Positions 1 through 64,000 of a stretch of DNA of 64,000 bases are shown in pieces (position 1 is the first letter of the stretch; each line of letters begins with the position of its first letter). The stretch comes from Struthio camelus (taxonomy: Eukaryota > Chordata > Aves > Struthioniformes > Struthionidae): positions 5,073,906 through 5,137,905 of the forward strand of contig NC_090968.1 in NCBI RefSeq assembly GCF_040807025.1. Direction: 5' to 3'. A program made the translations under genes and the position numbers. The notes beneath the pieces are model-generated. The model saw nothing but the letters and a program-made list of their open reading frames with translations, made no database searches and was not told the origin of the DNA.

Positions 1-291
1 AAGCGAGGGTGCGGGTCCGCCGTGCGGCAGCTCCTCGGTGGGATCGCCTGCCTGCCGGCTCCCGCCCTGCGGCGAGTTGGCTGCGGAAACCCCTGCCGGC
101 CCGTGCCGAGGAGCAGCACGCCAGCAGGCAGGAAAGCCCACTACTTTACCTCCAGGTAAAGGGAATCCCATGAACGTTTTCCGATCTCAACCTGACCCAC
201 CAGCTCGGGGGCGAAGACAGGAGGGAACCATGAAACACCTCTTAGACAACACGCTTCGACCCACAAAGGCAAATAATTGCCATGACTGAGG
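1..291 (+). other. CpG-rich left edge with possible noncoding exon ending in a splice donor
   Basis: The first 160 bases are GC- and CpG-rich and could be the edge of a CpG island that continues to the left. Two donor-like sites follow: CAG|GTAAAG with the GT at 156, and a stronger GAGG|GTGAGT with the GT at 292. An open frame of 83 codons from position 38 stops just before the second donor, but its composition is low-complexity and I recognise no protein in it. In mammals the gene beyond ENTPD4 on this side is SLC25A37, transcribed away from ENTPD4. A plus-strand exon here would therefore be an upstream noncoding exon or a lncRNA. The call is weak. Confidence 0.25.
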
Positions 292-297
292 GTGAGT

Positions 298-2560
298 AAT
301 GGCTAATTCGCTCCTGTGCAGTCCGAACCTAGCGGCAGCCTGGGTGTCCCCCGGGGCAGGGTCTGAGCAGAGCCGTCACGTTGACCCCATCCCGCGCGGC
401 AGGGCCATCCATCCCCCTGCGACAGACGGACAGAGGTGAGGCTCGTCCACCTTGTAGCTTCTGTAGGCAAAGCAGCGGGCACGCATCTCTCCCCAGAGTG
501 GCAACGCAGTTAAAGACGCTGGTCCTGAACCGAGAGCACATTGAGAAGAAAGCAATGGCAATAATACAAGGAAATTGTATCTTTTTGTGGAGTGAAAGAC
601 TGGAAGAGGAATGAATGAATGAGTCAATCCATGGTAAGATCACGTCGAAGTTCAAGGCTAGGCCTTGGTCCTACACAGCTCCTGGATGAGTTTGCACGTG
701 CGCTTTTGCCCTTCAAAAATGGAGCAATGCAAGCAAGGAGGAGAGGCCTACGTACCAGTTCCCTTCGTACACGTTGACTGTTTAATACACTCCGAAATCA
801 AGGATGTTTTTGCCGTTCCGGAAGCTCAATTGTCAAGGCAGGCCCAGGCATAAAGGGATAAAGTTTCCCGCCTAGAGCCACGCTTAGGAGCAGTGGCAAA
901 GCCGTGCCGAGACACCAGAGCTTCTGCTTGCTAGGTGAGCGCGCTGACCAGGAGACAACACTGCCTTTAGTTATAAGGAGGATTGTACTTACAGCGCGGA
1001 AACAAATGGACTTATCGTACCTTGGCCAGCTTGGCAGCAGGAAGCCATTTAGCCACTGCGATCTGCAGTTCATCCGTGGACTTGCTTAAGCTGAGCCCTA
1101 CGCAGCTCACACCAAGCGTGAATCTTCCTCAGAAAACTCAACTATTATGGCAATGTTGTTATTATTATGTGGATATGACGATAGTTCCTTTAAGCTAAGG
1201 CTTAACCTGAGCCTCTGAAGTTTGCAGTAACGCGTTGCTCTCAACCAGTCCTGCCGCGGTCGTCTGGGGAAGTGGGAACGGGAGCAAGGGGAGCGAACGC
1301 CAGCGCGTAACCTCTAGCAGACGCGGCAGAAGTAGCCGAGGAGCAGTAACGTCTCAGACCGATCTAGCTATTTACTATGCCAACAAGGGACACGTCTGGC
1401 AATTCCTTTTTTCTCAGATTTGCGTTTATGTGTATAAGAGATGTACCCTTACATGCATAAACTTCCTGCGTCTTTCCAGCGCTCCAGAACGATCTCCCAG
1501 CAGCTCATACGCAAGCTTTACTGCCGCTCAGTGGCAACGACCAGCACGGCCTCTTGCAGCGCGGTTTTAGCTTTGCTGGCACAGAAAGATTGCAGCAGGT
1601 TTATTACCACCGTTGCCGTTTCTTAAGGAGTAAAGGCGTTCTGGCACGACGCCCAGGAAGTGTGATTCCAAACCCAAGCTCACGCTTCGGAAAGGCAAAT
1701 ACCCGCCAGCGTTTAACCTTCGGCAACGCTACACGCAACTAGGCCCCGGGATGCCCTCGTCTGGCTGCAGGCTTCGCGGGCCGCACCTCCCAGGTGCGCG
1801 TCACCGGCTCGCCGAGTTTGTTTCCGTGTGCGGTAGCGTACATCCAGGTGACGCTGCGAACAGCTCTCGGCTTGGAGGAGCAGCATCCTGGCTTGGCTGA
1901 AACGCAAGCTTTTTAATCAAAATCCCGTGAATTGCGGTGGAAGGTCAATCCGTGATAAGCTAGATTTTGATTTACTGAAACAGAAACCTGACGGCTGCTG
2001 GTTTGCAGAGGGGAAATACCTCTCCCCGTTTAGGAAAGGTGACAAATAACCGTCTCGATCTCTTCTAGAATCAAAGCAGGACTGATGACACCCTGCAAAA
2101 CCACATTTCTGGGTCCATGTGTGGACAGATGATTGTTTCCAGCCGCATGCCGTGAGACGGGAGAGCGGAGCCAAGGGTAGCAGCACATCGCCGTAATGAT
2201 TTTCAGACCGAAGGGTGTTTGGACACCTCTTCCCTGTGTCTGGTGCCAGCAAATATTTACAAGCTCATGACATAGCTGCCAGCAGCTGTTCGCGGCTCTC
2301 CGGTACCTGCTAGCAGCTTCCTTTGTCCCAGCGTAACGGCGGGGGCCGGAAGGGAACGCAAGCTCTCCGCGGAGGGCCAGGCTCCCGGACCACCCAGGAC
2401 ACCTTCGCTAGGAAAACACGGCAGTTTGGTCGTTTTATTGTCCAATAGCGTATCTTTCGGTGGGCACCAGAGGAAAGGGAAGCACATCCGTAGGCGCGAA
2501 ACCGAAACAGAGGCCGCGGTGCCGGCACAACCCTCCACGCGCCTAAGTTGAGGCTTATAT
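298..2560. other. Intergenic DNA upstream of ENTPD4, no gene seen
   Basis: This stretch has moderate CpG content and many short chance frames on both strands, none longer than 111 codons. None shows a domain I recognise or a run of exon-like sequence with flanking splice sites. I see no tRNA, no satellite and no recognisable retroelement. It is read as spacer between the ENTPD4 CpG island and whatever lies to the left. Confidence 0.6.
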
Positions 2561-2900
2561 GCAGCCTTCAGCTCCGTAAATTCCTCAGCGGAGGGTTTTT
2601 AGGGGCTCGGCGCTGACCCGCGGCCACCTCCCCGGCCAGGGCAGGGGGAGGCCGCTCCTCCCGCCGCACGGCCCAAGCGCCAGCGCTGAGGCGGGCGGCC
2701 CGTCAAACCACGCGCCCGGGATCCAGCCGTAAACCCTTTCAGAGTCTTAAGTGTTATTATTTGTTTTTCAATCAAGGGTATTCGTTTATTTATTCATTCA
2801 TTCATTCCAGGTTCTGTGCGCAAGGGGGCCCGTGACGCGCGTCGCTGCGCGGCCGACGCCAACTGCCCGCGCTGCGCCATCGCCCCGCCATTTTCCCTCA

Positions 2901-2960
2901 GCGCGGCCACGCCCCCTCTCGCGCGGCCACGCCCCCTCTCGCGCGGCCACGCCCCTCCTC
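2901..2960 (+). repeat. Three tandem 20-bp GC-box repeats in the ENTPD4 promoter
   Basis: A 20-base unit GCGCGGCCACGCCCCCTCTC occurs at 2901-2920 and 2921-2940. A third copy at 2941-2960 diverges only in its last bases. Each unit carries a CACGCCCC box, the binding sequence of Sp/KLF zinc-finger factors, so the array gives three phased sites about 100-160 bases before the presumed start. Copy number of such a unit may vary between individuals. Confidence 0.9.
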
Positions 2961-3016
2961 CAGGGAGCCCGTGCCCGCCCCGCCGCCTCGCCCCGCCGCT
3001 CCCTGGGGGGGGAATT

Positions 3017-3040
3017 GCGTGCGTGCGTGCGTGCGTGCGT
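3017..3040 (+). repeat. (GCGT)n microsatellite next to the ENTPD4 start
   Basis: Six tandem copies of a GCGT tetranucleotide sit about 25-45 bases before the presumed transcription start. Alternating purine and pyrimidine of this kind can adopt Z-DNA, and length polymorphism is expected. Confidence 0.9.
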
Positions 3041-3064
3041 CACGTCCGGCGGCGGGAGCAGGAA

Positions 3065-3119
3065 GTGTCGCGCGGGTCGGTTGCTATGCGGCGGCGGCGC
3101 GGCGGCGGCGGGCCGGGAG
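3065..3119 (+). other. ENTPD4: ENTPD4 exon 1 (5' UTR)
   Basis: Noncoding first exon. The 3' end is clear: GGGAG followed by GTGAGC with the GT at 3120. The 5' end is an estimate placed at the ETS motif. It contains an ATG at 3086 that opens an upstream ORF of arginine and glycine codons. That ORF continues across the splice into exon 2 and stops at 3510, so it cannot encode the N-terminus of the enzyme. Confidence 0.65.
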
Positions 3120-3487
3120 GTGAGCGCCGGACGCCTGGGCCCCTCCGGGTGGGGGTGGGGGAGGGGGAGCGCGGCCTAGTGAGGGGAGAGGTCGGGGTTT
3201 CCCTCCCTCCTCCGTTTGTGGGGAGCCGGGTCCGGGTCTCGGCGGCGGCCCGGGCTGCCGGAGCCGTGAGGGGGCGGCGGGGGCCGCGCGGCCCCCCGGG
3301 GGCTGCAAAGGGGAAACGTTGCTGGTGTGAAGTTTGGAGCCTTTACGCGTTAGGGACCGGCTTTGCCGGTGGTGGAGGAGCTGGATGCCTGCCTAACTTC
3401 CTTTCGGCTCCCTGATTAGAGTAGCGAGCGGTTGTGCTCGGGGTAGGGTCGTCGTTTTTATCCGTTTACTTATTTTCTTTAATTCAG

Positions 3488-3611
3488 GGACAGAGGAGCA
3501 ATGGCTTTGAGAAGGATTCACGCGTCTCCTCAGTCTGAGGTGACTGGCTGATACTGGGACACCGGCCGGACTTTCTCTCTGTTGGCCCTGCTCACATCCC
3601 GAAATGGGGAG
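3488..3611 (+). other. ENTPD4: ENTPD4 exon 2 (5' UTR plus first 8 coding bases)
   Basis: The acceptor is TTTCTTTAATTCAG ending at 3487 and the donor is AG|GTAAGA with the GT at 3612. The coding start is the ATG at 3604, in good context with G at -3 and G at +4. Only Met-Gly and two bases of the third codon lie here. A complete 16-codon upstream ORF (ATG at 3501, stop ending at 3551, also with G at -3 and G at +4) precedes the true start. The start choice rests on the Met-Gly-Arg-Ile beginning shared with human ENTPD4. Confidence 0.85.
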
Positions 3612-6600
3612 GTAAGAGTCTAAAAAGGATGGGGTAGCAAATTGTGGTATCATCGGGGCAAAGGATGAGGAACCTGATTGTGAATTCCTGCCTAATTGCG
3701 TATCCCGAGGTGGGAACAGAGTGTTGACTCTGCTTATACCAGAGCGCAAGCAAAGCACAGCTAAGAGCAGACCAAAGTAAAAAGTTTTCTGAAAAACCTG
3801 TTTGTCTGTAGCCTTTTGCCAGAATGTCCTGCGATTCTTTTTAGTAGAGTCCATTTTTAAACCAGATTGTCCTCTTTGAATTTTAGGATCAACTTCTCAT
3901 GTTTGCTTCCTGCTTCCTGGCACTTCAGCATCTCTCCTGTGGGATGCCCGCGTATTATCAATACCACTTTGCGACAGATCATTGTTATTGGAATACTTGC
4001 TGCTGCTGTCTCTTTGCTTTACTATTCTCTGGTTGTCATCCGGAATAAGTATGGACGTGCATACAGGGATAAAAGATTCCACAGGTGAGAGTTAAAAACA
4101 CTGTGGTGGAGAGCAGTGATGTGGTTTACGTTCTGTAGATTCATGTTATGTAGTTGGGACAAGAATTTGGTGTACAAGACAAAGCACTGACAGGAAGCAT
4201 GTATAAAATAACTGAATGGAGAGGGAAAAAAAAAGCATGAATAAAATCCCATGCTTTTTTTCCTGTAGTTTTCTTTATCTGAGTTACTTTCAATTTATTA
4301 ATAATTCAGCTTTACAGTTTCTTATTTAGTGTTTCCATAAGGTAATAAAAACTTGGGGCAAGAGTGTTGTGTAAGAAATTATTCTGTAAGTGACTTTCAG
4401 GATTTATTTGGAGAATTTGATTCTTCTGAGCAGCACTTCCCCTTCCCCCCACCTCAGCAGTGTACAATGCTGAAAACTGTTGTATGATTCCTCTGATAGA
4501 AGCTGTTGTGGTGTGTTGAATCTAATGTTAAGAAAAACTTTCATACAGAGCTTGAGTTGTCATGTAGTAACGTCAAGTTTTCTTGTAGGTATCTTGCCCG
4601 AGTAACTGATACTGAAGCTACCGATACAAACAATCCCAATCTGAACTATGGAATCGTTGTGGACTGTGGCAGCAGTGGCTCTAGAATTTTTGTGTATTGT
4701 TGGCCAAGACACAACGGTAACCCACACGATCTGCTGGACATCAAACAGATGAGGGACAAAAACAGAAAACCAGTGGTTATGAAAATTAAACCAGGTACTG
4801 GAAAGAAATTAATTTTTAGAGTTGCTTTTCTATCTAGTTGCCTATGCTAACCTTGCTTTTTCAAAGCCTATATTTAAAAAGTCTGGGCAAAGGAAGCTTG
4901 AATGTTTTCAGTATGGCATTCCCCAGGTTTCTTTGCGTTTGGTTTGCACGATGCTTTGTTCAGCTTTAGAACTTGAAACATGACACTGACAAGCAGGAGG
5001 AAGAGGGTTTCTTTGTATACTAAGACAGTTGCCAGTTCAGTTGCCTGTTAACTTAGTTTTGTTTAGTAGATAAATAATCAGCTTCCTAAAAAAAGAATGA
5101 AACTAACACTAATTCATCCTCTAAACATTAAATAAAAGCCTGTATTACTGTTATAGATAATTATCTATTTGTACAATTGGTAAAATTAAAAAATAGCTTT
5201 TTTATTTCTGTAGTTGATTTCCTGGAATTGGCTTTGGGTTCTTTGTTTCTGTTCTGTGCATTGCTTATCAAGATTTTGCAGATAGGAACTACTTGAGGCC
5301 TGAGTTGCTTCACTTTCATATTTACCTGTTTCACTAGGCATTTCAGAGTTTGCTAGCTCTCCTGAGAAGGTCAGTGATTACATTTCTCCACTTCTGAGCT
5401 TTGCTGCTGAACACGTACCCCCTGCAAAACACAAAGAGACTCCTCTTTATATTCTGTGTACTGCAGGAATGAGGATTCTGCCAGAAAGGTTATTGGCCAT
5501 CTCTTATTTTTAGTAGATAGAGGTAGCGAAATCTACTAGTAGATCTAGTAGATTTTAGTAGATCATTATTCATTTAGAATAATGATCCTGGTGTCTCTGA
5601 CTATTTTTAACTATTCAAAAATGTTATTTTGCAGCCAGCAGAAGGCAATACTTGAGGATCTGCTCACTGATATCCCTGTGCATTTTGATTTTCTGTTCTC
5701 GGACTCTCATGCAGAGGTTATTTCAGGGAAACAGGAAGGTAGGTTAATGTTGGAAACATCCTTTAAAACGTCTATCCTTTTCCTGCTACAATTTGGTTAA
5801 TTTTTTTATTGCTTTTTAAAATTCTAATTCAGTTGAGAGATCTATTCCTCAATAGCAGTAGATGGTCCTGTGTGCAGATCATCATCTGCTGTAATCTTTT
5901 AACTTGTCTAAAAGTTTTCTAATTAGCAGTGAACATAACACATCCCAATTTTGCAGGGATTTTACTCCATTTTCTCCGACTTCAGGGAGGTAAGGGTCAG
6001 GATAGGATACAAGATCTCTCTCAGCAAAAGAAATGCTGCGGACAAATGGTTTCTAGAGGGAACAATGTTTTGATATAATCAGGACTGTGTTAACATTTTT
6101 TTTTAACTATATAAAATAGCAGTGGTACATGATAACAAGTCAAATGCAAAATATCCCTCTCTGTTTTTAAGATGATATTTATCAGGCATTCCTGAAATGT
6201 CCAAATTTTTTTTTTCCCCTTGTGTACATAGGAGTTTATGCATGGATTGGCATCAACTTTGTTCTTGGAAGGTTTGAACATACAGATGATGGTAAGTATC
6301 TAATTGTGAACTGGGTTTTAGGAAGGACTTCAGATACGTTACTCTTGTGCTTTCAGTGTCGGTGGTATGTTTTCGGATAGATCCGTTAGTGAACAGTGCG
6401 TATGTGAATGCTGGTATTGACTTAATTTGTATGTGAAATTTCAATGATCTGCGTTGCTACAGAAATTGAAGAAAGTTCTGACTGTAGCGCTGCTGTAGGC
6501 TGCTTTAGTTGTACTTCTCAAAGGCTTTTCATTGTTTCCTCCAGAGGATGAAGCGGTTGTGGAGGTACATGTCCCAGGTAGTGAAAACAAGGAGGCCATC

Positions 6601-9600
6601 TTTCGTAAGAGGACAGTGGGTATTCTTGACATGGGCGGAGTGTCGACTCAGATAGCATACGAAGTCCCTAAAACTGTAAGCTTTGCCTCTTCGCAGCAGG
6701 TTATTATCTGTGCAACTTCCTTCTTTTCTTTTTGATTTATTTTAATGCATATTTGTTCTGTTCGTTTTCTTTGTTTTGAGTATTGTTCATCATTACATCA
6801 CATCCCAAAACGGCAGGAGAAGATGGCAGATACGAGTCCTTCATCAGCTAAGCGATTTGTTTGTATTTTTGTTCATACAGAAAGTTGATTTCGATTAGTA
6901 TAATTTGTCAGCAATTTTTAAGTTTAATTGGATGTGCGTTCTTTGTGTGTACGTAAGTGTATATACATTTTTTTAATTTGCTTTATGCTTAAGAGACTTT
7001 GTTCTGGAGTGCAGAGACCAAAAGTTGTATGATTTCTTTAAAAGAACTCACATAAGATATGGCTTTTTCCTTTATAAATTGGATTGTGAGATACTGAATT
7101 AATGGGTTATTGGGTAACAATACAGTTTGAAACATCACCTACGTCCTCAGCACCGTTCATCTGTTGTAGGAAGCAAATTTCTTCATTGCAAGGTCTTAAA
7201 TGGAGCATGACTTTCTTTTATTTCAGTGCACTGATTTCTAGAATAATTCCTGAATTTTTAAAATGGGATAACCTCCCACTGACTTCAGTGAAAAATTATC
7301 TCAAGTAAGAATAGCATAAAAGCCCCGTGTTTTGGCTCTCAATGCACTGTTGTAATGATGTTATTCAAATCTTCAGCTGTGAAATTATATTTTTTCACTA
7401 CTGCGGGTTTTAATAACTCCTCTGCCTATTTCAGACAGATGGCATAACGAGCAGTTTGGACTGTTAATCAAAAATATGGGCATTCAGGTTCTGAACAGAT
7501 TGTCACAGTCAAATGTGATTTTGGAAATAAGAAGAGTTGCAAACAATTGATGATGACTGTTACATGACCCTATCTGAACATAAATTGATTTAAAAAATGG
7601 TATTTTCAACCTGGAGCCCATCCAGGCTCCCTGACGGAGAATGGGAAACAACTGGCTGTGACACTGTACAGTACTGCTGTTTCTCATTTACGAAGTTAGT
7701 TATGCTGCGATGTTATGCTACTTTCCTGAATACTTTCTACATGAAGAGTTTCTGCTACGTGTCTCCTAAAACGTTTGATAAGCTGCTTCAACAAACCGAT
7801 GTGCGGAGTGTGAAGAGAGCTGAGAGACTGTCGGACAAAGTCTTGAGAACTCTAAATTGGAAAATTAAGAATGGCTCTGCTGGGCCAACCATAAGTCTTC
7901 CTATCTTAGCAATCTGTGTCGTTGGGAAGTTGGTCAGAGGTAGTATCATTGAGCTTAATAGCTATAGAGAAACCTTTTCCTGGGAAGAGACTTCAGTGTC
8001 CACAGCAGCAGTTTCAAGTTCCTGGCCTTTGCAGTTCCTTGGGTATCAATAGCGATGATACAGTACTCTGCAAGTAGTATGCTCTGCTCTCCTATCGAAT
8101 AGAAGGCAATGCGGACCTGTGAAAAGCAAAGCAGATGAGTAGATGAGTGATGCCTAAAGATTTTAAGACATCCTGTTGTCTGATGAAGTAGCCTTTAGGT
8201 TTTGGTTCATATTGTTTATAGCTAATCCTGATGCTTATGTTCTACAGGAGGAAGTAGCCAAAAACTTACTAGCAGAATTCAACTTGGGCTGTGACGCTCA
8301 TCAAACTGAGCACGTATATAGAGTCTACGTTGCAACGTTCCTTGGCTTTGGAGGGAACGCAGCGCGCCAGAGATATGAAGACAGTCTATTTACCAGTGCA
8401 ATATTTAGAAACAGGTAACTGGCTGCAATAGCTTGGGGGATATGGGTTTTGTGCATCACTAGGCTCGGTAGCCTCTAACTTGAATATATGTAGGAAAGAG
8501 TCCTGATGTAAAATTTGGTTTGTACAGTGTGCAGCGTGAAATGCTGGAACTTATTTAAACAAGGATGTCTTTCTGTTTTGATGCTGTAATATCTCAGAGT
8601 TTGATGTTTCTGATCTGCAGTTGTTACAGTTGTGCGTGCTCTTGTATACAGGCTGCTGGGCAAACAGATTGGTATGACTTCTGATTCACCCTACCTAGAT
8701 CCTTGCCTGCCCCTGGATGCTCAAGATGAGGTTCGGCAAAATGGACAGATAATGTATTTGCGTGGAACAGGAGACTTTGATATGTGCCGTGAAATTATTC
8801 AGCCCTTCATGAACAAGACCAATGAAACCCAGACATCTCTGAACGGTGTCTATCAGCCTGCCGTGCACTTTCAGAACAGTGAATTCTATGGCTTCTCGGA
8901 GTTCTACTACTGTACTGAGGATGTATTACGCATGGGAGGAGATTACAATGCTGCTAAATTTACTAAAGCTGCAAAAGTAAGTATTCTTGAAAGAAACTCT
9001 TTTTTTCTAATTTGAAACAAACTACTCTAGAAAAGCATTTTGTTCTGAAACTCTTGCAACAAAACTCCTTTAAAGATCCAAACTCCTTTCATCCTACAAT
9101 GAATTATCACGGGGCATCTCTTTGCCTCGTTTGGGTTTTGTTTTAGAATACTTGTTTTAAGACTCAATAGTAGAGTTGACTCCAGAGGAAACAGGACTCG
9201 GAGTCAAATTTCAGAAGAACTATGGAAAATAAGGTTAAATCCATGCTCCTTCTACCCCTTACTTCCTTTTATGAAGGTCTTAGTAATGGTTAGCAAAAAA
9301 ATTCCCTATTCCTCCTGCTTTATATATTTCATACCTGATTCACTGGTGCTAATCCTAGCAGGGAATCAATCTGTCGGGGCAGTATAAAGTAAGGCTACGC
9401 CATATACTAACGGAATATGATATGCTTTGTCAGTGCCCTAAAAACAGATTGTCTGTTTTGTGTGCATCTGCAAGGATATTACTAAAGAATTTAAATGCTA
9501 CTGAATATTAGTTTAACCACAAATGCCAGGTATGGGTCAAAATGATGTTAAACTGCACATGACGTGTGCAGTCTGACCCGCTCTTCAAGGGAAGCTGTTC

Positions 9601-10698
9601 CTTCTAATTTTTCTAGCTTTAAGTGTTTACAGAGCATCTTACCTGTGGCAAAAAATCTTAACACAAGGCGGAAGCAGTACTGAAGTCTCTTATATTTTTC
9701 TTTCAGGATTATTGTGCCACTAAGTGGTCTGTCCTGCGGGAACGTTTTGACCGTGGTCTTTATGCGTCACATGCTGATCTCCACAGATTGAAGTAAGTAT
9801 TTGTGTTTGTACAGCAAATTCATTCATGCAGAGTTGCCAAGGAGAGGTCATGTCCAAATGATCCATTTAATGAAATCATTAAAAGTGTGAATATAACCTT
9901 AAATATTGCATCAGCCATAAGAATTACTGATAGCAACGTATCTAAACGTGCTCCACAGTCCTTTGGGGCTGTGTAACTCTTGAGAAATTAAATGCTTGAC
10001 TCTATGCCACTTTTTCTGTAGGTACCAGTGTTTTAAGTCTGCCTGGATGTATGAAGTATTTCACAATGGCTTCTCTTTTCCTGTGAGTTACAGCAATTTG
10101 AAAACAGCTCTGCAGGTTTATGATAAAGAGGTGCAATGGACACTGGGAGCCATTCTTTACCGAACGCGTTTTTTACCTTTGAGGTACCGCTCTTTTCTTA
10201 AATGTCTGGAAATAGTGTTTGGGTGGAGGGGATAAGGGTTTTATGAAGGGGGGAGAGACACTGACAGCAAAGCAGTTGGCAAATAGGAAGAGACAAAATG
10301 TTTCTGGTTCATTTATATGAAGTATCCCTGTCTGAGTGCATATTTCAGGTAGCTCAAGTACCCCTTGGTAAAGCTGATTCTACCAAGATGGGTTATGTTT
10401 TCTTTGATAAGATAGTTTGGAAGCAAAGCTTGCTTTGCAATTTATGTCTCTATCCCTTTGACTTTTCAGAGACATCCAGCAAGAGAACTTCCGTGGAAGT
10501 CACTCCCACTGGAGGAGCTTCTCCTTTGTTTACAATCATTACTTGTTTTTTGTCTGTTTTCTGATTGTGCTGCTCTCCATCCTACTTTACCTGCTAAGGC
10601 TGAGACGAATTCACAGGCGAATGTTGCGTAACAATTCATCCACTTCCCTATGGATTGAGGAAGGTCTCCCGCCACAGAAGATCCCAGGAGCCTTATGA
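3604..10698 (+). CDS. ENTPD4: Ectonucleoside triphosphate diphosphohydrolase 4 (Golgi/lysosomal apyrase), complete
   Basis: The spliced CDS joins 3604-3611, 3887-4084, 4589-4794, 5338-5488, 5635-5738, 6232-6291, 6545-6699, 8248-8414, 8652-8976, 9707-9792, 10022-10183 and 10470-10698. It totals 1851 bases, or 616 codons plus TGA, the same length as human ENTPD4. The family hydrolyses nucleoside di- and triphosphates with divalent cations. ENTPD4 acts in the Golgi or lysosome lumen, preferring UDP-type substrates left over from glycosylation. The protein has an N-terminal membrane segment (about 34-54), a luminal catalytic domain and a C-terminal membrane segment (about 563-583). Apyrase conserved regions are visible: VDCGSSGSR (93-101), ILCTAGMR (176-183), the QEG motif with catalytic-type Glu222, and LDMGGVSTQ (270-278). 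Sequons occur at Asn404 and Asn407. All junctions are GT-AG and the frame is intact. Confidence 0.97.
3887..4084 (+). CDS. ENTPD4: ENTPD4 coding exon: cytoplasmic tail and first membrane anchor
   Basis: Codes residues 3-69. The acceptor is TTTTAG ending at 3886 and the donor is AG|GTGAGA. It carries a short N-terminal tail and a hydrophobic segment at about residues 34-54, followed by a basic stretch (RNKYGRAYRDKR). The order short tail, membrane segment, then enzyme fits a protein anchored at both ends with its catalytic domain in the lumen. Confidence 0.95.
4589..4794 (+). CDS. ENTPD4: ENTPD4 coding exon with apyrase conserved region 1
   Basis: Codes residues 69-138. It contains VDCGSSGSR, the first apyrase conserved region, which contacts the phosphates of the nucleotide. 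It is followed by a HNGNPHDLLD stretch typical of the ENTPD4/ENTPD7 branch. The junctions are TTGTAG|G and CCAG|GTACTG, leaving phase 1. Confidence 0.96.
5338..5488 (+). CDS. ENTPD4: ENTPD4 coding exon with apyrase conserved region 2
   Basis: Codes residues 138-188 and includes ILCTAGMRILP, the second conserved region. No methionine-initiated open frame covers this exon. It was found by following the protein between its neighbours; the acceptor CACTAG|GC and donor GAAAG|GTTATT keep the frame. The donor is weak at positions +3 to +6 (TATT). Confidence 0.94.
5512..5587. repeat. TAGTAGAT repeats and perfect hairpin in ENTPD4 intron 5
   Basis: A short AT-rich tract has several TAGTAGAT-like units, a 14-base perfect palindrome ATCTACTAGTAGAT (5531-5544), and an inverted repeat with 10-base perfect arms (GATCATTATT at 5561-5570, AATAATGATC at 5578-5587) around a 7-base loop. 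It ends about 47 bases before the exon acceptor at 5634. Confidence 0.9.
5635..5738 (+). CDS. ENTPD4: ENTPD4 coding exon leading to the catalytic glutamate
   Basis: Codes residues 188-223 and ends in SGKQEG. The Glu (residue 222) matches the general base of apyrase conserved region 3. The acceptor is ATTTTGCAG and the donor is GAAG|GTAGGT. The exon is almost identical in protein sequence to its mammalian counterpart. Confidence 0.96.
6232..6291 (+). CDS. ENTPD4: ENTPD4 60-base coding exon, rest of apyrase region 3
   Basis: A small exon coding residues 223-243, with VYAWIGINFVLG directly after the catalytic glutamate. The acceptor is GTACATAG ending at 6231 and the donor is GATG|GTAAGT. Both ends are phase 1, so skipping would keep the frame but remove the active-site loop. 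Confidence 0.94.
6545..6699 (+). CDS. ENTPD4: ENTPD4 coding exon with apyrase region 4 and an internal alternative donor
   Basis: Codes residues 243-294, including LDMGGVSTQIAYE, the fourth conserved region, which binds the nucleotide phosphates. The long form ends at CAG|GTTATT (GT at 6700). An internal ACT|GTAAGC donor (GT at 6676) lies exactly 24 bases earlier in the same phase. Its use would drop VSFASSQQ, matching the known short human isoform. Confidence 0.95.
6700..8247 (+). other. ENTPD4: ENTPD4 intron 8, the longest intron of the gene
   Basis: AT-rich intron of 1548 bases. It contains a 151-codon open frame (7597-8052) that is long for this composition but has no recognisable domain; see the findings. 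I see no repeat element or structured RNA in it. The other ENTPD4 introns are 146-730 bases and appear plain, apart from the hairpin in intron 5. Confidence 0.85.
8248..8414 (+). CDS. ENTPD4: ENTPD4 coding exon with the LGFGGN region
   Basis: Codes residues 295-350. The acceptor is GTTCTACAG, and the donor is AACAG|GTAACT. It contains YVATFLGFGGNAARQRYED, a block shared by ENTPD4 and ENTPD7. The last 11 residues are more variable relative to the human sequence. Confidence 0.95.
8652..8976 (+). CDS. ENTPD4: ENTPD4 largest coding exon, luminal catalytic lobe
   Basis: Codes residues 350-458. It shows paired N-glycosylation sequons (NKT at 404, NET at 407) and the conserved FYGFSEFYYCTEDVLRMGG block of the fifth apyrase region. 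The acceptor is TATACAG ending at 8651 and the donor is GCAAAA|GTAAGT. Confidence 0.96.
9707..9792 (+). CDS. ENTPD4: ENTPD4 86-base coding exon
   Basis: Codes residues 459-487, DYCATKW and the following FDRGLYASHADLHR segment of the catalytic domain. The acceptor is TTTCTTTCAG and the donor is GAA|GTAAGT. No methionine-initiated frame covers it. Confidence 0.94.
10022..10183 (+). CDS. ENTPD4: ENTPD4 coding exon, C-terminal part of the luminal domain
   Basis: Codes residues 487-541, including YQCFKSAWMYEVFH and VQWTLGAILYRTRFLPL, close to the mammalian sequence. The acceptor is TTTCTGTAG and the donor is TTGAG|GTACCG. Confidence 0.95.
10470..10698 (+). CDS. ENTPD4: ENTPD4 last coding exon, C-terminal membrane anchor and stop
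   Basis: Codes residues 541-616 and the TGA stop. It carries a hydrophobic segment at about 563-583 (FFVCFLIVLLSILLYLL), then a basic RLRRIHRR stretch and a short cytoplasmic tail ending GLPPQKIPGAL. The acceptor is GACTTTTCAG ending at 10469. The tail is the least conserved part relative to human. Confidence 0.96.
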
Positions 10699-13133
10699 GA
10701 TGCTGTGATGGAGAGCTTTTATTGGACTTCCTACAGAAAAAGCCATTTTTGCCTCAGGGTTTCTCCTTTTTGTCCCTTTAAATCACTGAAGAAGCAGATC
10801 ACCCCAAACGTGGAATTCAGCTAGGCTTTGGAAACATGGGAAAACGGGGTCACCTTGGCTTAGTCTCATTAGACAATATCTGCCAAAAATTCTTTATTTT
10901 ATTTTTTTTTAAATAATGCACTTTTGTGTGTAATGGGAAGAGTAAAAAGACTTGATGTCAGTAAATGAGTAACGGTAGCTTAAGCTATGTATGGTAAGAG
11001 AATGAGTGTGAATTCTCATCCTTTGAGTGGGATTGTGAAATACTGTTAGCTAGGATGAATGAGAATTTCTTTTTCTCTTTTTTCCTTTTTCTTTTTTTCT
11101 CCAGATCCATGCTTGGTATTTGACTTCTCAGTTCTGAGTGTCCTCAGTCAAAGACAAGGAAGTACAGGGTTTTCAAAAGCAGTAAGAAAACCACCTGTTA
11201 GGACAGATTTTCTGGTTTATATTCTGGAATAAGTACTGTAATGTAGAAAAAAAATCTGTTGCATCCAACGCTGTGCTTCCACAAAACTGCTTAAATCACT
11301 GTTTTGTTTATTTGTGAGTTTCACCTCTGTCTTGGAAGCTATATCCATATAGTGGCAAAAGTCACTACTTTTTAATCCTTATTTCTGTTTCATAATCATT
11401 AAAAGATTTCCCTGAAGCCGCCAGTAAGGTGAAAAAACTGGAACATGTCTAGGCTTTTGTTTCTGCTAGAGTAGACATGCACAGTGACTTCTTCGTTGTT
11501 TTTGAGTACTTTGATTTGTTAATTTATATTTTATTTAAAACTGTTAATTTTACTTGAAAATAATTTGTCCATGATTAAAAGTGGGATTTATATGAACTTT
11601 TGATGGATGAATATTTTGTTGTGCAATATAAATCATTTCTACTTTCACTGCTTGTATCCAACTGGCAAAATTTTCTTCTCTTCTAGTAGGTGTGGATATG
11701 TTGGAAAACTGGATGCTGTTTTCAGTATTGGAGCACTGAAATGTTGATACCACTTTTGTCATACTTAAGGTGCAGTTTATTCATCTAAACGTCTAGATGC
11801 TTTGAATTATTCTTTCATCTCTTTCCGATATGCTGGCTCTTGCCATTGACTGTCGAGGGAATTTAGGTTTGATCTGCTGAACTGTGGCTAAATTTAGGTG
11901 CTAAACTTTCTGTTCCTTCTTCCAGTATCTGGCAGATGCTTGCGTTGTTTCATAAGAATTAACCAGATACTTGCTGGAATGACCACGATTTTAAAATGGC
12001 AACGGATCTTTAACTGAACATTGGAAATAACAAATAGTGTCTCCGTTTTACAAAGTATTTTTGTACCTGGTAAATCTGAGCAGCAGACCTGAGAGTCTGT
12101 GTTTTGCATTCTGCTATTTTTTTTGAGAGCACCACCTAAGTGAATACATAAAGATAATACTCCTCTCACTTCTGATGTCTGGAACTGTGGTGCAAACTTG
12201 TTGCACTCGTAGGCTGATAAGATTTATCAGAAAACTGACACTGATGATTGTTACAAGCCTGTAGTTCCTGTTTCTGAGGTGCCCAGAACTGAGTACAGAG
12301 CTTCTAATTGAATGCCTAGATAAAGCATTCCCCTTTGGACAAGTGTTGAGGTTAGTGGTAAAGTGGAAAGGAAGTTTCAGTGTGCAACGGTGGCAAAATC
12401 CAGGCAGGATGGACTCTGCCAAGCATCTCTTAGTAGAAGAGATGGAGTGTCTCAAGTGCAGCATGCAAACAAAACACTTCTGAAAATCATAAAAACAAGA
12501 AACAGTCGAAGAAAGTAAGTTTCAGACCCCAAATAGATGGTCCTTTCATATTCTGAAGGATTTTTTTTTTGAGATATTCTTTAAGATACTTTTATTTCCT
12601 TTTGGTCTTATCTTTTAATGTATCACTTTAAAATTGATTCTCTAGTAGAGCTGGATGCTCATTTGATGGACAGTCATTATGAAAAGACTATTCTGTCCTA
12701 AATTAAGGTAGTGTAAACTTTTTTAAAAGGGAAAATAATTGTCCAAATCATGTAGTGTTTCATTGGTGGAACCAAGTGCAGGATTTGGACATTGCTTTCT
12801 TATCTTGTAGGAGGGACAATCTGTGGCTGTACACAGTGAAGTATATGTTTTGTGGCCCCCAGAGCTTAAGACGACTTTGGTAGGTGTCTCAAGGGCTGTG
12901 GCAGGCCCTCACCTGTGCTATAGTGCATAAGAAAGGTATTGCCTATTATATGTGTTTTGTAGCTCACCTGGAAAAACAGTTGGTGCTGCTACTACTTCTA
13001 CGTCAATACTTGTACCATAAGAGTGCACAAAAGTCCTAATTTAGTTCAATGACAAGTTCTATGTTCATATATACTCCTGGAACACAATGGTCTTTGCTTG
13101 GACGAGCTGCAGCTATGAACCTTGATGAATAAA
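10699..13133 (+). other. ENTPD4: ENTPD4 3' UTR and downstream region with alternative poly(A) signals
   Basis: The 3' UTR starts after the TGA. Candidate poly(A) signals are ATTAAA at 11398 and 11574, and AATAAA at 13128, with further AATAAA at 13490 and 13985. The true end cannot be fixed from sequence alone. The AT-rich, T-tract-rich character continues to at least 12.7 kb, which fits a long or alternatively ended 3' UTR. Confidence 0.55.
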
Positions 13134-16100
13134 GTAGTGGCTGGAATGGGAATGGCACAACGGAGCCAGACTGGGCTGTGTGCTTACCTAAAGCAGCATG
13201 TGCCAGCTTTAGTGTTTCACACCTATTTTTGAAAACTCCAGTGAGGAATGAAGATATGAAGCTGGAGTTGTCTGGAATGCAAAGAAAAATAAGGTGGTGA
13301 ATGGGTGGTGAGAAAGCAATCAGAAGAATGGAGGTGGGGGGAGAGGTTGGCAGTGACTGTTATACAGTGTACAGTTGGTGAATCTGTCTCTTTTATTGAA
13401 TTTTTTTTTCTCTAGGATCCTAGCAGCAATGCCCTGCTAGAAGGCTATAGGCTGTAGCTTTTTTTGGTGATTTGGGTCAGGAAGGGCAAAATAAAGATCA
13501 TGCAATACATGATTTCCTCACCTAACTAACTGTGAAAAGACAATGGCAGCAGCAGTTGGTTTCAAGAGCAGCTACTGTTCCTTAAGAACCTAAACAGTAT
13601 ATGATAAAAGTTCAAACAAGCCTAAGGCCTAGAACCTTAAAAAAGCTTTCTTTGTTCATGTAAATTGTGCACAGAAACCCACTGCACATCTGTATCTTCC
13701 CCCTCATTCAGCTGTCAGGTGATAAATCAGGTGCTTGATAAGGTGAACAAGTGTCAAGGTGCTTCAGAGAGCAGGGAAGATGGGGGGGGGGTGGTCAGCA
13801 TCTTCAAAACTGAAAACAGCTGTGTTTTATCTGTTTCTGGATTTGCTTTCCTAAATCCTCAGGTCTTTAAGAAATCTCATTAGGTGCTCAGCTGCCCCTT
13901 CCTATGCATAAGAAGGGTCAATTTGTCATGAAAATGCCACTCGTGGTGCAGAGGGATGAAGCTGTGAGAGTTTGATCGGAGATCAATAAACTGTAGTGTT
14001 TCCCCCAATTGCTCTTGGATTTGTGTTTCTTTATGCAGGTTTTCTGCTAGTTTATAGCAACTGAAAGATTTGAGGGGAATGGGCAGTTTATTTTTTAGCC
14101 CTGACTCTAAGCTGTACATCCACGTCTACAGAGTTTTGCACACTGGTAGAAGTACAGTGACCTTCAGAGATGAGTACATTGTGTGAAAGCAGCTCAGGGC
14201 CTTATCTACTACCAGCAAGCTGGGAGTTAACCCCCTTGCTCTCAGGCAGGTACGGGGGCACAGCGAGAAGCAGCTGAGTTAATTAAGTTTCCAAAAGGTG
14301 CCCAGGAGAAAGCCATTTCGGTCATTAGGAGGAAGAGCAGCTAAGGGCTGGGAGTGCGAGGCAGGTGCTAAGGAAGAAGAGACAGTGTGGTACTTACTCT
14401 TGCCTGGGGCTCTGCAGTAGTGCTATTCCTTGTCAAAGGTATTTTAAGTTCAAAATGAAGCTTTTTGCCCCTGTTGGAGAGGGTTTGGGTTGGGTTTTCA
14501 TTGCTGTGGAGCTATGGGAAATGCACTGCAGAAGTGTGGTGGGATGCTCTGGAAGGGAGCAAAGCGTGCTGTGGCTCGTAGTGAGGAGTTGCAGTGTAAA
14601 ACCAAGCCCAAGCTGCCTGGTGGCTTGGGTTTGATTCAGTAGTGGTGTCTCATGATAGACTGCTGTTGCTTAGAGAAGGGTGAGCCAATTGAAAGGGATT
14701 TTGTCATATTCCTAGGCTTGTGAATCTAAATGCATTAATTGTCCTCAGCCTGTGCATTTGGAAAGAGTAGCACATCAATGATTTAGGGCCTCTGGCTTTT
14801 GCTCCTTTTGGGAGGCTGTTTTAATGCTGAAACTGGGCTGTGCTTGGTTTTTGGGTATTGAAGTGAGTAGGGTTCATCCTGGGAATGTGTATATTAGAAG
14901 AAAGAGCGTTTGGAAAAATCAGCTTTAATTACCAGTCTAACCTTCAGGATAAGCGTAGGGCAACAAAACGATGCTGAGCATGCTGGAAAGATTGTATGTG
15001 CGGAGGTTTCCTGGGTGCTTAGAGCGCACGTCTGTGTGAAGATGTGACTGGAGCGCTTAAAATGGAGCAGCTCCCTGCCGATCACCCTGTTCCCACGGTC
15101 TTGCTGCTGGTGTGTCAATGAGGCCGATGGGAGAGGTCGTGGGGTAGGATCATGGCTGGGGAGCAGTATCTGCTCCTCATAGGCACCTCCTCTGGGCTGC
15201 TCAGGGAGCAAGTGCTGCTGATTAACAAACAGGTAACGAAGCTGTGGGGTGTGGACAGGCAGGCTGACCTTTCAGCCGCTGTAGCTCTCTGCTGTGTTCA
15301 TGCTCAAGTCATGCACCATCCCTTCCATGTAACGTAGTGCTAGGTCTCAGCGCAAGGACTGCGCGAGGCCCTTCCTGCGGGGTCTTTGCACGAGTTTGTT
15401 ACACGTTGGTGTTTGTTGGCAGGGGAAGGGGGCACAGACTTTCAAAAGTAATTGGCTAAGTTTCAAGGCTGAATGCCTGGATTTACAAGAATGCTGTGCT
15501 CTGTGGTGCTTGAACAAGCCGCAGACAAGTGTTTGCAAATCCAGTTCTTAGTTTCTGTGAAAATCTGGGCATAGGATCCCAATAACTGGAATTAGAGCAT
15601 TTCTTTTTTTTTCCCCCACTTCATTTGCAGGGATTTGCAGGATGGGGCAGGAACCTGGGAAGAGGTGAAGGAAGTTTATTGTGCTGTTTGTAACATCTGA
15701 AGGAGACTAAAACCAGCTTACTCTTGTAGATCTTTTTGTAGCTCAAGAGGAAGAAAGGAAGCCTTTCCATCGCACCCCTGGACAAGCCTGGACTACGCTA
15801 AGTAACAACACCATGGGAAACATGATCCCTCTAAGAGACTTAGTGATGCCAGTTTTCACTCAGTGTCTCAGCTTGGATTCCCAAGTCACAATGGTAATGT
15901 TTATCTGTTTGTGTGTGTTTCTGCATTAACAAGCTTTATTTTCTTTCTCCTGCTTCTCCTATTCACCCTGTCCTTTCTCCAGGTCCATTAAGGACAGGTA
16001 AGGCATGCAGGAAAAGCATAAAAGGGAGGCAAGGGTGCTGCTCTTTGACCTTCCCAGTGACCTGGAATGGACAGGCAAGTGACACCGAAGCTTTTGGCTT

Positions 16101-19100
16101 CATGGCCTCTTAAATATATCACTCTTCTTTTTATTGCTGTGTTTTTGTGTGTGGAAAATGTCCAAAGTAAACAAGACCAAACATAGCCTCTAATGGAAGA
16201 AGTGATTGGGAGACAAAAGTATACCCATGAGAAAGGCAGATGTGGAGCACGGGGAGGGGAGGAGGCACACAGCTCCTCCAGGAGCACCATCCGTCTGGAG
16301 GCTACGAAGTCTTGTGGAAACAAAAGGGTTTTCTCTCTTTTTGCAGCCCTTAGTGAAGGGGACAGTCAATAGCAATAGTGACTTGATGGCATGCTCGATC
16401 GGGGGCACCTTGTTCTTTCTTGTCCCATTGTTTCTGCCATTGTTGCTACTAAATAACGCATGAAGCTCATTGAAAACTGAAATGAGCGCAGTGAGGACTT
16501 GCTGTGTCCCTCTGCCTGGGCACCAGCCTCCATGTGTGCAGTGTTCGGGGGACCTGGTCCTCACACAATTGTTTTTCAGGTCACCCTCCCATTATTTAAA
16601 GAATAGGAGGACAATAATGACTTTCTCACATGCTTGTCCTTGAGGATCTTTGGGTTGGTGGGAAATAGTGCTGGGAAACTTCTTGAGACTGAGTTAAGCA
16701 GAGTCTTGATAGATGGCAAGTGATTTGCATTGCTGAACTGCGGAAGTTTTTTAGGACCCTGATCTTCTAACAGAGGTGCTCAGCACTGTTTTACCAGGCA
16801 GCATACAAATACACAGAAGTCACAAATATATGATCCATACCGATATCCAGATTTTCTTAAACTGCACGTGCTTTCCAGGGTCCTGTAAGTTACCAGCTTT
16901 AAATTCCCTGCTACAAATAGTGTGCCGAAGCAGGGCATGATTTGAGTCTACAGATCGCAGATATTTTCTATTCCTAGGTCTCGTGTGTATGGCACTTTAC
17001 CAGCGTTTTTCTTCTGCTGATAACTGCAGTGATAGCTTGTAAGCAAGATTTCACCAGTGCCAGGCTTTTTGCCCCTTAGGTGCACTGTCTAGATTGCCCT
17101 GGCCAAATTTTGGCAAGCAGGGCAATAAACAGTGGAAAGCAGTGAACTTGGCTACCTTTTGGCACATCACCTGCCATAAAAGCTGAGAATGCTTAGCTCC
17201 TTTCTGATGTAGGTAAAGATCAAGGGTGTTAAGGAAATTGTGGGATCAGTCTCAAGGGTATGTAACGCATCTCCTACCTAGATGTTCCCTTCTGCATCTA
17301 ATGTCCTGCCCTTGCATCGGCCCTCTTGCAAATTACATCAGCAGCTGGAGTCTCTGTCCTTGAACTAATTGTTCAAGTTTCTGCATAAATTTCTGCAGAA
17401 CCGCTGGTAGAAACTGTCCTAACAAGGACAGGTTCTCTGGCCGGTTACAGTTACATTGGCACCTAAGACTTTAAAACAGATGTTTCTATAGCCTCTTTTA
17501 AGGATGAGGAGGGGAATTTGCTGCTTTGGAGTGACATTTGTCTGGGAGAAACGGAGATCAGTCCATTGAGTTCCTGCTACAGACCGGACTGGATGGGAGG
17601 CCAGTTCTGTCTGCTCAGGGCTTGCTGGGGCCAGAAGTCCCTTCTCTGGCTTTTGACCCCTAGACACAGGATTCTGTGCTTGCAGAGGCTCTGCTGTTTA
17701 GGAGGGGGACTCTTGCCATCTAGTGGGAGGGGATGGTAAGCCTCTAGGAGCTCTGCCACCCCCTAGCATAAAAAGACAAAATGCAAACCCTACTTCCCAG
17801 CCTCTTAGTACGTGAATCGCTTCCCTGCAGATGTGGGATCAGCTCACGCTGCTTTCCCACAGCTTTCTCGCTGCCTCAAATCAGTGAAGCTGGATTTCTC
17901 ATAAACTCTTCTTCTTTCTAGAAATCTCACTTTTTTTCTGATCTTTTTTCCTAGGGGCAAAAGTCTGTGTTTGAGCCCTTCTTTACTCATCTCCTCCTGG
18001 ATGGCTCAGTTGCACAGAGAGAAGCCATCAAGAACCTATAAGTACAGGGAAGGATGTTGGTGCATGCTGGGTCAGATAGTGTGTGCTGCCTGCGTTTTGT
18101 CAGGAGATTGCTTGGGGGAAGCAGCCTTTCAACAGCTGACTCCTTGATTCAGTGCTCGAAGACAGCTAGGATCTCTGAGTAATAGCTCTCATTGACAGAG
18201 TATGGAAAGAGCTTGCAGTGCGCCTTGTGTCTGGGTCCTCCTTGGCCTAGGAAAACAGGAAGCTTGCATTCCAGTTGGAAGGTTTCAGTACTAACTGGCC
18301 TTCTTCCCTGCCCTGCCCTTAAAAGGTTAAGGACAGAACTGCAAGAAAGATGTATGTGCCTTTGTGTATGTGCTGCTCTATTATTCAAATTGCCTGGGAC
18401 TGAGAAGTAACAGCTGCTGTCATGTAAGCATTGTAATGCAGAGTATGATGTCTGTTCTTGTGAGTATGTCATGGGGTTTCAGAGTTTCACCCTCCTTCAT
18501 GATTTCACCCTCCTTGTATGATGCTGTCCTTCTGTGCTTCTGTTCTGACAGGCCACTGTTAGGAGTCTGGGCTTCAGCGGAGATCTTGTTATGGACTGTT
18601 TTTTGAAGAGCCTTGAGCTCAGCTGTCTTTAGCGAGCTATTATGAGTAGCAACACTGAGAAAAGTTCTGAGGGCTGCAGACTTGAAGTGGTGACTCTGCA
18701 AAGCATGGAAAATGATGTGGGTGAGGGAAAGAAGGCATGATGTGGTCGTTGTCTGCGTTGCATTGATGCTTGGACTGGAATGCATGCAGAGAAGACAGAG
18801 AACTTGGAGAACTATAGTTGTTGTTTCTGATAGGAAATTAATCTCATCTTTCCAGCTTTGCTGGCTGCAAAAGCAGCATGTTGTACCAGGGTCCCTTCAT
18901 GAATAGAAGCAACTCAAGTTTACAGTGCCTTGAGCTCTGGTTGCCACATGTACATGGGACTGTACAAACCCAGCCATGGTTAGGGTGGAGCAGCAAACTA
19001 GCAGTAACCAAACAGCAGTAGATAGGAATATTGGGTCTGGGAGGTCAATTCACAGTCGCTACTAAGCTCTTTACGCAAAAGTCTAAGCAATTCTAGTGGG

Positions 19101-22100
19101 GTTTAAAAGTATTACATAAACTAATATGGCTTATGTCTCTTTTGAGGGATGTGTAGACCGACTTCTCCAGAATCACTGGTGTTTATTAGATGTGCTGCGA
19201 GCCCAAGAGCAGATATACAGCTCTCCAATTATATGTTGTAGGAATTTTTCACTAGGGCCAATTGGTGTGAAAATTGCCACGTGTCTTCAGCACCCTTGCC
19301 AGAGCAATCAGGTCCTTCAATTCTTCAGGTATCGCCTAGATCATCTCTGTGCAGAGCAACCTTCGTGGAGCTCGGTGTATCTGCTTTGTGAATCTGAAAG
19401 GCCGAGTCGACCTGGGTGAGATTTGCACCTGCGGCTCCAGAGAGTCTGCGAGGTGAAAACACAAGGCTTGGGCAGGCAATGAGCCTTCCCTTTTTAAAAG
19501 AACTAAAGATTGGAGAAGTGAGATTAGAGAACCTAATGGTGCGTACCTAATTTTGGGGAGCACGGACCATGACCGTGACTACTTGGTCAAATCCAGTCGT
19601 GGCTTGTCCATACGGCAAGGGGTGTGCTTTGGGCAGATACAGAAGAAGGCTAGGGTGGTGGATCTGAAACGGGTCATGGTGGCTGTGTGCATAGCCAAGA
19701 GACAGATTCAGCTGCAGCTGGTACTTGTACAAGTATTTTGCATGAAAATATCCATTGTATGTGGGGTCACCGAACACAGAGAACCAGTGCCTGCTGGCAG
19801 CTGTGGCACTGCTGCCCATGAGGCTGCATCTTCGTCCCTTTGTTGGAAGCAGCGGATAAGTTACTGCTGGGAAGAGGATAAGGGATGGGGTAGATCTGTG
19901 CTTCCCTGGTGAAGGGCAGCAGTCCCCAAGGGAGAGAGGGAGTACAGGAACAGAGACCAAAGAGCAATAAGAGGATGGTTAAGCAGGCTGAAAGGTGCCA
20001 GGGTGGCCTGTTGGTCTGGCAAGTGATTTCCCTTGTCTCTTGTTTACATGATCAGATGTTGGAAACCCACTCTAAGCAGCAGCTTTTCTCCACAGTCGAT
20101 GCAAGTTCGAGTGTGGTTCCCTGTCCGTCCCCCCCAGGTGCTTGTCTTTTGGTCTTCCCTGCCTACAATATGAGGGCACAGAAAGTTTCCCTGAATGCAG
20201 CATGCTACTCCGAGGAGCTTTGCTGAATTCCTGCTGAATGTTTCGCTTTATGCAACCAGTGAGTTCTTCCATCAGCTGGAAGCTTGCATGGCATTTGCTG
20301 CTTGTATCCTTACCCGACCTCTCGGTACCCGGGCATGCAGCAAGCATTCCTCCTGCAGGCTGTCATGTTCCTCCCTGCCCCGATCAGCAGACGCTCACAC
20401 ATTCCTTCCTCTGGCCAAACTGCCTTCAGTTTCCTGCCAGTCTGAAGTAGCTCTGCTCTGTGGAGCTTCTGCTGTGACACGTTTTTCCTCTGATGTCCGT
20501 CCCTGAGACTTGAGCGAGGCGAGTCTGGGAAGATTTGACCCGCCAGGTGGTGCTCTGCTGATAGCCATGCTGCTAATCGCAATTTGCAGCAATTTTACCT
20601 CTTCTAAGAGGGTTTCTTGAAGCGAGGCAGGACTCACCTGGAAGAGCGCAGTAGGCAGCAATCCTGTGCTGCTGTGGACGAGGGAAGGGCATGTGTTGGG
20701 TGGGCTGACTTGCAAGAAAGTCCACTACAAATTTGGAATGTCATCTCTGAATCTACTGAAGTAAATGGGGATATTTCCTCTAAGATTAGCCTTTGTGAAT
20801 GCCTGCTGTTCTTTCTGTGCCTATCGACTTTCTGCTGACTTGTTTGAAAATCACCTTGAACAGAGATTTAACTTCTCAAGGGCAAAGCGGGTCAGAAAAT
20901 AATCTTCCGTTCTCTGAGAGATGCTGACACTGCAGAATGTGCTGCTGTCCTAAGTTGGGTCGGGAAACAAAATTTCAAGATGTTCTCTGGAGTAGAAATT
21001 GCAAACTATTTTTTTTTCTTGGTAATTTCACAGTTACAGAAGATAGTTGAATAGAATTGTTATGATGTGATAAAAGCCTAAGTGAAAAATTGACAATTTA
21101 AAAACACAAAACCACTCTTATTTGAAAATATTGCAGAAGTTTAGAGTCGCCTCAGAATAATGTCTGATTGATTTTAACTACTTATTTTGATGGAAGAACT
21201 GTTTGAGTTAGCTCAGATCAGTGTTACTATTTCACTGACAGTTGTTCGCGCTACAGATGCTCTGAATTTCTTCTGTTCTTGCAGTTCAGGCTGAGATCTG
21301 ATGGACTAACCTAGGCCATTTCATATATCTGCAGATGTTGACTTGCATTGCAAAACCTCTTTTTTTTTAAGCACCAGATATACATTGTGTTGAAGGGGAG
21401 TAAGTCTGAGATTCTTGCCTCGCTAAGTCTTTTTAGTGTTTCTGGCACAGCAGAGATCAGGATTTCTTTTTTTTTTAAATGAAGAGGAACTGTTTTTTAG
21501 TATTTGATTACTTCTCAGGTCATCAAAGACTAAGGAGTAACTCTTGCTGCAGATCTACGTGTTTCTTAAGTATGTGCCTTGGTTTGATCTGCTGTAGTTA
21601 TATGTTTTAAGAATACTGAGCAGTTGAAAAAGCAGGTGCTGGATGCTGAAGGGTTAAGTTGGATAAAACATATTCAGATAGCTGTGGAGATGGCACGCTG
21701 CAAACTTGTGCATAAGCCATAGAAAGGGAAGTTTGAAGATGCTGTAGTATAAAGCCATGTCGTCTTCAGTACTGGTAGAGTACCTAGGACTGTGAGGCTC
21801 TGAATCAAATCAGGGTACCGAAAAACCGCTATGATCCCATTGTGTGATTTAACTCTGGTGTTGATGTAATTCTGCATATTTGTCCTCTAGGAACTTCCTG
21901 AGAAACCACTCATGTTTCTTGCCCACCTACTTCCTTGCAGCCCCGGCTAGCTTTCCCCCCATTTGTTTCCAGTTTTCAGTGCTTCTGCTCAGATTACAAG
22001 ACAAGCCCATGATATCACCCGCTATGAGCTGAGGCTAAAGGGGCTGGGTCTTGGGAGGGGTTTGCTTGGCTAACTCTAGTGAAATTTGCCAGGAAGCAGC

Positions 22101-25100
22101 AGCTTCTTGCAGCATATTTCTCTGGCTGCAGGAATATTTTTTCCAGCACAGAGGGGACCACTCGGACGGCGCTCTCAGCACAGAAAGGAAGAGTTTTATG
22201 AAGCGCAACAAGATAGAGGTCACCCCCAGCACAGCCTACCACTAACTTCAAGGTAAACGTGGTTCTGCTGAGACTGCAAGGCAGAGCAGTTACGTTACTG
22301 CTCGAGAAGGGGCTGATGAGTTTGCTGGAACTTTTCTAAGCCTCTCTTGCTTCAGGGCTGAAAGTTTGATCTCACTTCTTCTGTTTTCTCTTTGAACACC
22401 TTTTCTTTCTCTACCGTCAATATGTTATCAAGCTTGTATGTTGTGACCTGGGAAGGCAGTAGATGATTCTTGTATCCTTCTCCCTCCTCGGAGACTTGAT
22501 TTGGCGGGGTGGAATGGCACAGATATGCAGTGTCACTTTGCAAAGATGTTGCGACCAGGTTAAAGAATTTCTCCCCTTGCTTGCTCACAGGCGTGTATTA
22601 ATGGAGTAGAAAAGACATGTTGCAAACTGTCTACAAGCTGAGGCAGTGCATATTCTGTAAGGTTATTAGCATATGCTTGATTTAGACCAGAAAGCTACAT
22701 GCCATAAACATTGTGTAAATGTTACTAGCTAAACTTCATAAGCAGTTTAAATTATCCTCCCTGAATAAATATGCTCTTTCAGAGGAAAAGGCTTCAGAGC
22801 AGATGTTTCCCATTGGCAGAAAGTGTAAGAGAGATCTGTCCCCAGTTAAGAAACTGCTTTCTGTTATGATGGTTAAATTCTCCTAAATCTGAAGTATAGC
22901 CCTTTTGCAAAGCAGCCTTCAACCTAACGGCAGTTTTCATTAGTTAAGCTGTTTTATCATGCAGCAAGCACAGAAGCGTTCAGGATGGCGTCAGGATATG
23001 CAGCAGCATCTGCCTAAAAAGTTCAGTGCCTAAAGCACTGAAACATGGGACTGCTCCTTTCTGGAAAGAACGTAGTCCAGGTTGAGTTCTAATTCTTAAG
23101 CATGCCTATAGATAACTACCTTCTTCTAGATTAACTGTTGCTGTTGAGCTTCAAACAGGTGGTATGGTGTGCAGATAAAGAAAGATCTTAGACAAATATA
23201 GTTTAGAAGAGCATAGAGAAAGATCTTAGTTTAGCTATCTGAGAGCACAAAAAGAAAATTAGTTAGCATCTCTATAATCAGCTTATAAAGATGACACTGC
23301 AGTGCTTTCAAACATGTGCCTAATAGGGGCTGAAAATAATTTGCTTTAAGGTTCCTACATGCCACTATCATTGCACCTATATTGAACCACCCACGGTGGA
23401 GTTTCCTTGGCTGGAAGCTAGAGAGCAGTTAGAAAACATAGAATGAAATATTAGCATGAGCTACAGTAATAGCAAGAGTGCATAGGAGGTAACCACATCT
23501 GTAGCGTAGTATGCTCGATGGCTTTTGCTGCAGAAACGAATTTCATAGGAGGTTAGTTCTAGGGGCGTGATGATGTTGGAATGCCCCCCCCCCCCGAAGA
23601 AAAAGGGCTTATTAATGCTTATTAATGTGAAGTTTAATACTTCAGTCAGGTGGTGCTGAGGCTCAGGATAACTCTTAAGATTGTCTGCTAACCAGTCAAA
23701 TCCAATGTGGTGTTTTCTGAGTGCCAGGGTGGGAATGCAAAGATGAGGTCTTAAGGGAAACCTTCAAGATGACTTAGTAGTTTGGGAAAGCCACCATGAC
23801 TGAAGGGAGTCTTGATGGTTTAGTAGAGGACAATGCCTTTCTTGTCAACAGGGTGATTTAATGGAAAAGCCATGCATTTTGCTGAAGGTGCTATCCCTTT
23901 GCAAGTTAAGCAGAGATGAGAAAATGTGTGCTTAGTAATGTCCTCTGGGTTCTTTTCAATAGTTGACTCCAAAGTTAATTGTCTGAACTTTGTTGCACCA
24001 CTGACTTTTCCTCTGTTTTTTTTGTTTCTTACTGTTTGTTTGTTTGTTTTTAACCTGCTATCCTTTCTCCTCCTAAACTGTTTCATAAAGTCCTTGACAG
24101 TATTTAAAAACACAATAACGTTCATTCTTCGAGATGGCTACTCTAGTGGATGGAATGATTTAAAGGATCATCAGTCTGTTGCTTTGTAAAGCACTTTCTC
24201 CGGAATACTCTGGGAGCGTGTGAATGTAGCTACATGTTTACTGTAAATGTCTGCATATGTTGAGAAATACATGTTGAGGAAAAAAAGTCCTAATTTGTTG
24301 TAGTGCTGATGGAAGTTTTATGTTATTTCAAGGGGAGAGTAAACTCAGAATATGACTAGAGGACTGAATATCTGTATAATGGAAGTGTGGACACAGGTTG
24401 ACTTCAGAACAGCAGATTGTTATCCACCTCTATCTGCGCTCCTGTGGGTTAGGCTGTATCAAGACAACGTTATGCATGGCAGGGGAAGGGGTCTTTTTCT
24501 TAGAGGGTATCTGCTATTTGCTAATGCTCTTCAATCTCAGGATGTGCACGTGTGTGTTCTGGTACTGTGAATCGGTGTGTGTCAGCTGTGGATATGAATG
24601 TATTGCATTTCTGTAGGGTCTTTATACATGAACTAATTGTGTATGCTTAAGGAAAAGGGGTGCAGAATCCTGTAGCACCAGTTGTCACCGCTGCTTTTGT
24701 TCACCATAACTGCATCCGTTAGCTGTAAATTAAAGAATTTAATAGTACTAGGTTAAATCTTTTTTTTTTTTCTCCTGCTTAATTGTCTTGGAAGTAAATT
24801 TGGGAATAAGCTCTGTTTCCTATTAAGAGTGCAGTAAAAGGTCTGTGCAACAGCCAGCTGATGCTGGCCAGGAGCCTGAGAATTGTCATGATTCACCTCT
24901 CTATTCATCTTTGTCACCAGGCAAAGGGAGGAGATAAGGCAAATTAAGATCTCCTGTCAAAGTGAAGCATATTTGAATTGCAGCTATGACATGGAGAGAA
25001 GATACTGCATGTGTTCATCTGATCCCCAGGCAAGTTTCTTCTGCCTTCTACGGTGAATACATGACTCAAAGGGCTAAAACCTAAAGCAAACATCTGTTGC

Positions 25101-27700
25101 TTCAGTTGAAGCAGCAGGTCTCGGCAGAGACCACAGCCTGGATTTGGGAGCTGTAAGAAACCTTCAGCTGGCTGAAACATGCTGATCATGGACCCAGGTG
25201 TTTGTGCCTGCAACCATTGCTCTGTCCATGCAGCATTGGAGAGCATATTTCTAAAGGCTGGATCTCATAGATCTAATCAAATACTGATGCAGAGGGCTTT
25301 GGTTAGGTAACTTCAATAAACGCTGATTTTTCTGTAATAGACCTGTAGCTATCTTTTTAAAAAAACAAAGTGCCTTTTCTTTCCTGCTCTCCTAACTTGC
25401 ATGTTTGTCCATTGGAGTTTCTCTTGAATCTAATTTCTTTAGCAAGTAATGGCAAGCGATATGCATTCCTGGGCTACGTGCATCCTCTTTGTTGGCTCTT
25501 CAAAGAGCTATCTGTTGTAGGAGAATACATTTATCCCCCTCTCAGCTGGCAAACGCTCCAAACTTTTTTCCTTTCCGTGTAGCACATGTTTCGGTAAGTC
25601 AGTAGCTTTTTAGGGGGAAAAAAATTGTGCATGTGTGTATGTATATATGTATGCATGTTTGAATGTGAAGCAGAGGCCAGAAGGTTCTTAAAATATTATT
25701 AATCTTGTTTCTCTCTTGAGAGAGATCTTGTGAGATGACAGTGTCTGTTCACATAGTCTGTAGCAATCTGGTAATCTGTGTTAAACTGGCTACTAATTGT
25801 CAGCAGGGGTCTGCCCACTGCCCCGGGTGCCCTCTGGGGTCTAAGGGGGCGCGCTTTAGTTTGCAGAGAAGACGGGTAAGGAATATTGCAGTGGTCAGTT
25901 CAGGCTCAGCTGATGGGCTGGTGGCTAGTGAAGTTGTGGCAGCTCTAGAGCTTCAGATCGTGCAAGTTTTGCCTCTGCTCCCAGAGGGCATGGTGGGACT
26001 TGGTTCTCTCCTTTCCTGCAGCATCCTGACAAACTGGAAGAGGCAAGCTATGCTTGCTAGCTTCCCTGATGTAAGTGACTGTATTAGCTACCAGTTGCCC
26101 TCGGCTGGTTTGTAATAATTCGAGGTCTGCTTTCTTAAGGTAGCTCTGAGCTTCCTGATAGAAGGTTTTTGTTCCTCATCAGCAACAGCTGTCTGAAGTG
26201 ACTTACAAAAGTCCTGTGCTAATAGGAGACCTCCACGGAGCCCGAGCGAAAGGGCTGAGCAAATGGAAACAACCCGATGGCACTGGCTAATATGTGTTGG
26301 TTCTTTTCATCTCAACCGTAAAGAGGAATTCGGAGAAAATGTGTGTTCCTCTGTGTGATGACTAGCTGATTATATTGCTTTCCTTCTGGCTTGCAGAGTC
26401 TCTGGATTTGTAATACATCAGAGTGTTATCCTGCAATGATCTCTGCTGTCCTACTTGTGCCGGGCTCTGCTCTGACTCCTATACAACGTTTTCGCAAACA
26501 AGCCTCAGTTTATGGTTTCGATGCCCCCAGCTGCATTTCAGCTTCCTTCAGTGGCTTGAAGTTTACAGCTTCTGAATGAACCATTCTTAATGTATTTTTT
26601 TTAACCATGCTGTTACTCTAGATTGCGGACGTGAACACTGATTCTGATCTGGGAGGATCCTGTTACAGCTAATTCCCGAGCGTGTGGCTGTTTGTGAATC
26701 GGCATGCGAAGCAGTTACGTGTTTTATGTGAGAGCTGTACGTGGAAATCGTCCAAGCTTCAGCAGTTAGTTTTTCACCTGCCTATGGGAAAGGCCTGGAA
26801 CAATTTTCCTATTGCTTCATGTGAAGCTAAGCTTAGATATATCTGTATGACATTGGTTTATGAAACCTAATGCTTTGTCCACCATCTCTTGTAACACGGA
26901 TTAACTTTTCCTGGAAGGGAAATGCTTGCAGGATGACTGCTTTGTGTATTCCCTGCAGGTACCTACTTCTTGTGGGGCAACGGATGCATCCTAAAGCAAA
27001 CAGAAAATTGCTGATGCACCAGGACACGTGTTCTGTGCTGCTTCAGGTTGCTTCAGCTTCCACCTGTAGCATGCTCTTTGTATTGCCTGTCCTTTGCTTC
27101 CCCTCTCCTAAAAACGGCTGTGCCACTGACACCAGAAAGGGCTCGTGTGACCCATCTAGTGTGGCAGAATGTCAGCTCTCCCCTGCGGAGGCCATCCCAT
27201 GGTCAGAGGACTTTGTGCCCTGGGTTTGTTGTTATCTAGCCCCCTCTGCTCCAAGACAGGTTCAGTTATGCTTAAGTCGTTCTGAGCGATGTTTGGGGAT
27301 CTCTAGGAAGAGCGTTAACAGCGCTGGTGACTTTCTCGTCTCCCCAGTCAGTGCTTCCCTGCTGTGCTGTGGGGTGTGGAGCTGCATGAGGAGCATACAG
27401 TCTCCTCCAGAGCCGCTTAACCGCTGGGATAAGTTCTGATCTCAGGTTGTTCCTCTAGCTAATGGGGCTCTGCTGTAAATCTGGGGTTTTGGCCATTGTT
27501 TGGTATATCTGGCCCCACCAGTGACCTTTGTGTCTTATTATTGACAGATCCATAAACACTATACAGCTGACGGAGCTTCAGAGATGTTACTGAAGGGGCT
27601 GGTGTGAATGAGCGGGCTCTAATTCCCGGCCTGCATTGGGATTATGGTCGGCGGGGGTTTATCTACGGAAGTGTTGGCCTTGGTGCCTGATGTAGAGATG
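13134..27700. other. Spacer between ENTPD4 and LOXL2, no protein gene seen
   Basis: About 14.5 kb without any exon I can recognise. There are many short chance frames on both strands. The longest is 189 codons (26870-27439, plus strand) and has no known domain. Small features are a C-run at 23585-23596, a doubled GCTTATTAAT unit near 23608-23627, an imperfect tandem 18-mer at 18485-18521, and homopolymer T or A tracts. The LOXL2 noncoding first exon or its distal regulatory elements may lie here, but I cannot place them. Confidence 0.55.
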
Positions 27701-27779
27701 AGCCTCTTGAACGACAGGAGAAACGTATATCTGAGCTTTGGCTCTTAATGAAGCAAATGGTAATGTTTCCGTTAACTTT

Positions 27780-27940
27780 CATAGCACTGGAGAGCGGCCC
27801 AGCGTGGAAGCGTCCCTGTGTCGGCCGAAGCACCGCTCGCGCAGCAGCGGGGAAACGCTGTCGGTGCCGCGGCCGCCGCTTGCTGCGGGGTGTGCGAGCG
27901 TGCCTGAGGAATGCGCTTTGGGCAGCGGGGCGTGGAATTG
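27780..27940. promoter_or_regulatory. GC/CpG-rich patch upstream of LOXL2, candidate promoter
   Basis: A roughly 160-base block rich in CpG and GCCGC-type words (for example GCCGCGGCCGCCG around 27868) stands out against the plain spacer on either side. LOXL2 in other vertebrates begins with a noncoding exon far upstream of the ATG exon, and this is the only CpG cluster between ENTPD4 and the first LOXL2 coding exon. I see neither a TATA box nor a convincing splice donor next to it, so its role as the LOXL2 start is only a possibility. Confidence 0.3.
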
Positions 27941-30900
27941 AAAATGTAGATCGGACAACTTGTGCGATACCGTTTCGAGTGGCTGAATAACAACTGTTTG
28001 GTACTCCTGGCTGAGACCCAGGCGTGCCAATAGTGGTCTGAGCGCTAATTGTTTCTTCCTTCTGATGGAGGCCCCATGTCATGCAAGCCAAGCGGAGCAT
28101 TGCTGGATCCACAGGCACAAAGGACTCAAATCAACCGCTCCAGACTTTCCTTTTGTTGCCCGGATAAGGAGGGGAACAGGAAAGCTGGTGTTTCACGTCT
28201 TGTCTGAGTTGATCTATTGTTTGGAGGATTTGGTAAAATTAAAAAAGGGATCCTTGCTGGTAGGAGTAAATTTTTGATATGGGGAGGTGCATGCCATATT
28301 AGCTTCAGCTAGTGAATTCTCTGCAGAAATAAAAGCTCAATATTATTTTGAAATTAAGCTGTTGCACGTTTCCCTGTGAGCCTGTGTGCCCGTCTGTTCC
28401 TTTCAGGGCTTAAGACTGGAGTTGTGAAAAGGGCTGAGTCAGCAGCTTGCAGGCGTATGCCTTAAATTACAAGGTAATGCAAAGATGGAGAGTAATCTTA
28501 TGGCCTGAGGAAGCACAGGACCGAGAGCCAGAAGACCTTCAGCATTTTCCTGGCTTCTCCATTTAACTTATTGAATAAGGTTTTTAATATTCTGTCCTGG
28601 ATTCTCTTGAATGGAGAGACCGTAATATGCACTTCTAGGCTTATGTCATTAATAACTCTGGAGGCCGTTAAAGAAAGGATAGAAGAGGAAGAATGAGCCC
28701 TACAATAAAGGGAATAGCCAACATAAATGAAATGTCTTGCAAACCTAAGCCTAGATTTGTTTTTCAGAGAGTTCAGCATGCGCAATTCCCTTTGAGACTT
28801 GGGGAGAAAAAAACGTCCAGATCTCAAGCGTAGCCACACAGATGAGTGTGTTTTTTCTAAATGTTTTTCATAATAAATGTTGTTGTGGCTTATAACGATG
28901 CCATCATAAATCTGTGTGTGCGCTTGACGCCTATCTGATGCAGACTGTCCATGTTTGCTTCTTTAAATGTTCCTAAGTGGATCTGTCACCGAGTCCTCAG
29001 TGTTTCTGTTCCGGAGCAGTGACGATTTTCTCTGATACTGGTGCAGTACAACTAGCATCTTGTAGCCAAGGAGAGAGATTGCAGGAGGAGCTGGGAGAGA
29101 ATAAATCCAAAACTCGCGTGGCTATTCAGTGCTATGGAGTGAAAGAAGGTGCGTGAAACTTTGTGGGATGCCAGCTGCCTGTGTTCAAATTCCACTGGCT
29201 TCTGTGACATGGTGAATCAGTCTGAATAGTTTCTCTTAAGTACCTTGATAAACAAGACCTCTGGGCAGGTAAGGCTTTATTTCTGGGGTACTGCAGACAC
29301 TGTGAAAGCTTTGCCTCCCGATGGTTGAATGTGTGACTGTTCTGAAGCGGATGGTAATACGATCTGAAGGAAAAGCAGGCTGTAGTTGCTCGTACGCACT
29401 GCGGTGTTGCTTCGCGAAGCGTATGGGATTGCTGCTGCTCTGCTCTTTTGGAGATTCCTTTGAGACTCACTTCTGCAGGTGGGATAGGGCCAGAGTGGGG
29501 ACTCGAGGATGTTTTTCCAGTCCCTTTTCTGGAGGCCCTTTAGTAGCCTTCAGTGATCCTTGAAGGATCCTGACAAACATAGATGAGCCAGGATGCTATA
29601 TCACCTAACCGTGAAACCTATGTGCCCCGAGCCGCTCTCTGCGGCAGAGGTCCAGGATAGTGTTCATACAAGCTTGTTAAAATGCTGTTTTGCTAGTCCA
29701 ACTCCCCTCTGCTGAGCAAGGGGCTCTCAGGGAACCTTATCTTCCCTCACCAGGTTTTCATTAAGTTCTATGGTAAATGATGTTTTTTCTTAATCTCACT
29801 CGACTCCCAAAGTCTCTAAGCTTTCGGGGAACAAAAGCAAAGCAGCCTGTGGTTGCAATTCGGAGTATGGGACTCCTGGGTCTCCTGACCTGGCAAGGCC
29901 AGCAGGGCTGTGCCAAGAGGGCAAACTGGACCTACTGTATTTGCACAAAGACCTAAGTTAGTACCTGCCTGACTAAGCTTGGTATCTAATTAAAGTAACC
30001 TGGAAGACTTTTGTCACCCCCATCCTACAGCTGCTTGCGCGCCATGAGGTTTCCCATTGCTGAGCCTTTTTTAAAAAGGCTCTGGCATCTTGCAGTGGTC
30101 TGTCTGCTTTATTAATTAACACTTCAGGGAGCACCGTGCTCAGCTGGTAACTATTACATCCTGCCTCTGAACGGTTTCCCCAGATTCTTGTGTCTTTTGG
30201 CTGAAGTCCTTCAGTAAAACGACCCAAGAGCTTTGGTCCGTATGGAAAGCAGTCCTGGAGAGTGAGTAACGCCGTTTTTTAGCTACCTACTCCTTGGCCT
30301 CTGATCATGAAAGACCCCTCTTAACCCAAGAGCAGAGTTACCACTGGTCATTGTTTGCCTTGGCACAAGAAGGATAAGTGAAACGTGCTGACCTGCTGGT
30401 TGCAGACTATTTGTTGGTCCTTTCCTTCTGCAAAGTATTCCTGTTTAATTATTATTAAGCTTTCTGGAGTATTATAAACAAAACTGTAACCTAGAGGGAA
30501 ATTTGTCCTATTCAGTTAATTACGATGACGTGCCATCTCCTCTCTCGGGAGCTACAGGTCTTCCAAGACTTGACTTTAAGGCCACTCACCTCAGATTATC
30601 TGGCTTGGCCTCCTGAAATGTCCATCACCAGGTTGCCTGCTACACATTTGCTCAGGCTTATTAAATCCAAAAGCCGATTTCTGCAGTAGCAAGAGACAAA
30701 CAACTAAATAAAATGAAGTAGGTCAAAACAGGTGTTTAAAGAAGATCAGAACTGAAAACCAGATTTTCTGTTAGTCCTCTGTTGGGTTCACGTTTCTATT
30801 CTCTGATGTCTCCCTGCACAGAGGAGTCGTAGTCTTAATGCCTGTCGTTCCTGCCTCTGTTCGGGAGAGGCTGGACTCTCTCCGTCTTTTTTTTCTCCAT

Positions 30901-32951
30901 CAGTTGTTTGACTTGCAACTAATGTATGTTGGTCTTCCCTGTTATGATCTGACTACAGGGATTTCTTGTATTTTTATTTTTTTTAAATACTGTTCGCGGT
31001 AATCACTCTGCCCGTGTGTTATTCTCTGGGCTAAAAATCATCTCATCTCCGTGAAAAACACTGTAAGAGGTTTCTTGTGAAATCATTGCTGGTAAGTATT
31101 GAAGTCAGGCATGTCTGACTAGTATGAATATGTCTTTAGTCAGGAGCCTTTTATTTTTATAAAACACATGTATCCTGTGCCGTTGACTGCATTTTCTTTG
31201 GGAAATCCTCTTTGCTGCTGGAGGAGAGCAGCCTTGTGAAAGGAATTGTACTTCCTTCCTCTCTCCCCCTCCAACTTTCTCTGACATAGTCAGGATATTT
31301 TTTTTCCCTTGCTCTTTCAGCCTCACCACCTAACCTGCAAAATTTCTAAAAATACTTTTGTTTCCATGCTAGTATTTCTTTGAGTGCCTTATGAAAACTT
31401 ACAAATCTCAATCTGGTGAAACCACTGTGAGAGTGCCTGGTGCCCTGAAACCAAATTTTTACTTAAAAACAAGACTCAGGAATTTTCTACCCCTGTTTTC
31501 CCCCTTCCCTATCCCCTTGGTGTAGTTAAATCTGTTGTTGAGTCCCACCTTACTTTTTCTGTTCCCTTCTCTGATATCCAATGATAGAAGCATGCAGGTT
31601 AAAAGTCTGTTTCATGCACGTGGCTCTTGGGCAGATGCTTTTCTACCCCCAGGTCTCAAAGGGAGGAAGCTCACTATCATCAGCCCTGTTTGACACAAGG
31701 GGAAATTGAGGCACAGCAGTGGAAGTGATTCGCTTGAGATCGCGCAGCACATCAGCCTCAGTGCTGAGATTTGACCTGATGTCTCCTAAGTTTCAGATTA
31801 ATTGCTTGGGATTTGTGATGCATCTCCTCTCTACTTTGAAAAGCTGCTTAATGCATTTCACTGCCTTCACATGTGTGTGTCATCTTCTCGTCACTTTTTG
31901 GGGATGGCTAAGACCTAGCAAAAATACTGGAGGATTTTTACTTTTAGACATCTGTTTTCAGAGCCAAATCTCTCCCCGCACCTCCCCTTTGGTGGTTGCC
32001 AGGAAATAACGGAGCTTTAAAGAGCTGGGGAGCTTTTTCCCCACCGTGCTCTGGCATTGCTTCATTTGGAAACTATTCAACCGTTAACCTCGCCATGTGT
32101 GACTGGACCACTCCATGTGCTGGGTGCCTGAATGAAGCTGGGGAGTATGAGAGTGAGAAGGGGCAGAAAATGATCAAACACTGAACTGTATACAACATCT
32201 GGGTGAAGTTCCTTTAACGGGCCAAAAAGTTTCCCGTTCATACCTTAACTGACTAGTTTATATGTAGCAGTTGTGCAACAAGTGAGTCCCTATCTAGACT
32301 TAGCGGCCAAAGGCTGAAGAGCAGTTAGCGTTAATCCGGCAAGGTCAGACAGAGCTACTTCTGCAAGTGTATCTGTGTACGATAACATACGTCAATTTTA
32401 TACAGATGAAACCAGGCGTACAGTAACAGAAACAAGCCCTCTACCATTGTATTGGGGAAAACAGACTTCAATATAAACCTCACTTGTGAGCACAGTAGGC
32501 TGTATTTCATTTTCCTTCTGGTTTTCCATTGTTTAAATGATGGATTTGGCTCCCTTGTCAAAGGGGGTGTGGGAGAAACATGGTTCAGTTCTGTCCTGGT
32601 AGGATTTGAATCCAGATTGGCCAAAGCCTGTTAGGGGCACTAAACTACTGGATTTTCAGAGGGGTAGGAAAATCCTATTGCTAGCACTTGACCTGTGGAA
32701 TTTTGCACTGGAAAAAATGCTTTCCAGCCAAAACCATTTGGCAAGTTGGCCCAAACTTGCAAATGGTTTTTGTGGGTTTTGGGGTTTTTTTGTGTGTGTA
32801 CCTCCACCCCACAAAATATAATTTACTTGACTTTGTATTTTACAGGCAACATTGGATATAGTCGCTTCCATAGCTTCCATCCCCTGCTGAAGCAAGAGAT
32901 ATGAAGTCTGTGTCATTACCAAGCCTTACACAAACTTTCCTTTCATTTCAG
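27941..32951. other. Spacer or LOXL2 intron 1 before the first coding exon
   Basis: No recognisable exon. It contains a MIR-like SINE remnant at 31660-31810, a perfect 21-base palindrome at 30062-30082, and T-rich tracts. If the LOXL2 transcript starts upstream, this is intron 1, ending at the CATTTCAG acceptor at 32951. Confidence 0.5.
31660..31810 (-). mobile_element. MIR-like SINE remnant
   Basis: The plus strand reads GGGGAAATTGAGGCACAGCAG, then a GTGATTCGCTTGAGATCGCGC block and GAGATTTGACCTGATGTCTCC. These correspond in order to the reverse complement of the MIR core (remaining lines of 'gaaactgaggcacag', 'cttgcccaaggtcacacag', 'gattcgaaccc'). It is diverged and truncated, as expected for an ancient copy in a sauropsid genome. 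Confidence 0.7.
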
Positions 32952-33394
32952 GACAGCCACACAGTACCTACCTGCACTGATTGGCAGCTGCTAGCAGAGG
33001 ATTTGGCTCTGAGAACTGTGAGCACTGAAAATGGAAAGATTCCTGGGTTTCAACCATAACCACTGTTTCATCATGCTGTTCTTCTTCACCTCCCTGAGCC
33101 CGCTGGGCCTTGCCCAGTATGAACACTGGCCCTACCTCCCCGGTTACCCTGAGCCACCCCCGCAAGTGTACCAGACCCCTCCGAGGCCGGCAAACGTTCC
33201 CAAGATCCAGCTGCGCCTGGCAGGGCAGAAAAGAAAACACAATGAAGGCCGAGTGGAGGTGTTTTACAGCGGCGAGTGGGGCACAGTGTGTGATGATGAC
33301 TTCTCCATCCACGCCGCTCACGTGGTCTGCAGGGAGCTGGGCTACGTGGAGGCTGTGTCCTGGCTACCAAGCTCAAAGTATGGAAAAGGAGAAG
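32952..33394 (+). other. LOXL2: LOXL2 first coding exon (exon 2) including 5' UTR
   Basis: The acceptor is TTTCATTTCAG ending at 32951, and the donor is GAAG|GTAAGG with the GT at 33395. There are 79 bases of leader without any ATG before the coding start at 33031. The start has A at -3 and G at +4. The exon would be joined to an upstream noncoding exon not located here. Confidence 0.8.
33031..33394 (+). CDS. LOXL2: LOXL2 coding exon: signal peptide and first half of SRCR1
   Basis: Codes residues 1-122. A hydrophobic, Phe-rich signal peptide (core [11 protein letters not shown]) is followed by a proline- and tyrosine-rich linker. SRCR1 then begins at [12 protein letters not shown] with the family signature [11 protein letters not shown] and [11 protein letters not shown]. 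Confidence 0.97.
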
Positions 33395-36300
33395 GTAAGG
33401 GAACTCCAGAGCAATAACATTGTATTAGCTGTCTCCAACACCCAACAGTTCTTGATCTGTCGATCAAATTTAGGAAGTAGTGACGTTTCCTACAAACGTA
33501 ACAGAAATAGGTGCCGGGCAAAGCAGAAGCTCGCTAAATCAGTGTCCCACTAGGTTAAACAGTTTAAATGATATGTTTGCTTCTTTTGACTGAAACAAGC
33601 TAAGGAATGATCAGAGCCAAAGGACAGATCTCAATGTCCTGCGAACTCTGGCAGGGGATGGTTGGGAAGCAGCTGGTGGTGGATGAGCGTAGCAGGCTCT
33701 TCCGCAGCGAGTACAGATAGGCAGAAGGGGAGCTGCACCCACAAATGTAATTGGTTGATTGTTCCTTTCCCCCTTCACTCTTCCATGGCCTTACAATGAG
33801 CCAAATACAGCCTCTAACAGCTCCTTCCTCCTATCAGTTATTCCTCTGAACTGTTTAGGCTCCAAATGCACCACCTATGCAATGTTATAGAAATCATATA
33901 TATATATATATATTTTCCCTGTTAGCCTCTCTAGAAGCACGTACATCATATTCTGCAATGCAAATTAGCCTATAAATCCCCCAAAGGAGCATGCATGCTT
34001 CATGTCCTCTATAAGATCACATTTATAGTAATCCTTTGGGACACTCTCAGGCTGATTCTGGCGGGGAAGAGCTCTTCACTCACCAAACTGTGCATGTCCT
34101 TTCTTTCTTGGTCTTTGAAATTGTATGTGATGGTCCTGTAGCCTGAGATTGCCTACGTTTCATCACATCTTGTGCCCAAGTATGTGTTGAGCAAAGATTT
34201 GGAAAGTTGAATGTTTGTTTGTTATAGGTAGCAATGAACTATTAAAATCACACTGCTTGAGGTAGAATAGCTCTGTGGGAGTATGTAGCTTTCTGACCTC
34301 AATAGATGCGTTTGTCTGCCTTGATATGCTGTTAGCTAAAGGTTGGCCTACTGGGAAACTTATCTTCAAAGATTAAAGCCTGGCCCATAGACTGATTAAT
34401 TCCACTACAGCAGGGATACACGTGCTGCCTTTCTGCTACTTAGCACCGCTCATTAGTGCTCACACCTATACACTTGCACATAAAAGAGCAAGCAGGCCTT
34501 AATATTGACTTGACTGAAATGTGAAACCTTGAATGTTGTCCCAAGCTGTGGATTTTGGCTCTTGGGGTTGAGGAGGAGATTTCCGAGAGAGAGGCTATGA
34601 CATTTGAAAATAAATCAGAAACGTATTGCCATGTGATTTAACGGGAGTGAGTGTTCTCTGCACGCCAGGATAGCGCTGGATAAAAAATCCTGATGCAGAG
34701 AGCCCATGCTGTGGGGAATCACGCCTTCCTCAAATGATAGAGCTGGGCTTCACAGGAGTTCTTCCTGCCCTGCTGTTTGGGGAGCCTGGAGAGGGCTGGC
34801 AGATCTGTCGTCTGGTGATTAACCAACCAAACGTGTTAGAGCTGCTAGTATGCAGCTGGGGCAGCCAAGGGAAACAGCTCTGATTTTTTTTTTCTTTTTT
34901 TTTTCTACAGAGCAATGGATCTGAAGGTCAGGCAGTTCTTTATATCCAAAGGATGTGTTAATCTACAGAGATGCAAAGCACTGGGGACCCTACAATATGA
35001 GAATTGCTTGTTAGTCATTGCTCCATGCAATTTAGGGGCCAGCAAATTGCAGGAAAGCTGCAAATACCTGGCCCATTTCCAAAGGGAGACAACTGTAACA
35101 AGCACTTCATGAGGGTGAATCTCATGATTCATCACTCAGATGCTTTTGGTTCTTTGCTGTCAGCAGCTCCTGGGAAAATGTTGCCAAAATTTGGAGATGT
35201 GGCCTATTGTTTTTGTGTCCTCCTCTTAGAACTCAACTCTCTCTCTCTCTCTTTTTTTTTTTTTTAATGTATAATATACACACGGGTGAATACATACATG
35301 TGCACGTACATGCACATATGCATGCCTTTTCCTGGAGGGATAGTGGTAATTGCAGTCTGGAAACTGGATCTGGCAATTGGGTTTCGAAGAGCACCCAAAT
35401 AAGAGGAGGTTCCAATCAACAGTGGTTTGTTAAAGCTTCTGCCAGCATCTGCCTTTAAAAAGTAAGGGATTTAATCAAAACTTGGAGATATTTTCCAAAA
35501 GGGATTTAATGAGGATCTGACAAATCAGAAATGATGTAAAGAGAAGCCTTAAATATAAAAGGGATGATTTGGTGAGTATGATTAGAGGGCAGAGTCTAAT
35601 CAGCCAAACTGAAGGGCCCAGTGACACTGTTTGCTCTAAAGTGGCTATCATCAGTGGAGATCAGTTTTCATGGTAAGCAGGACTGCAACAGAGATCTGCT
35701 TCAGGCTGATGGTCCTTTGTGTGCTGATGCAAACAGCAGGCAGTGGTGGCACGAGCAGCTTGTGGGTGAAGCAGGGGATTTTATCCCACGCTGCAGGGGA
35801 CTCCCTGGCTAGCGCACTTTTGGATTGACCAGTTATTATTGGATTGTGCAGGACCAGACCCTCTATGGGTAAGGCTCCACTTACTTGCATCTTTCAGGCA
35901 TGTAGCCTTAAATATGGGATTGACTTCAGCATTGAAGGGTTTTTCAATACCATGCTGATAGGGCAAAGGAAGAGCTGTGGGTCAGAGATGTTTCCAGTTA
36001 AGTAAGTACCTGAGGTGGAGAGGTGATGTTCCCTAGCTGCTTTGTTCTCGTTTATTTAAGAACTAATTTCTTCCCCTGCCATGTTAGGAAGACAGCAGCA
36101 TCACTTGCTTTTCTACCAGTTATCACCGTAATCGAGATCTGCCGTCTCTGTGAATCTCAGTTTTGCCTTCTTTCCCCTTCAGGGAGGATTTGGATGGACA
36201 ATGTCCACTGTAATGGCAAGGAGACCACCCTGGCAGCATGCACTTCCAACGGCTGGGGAGTGACCGACTGCAAGCATACTGAAGACGTGGGAGTGGTCTG

Positions 36301-39300
36301 CAGTGAAAAGAGAATCCCTGGCTTCAAGTTTGACAACTCGCTGCTTAACCAAATAGAGGTAAATGTAGTTAAAATCATAAGCTGCTGACCCAGAGCCTGC
36401 TGAAGACAGGGAAGTCTGACACTATACGTTATAGGTTACCCCAGCAGCACGCTGTGGTTAAAGCAAACGCCTGACAACACCTTTAGATGCTGCCTAAAGA
36501 TGCAAGTTTCAGGTCTGAATTTCAGCTGTTCATAGTATTATTTATCTAGTAAGAATTTAAAGGTTTTTTTATTTTTTATTTTTTTTACAGCATGGGAATA
36601 AGTAAAGAGATAGTATATCACCTTCCTTTTTCACAACAAATTAGCAGAATTGAAATCTGTGGTTTAATATTTCAAAGAAGGAACTTGGAGAGTCAGGATA
36701 TATGCAGTATTCACAGACCTTGGACCTAGGTGGCTTTGTTGGTTTAGAGTACTGAATTACTGCATTCTCTTCCCCCTGATGCTTCCCTTTGGGTACAGGG
36801 AGCAATTTGAAAGGCTCTGGCATAACACTGGGTCAGCAGCTAGGGTTGGATGAGGTGAACAGAGTTTATTACCGTGGGCTGAAATGGATAGATTGACGAG
36901 GAAAGATGTAAAGAGATTTTTGCACAGTTTAGCTAAGTGGTGATGAAACGGCTGTGATAACTGTATGGAAATACCAGAGGGGATGGGGGATTAGCACTAG
37001 AAATGAATAAATGAAACTGAACACAGGAAAAAGTAAGCTGGTCGTTGGAGGAAAGGTTCTGGATTGTGAGCTTGGACTGCTGGACTGAGGTTTAGACTCC
37101 CAGGGAAATGACAGAAGCAAAATGCTTGACTCATTCTCCAGCTAGACTTGTTAGATTACTGCAGAATCAAGATCCAGGGGAAATGCTGGATGGAAAGAAA
37201 GTTGGGCTTGAAGTCTTCAAAGGAAAAAAATGTGTTTGATCCTTCAGCTTTCAGGGTGGAAAGTATTTGTGGTGACTCAGCTAAATTCTCCTTTATTTCG
37301 GATGCTATGATGTTTCAATGTGCAAATTCAGTGGTTCCCTTGGTTAAAATTTACCAGAAGATCCTATCTGCTTACCACAGACAAATCTTATTTTAAGCAA
37401 AAAGGGAATCCAGGATGTATCACATACCACAGTGTGGTTTCCATGGCTGAACGCTGGCTTTGTTTACGACCTGATACAATGGGTAACAGTATTCTTTTTT
37501 TCTTTATCATTTTAAAGCAAAATTATTCAAATAGCTACCCCATAGCCACCAGCTTATAAAAGATCTCTCGGCATTTTCTTCATCGCCCTGCAGAGGCGTT
37601 AGGAAGAACACTGTATGCGTGAACCGGCTGCGTTTGCTGCTCTCGAGGAAGGCTCCCATGCAAGGGCACAGATGTGTAGGATATGAGAGCAGAACCCTTG
37701 CTTGCCTTGACCTTGCTTCGCTTGGCCAAGGAGGACAGGGAGGCCTTCTAGAGGGATCCCGAACTGCCTGGGTCAACGGCACTGTTGTTGCATGGGGAAC
37801 GAGGCGAGATCATGGAACATCAGTGATGGCTTTGGCAGACACTGACCTCCCCACAGCCACAGAGAATCCTCAGAACAGAGGACTGGAAGAAAAGATGCTT
37901 TGGTCTAGACAGAGGGCACATTACTCTGAGATGCTTCAGATATTAATCATAAAAACTTCGGAGGGCTCTGCTTTTCCATTAGCTAAGCACTGGAGTCTGA
38001 CTAATGAATTGGACACATTGGGTAATTGAGGGCTAGCTTGTGCTGATGCTGTGTGGGTGTTTAGGCTTCATGTGTAATAAGTGAAATGAATCATGAGATC
38101 GAAGCAGTTCACATGGTGGAAGCATGAGTCACCAACAGGATCACTCAGGAGAAAGAGATGTGGCATAAGCTGTATTCCCCATGTCCTGGCAGCTCTTGGG
38201 AGCTGGGTATGGATGAAAGGATCCACATGACGTTACAAGCAGCAGCATTCCCAGCAGTTGCTAAGGGGTACCGGTGACTAAAGGATGTTGAACTAGCTCA
38301 ACAACAACCAAAAAAAGCTTTGTTTTTAAGTACCTGCACTAAGCTGAGACTTGCTAGCCTGTAAGAGTTGGCAGGAAATAGCGTCGTATTTTCTGGGCCG
38401 TGGCTGTTGTCAGCCTCAGCTCTACGTGCCCATATGTTTACTGCTGCTGTTAACCTCATGCTGGAGTTCCAGTGTGAGCAAATGCAGTGTTAGTGCCACA
38501 GCGGAGAAGGGTGAATAGAGCAAAGAGAGCGCCAGGAGGCTTTCTGCAGAATGGAAATTGCTGGTATTTGAACCCAGATGTACCTCTCAGGCAGAATGGT
38601 TTTTCCCTCGTGTCAGTGCAATGTCGTTATCCGTCTCCTAGCAAGACGTAGCCTCTGAGATGAACCTGATGATCACTCATCTGGCAATCCAGAGGCTTGA
38701 CTAGGCTTGACTAAGGGGGAGTAACTTCTGTCCTTTGTGAATTGAGAGGTCTCTGCAACTAAATGCTTTTGTTTTTGGCACAGTTTCTGTAGCTTGATGT
38801 CCATCAACAGGGCAAGTTTGAGAATCCCGAGCAGTGTGTGTGCCCTTCTCCCTTCCACGTTGCTGCTTGGGGCTCCTAAACAACTTGGATAGGACCGTAC
38901 TGTTGCTTCTATTTGGCAAAGCCAAATTGATTTTTCTTCTCTTCCTTGAAGGTCAACGGGAGCTGAAAGGTGTTCTTTTTTCTGCTGGTTTTACTGCAGC
39001 AGGATTAAGGGCTAAAGGTGATGAGCTGTAAATTTCTAAAATGCCGTTGTGGAGTATTTTTCAGTCACAGCTAGCTGTCAAATGTTTAAACCCTCCCCCT
39101 TCATTCAGCTTTCCTCCTCTTCTTAATCCTGCCTTATCTCATTAGCAGCTGGTGTGACATACTTTGAGTCAAAGAGGATGAGAAGGGTTACTCATAGGGT
39201 CATCAACTCCGAAACAGGGGGGTCAAAAGGCTTGTGTGAAAGCGAGTTGAAAGTCTTTGCCCTCTCTAACATGCCTGGGAATTCTGGATGTCATACTTTG

Positions 39301-42300
39301 CATTCACCAAAGGAAACATCATAGTTTTGTAAGCTTCTGGGTAGCCCACAGCTTGTCCAACTGATGTTTTCTAATTGGAATGAGATCAGGGATTGAGTGG
39401 CCTGGAATTTTCTACTGAATAGCAATGCTGTGGTTAGGTTTCTCCACAAGTTCCACTGGCTTCAGCTATTAAACGGATGGAGCTAAACAAGTACAAATCT
39501 CCCACTGAGATTTCCAGTGGGAGATATTTCAGTTTATCCTTACACTGCTTTTGAAACCAGACTTTACTCAAAGTAGACCTGGTTTAAGATGATGTGCAGA
39601 GCTTAGATACCAAATTGCCCCTTTTATTGCTACATTCCCACAGTAATTAGTAACAACTGCAATGCTTCCCAAACGGATCTGGTTGTTTCCAAACTGATGT
39701 TTTTGCAGCCAGCAGACTAACAGGAGCAAGAGCAGATTTTGGCGCACGTTAACGTGTCAGGGTGTAAACTGCAGCGGGGCAGCGAGTAGCAGGCTCGTTC
39801 TGCCCTCCTGTTGCAGGCATTTAGGGGAAACGGGCTTTGTGCAGCCTCGTTAATGCACTGCTAAGCGTGTGCCGTTGCACTTAGATTTCTCCCGAATAGA
39901 GAGCTGTCTGTCTTCCTACTGCCGAGGACAGATAGACAATCTTAAATTCATCATTTCCAAAGTGTCTTAAAGACCTTTTAGCGCTAAGTTCTCTGGGCCT
40001 GCCAAGTGCCGCTAAGATTTAATGCTGAAAGCCAGCAGGTACAAGAAAACATCTGACTTCATTTCGCCAGGGCTCCAAATCAGAGGGACTGTGCAAATTG
40101 ACATTCACTCAGATCTGGCCTTGCTTCCTAAAATCTGACAGGCGAAGAGTTCACACTCTTTTAAAAGCAACATGATATCCCTCGAGCAGAGTTTATTTTT
40201 ATTGGACAATGCACATACCTCTATTTCCCAGTTTGGAAATGCTGTAGATAAGTAGTATAGGATGAAATTTTCCATCACCATAAACCGCTTGGCTTTATAT
40301 ATATGCTCAGACGGATCTTTTCCCGTCACAGCTCATAGTTTGAGGGTTACGTCATATCTCTTCCTGTCCCTGAGCCTTTCCATTCCCTGCTCCGATGGGA
40401 AGGGGCAGTCAGTGCCTTACCCTTGCTACTGTGAAAGAAGTCGCCAGTTGAAGGTCAGAGTGAAACGTTACAGCCCAGGGTGAGTGATGCAATATCGGTG
40501 ATGAGAAGATTGAAGACAGCCAGGCAGGAGGAGGTTAACTCTCCAAACAGGACTGAGGTTAGGGCAGGTCTGAAATCCATCAGTCCCTTGCTAAAGGGCA
40601 AAGAAAATCCCATCGTTTTTGCTTGGTGTTTTCTGTAGCCACTGCAGCTTTTAGCCTTGGGCCTTGTTCAAAGGATTATTTCTTGGAGGGTGATGAATGC
40701 ACATGGCAGGACAGCCCTTTCATGGGCTGCTGGCTGGGCAGGATTAGCCCGATACCCTCTTTGCTCAGTGGCTGTGTAAACACCAAAAGTTGCTCACCTC
40801 TTCCAAACTAGGAAAGCGGTGTTTGCTCAGTTCATATGTGGGGTGTAATGACGTGGAGGCACTTTACAGAAGGCCCCCCACCCTTTGAAGAGTGTAGATT
40901 AAATACGTAGACAGTGTCTCATTAATGGAGAGAACAGGGCTGGTGGCTTGGCCTTGTCTGCTAAAACCTGTTCGCCTCTGGGAGCATTAAGAAGGGAAAG
41001 GCAGGTACGTTTCCTGCTGGTATCGCGTCCCCTCTCCCCTCCTGCAGACTCCAGCTCTATGAGAGTAAGGCACGCACCCCGAAAGGGTTAAGAAGCAGGA
41101 GCTGCACGTGAAGGTGCTGCAAGTGTGTGGCTGAGTGTGCCTTAACCGAGGATCTGCATGCAAACGTAAAGGCTGCCCAGAGCCATGGGGATGGTTGGGA
41201 ACACAAGGAAGCTGATGTCCAATCCGCTTGCTGTGATCCTTCACTGAGGCATCTGTGCAGCTAGTGCCGGTACTATGTGGCCAAAATCACTGTTAGACTA
41301 ACGCTATTGTTCAACTCATTGTGTCTTCTCTGGGTTTGATTTAGCTTGCGTTCCTTCTTTTTTTGGCTAAAGCATAGTTTGGAGTAAAACGTCCCGGTTT
41401 TGTATACTGTTATCCACATTAGCAGCCCGATGTATCGCTTAGGTCTAACCATGATTGCAGAGCACCTTACTCGCGTTGTTTGTAGCGGTAACTTTGTGCA
41501 CAGCGTGGCAGACGCACTGTGAGTAGTGTCTTAGGCCTGTGAAGGTCAGTGAGGGTGAAAGAAAAAACTTAATTGTGTTGGTTTTAAGGGCTCAGAGCAC
41601 ATCTGGGAACATGGAAGCTCTTTGCTTGCTGACTCTCATTGAGTTTGAGAGAGACAGGCAGTAAGTCCTAAAAATATATATGCTGAATTGCAGTGATTCA
41701 AGCTTTGTAAAACATAGCAAGTAGAATCTGCTCCTTGAGCCAAAGGCCTCTGAGCACGTTATAGACGCCCAGGGGGCCTCATGCTGTGCCTTTGCCCCAA
41801 GTAAACACTATAGCTGTTTTGCAGATGGGGCAAGGAAGCCAGCAAGGTGAAGGGCCAGGAGATAAGTAGCTCACCTGAAAGCCCAGCTAAATGGAGGAAA
41901 AGAACTGGGAAGACAAACTGCTCATCTTGACTCTCTCCCGAACTGCAGTCCTCCTTCCACTGATATGTCACAGCAAAAGGTACAAGGAGCAGGTTAAAAT
42001 CTCTGCCGGAGAAGTACGCTGTGACTGTTGGTTGTTTCTTGCAGTTCGCAAGTGTCTGAAGGTGGCTGGGTAGGTAGCGTGGACCTGCCTTAAGATTCCT
42101 TTATATGGTGCCAGAGCCTGCAGTGTAAATGTGTGCACAGTCTTGAATGTTTTCCTAAGTCTTTGCCGGATACCAGCAGCTTTGAAATCAGAATGATTTA
42201 ATGTGTGCTCGCAAAACCGTGAATGGGGAATGCAGACCCTGCTTTTCAAACAGTATATGTAGCCACTTTACGTTGTCCAAACACAGCACAAGCCCACCTG

Positions 42301-45300
42301 TGACTGCCTTACTGGGTTGACCTGCAATGTTAAGGCCATAGTAACTAGCTCCTACTTTTAATTTATTTCTCTAATAAATGCATGATAGGTATGTTTTTTA
42401 ACTTATCCTCCAGAAACATCCTTACCAAAATATTTGTTGTCCACCCTCTTCCTCTGTGCACGCACACACCCTTCAAATAGGACATGCTCTAAATATATCA
42501 AATGGCCGCAGCCGTTACACGTTCACAAATAGATTTGGTACCTGAGACTAGACTGTGGGCAGCCTGAGGCCTGGTTAAACATACTGGGCTGGGCTGCTAT
42601 TTCTGTCCTCCTCTTCCCTTCTGGGCATGTGTGAAGGCTAGGAATCTCACTTCAAAGCCCAGTGGCCGAAAGGGTCTGGTTATGCCAGGTTAAAGGAGGG
42701 TCCAACTGTGGTGTCCAGGTTTCTTTACCAGTGGGCAAGAGCACCGTGAAATCCTGCTCAGGATCTTTCGGATAAGTTGAGCGCAGCGGATAAGGTGGTG
42801 TGAAACGCTTCTGTAGGCTGAGCTGCTCCTACCTGGAAGGTGTAAGGAGGGAAGGAGGGCAGGGACGTTGTCACGGTTTGACAGGCCTGTGCCACTGGTG
42901 CTATGGCACGTGCCTACGGGGTGGGCGCACCAACTGGCAGGCGTATTAATGGGGATACTGAAGTGAACAGGCAACCGCAACCTAGGCAGATTTGGGCTGG
43001 CCGGATAGGTGGTTATGCAGTGATGAATGGATTTACAAACACTACTGGTAAAATAGGCAGTTTAATAACAATCGCAACAGCAGCTATAACCTGTGAATGG
43101 TGCAGCTATTATACGTATATATGCATCACTGTTTACAAGGGAGGGAATAGATGGATCATGCGTAAAGACATGCAATAAGAAGTCTTCTGGAAATAAATAA
43201 AAACATGAAACATATATAAAAAGGTGAGGACTGCAATCTGTGGAACGAAGCCACAGGTGATGGTGCACCTTCTCTCCTAGAAAGGCAGCAGGGCGGCTGA
43301 GCTGTCCCCAGCACGGGCAGTGGTCTCCGCCCAGCCACCCGCTGCTCCTCCTCCCTCGGCTGCCGCTCCGCCGCTGTGCCCACGCTCGCCGCGGCGGCTC
43401 TTTTATAGAGGGCCGCCGGCACGCTGTGCGATGACGTGGCCGGTGCCGATTGGTCGCCTTTCGAGCCTTCATTTGCATCGACTGGCCGGTCGGACCAAAT
43501 CGAAGCCTGAAGGCGGCAGGTCCTCGCAGCAGGCTCGTCCCACGTGCTCTCCTTCGGCCAACCAGGGCGGAGCCGCCGCGGCGGGGGGCGGGGCCGGGCG
43601 CGGGTCGCGTGTCTGCTGGCGCGCCGCCCGGAGCTGCAGCGCGGGTCGTCGCCACCCGAGACTTCACCCCTGTGCCCTGATGCTCCTGTTCTCAGCGGAG
43701 CAGGTTTACTTTGCTGTTCGTTACGACGGCAGCGTTGTAACCTCTCCTCGGTGTCAACGCGTGCTGCTTCCCTCTAAGCCCACGCGTGACCCGAGTGCTG
43801 ATGCTTCGTGTGTTCGGAGGGGATCTGGGCATCCGCTCCAGGCGGGTGTGAATTAAGCCGCTGCTGCGGTAAGCCGCCACGCTCCTGTATCGCTGTAACT
43901 TTAAAGCGTGGGGGGGGGGGGAGGCTGTTCCTGCTTGTTTCAGTGGCGCCTTTGCCATGGTTTGTGGGGTGACAAGGCGCGGGGTTTGCAGGGCAGGTCT
44001 GGGGGTTGTCAGCTAGCAGAAGATACGGGCTGTGGAGCTGGCAGGGCCAAGAAAGCGCCAAGGCTGGCGTTGGTTTGCTCCTCTTCCTCGTGGGACAGAG
44101 TGTGTCTCCTTGTGCTGACTGTATCCCATGCCTGAGTAGCTGACAGCCATTACACTGGGTGCTATTAACCATTTCTCCGTTACACAAGATAACGAACTAC
44201 TTAACTAAGCCTGAGGAGGAGTGTGATCTTGTTGCGTTTTGCAACGCAGAGGGCGGTAATAAATTTGGCTGGCTTACAGCAGCTGATCCAGGGGATCTTA
44301 GAGATGGCTCAGAAGAAAGGGAGTGGAGGCCTCCATGCTTTGCTCAGCGTGAAAACCTCTGACCATGATGCTCACAGACCAGAGCAACAGGCTGGCTTGC
44401 CACCCGCGCCAAAGCGTCGCTGGGGCTTAATGCTCCGGCCTTCTCTTGCTTGCTTCTATTCATTCAATTCATTTCTTGTCTGAGTTGCAGTCTTAAGGTG
44501 CTGGTGTTTGGGAAGCCAAAAAATCTCGGATCACTGTTGTAAGTGAAAAATGATGCTATAAATCGTTTTCTGCACCTCTGGGGCAGTGGGATGGGTCAGG
44601 CACAGGGAAGGAGAGAGCTGGGGTTGACAAGGAAGGCACAACAGATAGGCAGGATGGCACACATGAGAGATTTGCTTGTGGAGATGGGAAAAACTCTGTA
44701 GAATAGAGCTGCATTTAACAGGGGAGAGGGATCTCTGTGTCTGAGGGTTTAGTGAGGGTAAGCAAGTTCATGTGATGGTGGATCCAAGCCCCTGCTGTTG
44801 GATGGAAGCCTGTTCAGAGACTGTCGTTTTCCTCAAAAAAACACTGTTTGTAAAGGTGTGCGATTCTGCATAAATTCCTGCTCATGTGATCTCTTAACCT
44901 AATCGTGCAGTTTTGGTAGTTAACAGAGAATCTTAGAGCAGGAGAGCAACGAATATGGACTAACCAGAGCTATACTTAGCACGCAGCCTCCTTGCGTTTG
45001 TTAAATCAAGCGTTTGTGGTAAGACCTGAACTCCTGAATGCCTAAATAGTCTGTCTTGCATCATTGCCTGGAAGTGAGGTGCCTGCCAGAGCCAGTGCTG
45101 AATACCTCCGCTCTCTTGCTTTGCAATCACTGATGGTGATGTTAAAAAACAAAACAACCCACAGAAGCATGGCTTTGTTCCGCTTCCCTTTCCGCCTGCG
45201 TTCGAGGAGTTTCTCTGGCAGTAGGACAAACGCCTATAGCCGCAGCTGCGCAGACCTGCCTGTCCTATGCAGTTTTCTAGCTGGTGTCTGAATGCCGCCA

Positions 45301-48300
45301 CTGGGTGCGTGGGCGCGGGTTTTAAGGGGTTGTTGAGATACCCTCCTGAAAAGCCCCTCTGAAACCCCCGCTGCTGTGGCTCGCTTTCTGCCAGAGTCGG
45401 TGATTCAGCCCCAGAAGTGGCGTCCGCGGTCCACGAGGCAGCGGTGAGGTTTCTAGGAACAGGATCTCCTCTCTGTTTTGATGACCGCGTGTCCGCGAGG
45501 CTGTCTCAAGAAGAAAGGGTGTCTCTTAGCTTGGGCAGCGGAGGAGGACGCGAGCGTACCGTCATGGGCATAATTGTTCTGCCAATACGAAACAGATGGC
45601 CAAAGGTGAAAGAAAACGTTACGAAAGTTGTGTCGGTTTTTGCAATCAGATCCGAAGCCGTGGGGAAGCGTTTGGTTCAGAGAGTGGAAACAAAAGCAGC
45701 TGAGGCTCCTGTGAAAGTGCTTGGAGCCAGGAATCCTTTTGTGAAAGCTCAAAAACAACCCCCTTTCTTGCTGCTGTCTCCAGGCAGGCCCCAGCTTTCT
45801 GAGGCTGAGGTTCATTGGTTTCGTAACACAACTCAGCGTGTTGGCTTGCGGTGGGCTTTTGTGTCCGGCTCTCAAGAGCAGCAGCAAGAAGATGCAATGT
45901 GGGTCTCTGACGTAAGGAGGCTCTTGGTGGAGAAAGGAGCAGTAGGGGGGAAAACATGGCCCAACCCAGAATAGTTTCACCCTTCCCCCCCCCCCATTTT
46001 TAATAGTAATTTTTATTGTAGTAATGCTGGAAGTCCCAACCAAAATCACGTCTTTGTTGTGTTAGGCCTTAGGCAAACGCAGATGTGTAGCCCTTGCTGT
46101 AGAGGCTTGATAATTCAGATTAGGCGAGATGGGCTTAGCGTTTTTTTTCCCCTTTACAGAAGGGGTGAGGAAGAGAGAGCGAGAGGCCTGAGCTAGCCGG
46201 GAGGAGGTGGGGATGTGAGTTTGCACGGCTGAAATCCCACCGGAGATCTGTGGCAACCCTGTTGCTGAACAGGATCTCGTCAGTCTCGGACCAAAAAGCT
46301 ATTTTAGCTGTGGTCTGACTTATACATCATAGATGGCTCCGGGGAGAAGCAAGTTGATGTGGAAGCCAGAGCTGTGAACGTATCTACAGACCTGCTGCAT
46401 TTCCCCCCTCTCTCCCTCCCTCCCATACCCAGCTCATTTCTTTATCTTTCTTGTGGTTTCTTCACACCTTTCAAGGCTCAGGAGGCTTAGCTCAAGAAGG
46501 AGAAAAAATTCTTAGGCTTTCTTGTTGCTTGCATGCTAGCTCCCTTAATGGAGCTAATCTATGCCAGAATAGTAGATGTCTCCGATGAAAGCGAAGCTGC
46601 AGCTGGAGGAATGAGGCCAGTATTTCTGATGGAGCAGACCCGCTTACCCCAGCGCGCGGGGTCAGCAATGCAAGACACGCAGTCCTTTCGGAGCAAGTAG
46701 CGCTCTGGAGAGCAGAGTATAAAGGCAAGAGCTGATTCAGCCTCAAATATGTGGGTGGGATTGTTTCATAAGCAAAGGAGAGGTTGGAGATCCAGGTCTG
46801 AATTAAGCTTGTAGCTGAATTCTAAGATTTGGAGTTTTAACAACAACAACAACAAAAAAAAAGGCTGGCACCTACGTCTCCACAGCTGTTGGCCTAAATA
46901 GGTGGAAATTGCACAAGGCTCGCTCAGAAGGGGAGGACCGGCATGCGTGAGCCATAAGAGTTAACTCTTTCTGGGTTTGGTCTCTCGTGCTGTGCGGGTA
47001 GAAATTCCCAGCAGCACTTTTCCCATGGGCCAGATCATCGCGGGGAGGGAGCCGAGTCCTGGGTTTGTGCGTGGTGCTCTCGCCCCCTTCCTGCATTGCG
47101 TTCTTCGGCCTCGGACTGTGCGCGCCAGGTCCCACTGGCTTTGGGGGTTGGGCCTCTGTTTCCAAATCTACCTAACGTGGGTTGCGGTCAGCCCAGTTTT
47201 ACTTCCTAGAGGTAACGTCTCTCTCTGCTGAATGACTATATGGGCTCCCGAAGCAGATATTGTTGAAGGCTCTACCTTCTGGTTGATATCTGGAGTGGGA
47301 GCTTGGCAGATGTGTGTTCAGCTTCTGCTTCGGCCGCAGAATCTGCTTTGTGATTTCACCAGCTGTAAACTCTTACCAGCGGAGCATCCTTTTTTGCTGC
47401 CTGTTTGTATCCCCCAGCTGGCGTACAGCCATCAGGACAAGATCCTGGGGGTGGGAAGCAGCTTACAATCCTGCTCTTGCTGGGGGATTTACCAGACCCA
47501 GATTTACCTTGTAGCTGCTCTCTACAGTTATAAGATGAGACTAAGTTAAAGTCTTTCGGACGTGAGATTTTCCTGTTGACGTGACAGCTTGTTGCAGGTA
47601 TTTTTCTCCGCGTGTACATAAATTACGGGGAGGGCAATTTAAACAAAACAAACAAAAGGTCTGCTTCAGCTATTTAATGTTGTTTACTTCTGATTTTTAT
47701 GTGGAGTCTGTTTTCATCATTACCCAGCTGGTCTACGCGTCGGTGTTGGAAGGTGAAACATGCTGCCTGTATTCGCATGATTGAATACTCCCAGTGTGAC
47801 AAAAACTCTGCAGTGAAAGGAAATGATTCAAGTCTGTGAAGAGTGATTGGGAGAAAGCTTTTAGCGATCCATTCTCATTGGGAAACCTTTATTATACTTA
47901 GTTTGACCGCTTTGTTCTTTAATCTTGCAATATAAAGCTGAGATCTACAGTGCTTTAAATTCTTCTCTCAGAGGTTTTGCTGTTTGTTCAGGCTCTGCAA
48001 ACCCTTGAGTTGCTATATCAGTAGCTCTGCTCTAGACCTCCTCTCTGCGAGCGGAATGGGGAGTGGCTGTGCATTGGTTTTGCTCTCAGACAGGTCCTGA
48101 AAACGTCATTGTGTGCTGGTCTGCTATAGCTATCTGAAGATTGAAATACCCTCAAGAGAATGAAACGATAACTTATTTCTTGCTAGGTTGCTTCCCCCCC
48201 CCCGCCCACCCCCTGGCAAATACAGACAAAAAGGCAGGACACAAGAGTTGGATTCATGCGGAGTCCCAAGTCGGAGCAGGATTTCTGTGTGTGTATCAGC

Positions 48301-51300
48301 ATCTCTGGGGGGAGACGCGTGTCGTGGGACCTCTGTCCGAGAGTCTGCACTGTTGAGGTATCGTGCTGGCTCTGACAGTGGTTTTTTGAGCCCCGTTTAA
48401 GTTTGCCCCTTATTTTTCACTTCTGTAAAATGACCAGCGAGGACAACCCAGCCCAGTCAGAGTTGGTGGAGAAGACTTGCCCAGATGCAGAGCCTGGAAG
48501 CAGGGAACGCAGGTGCCCCGAGCCCACACTGGGTTGTGGGCACCGCGCTCCCCGTCGGAGCAACTCGGGGGCCCTGAGTGCCACCCCAGCGTCCCCGCTG
48601 CTGCAGTGGTCAGAGCTCTTCTGGGAACGGATGCAGAAACCTGTGCTTATTTGCTAAGCTGTTGAACTAATTGCAAAAATAACAGGCAAATCAGTAGGTC
48701 TCTCTAACAGCATTCCTGTGCTTTCCTTTTTTCAAAAGTTTTTAATTTTTGTGAGTTCCTGGTCTCTCTTCCCCTCCTCTAACTTGGGGGGAGGGGGGGC
48801 TAATTTCTTCCTTTGCTCGTTGCTGTGATGTAATAAATCCCAGCACGTCACAGCAAGGGATTCCCAAATCCATCTGGGGCTTTTGAACGTTAACCTCTGG
48901 CTTGGGAAGTCCGTGAGATACAGATGCTCGGAAGCTGCAGGGAAGTATCGCTGCATGCTTGCTCTGATCAGATACTCTTTCCTCAGCGTATGTTATTGGC
49001 ATCTGTCAGAGACAGGCTGGATGTCTTTGGTTTTGTGCAACACAGCTGCTGTTAGGTTGGTGGAGCGGGAAGGTGGAAGAAACCCAAATGTACTCTTTAG
49101 CACTAGAGGGTTAGCTGACGTTCCCTAATGCAGGAGGGAGCTTCATTTGGAGGTTAGAGTTTGGGCCTCAGGATACTTGGATTCAGTTCCCTGCCCTTAA
49201 GGTCTTTGGAGAGGTGGATTGATCTCTCTTCACCGTATTTCTCAATCTGCAGAAGGAGGCTGATAATACTTTCTTTCCTCCGTCCTTTGAGTGCTCTGTT
49301 TACCTTGGAGGCTTTTCAGGTTTGTCACCACCTGGGATAAGGGAGCTTCCATTTCTGTGAAGATCTCTGATGCTGCAGCAGTGAGCACGGTAACCTATTA
49401 ACGGTGACTAATAGATGCAACGTGGGAATAAGGATTCTGTTCTTTTGTGGTGGAAGCAGCAGGCAGATGTTTAACACCTGGAATGGCGCTCCGCACGGCT
49501 CGGATGAGGCTAGCAGCTGCTGTCACGCAGCTTCCTTGCAAAACGCAGGCATGTTTGAACATCGTTCCTGCATGCAGAATCACACTTGGTTCTGAACAGC
49601 CCTTCTCCATCACGCCGAGGCCTCTGGGCTGCGTTAAGTTCGAACAACGTGGAAGTGGCCATCAGCTGAAAACCCTGGGTGGATTTCAACCCGCTGCTGA
49701 TGTCAGGTCTGGTCGGGGAAAATATTCCATTTCCGTGACTTGACTATGCATAGGGCTGATAGTGACGTAATTATGCGTAGCAAACATGCTCGGGGCTTTA
49801 TATAGGGCGGATATATCCTGCAGTCACAGATGGAAAAAATCACTTAGGCTCTCACCCACTTTCTCAGCTGTCAGTGCAAATTTCCTCAACTACTATCTTT
49901 TCTTGTGCTTCTCCAGTACCATTTTAAGCTTTGACTTTCTGTCCTTTGGGTTAATCCTTGTAATAAGCTTTTACTAAAAACCTTTTTAGATCCTCAGCAG
50001 TCAAAGCTATTTCCAAACGGTTTAAGACTTTTATTACCTCTTGTTTCCTGGTGAAAAAAAACTGAGGCACAGTTTCGGGAGGAGTTAGAGCAGAGACATA
50101 AGGGGCTCTGTCAGGAGGCAGTGCCCTGTAGCTCCAGGTGAGCGTGCTTTCTCCACCAAGTGAAGAATTGGAAACACTTCATAAAATTGCAGTGGAGAAA
50201 AGTGAATTGCAGGCTGTGAAAACCAGTCTTGGAAGGCCTTCAAGGCACAAAGGCTCAGATACTTTCTTGACAGCACGGAGGCAAAAGCAACGCAGTATTT
50301 CAGGAGAATCTGCCAAAGAGAGGAGGAACTCTGTATTGCAAATGGACTTTCCGGATTACACAGGAGATGTACAGGTTTTCAGCCTCTCTGTTAAGGATTA
50401 AGCCTCCAGTTGTGAGAACTCATTGCACTTGCATCAGGCCCTTTGTCTGAACATCATGAAACATCTCAGATGTAACAAACTGGGAGATATATTTTAAGAG
50501 GGTTTAAAAATCTGAGCCTAAGCTATGAACCTGGCCCTGTCCAAGTGGGACTTTCCTTCTGGGTAGATCACAAGCTTGTTGAGCCCCTTTGCGCTGTGGT
50601 CTCTGCCTCCTGGCACTGTGAGGCTTGGACCCTACCGGCAGTGGAAACTACCTCGGGATGGGATCAGGTCCTGTTTTCCGAGGTCGCTGGGGGTGTCTTG
50701 GGGATGCTCCAGTTGAGTTGCTGCAGGACTGAATTCCTGAGGGCAAGAAGAGCAATGAGTACTCAGGTCTGCTGTAAAGCTGAGTGATAGCTCATTTTAA
50801 AAAAAAAAAAAAAAAAAAAAGCCCAAGGATCTGTTAGTTGCATCGGTGTCGGTGATGCATCTGGGGAATGGATGTGCCACATCTATTTGCAGGGCTCTGC
50901 AAATCCTAATGTGACCTCCCTAACTTTAATCCCTTTATCTGTTATTGATTGGAGTAATCTAGAGAAGCCCGTGTCTCTTTAAAGCTCTGGACTTTTTTTT
51001 TATCTTCCAAGTGATTGAATTTGAGGGAGAGGAGAGGAGAATTCCTCTGTTCTGATGTAACTGCTTGGGGAGCCACGTGGTCTTATATATTTTTGTCTAG
51101 AAAAGCTCTCTTGGAAGCAAGTTATAAAATTTTCAGTAGCTCTTTTGTAATTGCTTGCCACAGCAGATATTTTCCAGTCAGCCTTTGCTTTGGGCTTGGG
51201 TGCCTGCGAGGTTTGTTTGCGCAGTGTCCTCACGTAGGCTCCGAATGTGAAACCCATTCAACCTCCATGACTCACTTGCCGCCCCGAGTAACGCTGCAGA

Positions 51301-54300
51301 CGGAAGAGGAATCCAGCCTGAGCAAGTGGTGAATGTCCATGTCAGCAAATGCGGACCCCAGCTTCTGTAGCGCCCAGGCCAGGTGGGGAAGGGATGCCTT
51401 GTGGTGAGGGGAGCCCCGATTTCTGTTCCCTGCCGGGGCTCCCCCTTCCCTGCACTCTGCCAGCATTAAAGCGGTCCTACCTAGGCTGCTCTCGACTCAC
51501 TTCCGTAATAGCTGAGACTGAATTAAGGTCACTGTGGCTCTGAAACAAGCACTTCTAATGAATTTAAGTAACAGAGGAGGTTTGTTGTGTAGTGACTTGT
51601 TAAATAATGCTTCTCTTTAAATGAGGAAAAACATTTTATGCAGGACGGAGGAAGGATTTGAAGAAGGTGGAAAGCTTTGCTTACCTCCCTGTGGTGACTT
51701 TTTCTAGCAGTTGTTCTTCCTTCCTCCCTCTGTTCTGCTGCACCCCTGATGCACTGATTTCTGTTCCCCATCTCTAAGCCACAGAACCAGTCTCCTTGCA
51801 AGCCAGCGTCATTTACTCTTTTTATTTTGTTTGTTTGTTGCTCACAGAACATGAACATCCAAGTGGAAGACATAAGAATCCGTGCCATCCTCGCCACCTA
51901 CCGTAAGCGGGTGCCTGTCACAGAAGGTTATGTGGAAGTGAAAGAAGGAGGGGCCTGGAAGCAGATCTGTGACAAGCAGTGGACCATGAAAAATTCCCGA
52001 GTCGTCTGTGGCATGTTTGGATTTCCGAGTGAGAGGAAGTACAACGCTAAGGTCTACAAGTAAGAGCAGGGCTTTGTATGAGACACGGGCACGTTTCTTT
52101 GAACACTCGGGGCCTTGTTCAAAAATGCAAATTGTCAAACGACACTGAGACCTTGAGGTAGAAAAGCCTCTGTCAACGGCTTCCTTCCTTCAGATCAAAT
52201 TTTCCTTCTGTGTAAATATTTGAAACGTCAAGCATTTCCTTGTGCAGACAGGGGAATGGTTTGATTCTCACCTTCTGGATGAAGACCACGTGCAGTATCG
52301 GTTTTAATATTGGGTAGGTGCTATAGTAGGAGTCGTGGTCATTCAGCCCAAGAAATCTTTTTTGTTTCCAGCCATGGGAGAGTCATTTCCCTCACCAGTG
52401 AAGGGTTTGGTTCTCTGGTGTGTGCAGGGATGTACGTATGTGAGCAAACTGACTATACTCTGTCCATAAACCCATCAGCTGCAGGCAAATCTAAGCAGTT
52501 ATCGCATCCCTCTGTAGAGAGTCAGGTGTAGGATCAGGTCTGATATGTGCTGAAAGCTTCAGCTGGGTAATCTTGCAATCAAATGTGTCTTTGTTTTGCT
52601 TCATTGCCCAGGTTCCTCCTTTCTGCTATTGCATGCCATTCCTGCCCTTACACCTTTGATGACATGTTTCCCTGTGTTTACCAGCTGCTTTGGCATTTGG
52701 CTCCCATGGAGGTTTGCCTTTCACAGCTCTGGGCGTCCAGCTGCCAAATCGCCCACAAAGGAGCAGTCTACCCAGGGGAATATTTCCCAGTAAATCTCCC
52801 ACTGTTGCTAACCCCAGTTCAGCGTTGTTGGCGCTGACAATTCCTCCTCAGGGCCCCAGTCTGGAAGAGCTGCCAACCACCTCCAACTGTATGACTTGCT
52901 TTATCCATTAAAGCCTGTTCTGAGCAGAGTTCAGTGCTAAGCTAGAAATGTCAGTAGCGTGTCCATGCTGCTGCTCCCGACGTTGCTTCTGCCTGCACAT
53001 CTGAGATGGACTAGAAGGATGCAGGCTGGGGCAGCTGTGATTTTAGAGCTGCTTTTTCTTCCTATATTCATAGATTGCATTAAAATGAGGGAAGAAAACT
53101 GTGACCCATAGGGAGAACTTTGTGTCTTTCGTAGCTTAATGCAGCTCCTGCGTGTTCAAGCTGCGTTTCCTGCTGTTTCTTGACAGTCAGGAGCTCTAGT
53201 CTTTTTTGTTGTCATTGTTTCAGCTTGCTTTCTGTCGCTAGCCTTCAGCGCAGACGTGTTCCTTCCTACACAGTTTCCTAGAAATAACACCCTAGAGCAG
53301 ATGCAAAATAGTTTAGGTTAAAGCTTATCTTGTTTCTTTCCTCTACTGTGTGACCTATGGAGTGGAAAAGCGCCAGCTGGTTAGGGGGAGAACTGAATTC
53401 TCCAGGCAGGGGTTGTGGTTTTCCTGCCTGCTCCTCTTGGCCCATGCAATTGCTATTTCTGAAAGCTCCCCCTGGAACCAACCAGCCACCTTTCAGTCCT
53501 TTCATTAGCAAGATCATGATCAATTGAAGAGGTCCTTGGGTTGAAATAGCATAAAGCCACATAGCAGCAGAAAGAATATAAAATAAATAACCCAACTGGA
53601 ATTTTGTTTTCAGCCTTCCCATGGAGCTAATAATTGTTACCAGGCAGCCTCATGTTTTGCCCTGGATACCAGTTAGAGGAGTGTTTGCTTCTGTCCATAT
53701 AGCATGTCTCCCTCAGACTCAGCTCTGAGATTCCCGTCCCCTGCATCAGAGCAACAGCGCAGAATAAATTACCCCTAGTAAGACGAAGTAGGATTTTTCC
53801 TCCTCCATAGCTGTGGTATTTCCAAGAAAAGCATTAACTTTTGCAGCTGGAGCCATCTGCCTTAAATAAAAGGGTACTTGGTAATTGTCCTGTCTCTTAC
53901 AATAGCACATGTAGAGATGGAAAAACTTAGGCGCAGCTGTTCAGCCTGATAGTCAGCGATGTTGAAAGTCCCATTCACCAGAGCTGGAGTTAGGAACATG
54001 CCGTGCTTCCCAGGCTTGGGATGTCTGCACCAAATCAGAAAGGTTACTCGAGCAGTCCTGGTGTCGTGATACCTTCCCCATCTTTGCTCATTTTCTGCAA
54101 GCAGTGATGGCTTACTGGGCTCCTGCACCCACAGAAAGATATTTCGAAAAATATGCTGAATGTTCTCCCAGGCTGGAACAAGACAGGATGTCACTTTACT
54201 GGAGGGAAAAGAGTTTGGGCTTTTGCTCATAACTCCCCCTGAGTAAAACTTTGTCAGTTTTGTTTGGTTAGTGTAATTTAAAGAGCTGTTTTCCTTCTTG

Positions 54301-57300
54301 TGCCTAAACAGCACGGAAGCAGGTTCAGGTGTAGATACACCTTCGGTACGGAAGCAGGTTCAGGGGTAGATACACCTAGCTCTTCTTGGTCAGAGAGCTA
54401 GGATATGCATCAAGTACAACCAGCGCTGCTGGTAAGCTTGCTGGTGAGGAAAAACTCCCAGTCTGTGGTCCTGTATGAAATCTGGGCTGGGAACTTCGGA
54501 AGTGATCTTTGCTTTGTGATCAGGATGCTGGAATGACAACCATTGCAATCCGCTCGGCTGGGCCATGAGAGCGCTGCTCTGTGGTTTATCCCACACGTCT
54601 TCTGGTCGCATCCTGTTCTGGGGAGGGAAGAGTCCAACTCTGGCTGGTCACTTGGACTAAACCCTCTCTCCACGTGAGTGTGAAGCCTCGGAAACGTTTC
54701 TCTCGTTTCTCGGGCTTTGCTCTCCCTAATTTGTAAATACTGTTCTCCCAAGAGTGGCTCCTTTCCTGCGCTCAATCCACAGCTGGGAGGCAGGGGCTGG
54801 AATCGGGTTTCAGGCTGGAATTGGGTTTCGGGCTGGCTCATGCAGCTGTGCTGACTGGGGCTGCGAGTGCCCCTTCCTCTAGCCACAGCCATCCCGTTCC
54901 CCACAAACTATGGCTTTACATGCCGAGATAACTGATATTAGGCTCTGCTGCTGCACAATGGTGGGAGTTGAAATGATTTGCAGATGGACTTGGAAGAAAA
55001 CAACTTAGTTCATTGTTGTCCCTATGCCAAGGTTTTATTCCTGAATGTAACTTAGGCTGTGCAGTTGACAGCGCAATTTATGTTAGGAAACGAAACAGAT
55101 CTCAGTGCTGTTTCCGTGCTCTTGTTCATTCTTCAAAGCTATTTTATATAAGAAGTGTTTGTTAACTCCTCCTGCAAACCCCTGCCCTGGTTGAGAGAGA
55201 GAAGTAGGAATAAATGCATTTAGCTGATGGGGAGAGTATGAGTTTGTGACCTGAGATGCCTAAGGCAGAGAGATGAACCTTGATGCCTTCCTGAGATCTT
55301 CTTACAGCTTTGTGATTTGTCCAGGAGTGGTCAAAGGGTGGAAGAGCTCAGCGGTTCCTGGATGTTTCATTCAGTATCGGTCCAAACAGACCTTTCTTCT
55401 CTGCAGCTGGGAGATGCTCACTGCATTATAAAAGTGGTCAGATGTGTAGGCCAGTTAGTATGGCTGTACCAGAAACCTGCGTGGTTTGGGTTCTCCCTAC
55501 AAACCTGGCTTTGCTGAGGGCTTTGGCAGATGGCGGCAGGTCTGGCTTCTCTTCTGCAAGTAGACTTGCTAACTTCAGCAAGTGCCTGAAGAGTTAGGCC
55601 AGGGTGTAGAAACTGCTCTTAGCACCAGAAACGTATGCTCACAGCGCCAGAAGAGGAATTCACCAGCTTCCATTCAGTGTGTGATGGGTGCATTTTCCCA
55701 ATATATATATATGTGCAATCATTTGTTTTCTGCTCTCCTGTAATGAACTTGTTCGCCTGGCCCCGGAGTCCCCTCGCACGCTTTCTTACCCCAGCAAGGT
55801 TGCTTAGCTGAACTTTGAGATGCTTTCCAAAGCCCCTGGGCTTCGGCTATGTCTTTTTTTAAAGCTTGTGTGGTGAAGGTCCATCTCTCCTGATCAGTAG
55901 AAATCTTTTAGGTTCCAACGTGACCTGGAGTTGGCTAAACTCTCAGAGCATGACTGTTCACTCATGCCTCTGAGCAGGTTTGCTCTTGGCTTACGCCTAG
56001 GCCAATGAGAGGGGGGTTACACACTTTCTGTGTTAAAAATTAAATAACAAGAATGCCCCGAGTTTCTGGCTGTAGAGATCATAGGTATTCTACTTTTTTT
56101 AAATTCAGTCCAGGGAAATGAGGTGGGGCTTTCTCTGGCTATTTCTCTTTTAGCTTACCAAGGGCTGTTAATATCAACCAGATGTTAATGCCTCAAGAAA
56201 TTTCCAGGATGAGGTCATTGTTTGCTATTGTAAGGCATCCCCTTAATTACTTCTCTAAGGCAGGCTGTGTTTCTTGTCTGCTTTTGGAGTTCAGGAGGTC
56301 TCTATACATGTGTGTGTGGAGGGCCTGCCGTGAAAACACTCCACGTTCTTGCTCCTACAAGGAACAAACAGCATGAAAGGACGTTGGAGCAGGGCACCTC
56401 TGAGGGGGAGCAGAGCTGGTTCCTCCTAGGAGAACACGGAGTAACGTCACCTGAGGTTGGGCACTCGCGGATGCGTTGCGGTGTGTAAAGTGTGCCCAAA
56501 TCTGCCTGGTCACTTTGCAACCCAGGAGAGAAGTTGTTAACGTTTAAGGGACCCAGGTGCCAAGCTCTAGCAGTGCAAGGGCATTAGACGCAGGCTTGCA
56601 CTGCCTTTTGGTAGGCATGTAGTATCCTGGGCAGTTTAATTAAGAGGAAGAAAAAGCTTCAAGGTTTGGTCCAAAATTGAACCAGACATCCTGGCTGAGA
56701 AGTGGCTGGCGCTTGCTTTCTGCCTGCGTCCTCCCTGTTTTTTTTTTTTCCTTTTCTTTTTTAATTCCTTTCTTCCTATCCCATTTATTTTCTGTCAGTT
56801 CAGAGTCCCTGACAGTTCTCATTTGGAGTTTGACGGGCAACGTTTTACCCACAGGACAGGCAGGTTGCCTGCTGCTGCTCCATGAGACGGACCTCAGGCC
56901 TGCGTTTGCTGGTCCTGCCCCCTCCTTCACCCTTCCCAGAGGGGTGTTTACTCCCCATCACAGGATGCAGTTGCAGCTCTAGCCTAAGCCTGGCTGTATT
57001 TGGCCCTAACCTCAAGCCAGAGAAATTTGGTTCCAGAAAGGATTAATTTGTGGCTGTGAGGCGTATGAGCCTAGATGACTGCTGAGCTTGGCAGCAAGGC
57101 GCAGCGAGCAGAAGCGGGAGAAGAAAGTCTTCTCCAGCATCTGAGATGGCGCAGATTAGCCTGTGTGGAAGCACCAAAGTGTATCAGCTGGGAGTAACTT
57201 TCGGTCGTAACCTGTCCAAGTTTAGATTCAAACCAATAACCTATAAAAGGCACTCTGTTCCGTTACCAGATCCTGTTCAGGCTGTCTGTCCTGCAGGGAC

Positions 57301-60300
57301 GTGTTACAGTTTAATTAAAGTTGATGCTGCTTTTCCCAGCAGACTCCCCCTACGTCGCTATGCCGTTTATCACAGCTAATCCTTGGATTGCCGGAGCTGC
57401 AAGGCAGTTAGTCCCAGAAGAGGGAACAGCTCAGGGATCTCACAAAGCCACGTCAAGATCACAGCAAGGCATTGGCTCCTCTGTGCCTTGACTGACTTTC
57501 TTTTTAACTTTTAAGATCTCCCTTTTGGTAATGCTTTGACCCATATTTCTGGTTCTTTGATTATTTTAGCTCCGATATAGTCTTCCGGCAGCTTTGTGGT
57601 GAAGCTGGATTATTTTCCCATTTATCACACGCGCCCCTTCCCCCTTAGTCCCTGGAGCAGCTCCAAGCAAGCGCTCCAGTTTGGGAGCAAGAAGCAGAAA
57701 CTGCTGCCAATCTCCTCTGCCGTGAACATGTCATCAAGGGAATTGCTCGTGCTCTCGGAAATTGCTTTCAGGCTCACAGTTGTTAACACTGCAGCTTTGA
57801 GGGAAGCCGGAGACCTGTGGCTTTTTCCCAGGCTGCCATCTTCTCGCTGCTGGTGGGTGAGGGCCAGCAAAGAGAACAGCTTATTTAAGGGACAGATTTT
57901 CTTAGGGCCTTTCTGATCCGAACTCATCAGTGTTTGCACGGCCCCTATTTGCACCCTGTCTTTTAGAATTAACTCTCTCAGCTCTGATCTCTGACCCCCC
58001 CCAGCTTAAGTAGGCATCTTATTTATTGCCAAGTGACACCTTAATAAAGGCACTATGTGTATGAATGGATCAACCTTCAAATAATGCTATTCAGTCCTCA
58101 TTTTATTTCAAGGTGTGTGGGGTTTCCCCCCCCACCCCCCCAAATGTAATTACATCAGTGCAATTGTCAAGAGGAGGCTGTGCTAGACTCTCTCTGCCCC
58201 AAGCTTTTCTTCGTGGAGCGCTGTAGGTAGCAAAGGGCTAATGAAACCTCCTGTATTCATCCTTGCGCCAGAAATTCAGGGATAGGCTTCAGTTAACCAA
58301 GTGTTTAAAAATGCATCCAGCCCCGGGATTTATCTCGGCAATTTTATGACATAGGGAGTTCCACCGCTTTGTTCACAGGAAATTCTTGCTGTTGACTATT
58401 TTCTGATGGATTTTACTAACTCTTCTTTTCTTCTTGTTCCCTTTTATTCCCTTAAGGATGTTTGCCAGCAGAAGGAAGCAGCATTACTGGGCTTACTCAA
58501 TGGACTGCAGTGGGAACGAGGCTCACATCTCCAGCTGCAAACTGGGCAATCACCTCAACGTGGACACGGAGAAGAACGCGACCTGCGAGAACGGGATGCC
58601 TGCTGTGGTCAGCTGCGTCCCCGGACGTGCCTTCGCCCCAAGCAGCCACAGCGGCTTCCGAAAAGCCTTCAGGCAGGAGGTGAGGAGTGGGTGAACTCAC
58701 CCTGTCAAGTAGGAGAAGCCTGGATTTAAGGATGTAATTAGCTGTGGGGCCTGAACATATGTGCGCCCCTGGCCACAAACCAGTCTGTTGGCCAAATGTC
58801 CCCTCTTTATATTCCTTTCTCACTACAAGCCCAGCTGAGCTGCTGTCCTCACAACTGTGCGGTACCAGGCCTCTGTCTACAGGCTTAGCAGGGTGGGAGA
58901 CTTGCTCACTGCTGCAGCTGGCACGGCTGTGAGCAAATAGTAGGAAAATACATTTGTCACATTTCTATTTGAGCTGTTCTGCTCAAGCCAACTGAATGCA
59001 CGCCCAGTTGCTGCTGGGCTTTGCTGCTTCGCAGTCACTAAAACGCTGCTGGGTTGTGTCTCCTGTAGAGATACAGTGGAAGTAAGCTGGTGTGTCTACT
59101 ACTCCTGCGTATTCTGCAAATAAATGTCCCAAAGAAGTGTCCCAAGAAGCTGGGAAAATGTGTCCTACAGGGAAGGTTGATAAAGTTGTGTGTGTTTAGT
59201 CTAGCCAAAAGAGGCCTGAAGAGTAGCATAAAAATCTTAAGATATGCAAAAAGCTGTTATAAAGAGACCCTGGGATCAGTTGTTCCCAGTGTGGCTGGAG
59301 CAAATGGATATGAAACAATAGGCTTAGCTTGCAGCAAAGGTGATTTAGGTTGATGCTAACGGAAGTACTTCAGCCATAAGGTACAGACAACCTTGGGACG
59401 CTGTGGTGATCTCGAGGTTTGGAGGCCCTTACAGCTGAGTTAGTCTTTCGCAGGGTGCATCAGGTGTTCCGGACGATGCCTGTAGCCCCTGGTTGGAGGT
59501 AGCAGTCCCCAGCCCTGTACTTCTGTGGCTGTAAGAGGGGGTGCTCTCCTGCCCCTGACGAGACGCCAGAGAGCACCTTGCAGGCACTGCTCGAGTAAAG
59601 TGCTAAGCAGCGGGAACAACTTATTTGCCTGGAGTCCAGTCATGTCAGCACACAAGAGTTTGCAGGGTCTAGGCCTTAGAGGTGAAAGGTCTTGTAAATC
59701 ATAGCGAATTTCTGAGCCATGCGAGCGGCCATGTAATTCCTTAAGCCTCCATGTAGGCTTTGGATGGCCTTCGCATAACCCCAGGCTGGAGAACTGTATA
59801 TGCTTCCAGCTTTAAAAGTTATGTTTCTTTGCTCTCGGAGTCTGCACAAACCATGTTGTGTTCCCAAACCTAAGGCACGGCTCCCACCACACCAGCGCAT
59901 CTCTCAGATGCAGCAGCAGCAGCAGGCAGGTCTCTCTGCTTGGTACTGGGGAAAGCTGTAAAGAATTTACAGTCAGTGACCAGCAGAAACGTAATGAAAA
60001 TAGAAATATAATAAGAACAGAAATGAAGGGAACTGAACCTGCCACCCAGCTCTGTGTTTCTAATTGCGCTCTGTCACATCATTTGTTCTACTAGCTGCAA
60101 CTGCAGTGGACAGACAGATTTTACATGGCTTGAGTATCGCGTCTCCAAGACGCCCTTTGCTGCCCTGGGGCAGAGGCAAGGTGTTTGGGCGCGTGCTGCC
60201 GCCGGTCGGCGGTGCGTCGGCTGGCTTGGGGAGAAGAGGCGCTGTTCCCAAGCGTCCTATGAAGCTCCTGAGGGACGTGGTGTGAAGGCTGAGTTGCACG

Positions 60301-60848
60301 TCCAGCCGTTCCTGTGTGGCGTGGCACCGTTCTGCCACGGGACTGTTCGTGTGAAAAAGGTTCCTAAACCCAAGCACTGCAACTGCAGCAAACAAGATGT
60401 CTTATTTATCTTCAGCCCACATATAGGGACGTGAAAATTATACGTCATGCATACCATGAATCTTAGCAGATTTCATCTTTCGTCTGGCAGCCTTTACCAT
60501 TTGTGTTACGTGATGGTTGTTTTAAGATGCCTCAGGGTAGTATTTTTGGGGCCTGAGCTCATTAACAACTTACTTGCAGCCACATGCTGCTGGGGTAAGA
60601 GCTGTAGAGGAAGGCTGCTTCGTTCCTGAGCAGCACTAACACCGCTTCTGTCTGTGTCTTCCAGCAGCCGCTGGTGAGGCTGAAAGGAGGAGCCAACACC
60701 GGTGAAGGACGAGTTGAAGTGCTGAAAAATGGAGAGTGGGGAACAGTTTGCGATGATAACTGGAACCTCGTGTCGGCGAGTGTGGTGTGTCGAGAGCTGG
60801 GCTTCGGGAGCGCAAGGGAAGCAATAACAGGAGCAAGGCTCGGGCAAG
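33031..60848 (+). CDS. LOXL2: Lysyl oxidase homolog 2, N-terminal part (386 residues; gene runs off the right edge)
   Basis: Exons join 33031-33394, 36183-36358, 51848-52059, 58457-58679 and 60665-60848 in a continuous frame of 386 codons plus one base. LOXL2 is a secreted copper- and quinone-dependent amine oxidase that oxidises lysines of collagen and elastin for cross-linking; roles inside the cell have also been described. Visible parts are a signal peptide (1-28, cleavage near LGLA|QY), a proline-rich linker, SRCR1 (about 59-162, with Cys 87, 100, 131, 141, 151 and 161), SRCR2 (about 188-305, N-glycosylation sequon at Asn291) and the start of SRCR3 (from 328). SRCR3 is cut at an intron; SRCR4 and the catalytic domain (copper-binding WxWHxCHxHxH, LTQ lysine) lie beyond the window. 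It follows ENTPD4 in the same orientation, as in mammals. Confidence 0.96.
33395..36182 (+). other. LOXL2: LOXL2 intron between the two SRCR1 exons
   Basis: Intron of 2788 bases, with a TA dinucleotide run at about 33897-33913 and a CT/T tract at 35238-35266. No other exon or RNA gene is seen. Confidence 0.85.
36183..36358 (+). CDS. LOXL2: LOXL2 coding exon: second half of SRCR1
   Basis: Codes residues 122-180. It completes SRCR1 with [22 protein letters not shown] and DVGVVC, then the linker [16 protein letters not shown]. The acceptor is TTCCCCTTCAG and the donor is GAG|GTAAAT, phase 0. The protein is nearly identical to mammalian LOXL2. Confidence 0.97.
39497..39525. repeat. Perfect 11-bp hairpin in LOXL2 intron 3
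   Basis: The arms ATCTCCCACTG (39497-39507) and CAGTGGGAGAT (39515-39525) are perfectly complementary around a 7-base loop. It is too short for a microRNA precursor on its own, and the flanks do not extend the stem convincingly. Confidence 0.9.
41740..41965 (-). mobile_element. MIR-like SINE remnant
   Basis: The plus strand has TTTTGCAGATGGGGCAAGGAAGCC, interrupted here as a degraded 'ttttacagatggggaaactgaggc'. It is followed by AGTAGCTCACCTGAAAGCCC ('cttgcccaaggtcac'), AGCTAAATGGAGGAAAAGAACTGGG and CTGACTCTCTCCCG near the end. Block order and spacing match the reverse complement of a MIR element of the kind kept in reptile and bird genomes. Confidence 0.65.
43290..43680 (-). promoter_or_regulatory. 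Intronic CpG island with minus-strand TATA promoter inside LOXL2
   Basis: A roughly 390-base CpG-rich island within intron 3. Read on the minus strand, it has in order toward the start: GC boxes (about 43565-43595), an E-box CACGTG (43541-43546), the octamer ATGCAAAT (43471-43478), a CCAAT box (43449-43453), a CRE-like half-site in CCACGTCATC (43430-43439) and a TATAAAA box (43401-43407). The spacing is classical: TATA about 30 bases before a start expected near 43370-43378, CCAAT about 45 bases further up, octamer about 20 bases beyond that. The transcript would run antisense to LOXL2. No convincing protein frame follows the expected start, so a noncoding RNA is the simplest product. Confidence 0.6.
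49150..49320 (+). mobile_element. MIR-like SINE remnant
   Basis: The plus strand reads TTGGGCCTCAGGATACTTGG, ATTCAGTTCCCTGCCC, CTCTCTTCACCGTATTTCTC, then AATCTGCAGAAGGAGGCTGATAATACT. These match in order the forward MIR sequence (degraded 'gacctgggttc', 'tctctgtgcctcagtttcctc', 'atctgtaaaatgg...ataatact'). Confidence 0.65.
50030..50130 (-). mobile_element. Possible short MIR-like remnant
   Basis: Contains CTGGTGAAAAAAAACTGAGGCACAG, broken by an A-run, followed by GGAGTTAGAGCAGAGACATA. The first block resembles the reverse complement of the MIR centre, but the rest is too diverged for a firm call. Confidence 0.35.
50799..50820 (+). repeat. Poly(A) run of 22 bases
   Basis: An uninterrupted A tract in LOXL2 intron 3. 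The sequence before it does not look like a processed gene copy or a known SINE, and no target-site duplication is evident. Confidence 0.9.
51848..52059 (+). CDS. LOXL2: LOXL2 coding exon: first half of SRCR2
   Basis: Codes residues 181-251. It begins Asn-Met-Asn-Ile-Gln and includes [19 protein letters not shown] and VVCGMFGF. The acceptor is TTGCTCACAG and the donor is ACAA|GTAAGA. It is 15.5 kb downstream of the previous exon. The second codon is an in-frame ATG (51851), where human has Leu. Confidence 0.96.
54313..54377. repeat. Two-copy tandem duplication, period 35
   Basis: A 30-base unit beginning ACGGAAGCAGGTTCAGG and ending TAGATACACCT occurs at 54313-54342 and again at 54348-54377 with one mismatch, separated by 5 bases. 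The near identity suggests a recent duplication. Confidence 0.9.
54796..54837. repeat. Two-copy short tandem repeat
   Basis: A 21-base unit GCTGGAATYGGGTTTCRG-like sequence is present twice in direct tandem, with two or three substitutions between copies. Confidence 0.75.
58457..58679 (+). CDS. LOXL2: LOXL2 coding exon: second half of SRCR2 and inter-domain processing region
   Basis: Codes residues 251-325. It contains [23 protein letters not shown], the NAT sequon at 291 and VVSCVPG, then the linker [13 protein letters not shown]. In human LOXL2 the proprotein convertase PACE4 is reported to cut in the equivalent linker after RFRK. Here the residues are GFRK. The acceptor is CCCTTAAG and the donor is GAG|GTGAGG. 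Confidence 0.96.
58680..60664 (+). other. LOXL2: LOXL2 intron 5
   Basis: Intron of 1985 bases. It contains the CR1 remnant at 59150-59390 and a small CpG-rich cluster at about 60150-60300. No exon is seen. Confidence 0.85.
59150..59390 (+). mobile_element. Ancient CR1-type LINE fragment
   Basis: The plus strand shows in order TGTTTAGTCTAGCCAAAAGAGG, with a deletion relative to 'tttagcctggagaaaaggaggctgag', then CTTAAGATATGCAAAAAGCTG, TTATAAAGAGACCCTGGGATCA, GTTGTTCCCAGTGTGGCTGGA, CAATAGGCTTAGCTTGCAGC and AAAGGTGATTTAGGTTGATGC. This is the recognisable end of CR1 ORF2 ('ggagatttaggttggat...'). It is heavily mutated, with frame breaks, and is not active. Confidence 0.8.
60665..60848 (+). CDS. 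LOXL2: LOXL2 coding exon: first half of SRCR3 (last exon in window)
   Basis: Codes residues 326-386 plus one base of the next codon. It shows [32 protein letters not shown] and [12 protein letters not shown]. The donor is CAAG|GTAAGA. The acceptor is a tandem CAGCAG, so the exon may start at 60665 (keeps Gln326) or 60668 (drops it). The matching second half of SRCR3 was not found before the window ends. Confidence 0.96.
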
Positions 60849-63800
60849 GTAAGACTGATGAGAGCCTCGTGGACTGTTCATGCCTTGTCCTCCTCTGAAA
60901 AATCCTTTGTGATTCAGGGCAGGGAGCGTGTTTTCACTGGGATGTGTGTTTTGGGGAGCAGGAATTTATTCTCTACTCTTAATAATCAAAGTCTCTTGAG
61001 TCCAGGAGCTTGAGGCTGAACTAGAGTGTGTGACTTAGGCAGATATTCAGTCTTCAGTGATGATGAGTTTAACCTTTCCCTTGAAGAGCTGTTGCAGCAA
61101 TTACTTGTTTGTTATCACATCACACTCAAATTCTCTTTAAAAGTTCTCTAGATACACATCATGGTGTAATGCATTACTAGAAGGTTCCTGGCAAAAGTGG
61201 GTCTAGGTCTAGTTTTCAGATACTTTCCATTTTAAGTCCAAAACATTGATTTAACTTGTTATAAATAGAAGGGCCATTTGTACAGTTTATAGCCTGGTTT
61301 GGGTTTGGATTTCCTGTACTTGGGAGCTAGTTTAAATGCCAAACTCTGGTAAATGGCAACTATTAATCTCAAAGCCTAACAAACTCCTCCTTGAGCCACC
61401 TTCTGATTCACGGGCCATGCTCCCACAGCATAAGCCCTAAAGAAAATGACACCAAACCAAAACCCCTGTTGTGGAACTAAATGAATGGGTGAAACTCCTC
61501 CAGACCAGCATGGCTTGGAGGACGGGAGGGAGAGTAGCAACATGTGTATAAAACAGTGGTGTTACCCGGAATCTGGGAAGCTTTTAAATGTGACCTGTCT
61601 GTGGGATTTACCAGAAAGTCTTGTGGTAGGACGCAGTGAGCTGCTGCTGCTGAGCATCTAGGAAACGGCATAATCATCGCAGGGGGAAGAAGAGTGGCTG
61701 CCGCGTGATGGGCGAGAACGTGCCGCTCCCTGCGTTTTCCCCCGCCCACGGCGTGGAAACTCTTAGCAGTGGCTGCCGATTCCCACATGCTTTCCTTTCT
61801 TTTAATGCTAAACGCTAGCAATCAATCTGCGCGCCCTGTCGAAACTGTCCTCTGGGATGACAAGCGCTTGGTAACTCCCTTCAGCAGCAGGATCATCATA
61901 TTGCGGTAGGAAAAGGAGCTCTTTTGGCCCAAACTGACCTCCGCGCTCCTGTTGCGCAGAGGAATCCCACAGCTGCTGAACTCTGTGTCCATTTACATGT
62001 TTATCTTCTGTTTTGTTGTTGGATCTTGGTGAATTTGTGTGTTCAAATACAAATTTTAATGACTAGTTTCATCACTGCTGTGTTGAAGATTTAGTTTCAT
62101 AGGCTAAAACACGCAGGGACAGGCTATACGTAGATCAGTATGCAGTTCGTGTCTAGAGGTTGAAGTTGAGAGATTAAGATTCGGGATAAGACCTGTGGGA
62201 AACAAGTGTCTACCACAGAGTTCTGGGACTGACAGAGTTTATTCCCCCTTTTATAGATGGGTAACTGAGACCCAGATTAAACAATGCTCGTGTTCACGTA
62301 AGAGACTGTTGCAAAGGACGGTGTTGGGTCCAGGTCTCCTGAACGTTGCTGGGTCCCTGCCATTCCTTGCAGCCTCGGAGGGAGGATATAGAATAAAACC
62401 TCAAGCAGTAGGTAAATGTATATGTTGGATGTACAGTCCTAATCCTGTTCTCCTGCTAAAGGGAATGGACTAGGGGGGCCATATGATTTTTATCACCATC
62501 TTTGAGCACATCTGGGAATGCAGTTTGGCTGCGTTCCAGCGCCCAGCACAGCGGTCTGTCCTGCCTCCACGTGTCATGAAAGGATTTCCCAGAGCGGAGC
62601 AGATGTGCCAGGGTTACGTGGATCAAAGAGCTGGGGCCCTGCCCTCCTGCTTTGTCATTTCATTGGTATGACTTTGTCGGGCTATTTCAGCAGAGAACGC
62701 AGGACTGGATCCATCCTGCATTCTTTGGGCATCACCCTCCAATTCTGGTCAGCAGCGAGCCGCTCCTGCGTGAACCGTTCAGCGGGCTGCAGAATGACTG
62801 GGTCAGCGTCACCGTTTCCAGATGTAGACCACAAACAGGATTTTAATAAGAGAGAAGCAAAAAAGGCTAGATGCACATTCCTGACTGGCCTCAATTAGGA
62901 GTCTGCTGCCGCGCTGCACGGGTCTCGTGTGACTGGTGGGTACGGGGACAGGGCTGGAAGAAGTGCTGCGACACAGACGCGTGGCCAGAGCCGGATTGAT
63001 TCTGCTGATCGGTTCAGAAGCAAATGCATGTTTGTTGTTCTTGCTGCTGCTGTCAGGAATAGGCTCTCTGATGCATCCTGATTCATTCCACTGTGGAAAT
63101 ATGCTGGAGAGCCTTTTCTGTTGTGTTTTCTCAGTCCTTTTGCCCCGGCAGAAGTCGGAGGAGGTGAGGAGTTCACCAGACAGATCATTAAACTGTCGCC
63201 CACGATTTAGGCATCTGAGTCACGGGTGTGCAACCCTGCCTGCTGGCTGTCACGTATGGTTAGCAAGGCTCCAGACAGAAAGAGGTTTTGGAGCAAAAAG
63301 TGGTTCCCTCTACTGTTGATAAACTAATTGCCTTTCCTGCTTTGCAGGGTCAGCCCTTTCCTTTGAACTCAAAGGAACAGGCTTGAAGTTGGGTAAAACT
63401 TTCCTTCCTGGAGGAGTGAGTGAAAAAGGGCTTGTGGGGAGGCAGCACATGGCTGGGATGCTGCTGGCGGAGTGCAGCTGGCGCTAACGTTGCCTGACGT
63501 TTGCCTAACGTTGGGCAAAATGGCATCATCTGTGGGTGCGGATGAGGAAACTGAGCCAGCAGCCAGCGTGTCGTTTCTGTGGTCTTTTCTCTGCTGATTG
63601 GGAATGCTTTGAGGCAGGGACGTCTCTCTGGCTCTGCAGGGCCCTCGTCACTTGTGCTGTGCTGAGAATAATGTTGCAGGAATGAGGAATCAGCAGTAGC
63701 TGCCGGTAACGGTAAGAAAACTATTGCTTCTCTACCTCCCTTTCCTGGACGGGTCTGCCTGGCCTCTGGCAGCCTGCTGCGGTGCTTTACGCCTACCAAG

Positions 63801-64000
63801 AAGGGGAGCTGCAAGCTGAACACCAATTCCTTTATCTGGTGTTGGTTAACCTCCCGCGACTGGTCGAAAGGGGTGATGAAGGGTGTTAGCAGGTGGAAGC
63901 CTCTTTCTTGGAAACCTCTTTTGTGGTTTGCATGTCTTTCATCACCACCATCACGCTGTTCTCCCTGGCGGCTCACCAGGAACAGGCGCACCTGCAGATC
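60849..64000 (+). other. LOXL2: LOXL2 intron 6, continuing past the window
   Basis: At least 3.1 kb. I searched for the second half of SRCR3, which should read close to IGPIHLNEIQC, and did not find it. A MIR-like remnant lies at 62220-62350. A 213-codon minus-strand frame (63350-63991) has no recognisable domain and is treated as chance. Confidence 0.8.
62220..62350 (-). mobile_element. MIR-like SINE remnant
   Basis: The plus strand has TTTATAGATGGGTAACTGAGACCCAG, interrupted relative to 'tttacagatgaggaaactgaggcacag'. It is followed by GTGTTGGGTCCAGGTCTCCTGA ('gattcgaacccaggtctcctga'). The order matches the reverse complement of MIR. Confidence 0.65.

Follow-up and report, generated by a model that had tools for sequence, protein, structure and literature searches.

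A retroviral antisense promoter in an intron of the presumed LOXL2 gene of the ostrich: part of an old solo LTR

The CpG island at 43290-43680 of the window (the whole 64,000-nucleotide stretch of Struthio camelus DNA analysed here) is very probably the U3/R half of an ancient class III (ERVL-like) solo LTR, reversed within an intron of the gene that we take to be LOXL2, its motifs being those of the viral promoter. The element is an LTR, it lies antisense to its host gene, and its motifs were inherited with it (Table 1). A retroviral origin accounts for the motifs, for their order and spacing and for the lack of a gene behind them. Judged by its sequence, the element originated as a retroviral promoter, lies antisense and is of an ordinary kind.

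The first-pass annotation had described a complete-looking antisense promoter and read it as that of an unannotated lncRNA. A Pol II promoter of this appearance is present; a host origin is not upheld, the whole having come with the retroviral LTR. Minus-strand TATAAAA, CCAAT and the octamer ATGCAAAT (43471-43478) were all found where they had been reported, along with the E-box CACGTG (43541-43546) and GGGGGCGGGG (43584-43593) on the same strand; the CRE half-site TGACGT (43432-43437) reads on the plus strand. The island has a GC content of 0.73 and a CpG observed/expected ratio (o/e) of 0.99, and the remainder of the host intron 0.47 and 0.41. Its description as isolated is only roughly right, because a weaker CpG-rich stretch at 45151-45610 (o/e 0.79) shares the intron; a further CpG-rich stretch of the window is at 27671-28070 (o/e 1.01). 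The island motifs are real and not a product of chance. The window has a single instance of octamer, CCAAT and TATA in this order, and 100 shuffles gave none; the 1.45-Gb genome has 65, versus 14 of the reversed pattern. Eight of the 65 are, by position, members of the LTR family (C1:152756115, C1:214302699, two on C14, one each on C24 and C27, the latter being the window, and two on C40); a ninth, C2:25205989, reads like the family by its pattern match alone.

With the island as query, 12 places were found in its own genome, itself included, which have two blocks in common with the window, 43412-43579 and 42869-43222. One LTR copy as query gave at least 51 matches, a lower bound since 40 candidates were scored; by our own count, 37 rows at at least 26 places are long or paired and 14 rows are short. 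The downstream block of the window alone returned 26 matches, namely itself, 21 other LTR places and four of 63-65 bp. Nine near-full copies measure 1.05-1.16 kb, start with TG in eight cases (the start of L013 is altered) and end with CA in all nine. A 5-bp flanking duplication was recognised by eye in eight of them, with all five bases agreeing in L010, L014 and L017, four of five in L009, L012, L013, L015 and L016, and no agreement in L011. The 3' end of the family is also that of the window copy, and the 5' end of the window copy does not align. A host gene family with a common promoter was dropped as a candidate because LTR ends and flanking duplications were seen. Avian ERVL/ERV3 solo LTRs, as described in PMC6523648, are like this family in their TG...CA-type ends, 5-bp duplication and mostly solo state; the family here differs in its low copy number.

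Table 1. Parts of the LTR in the window, all read on the minus strand
Feature	Position	Strand	Remarks
Solo LTR, antisense to presumed LOXL2	42869..43659	-	3' end sharp at 42869; 5' end probably about 43659
U3 promoter stretch	43391..43593	-	aligned to several copies; CpG o/e 1.08
E-box block (CACGTG with flanks)	43540..43549	-	invariant in 6/6 CpG-rich copies
Octamer block (ATGCAAAT with flanks)	43466..43479	-	invariant in 6/6 CpG-rich copies
CCAAT box	43449..43453	-	25 bases from octamer in 10/10 copies keeping both
TATA box	43401..43407	-	transcription start expected near 43377
ATTAAA, probable LTR polyadenylation signal	43061..43066	-	ATTAAA somewhere in 18/23 U5 rows
LTR 3' part (R/U5)	42869..43222	-	68-81% identity to 21 other LTR places

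Homology of the window to other LTR copies covers 42869-43222 and 43391-43593, so that U3 is recognisable up to 43593; roughly 300 bp of R have been lost from the window copy or have diverged too far to be recognised. When the first 100 bases of nine copies were compared with the window, eight were not above the 95% shuffle level, and the ninth (L012) aligned above it solely at a place beyond the expected 5' end. Octamer-to-end distances of 185 (L009) and 183 (L014) put the 5' end of the window copy near 43661-43663. Its candidate flanking duplication, taken from bases starting at 43660, matches at four of five positions, a result reached by chance at 33 of 400 positions (8%); this incomplete match and the unalignable outer 5' end count against the best explanation at this locus.

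In the motif survey across copies, 22 of 24 loci gave a match (none in L024 or L038; 75 bp only in L031). Ten copies have both octamer and CCAAT, at one fixed spacing, and 10 have both octamer and TATA, 69-88 bases apart; L002, L011, L018 and L021 are CpG-rich and without TATA. From the shared order and near-fixed spacing it follows that the promoter was inherited from the retrovirus, and the comparison with histone genes falls. Octamer, CCAAT and TATA are the boxes of histone-type promoters, and the window LTR has all three in common with them, but it is retroviral and comes with neither a histone frame (Pfam) nor a 3' stem-loop match (Rfam). The copies L011, L018/L022 and L021 (C1: 23.7, 24.4 and 27.2 Mb) have lost the same CCAAT and TATA and are 97% alike over 474-475 bp between the pairs L004/L006 and L005/L006. 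Might they have been copied as dead elements rather than newly inserted?

That no histone or other protein frame follows the promoter was borne out. ATG frames over the first 1500 nt downstream on the minus strand reach 40 aa at most. Two long stop-to-stop minus frames (205 and 209 aa) span the island; neither these nor two minus-strand frames below it gave a Pfam match at 0.1, an earlier Pfam scan having covered one plus-strand frame of 36-44 kb and four exon frames. Rfam at the gathering threshold gave no known structured RNA and no histone 3' stem-loop, ARAGORN under bacterial settings no tRNA gene, and the search at 36-52 kb no tandem repeats. A histone or other coding gene behind the promoter was rejected, as Rfam, ATG frames and Pfam all lent it no support. 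The best minus-strand splice donors, in an uncontrolled scoring with a donor-site matrix, are CAG/GTGAGC at 41875 and CAG/GTAGGA at 42833, both outside the LTR. The 15.5-kb intron is consistent with the frames, which are exon-like up to about 36.3 kb and resume near 51.85 kb, with plus-strand SRCR frames on the far side. Two SRCR stretches match LOXL2 (5ze3) in the PDB, where the match to M130 scores higher; the gene name is partly presumptive. A GDA1_CD39 frame lies at 4.5 kb of the window. LOXL2 and ENTPD4 are presumptive names for neighbours of this kind.

Evidence about the retroviral class comes from a locus on C40 (L039, 6345000-6352500), in which LTR stretches at 1050-1416 and 5882-6199 enclose pieces matching RVT_1, RNase_H and rve; another frame, the fourth examined, gave no match. 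Among solved structures, a set that contains no ERVL reference protein, the best match of the integrase piece is to foamy-virus integrase (1.9e-18); the top eight rows, five named PFV and three just integrase, extend down to 3.4e-16, and the next row stands at 6.7e-11. The reverse transcriptase piece is nearest murine-leukaemia-type enzymes, with HIV close behind, which lends the class assignment no support. A 5-bp duplication is taken as a mark of ERV3/ERVL in bird repeat curation (PMC6523648), and it was found in this family. From the duplication and the integrase the family may be called class III, ERVL-like; the reverse transcriptase does not support this.

C40 (70.4 Mb) and C41 have nearly identical stretches in common, displaced throughout by about 19.3-19.5 Mb, among them the LTR pair L019/L020. 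We infer that they may be Z and W sharing an extensive region, which would fit a ratite; a shared region of 59.3 Mb is reported for Z and W of the emu (PMC7601716). The LTR pair that encloses the pol pieces maps to the putative W, and C41 has no counterpart to it among the matches listed; its position may be compared with the W chromosome as a reported refuge for ERVs (PMC8310711).

The 23 U5 rows form a star-like tree, with two of 20 inner branches well supported, and the end branch of the window copy is 0.19 changes per site long versus a median of 0.1. Avian substitution rates are 1-2 per site per thousand million years, and with them this branch would place the window insertion roughly tens of millions of years ago.

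CpG content is retained within the U3 core of the window copy, at an o/e of 1.09 versus 0.48 in the upstream flank, 0.29 in the downstream flank and 0.61 in its own U5. No other CpG-rich stretch lies within 10 kb downstream of L025, L036 or L034; on the upstream side, such stretches come that close to two of the three. Conservation was judged on paralogous LTR copies within this one genome, of which sixteen were kept for comparisons of octamer intactness and invariant runs. Dropped were L018 and L021 (near copies of L011), L036 (a tract in common with L025), L031, L027 (same provirus as L023) and L020 (near-identical to L019), and L024, L026, L028, L029 and L030, found through U5 with U3 missing or unmatched, stand outside the U3 sets. 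A cut at GC of at least 0.55 and o/e of at least 0.75, chosen after the table had been inspected and with one copy per linked group, gives six CpG-rich copies (L001, L002, L003, L025, L034 and L011). At a mean identity of 73% these have an invariant block of 14 bases over the octamer and one of 10 over the E-box, runs that 0 of 20000 column permutations reach; the 10 CpG-poor copies show no comparable run (longest 5, P 0.29). Because L002 had been found mainly through U3, the test was repeated with U5-found copies (n=14, L002 and L023 being dropped as not found by U5 alone), and five rich copies set beside nine poor ones again gave runs of 14 and 10. Of the 2002 possible five-copy subsets, counting the rich one itself, the longest run is reached in 61 and the sum in nine. 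The poor-subset control is not clean, because permutation values were low in one subset of five poor copies as well (0.03 for the longest run, 0.003 for the sum). On addition of L017, just under the cut (GC 0.54, o/e 0.77), the runs drop to 5 and 4. The octamer is intact in all six CpG-rich copies versus four of the 10 others, at a nominal one-sided value of 0.026 with many 8-mers examined. The E-box contains CpG, so its tie to CpG-richness is partly circular; the octamer contains none. As a sign of retained function the invariant blocks would be suggestive but fragile, depending on a post hoc cut and lost with one borderline copy.

If the promoter still works, minus-strand transcription would begin near 43377, and the RNA would either stop just past the ATTAAA of the LTR, at about 330 nt, or continue into the intron. 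An antisense transcript from the window LTR is possible on these grounds; an antisense lncRNA controlling LOXL2 is speculation. Octamers are bound by POU-type and E-boxes by USF/MYC-type factors, which may help to keep U3 unmethylated in the germline. We tentatively propose, as something rather unlikely at present, that a subset of LTRs including the LOXL2 copy have escaped methylation from the time they inserted and persist as CpG islands, purifying selection having preserved the octamer and E-box of five or more independent copies, so that one retroviral burst would have left dispersed POU/E-box promoters that also attract biased gene conversion. The LTR may instead be dead, its motifs fossil, its GC and CpG owed to GC-biased gene conversion and small-chromosome context, and no transcript made; the chances of this fall a little short of even. 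CpG-rich copies can be without TATA, which favours it, and crossovers or GC-favouring conversion at CpG islands would raise the GC of U3: a study of the collared flycatcher reports crossovers clustered at promoters and CpG islands and a bias towards G and C in non-crossovers (PMC4878770). Two LTRs on C14, 428 kb apart (L025, L043 9549-9920, and L036, L045 9518-9889), are 99.2% identical over 372 bp of U3 beside 182 bp at 83%, as expected from conversion, and the tract looks like a recent conversion event. Two points weigh on the other side: the o/e is still about 1 after correction for GC, and the CpG-free octamer is intact more often in the CpG-rich copies, with the figures given above.

If the LTR acted on LOXL2 not by way of antisense RNA but as an enhancer or as an alternative promoter in the sense direction, the Ens-1 solo LTRs would be a precedent: they are found close to chicken genes, in either orientation, and a role as alternative promoters or in regulation at a distance was suggested for them (PMC3362752). 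With the TATA box directed away from the direction of LOXL2, such action is improbable. The earlier reading, a non-retroviral host promoter of an unannotated antisense gene, can point to the complete motif set. It is hardly tenable and as to origin refuted, given that the family has long matches at no fewer than 26 places, ends of LTR type and flanking duplications, and that one LTR pair encloses retroviral pieces.

The solo LTR origin has parallels in known systems. The chicken Ens-1 elements are likewise bird LTRs near or in genes, mostly with a TATA-like box, and were judged active by intact factor sites (PMC3362752). Those sites are of Nanog and Gata type and were tested in ES cells, whereas the window LTR carries octamer and E-box. 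The MER21C LTR that starts GPR1-AS resembles it as an old LTR and possible antisense first exon, but there a transcript and an imprinting effect are reported (PMC12129452). The term LOXL2-AS1 occurs in the literature on LOXL2 antisense RNA, as a listed term of one paper. No title among those listed concerns a bird LTR of such make-up, bird ERV titles being present, which leaves its absence unproven.

An apparent orphan promoter thus becomes a retroviral insertion, and the family offers a small, countable set of loci for asking whether old bird LTR promoters stay open through factors that still bind them. If the CpG-rich subset is truly under selection, it would show directly how two sites, the same in each copy, preserved many LTRs of a single burst.
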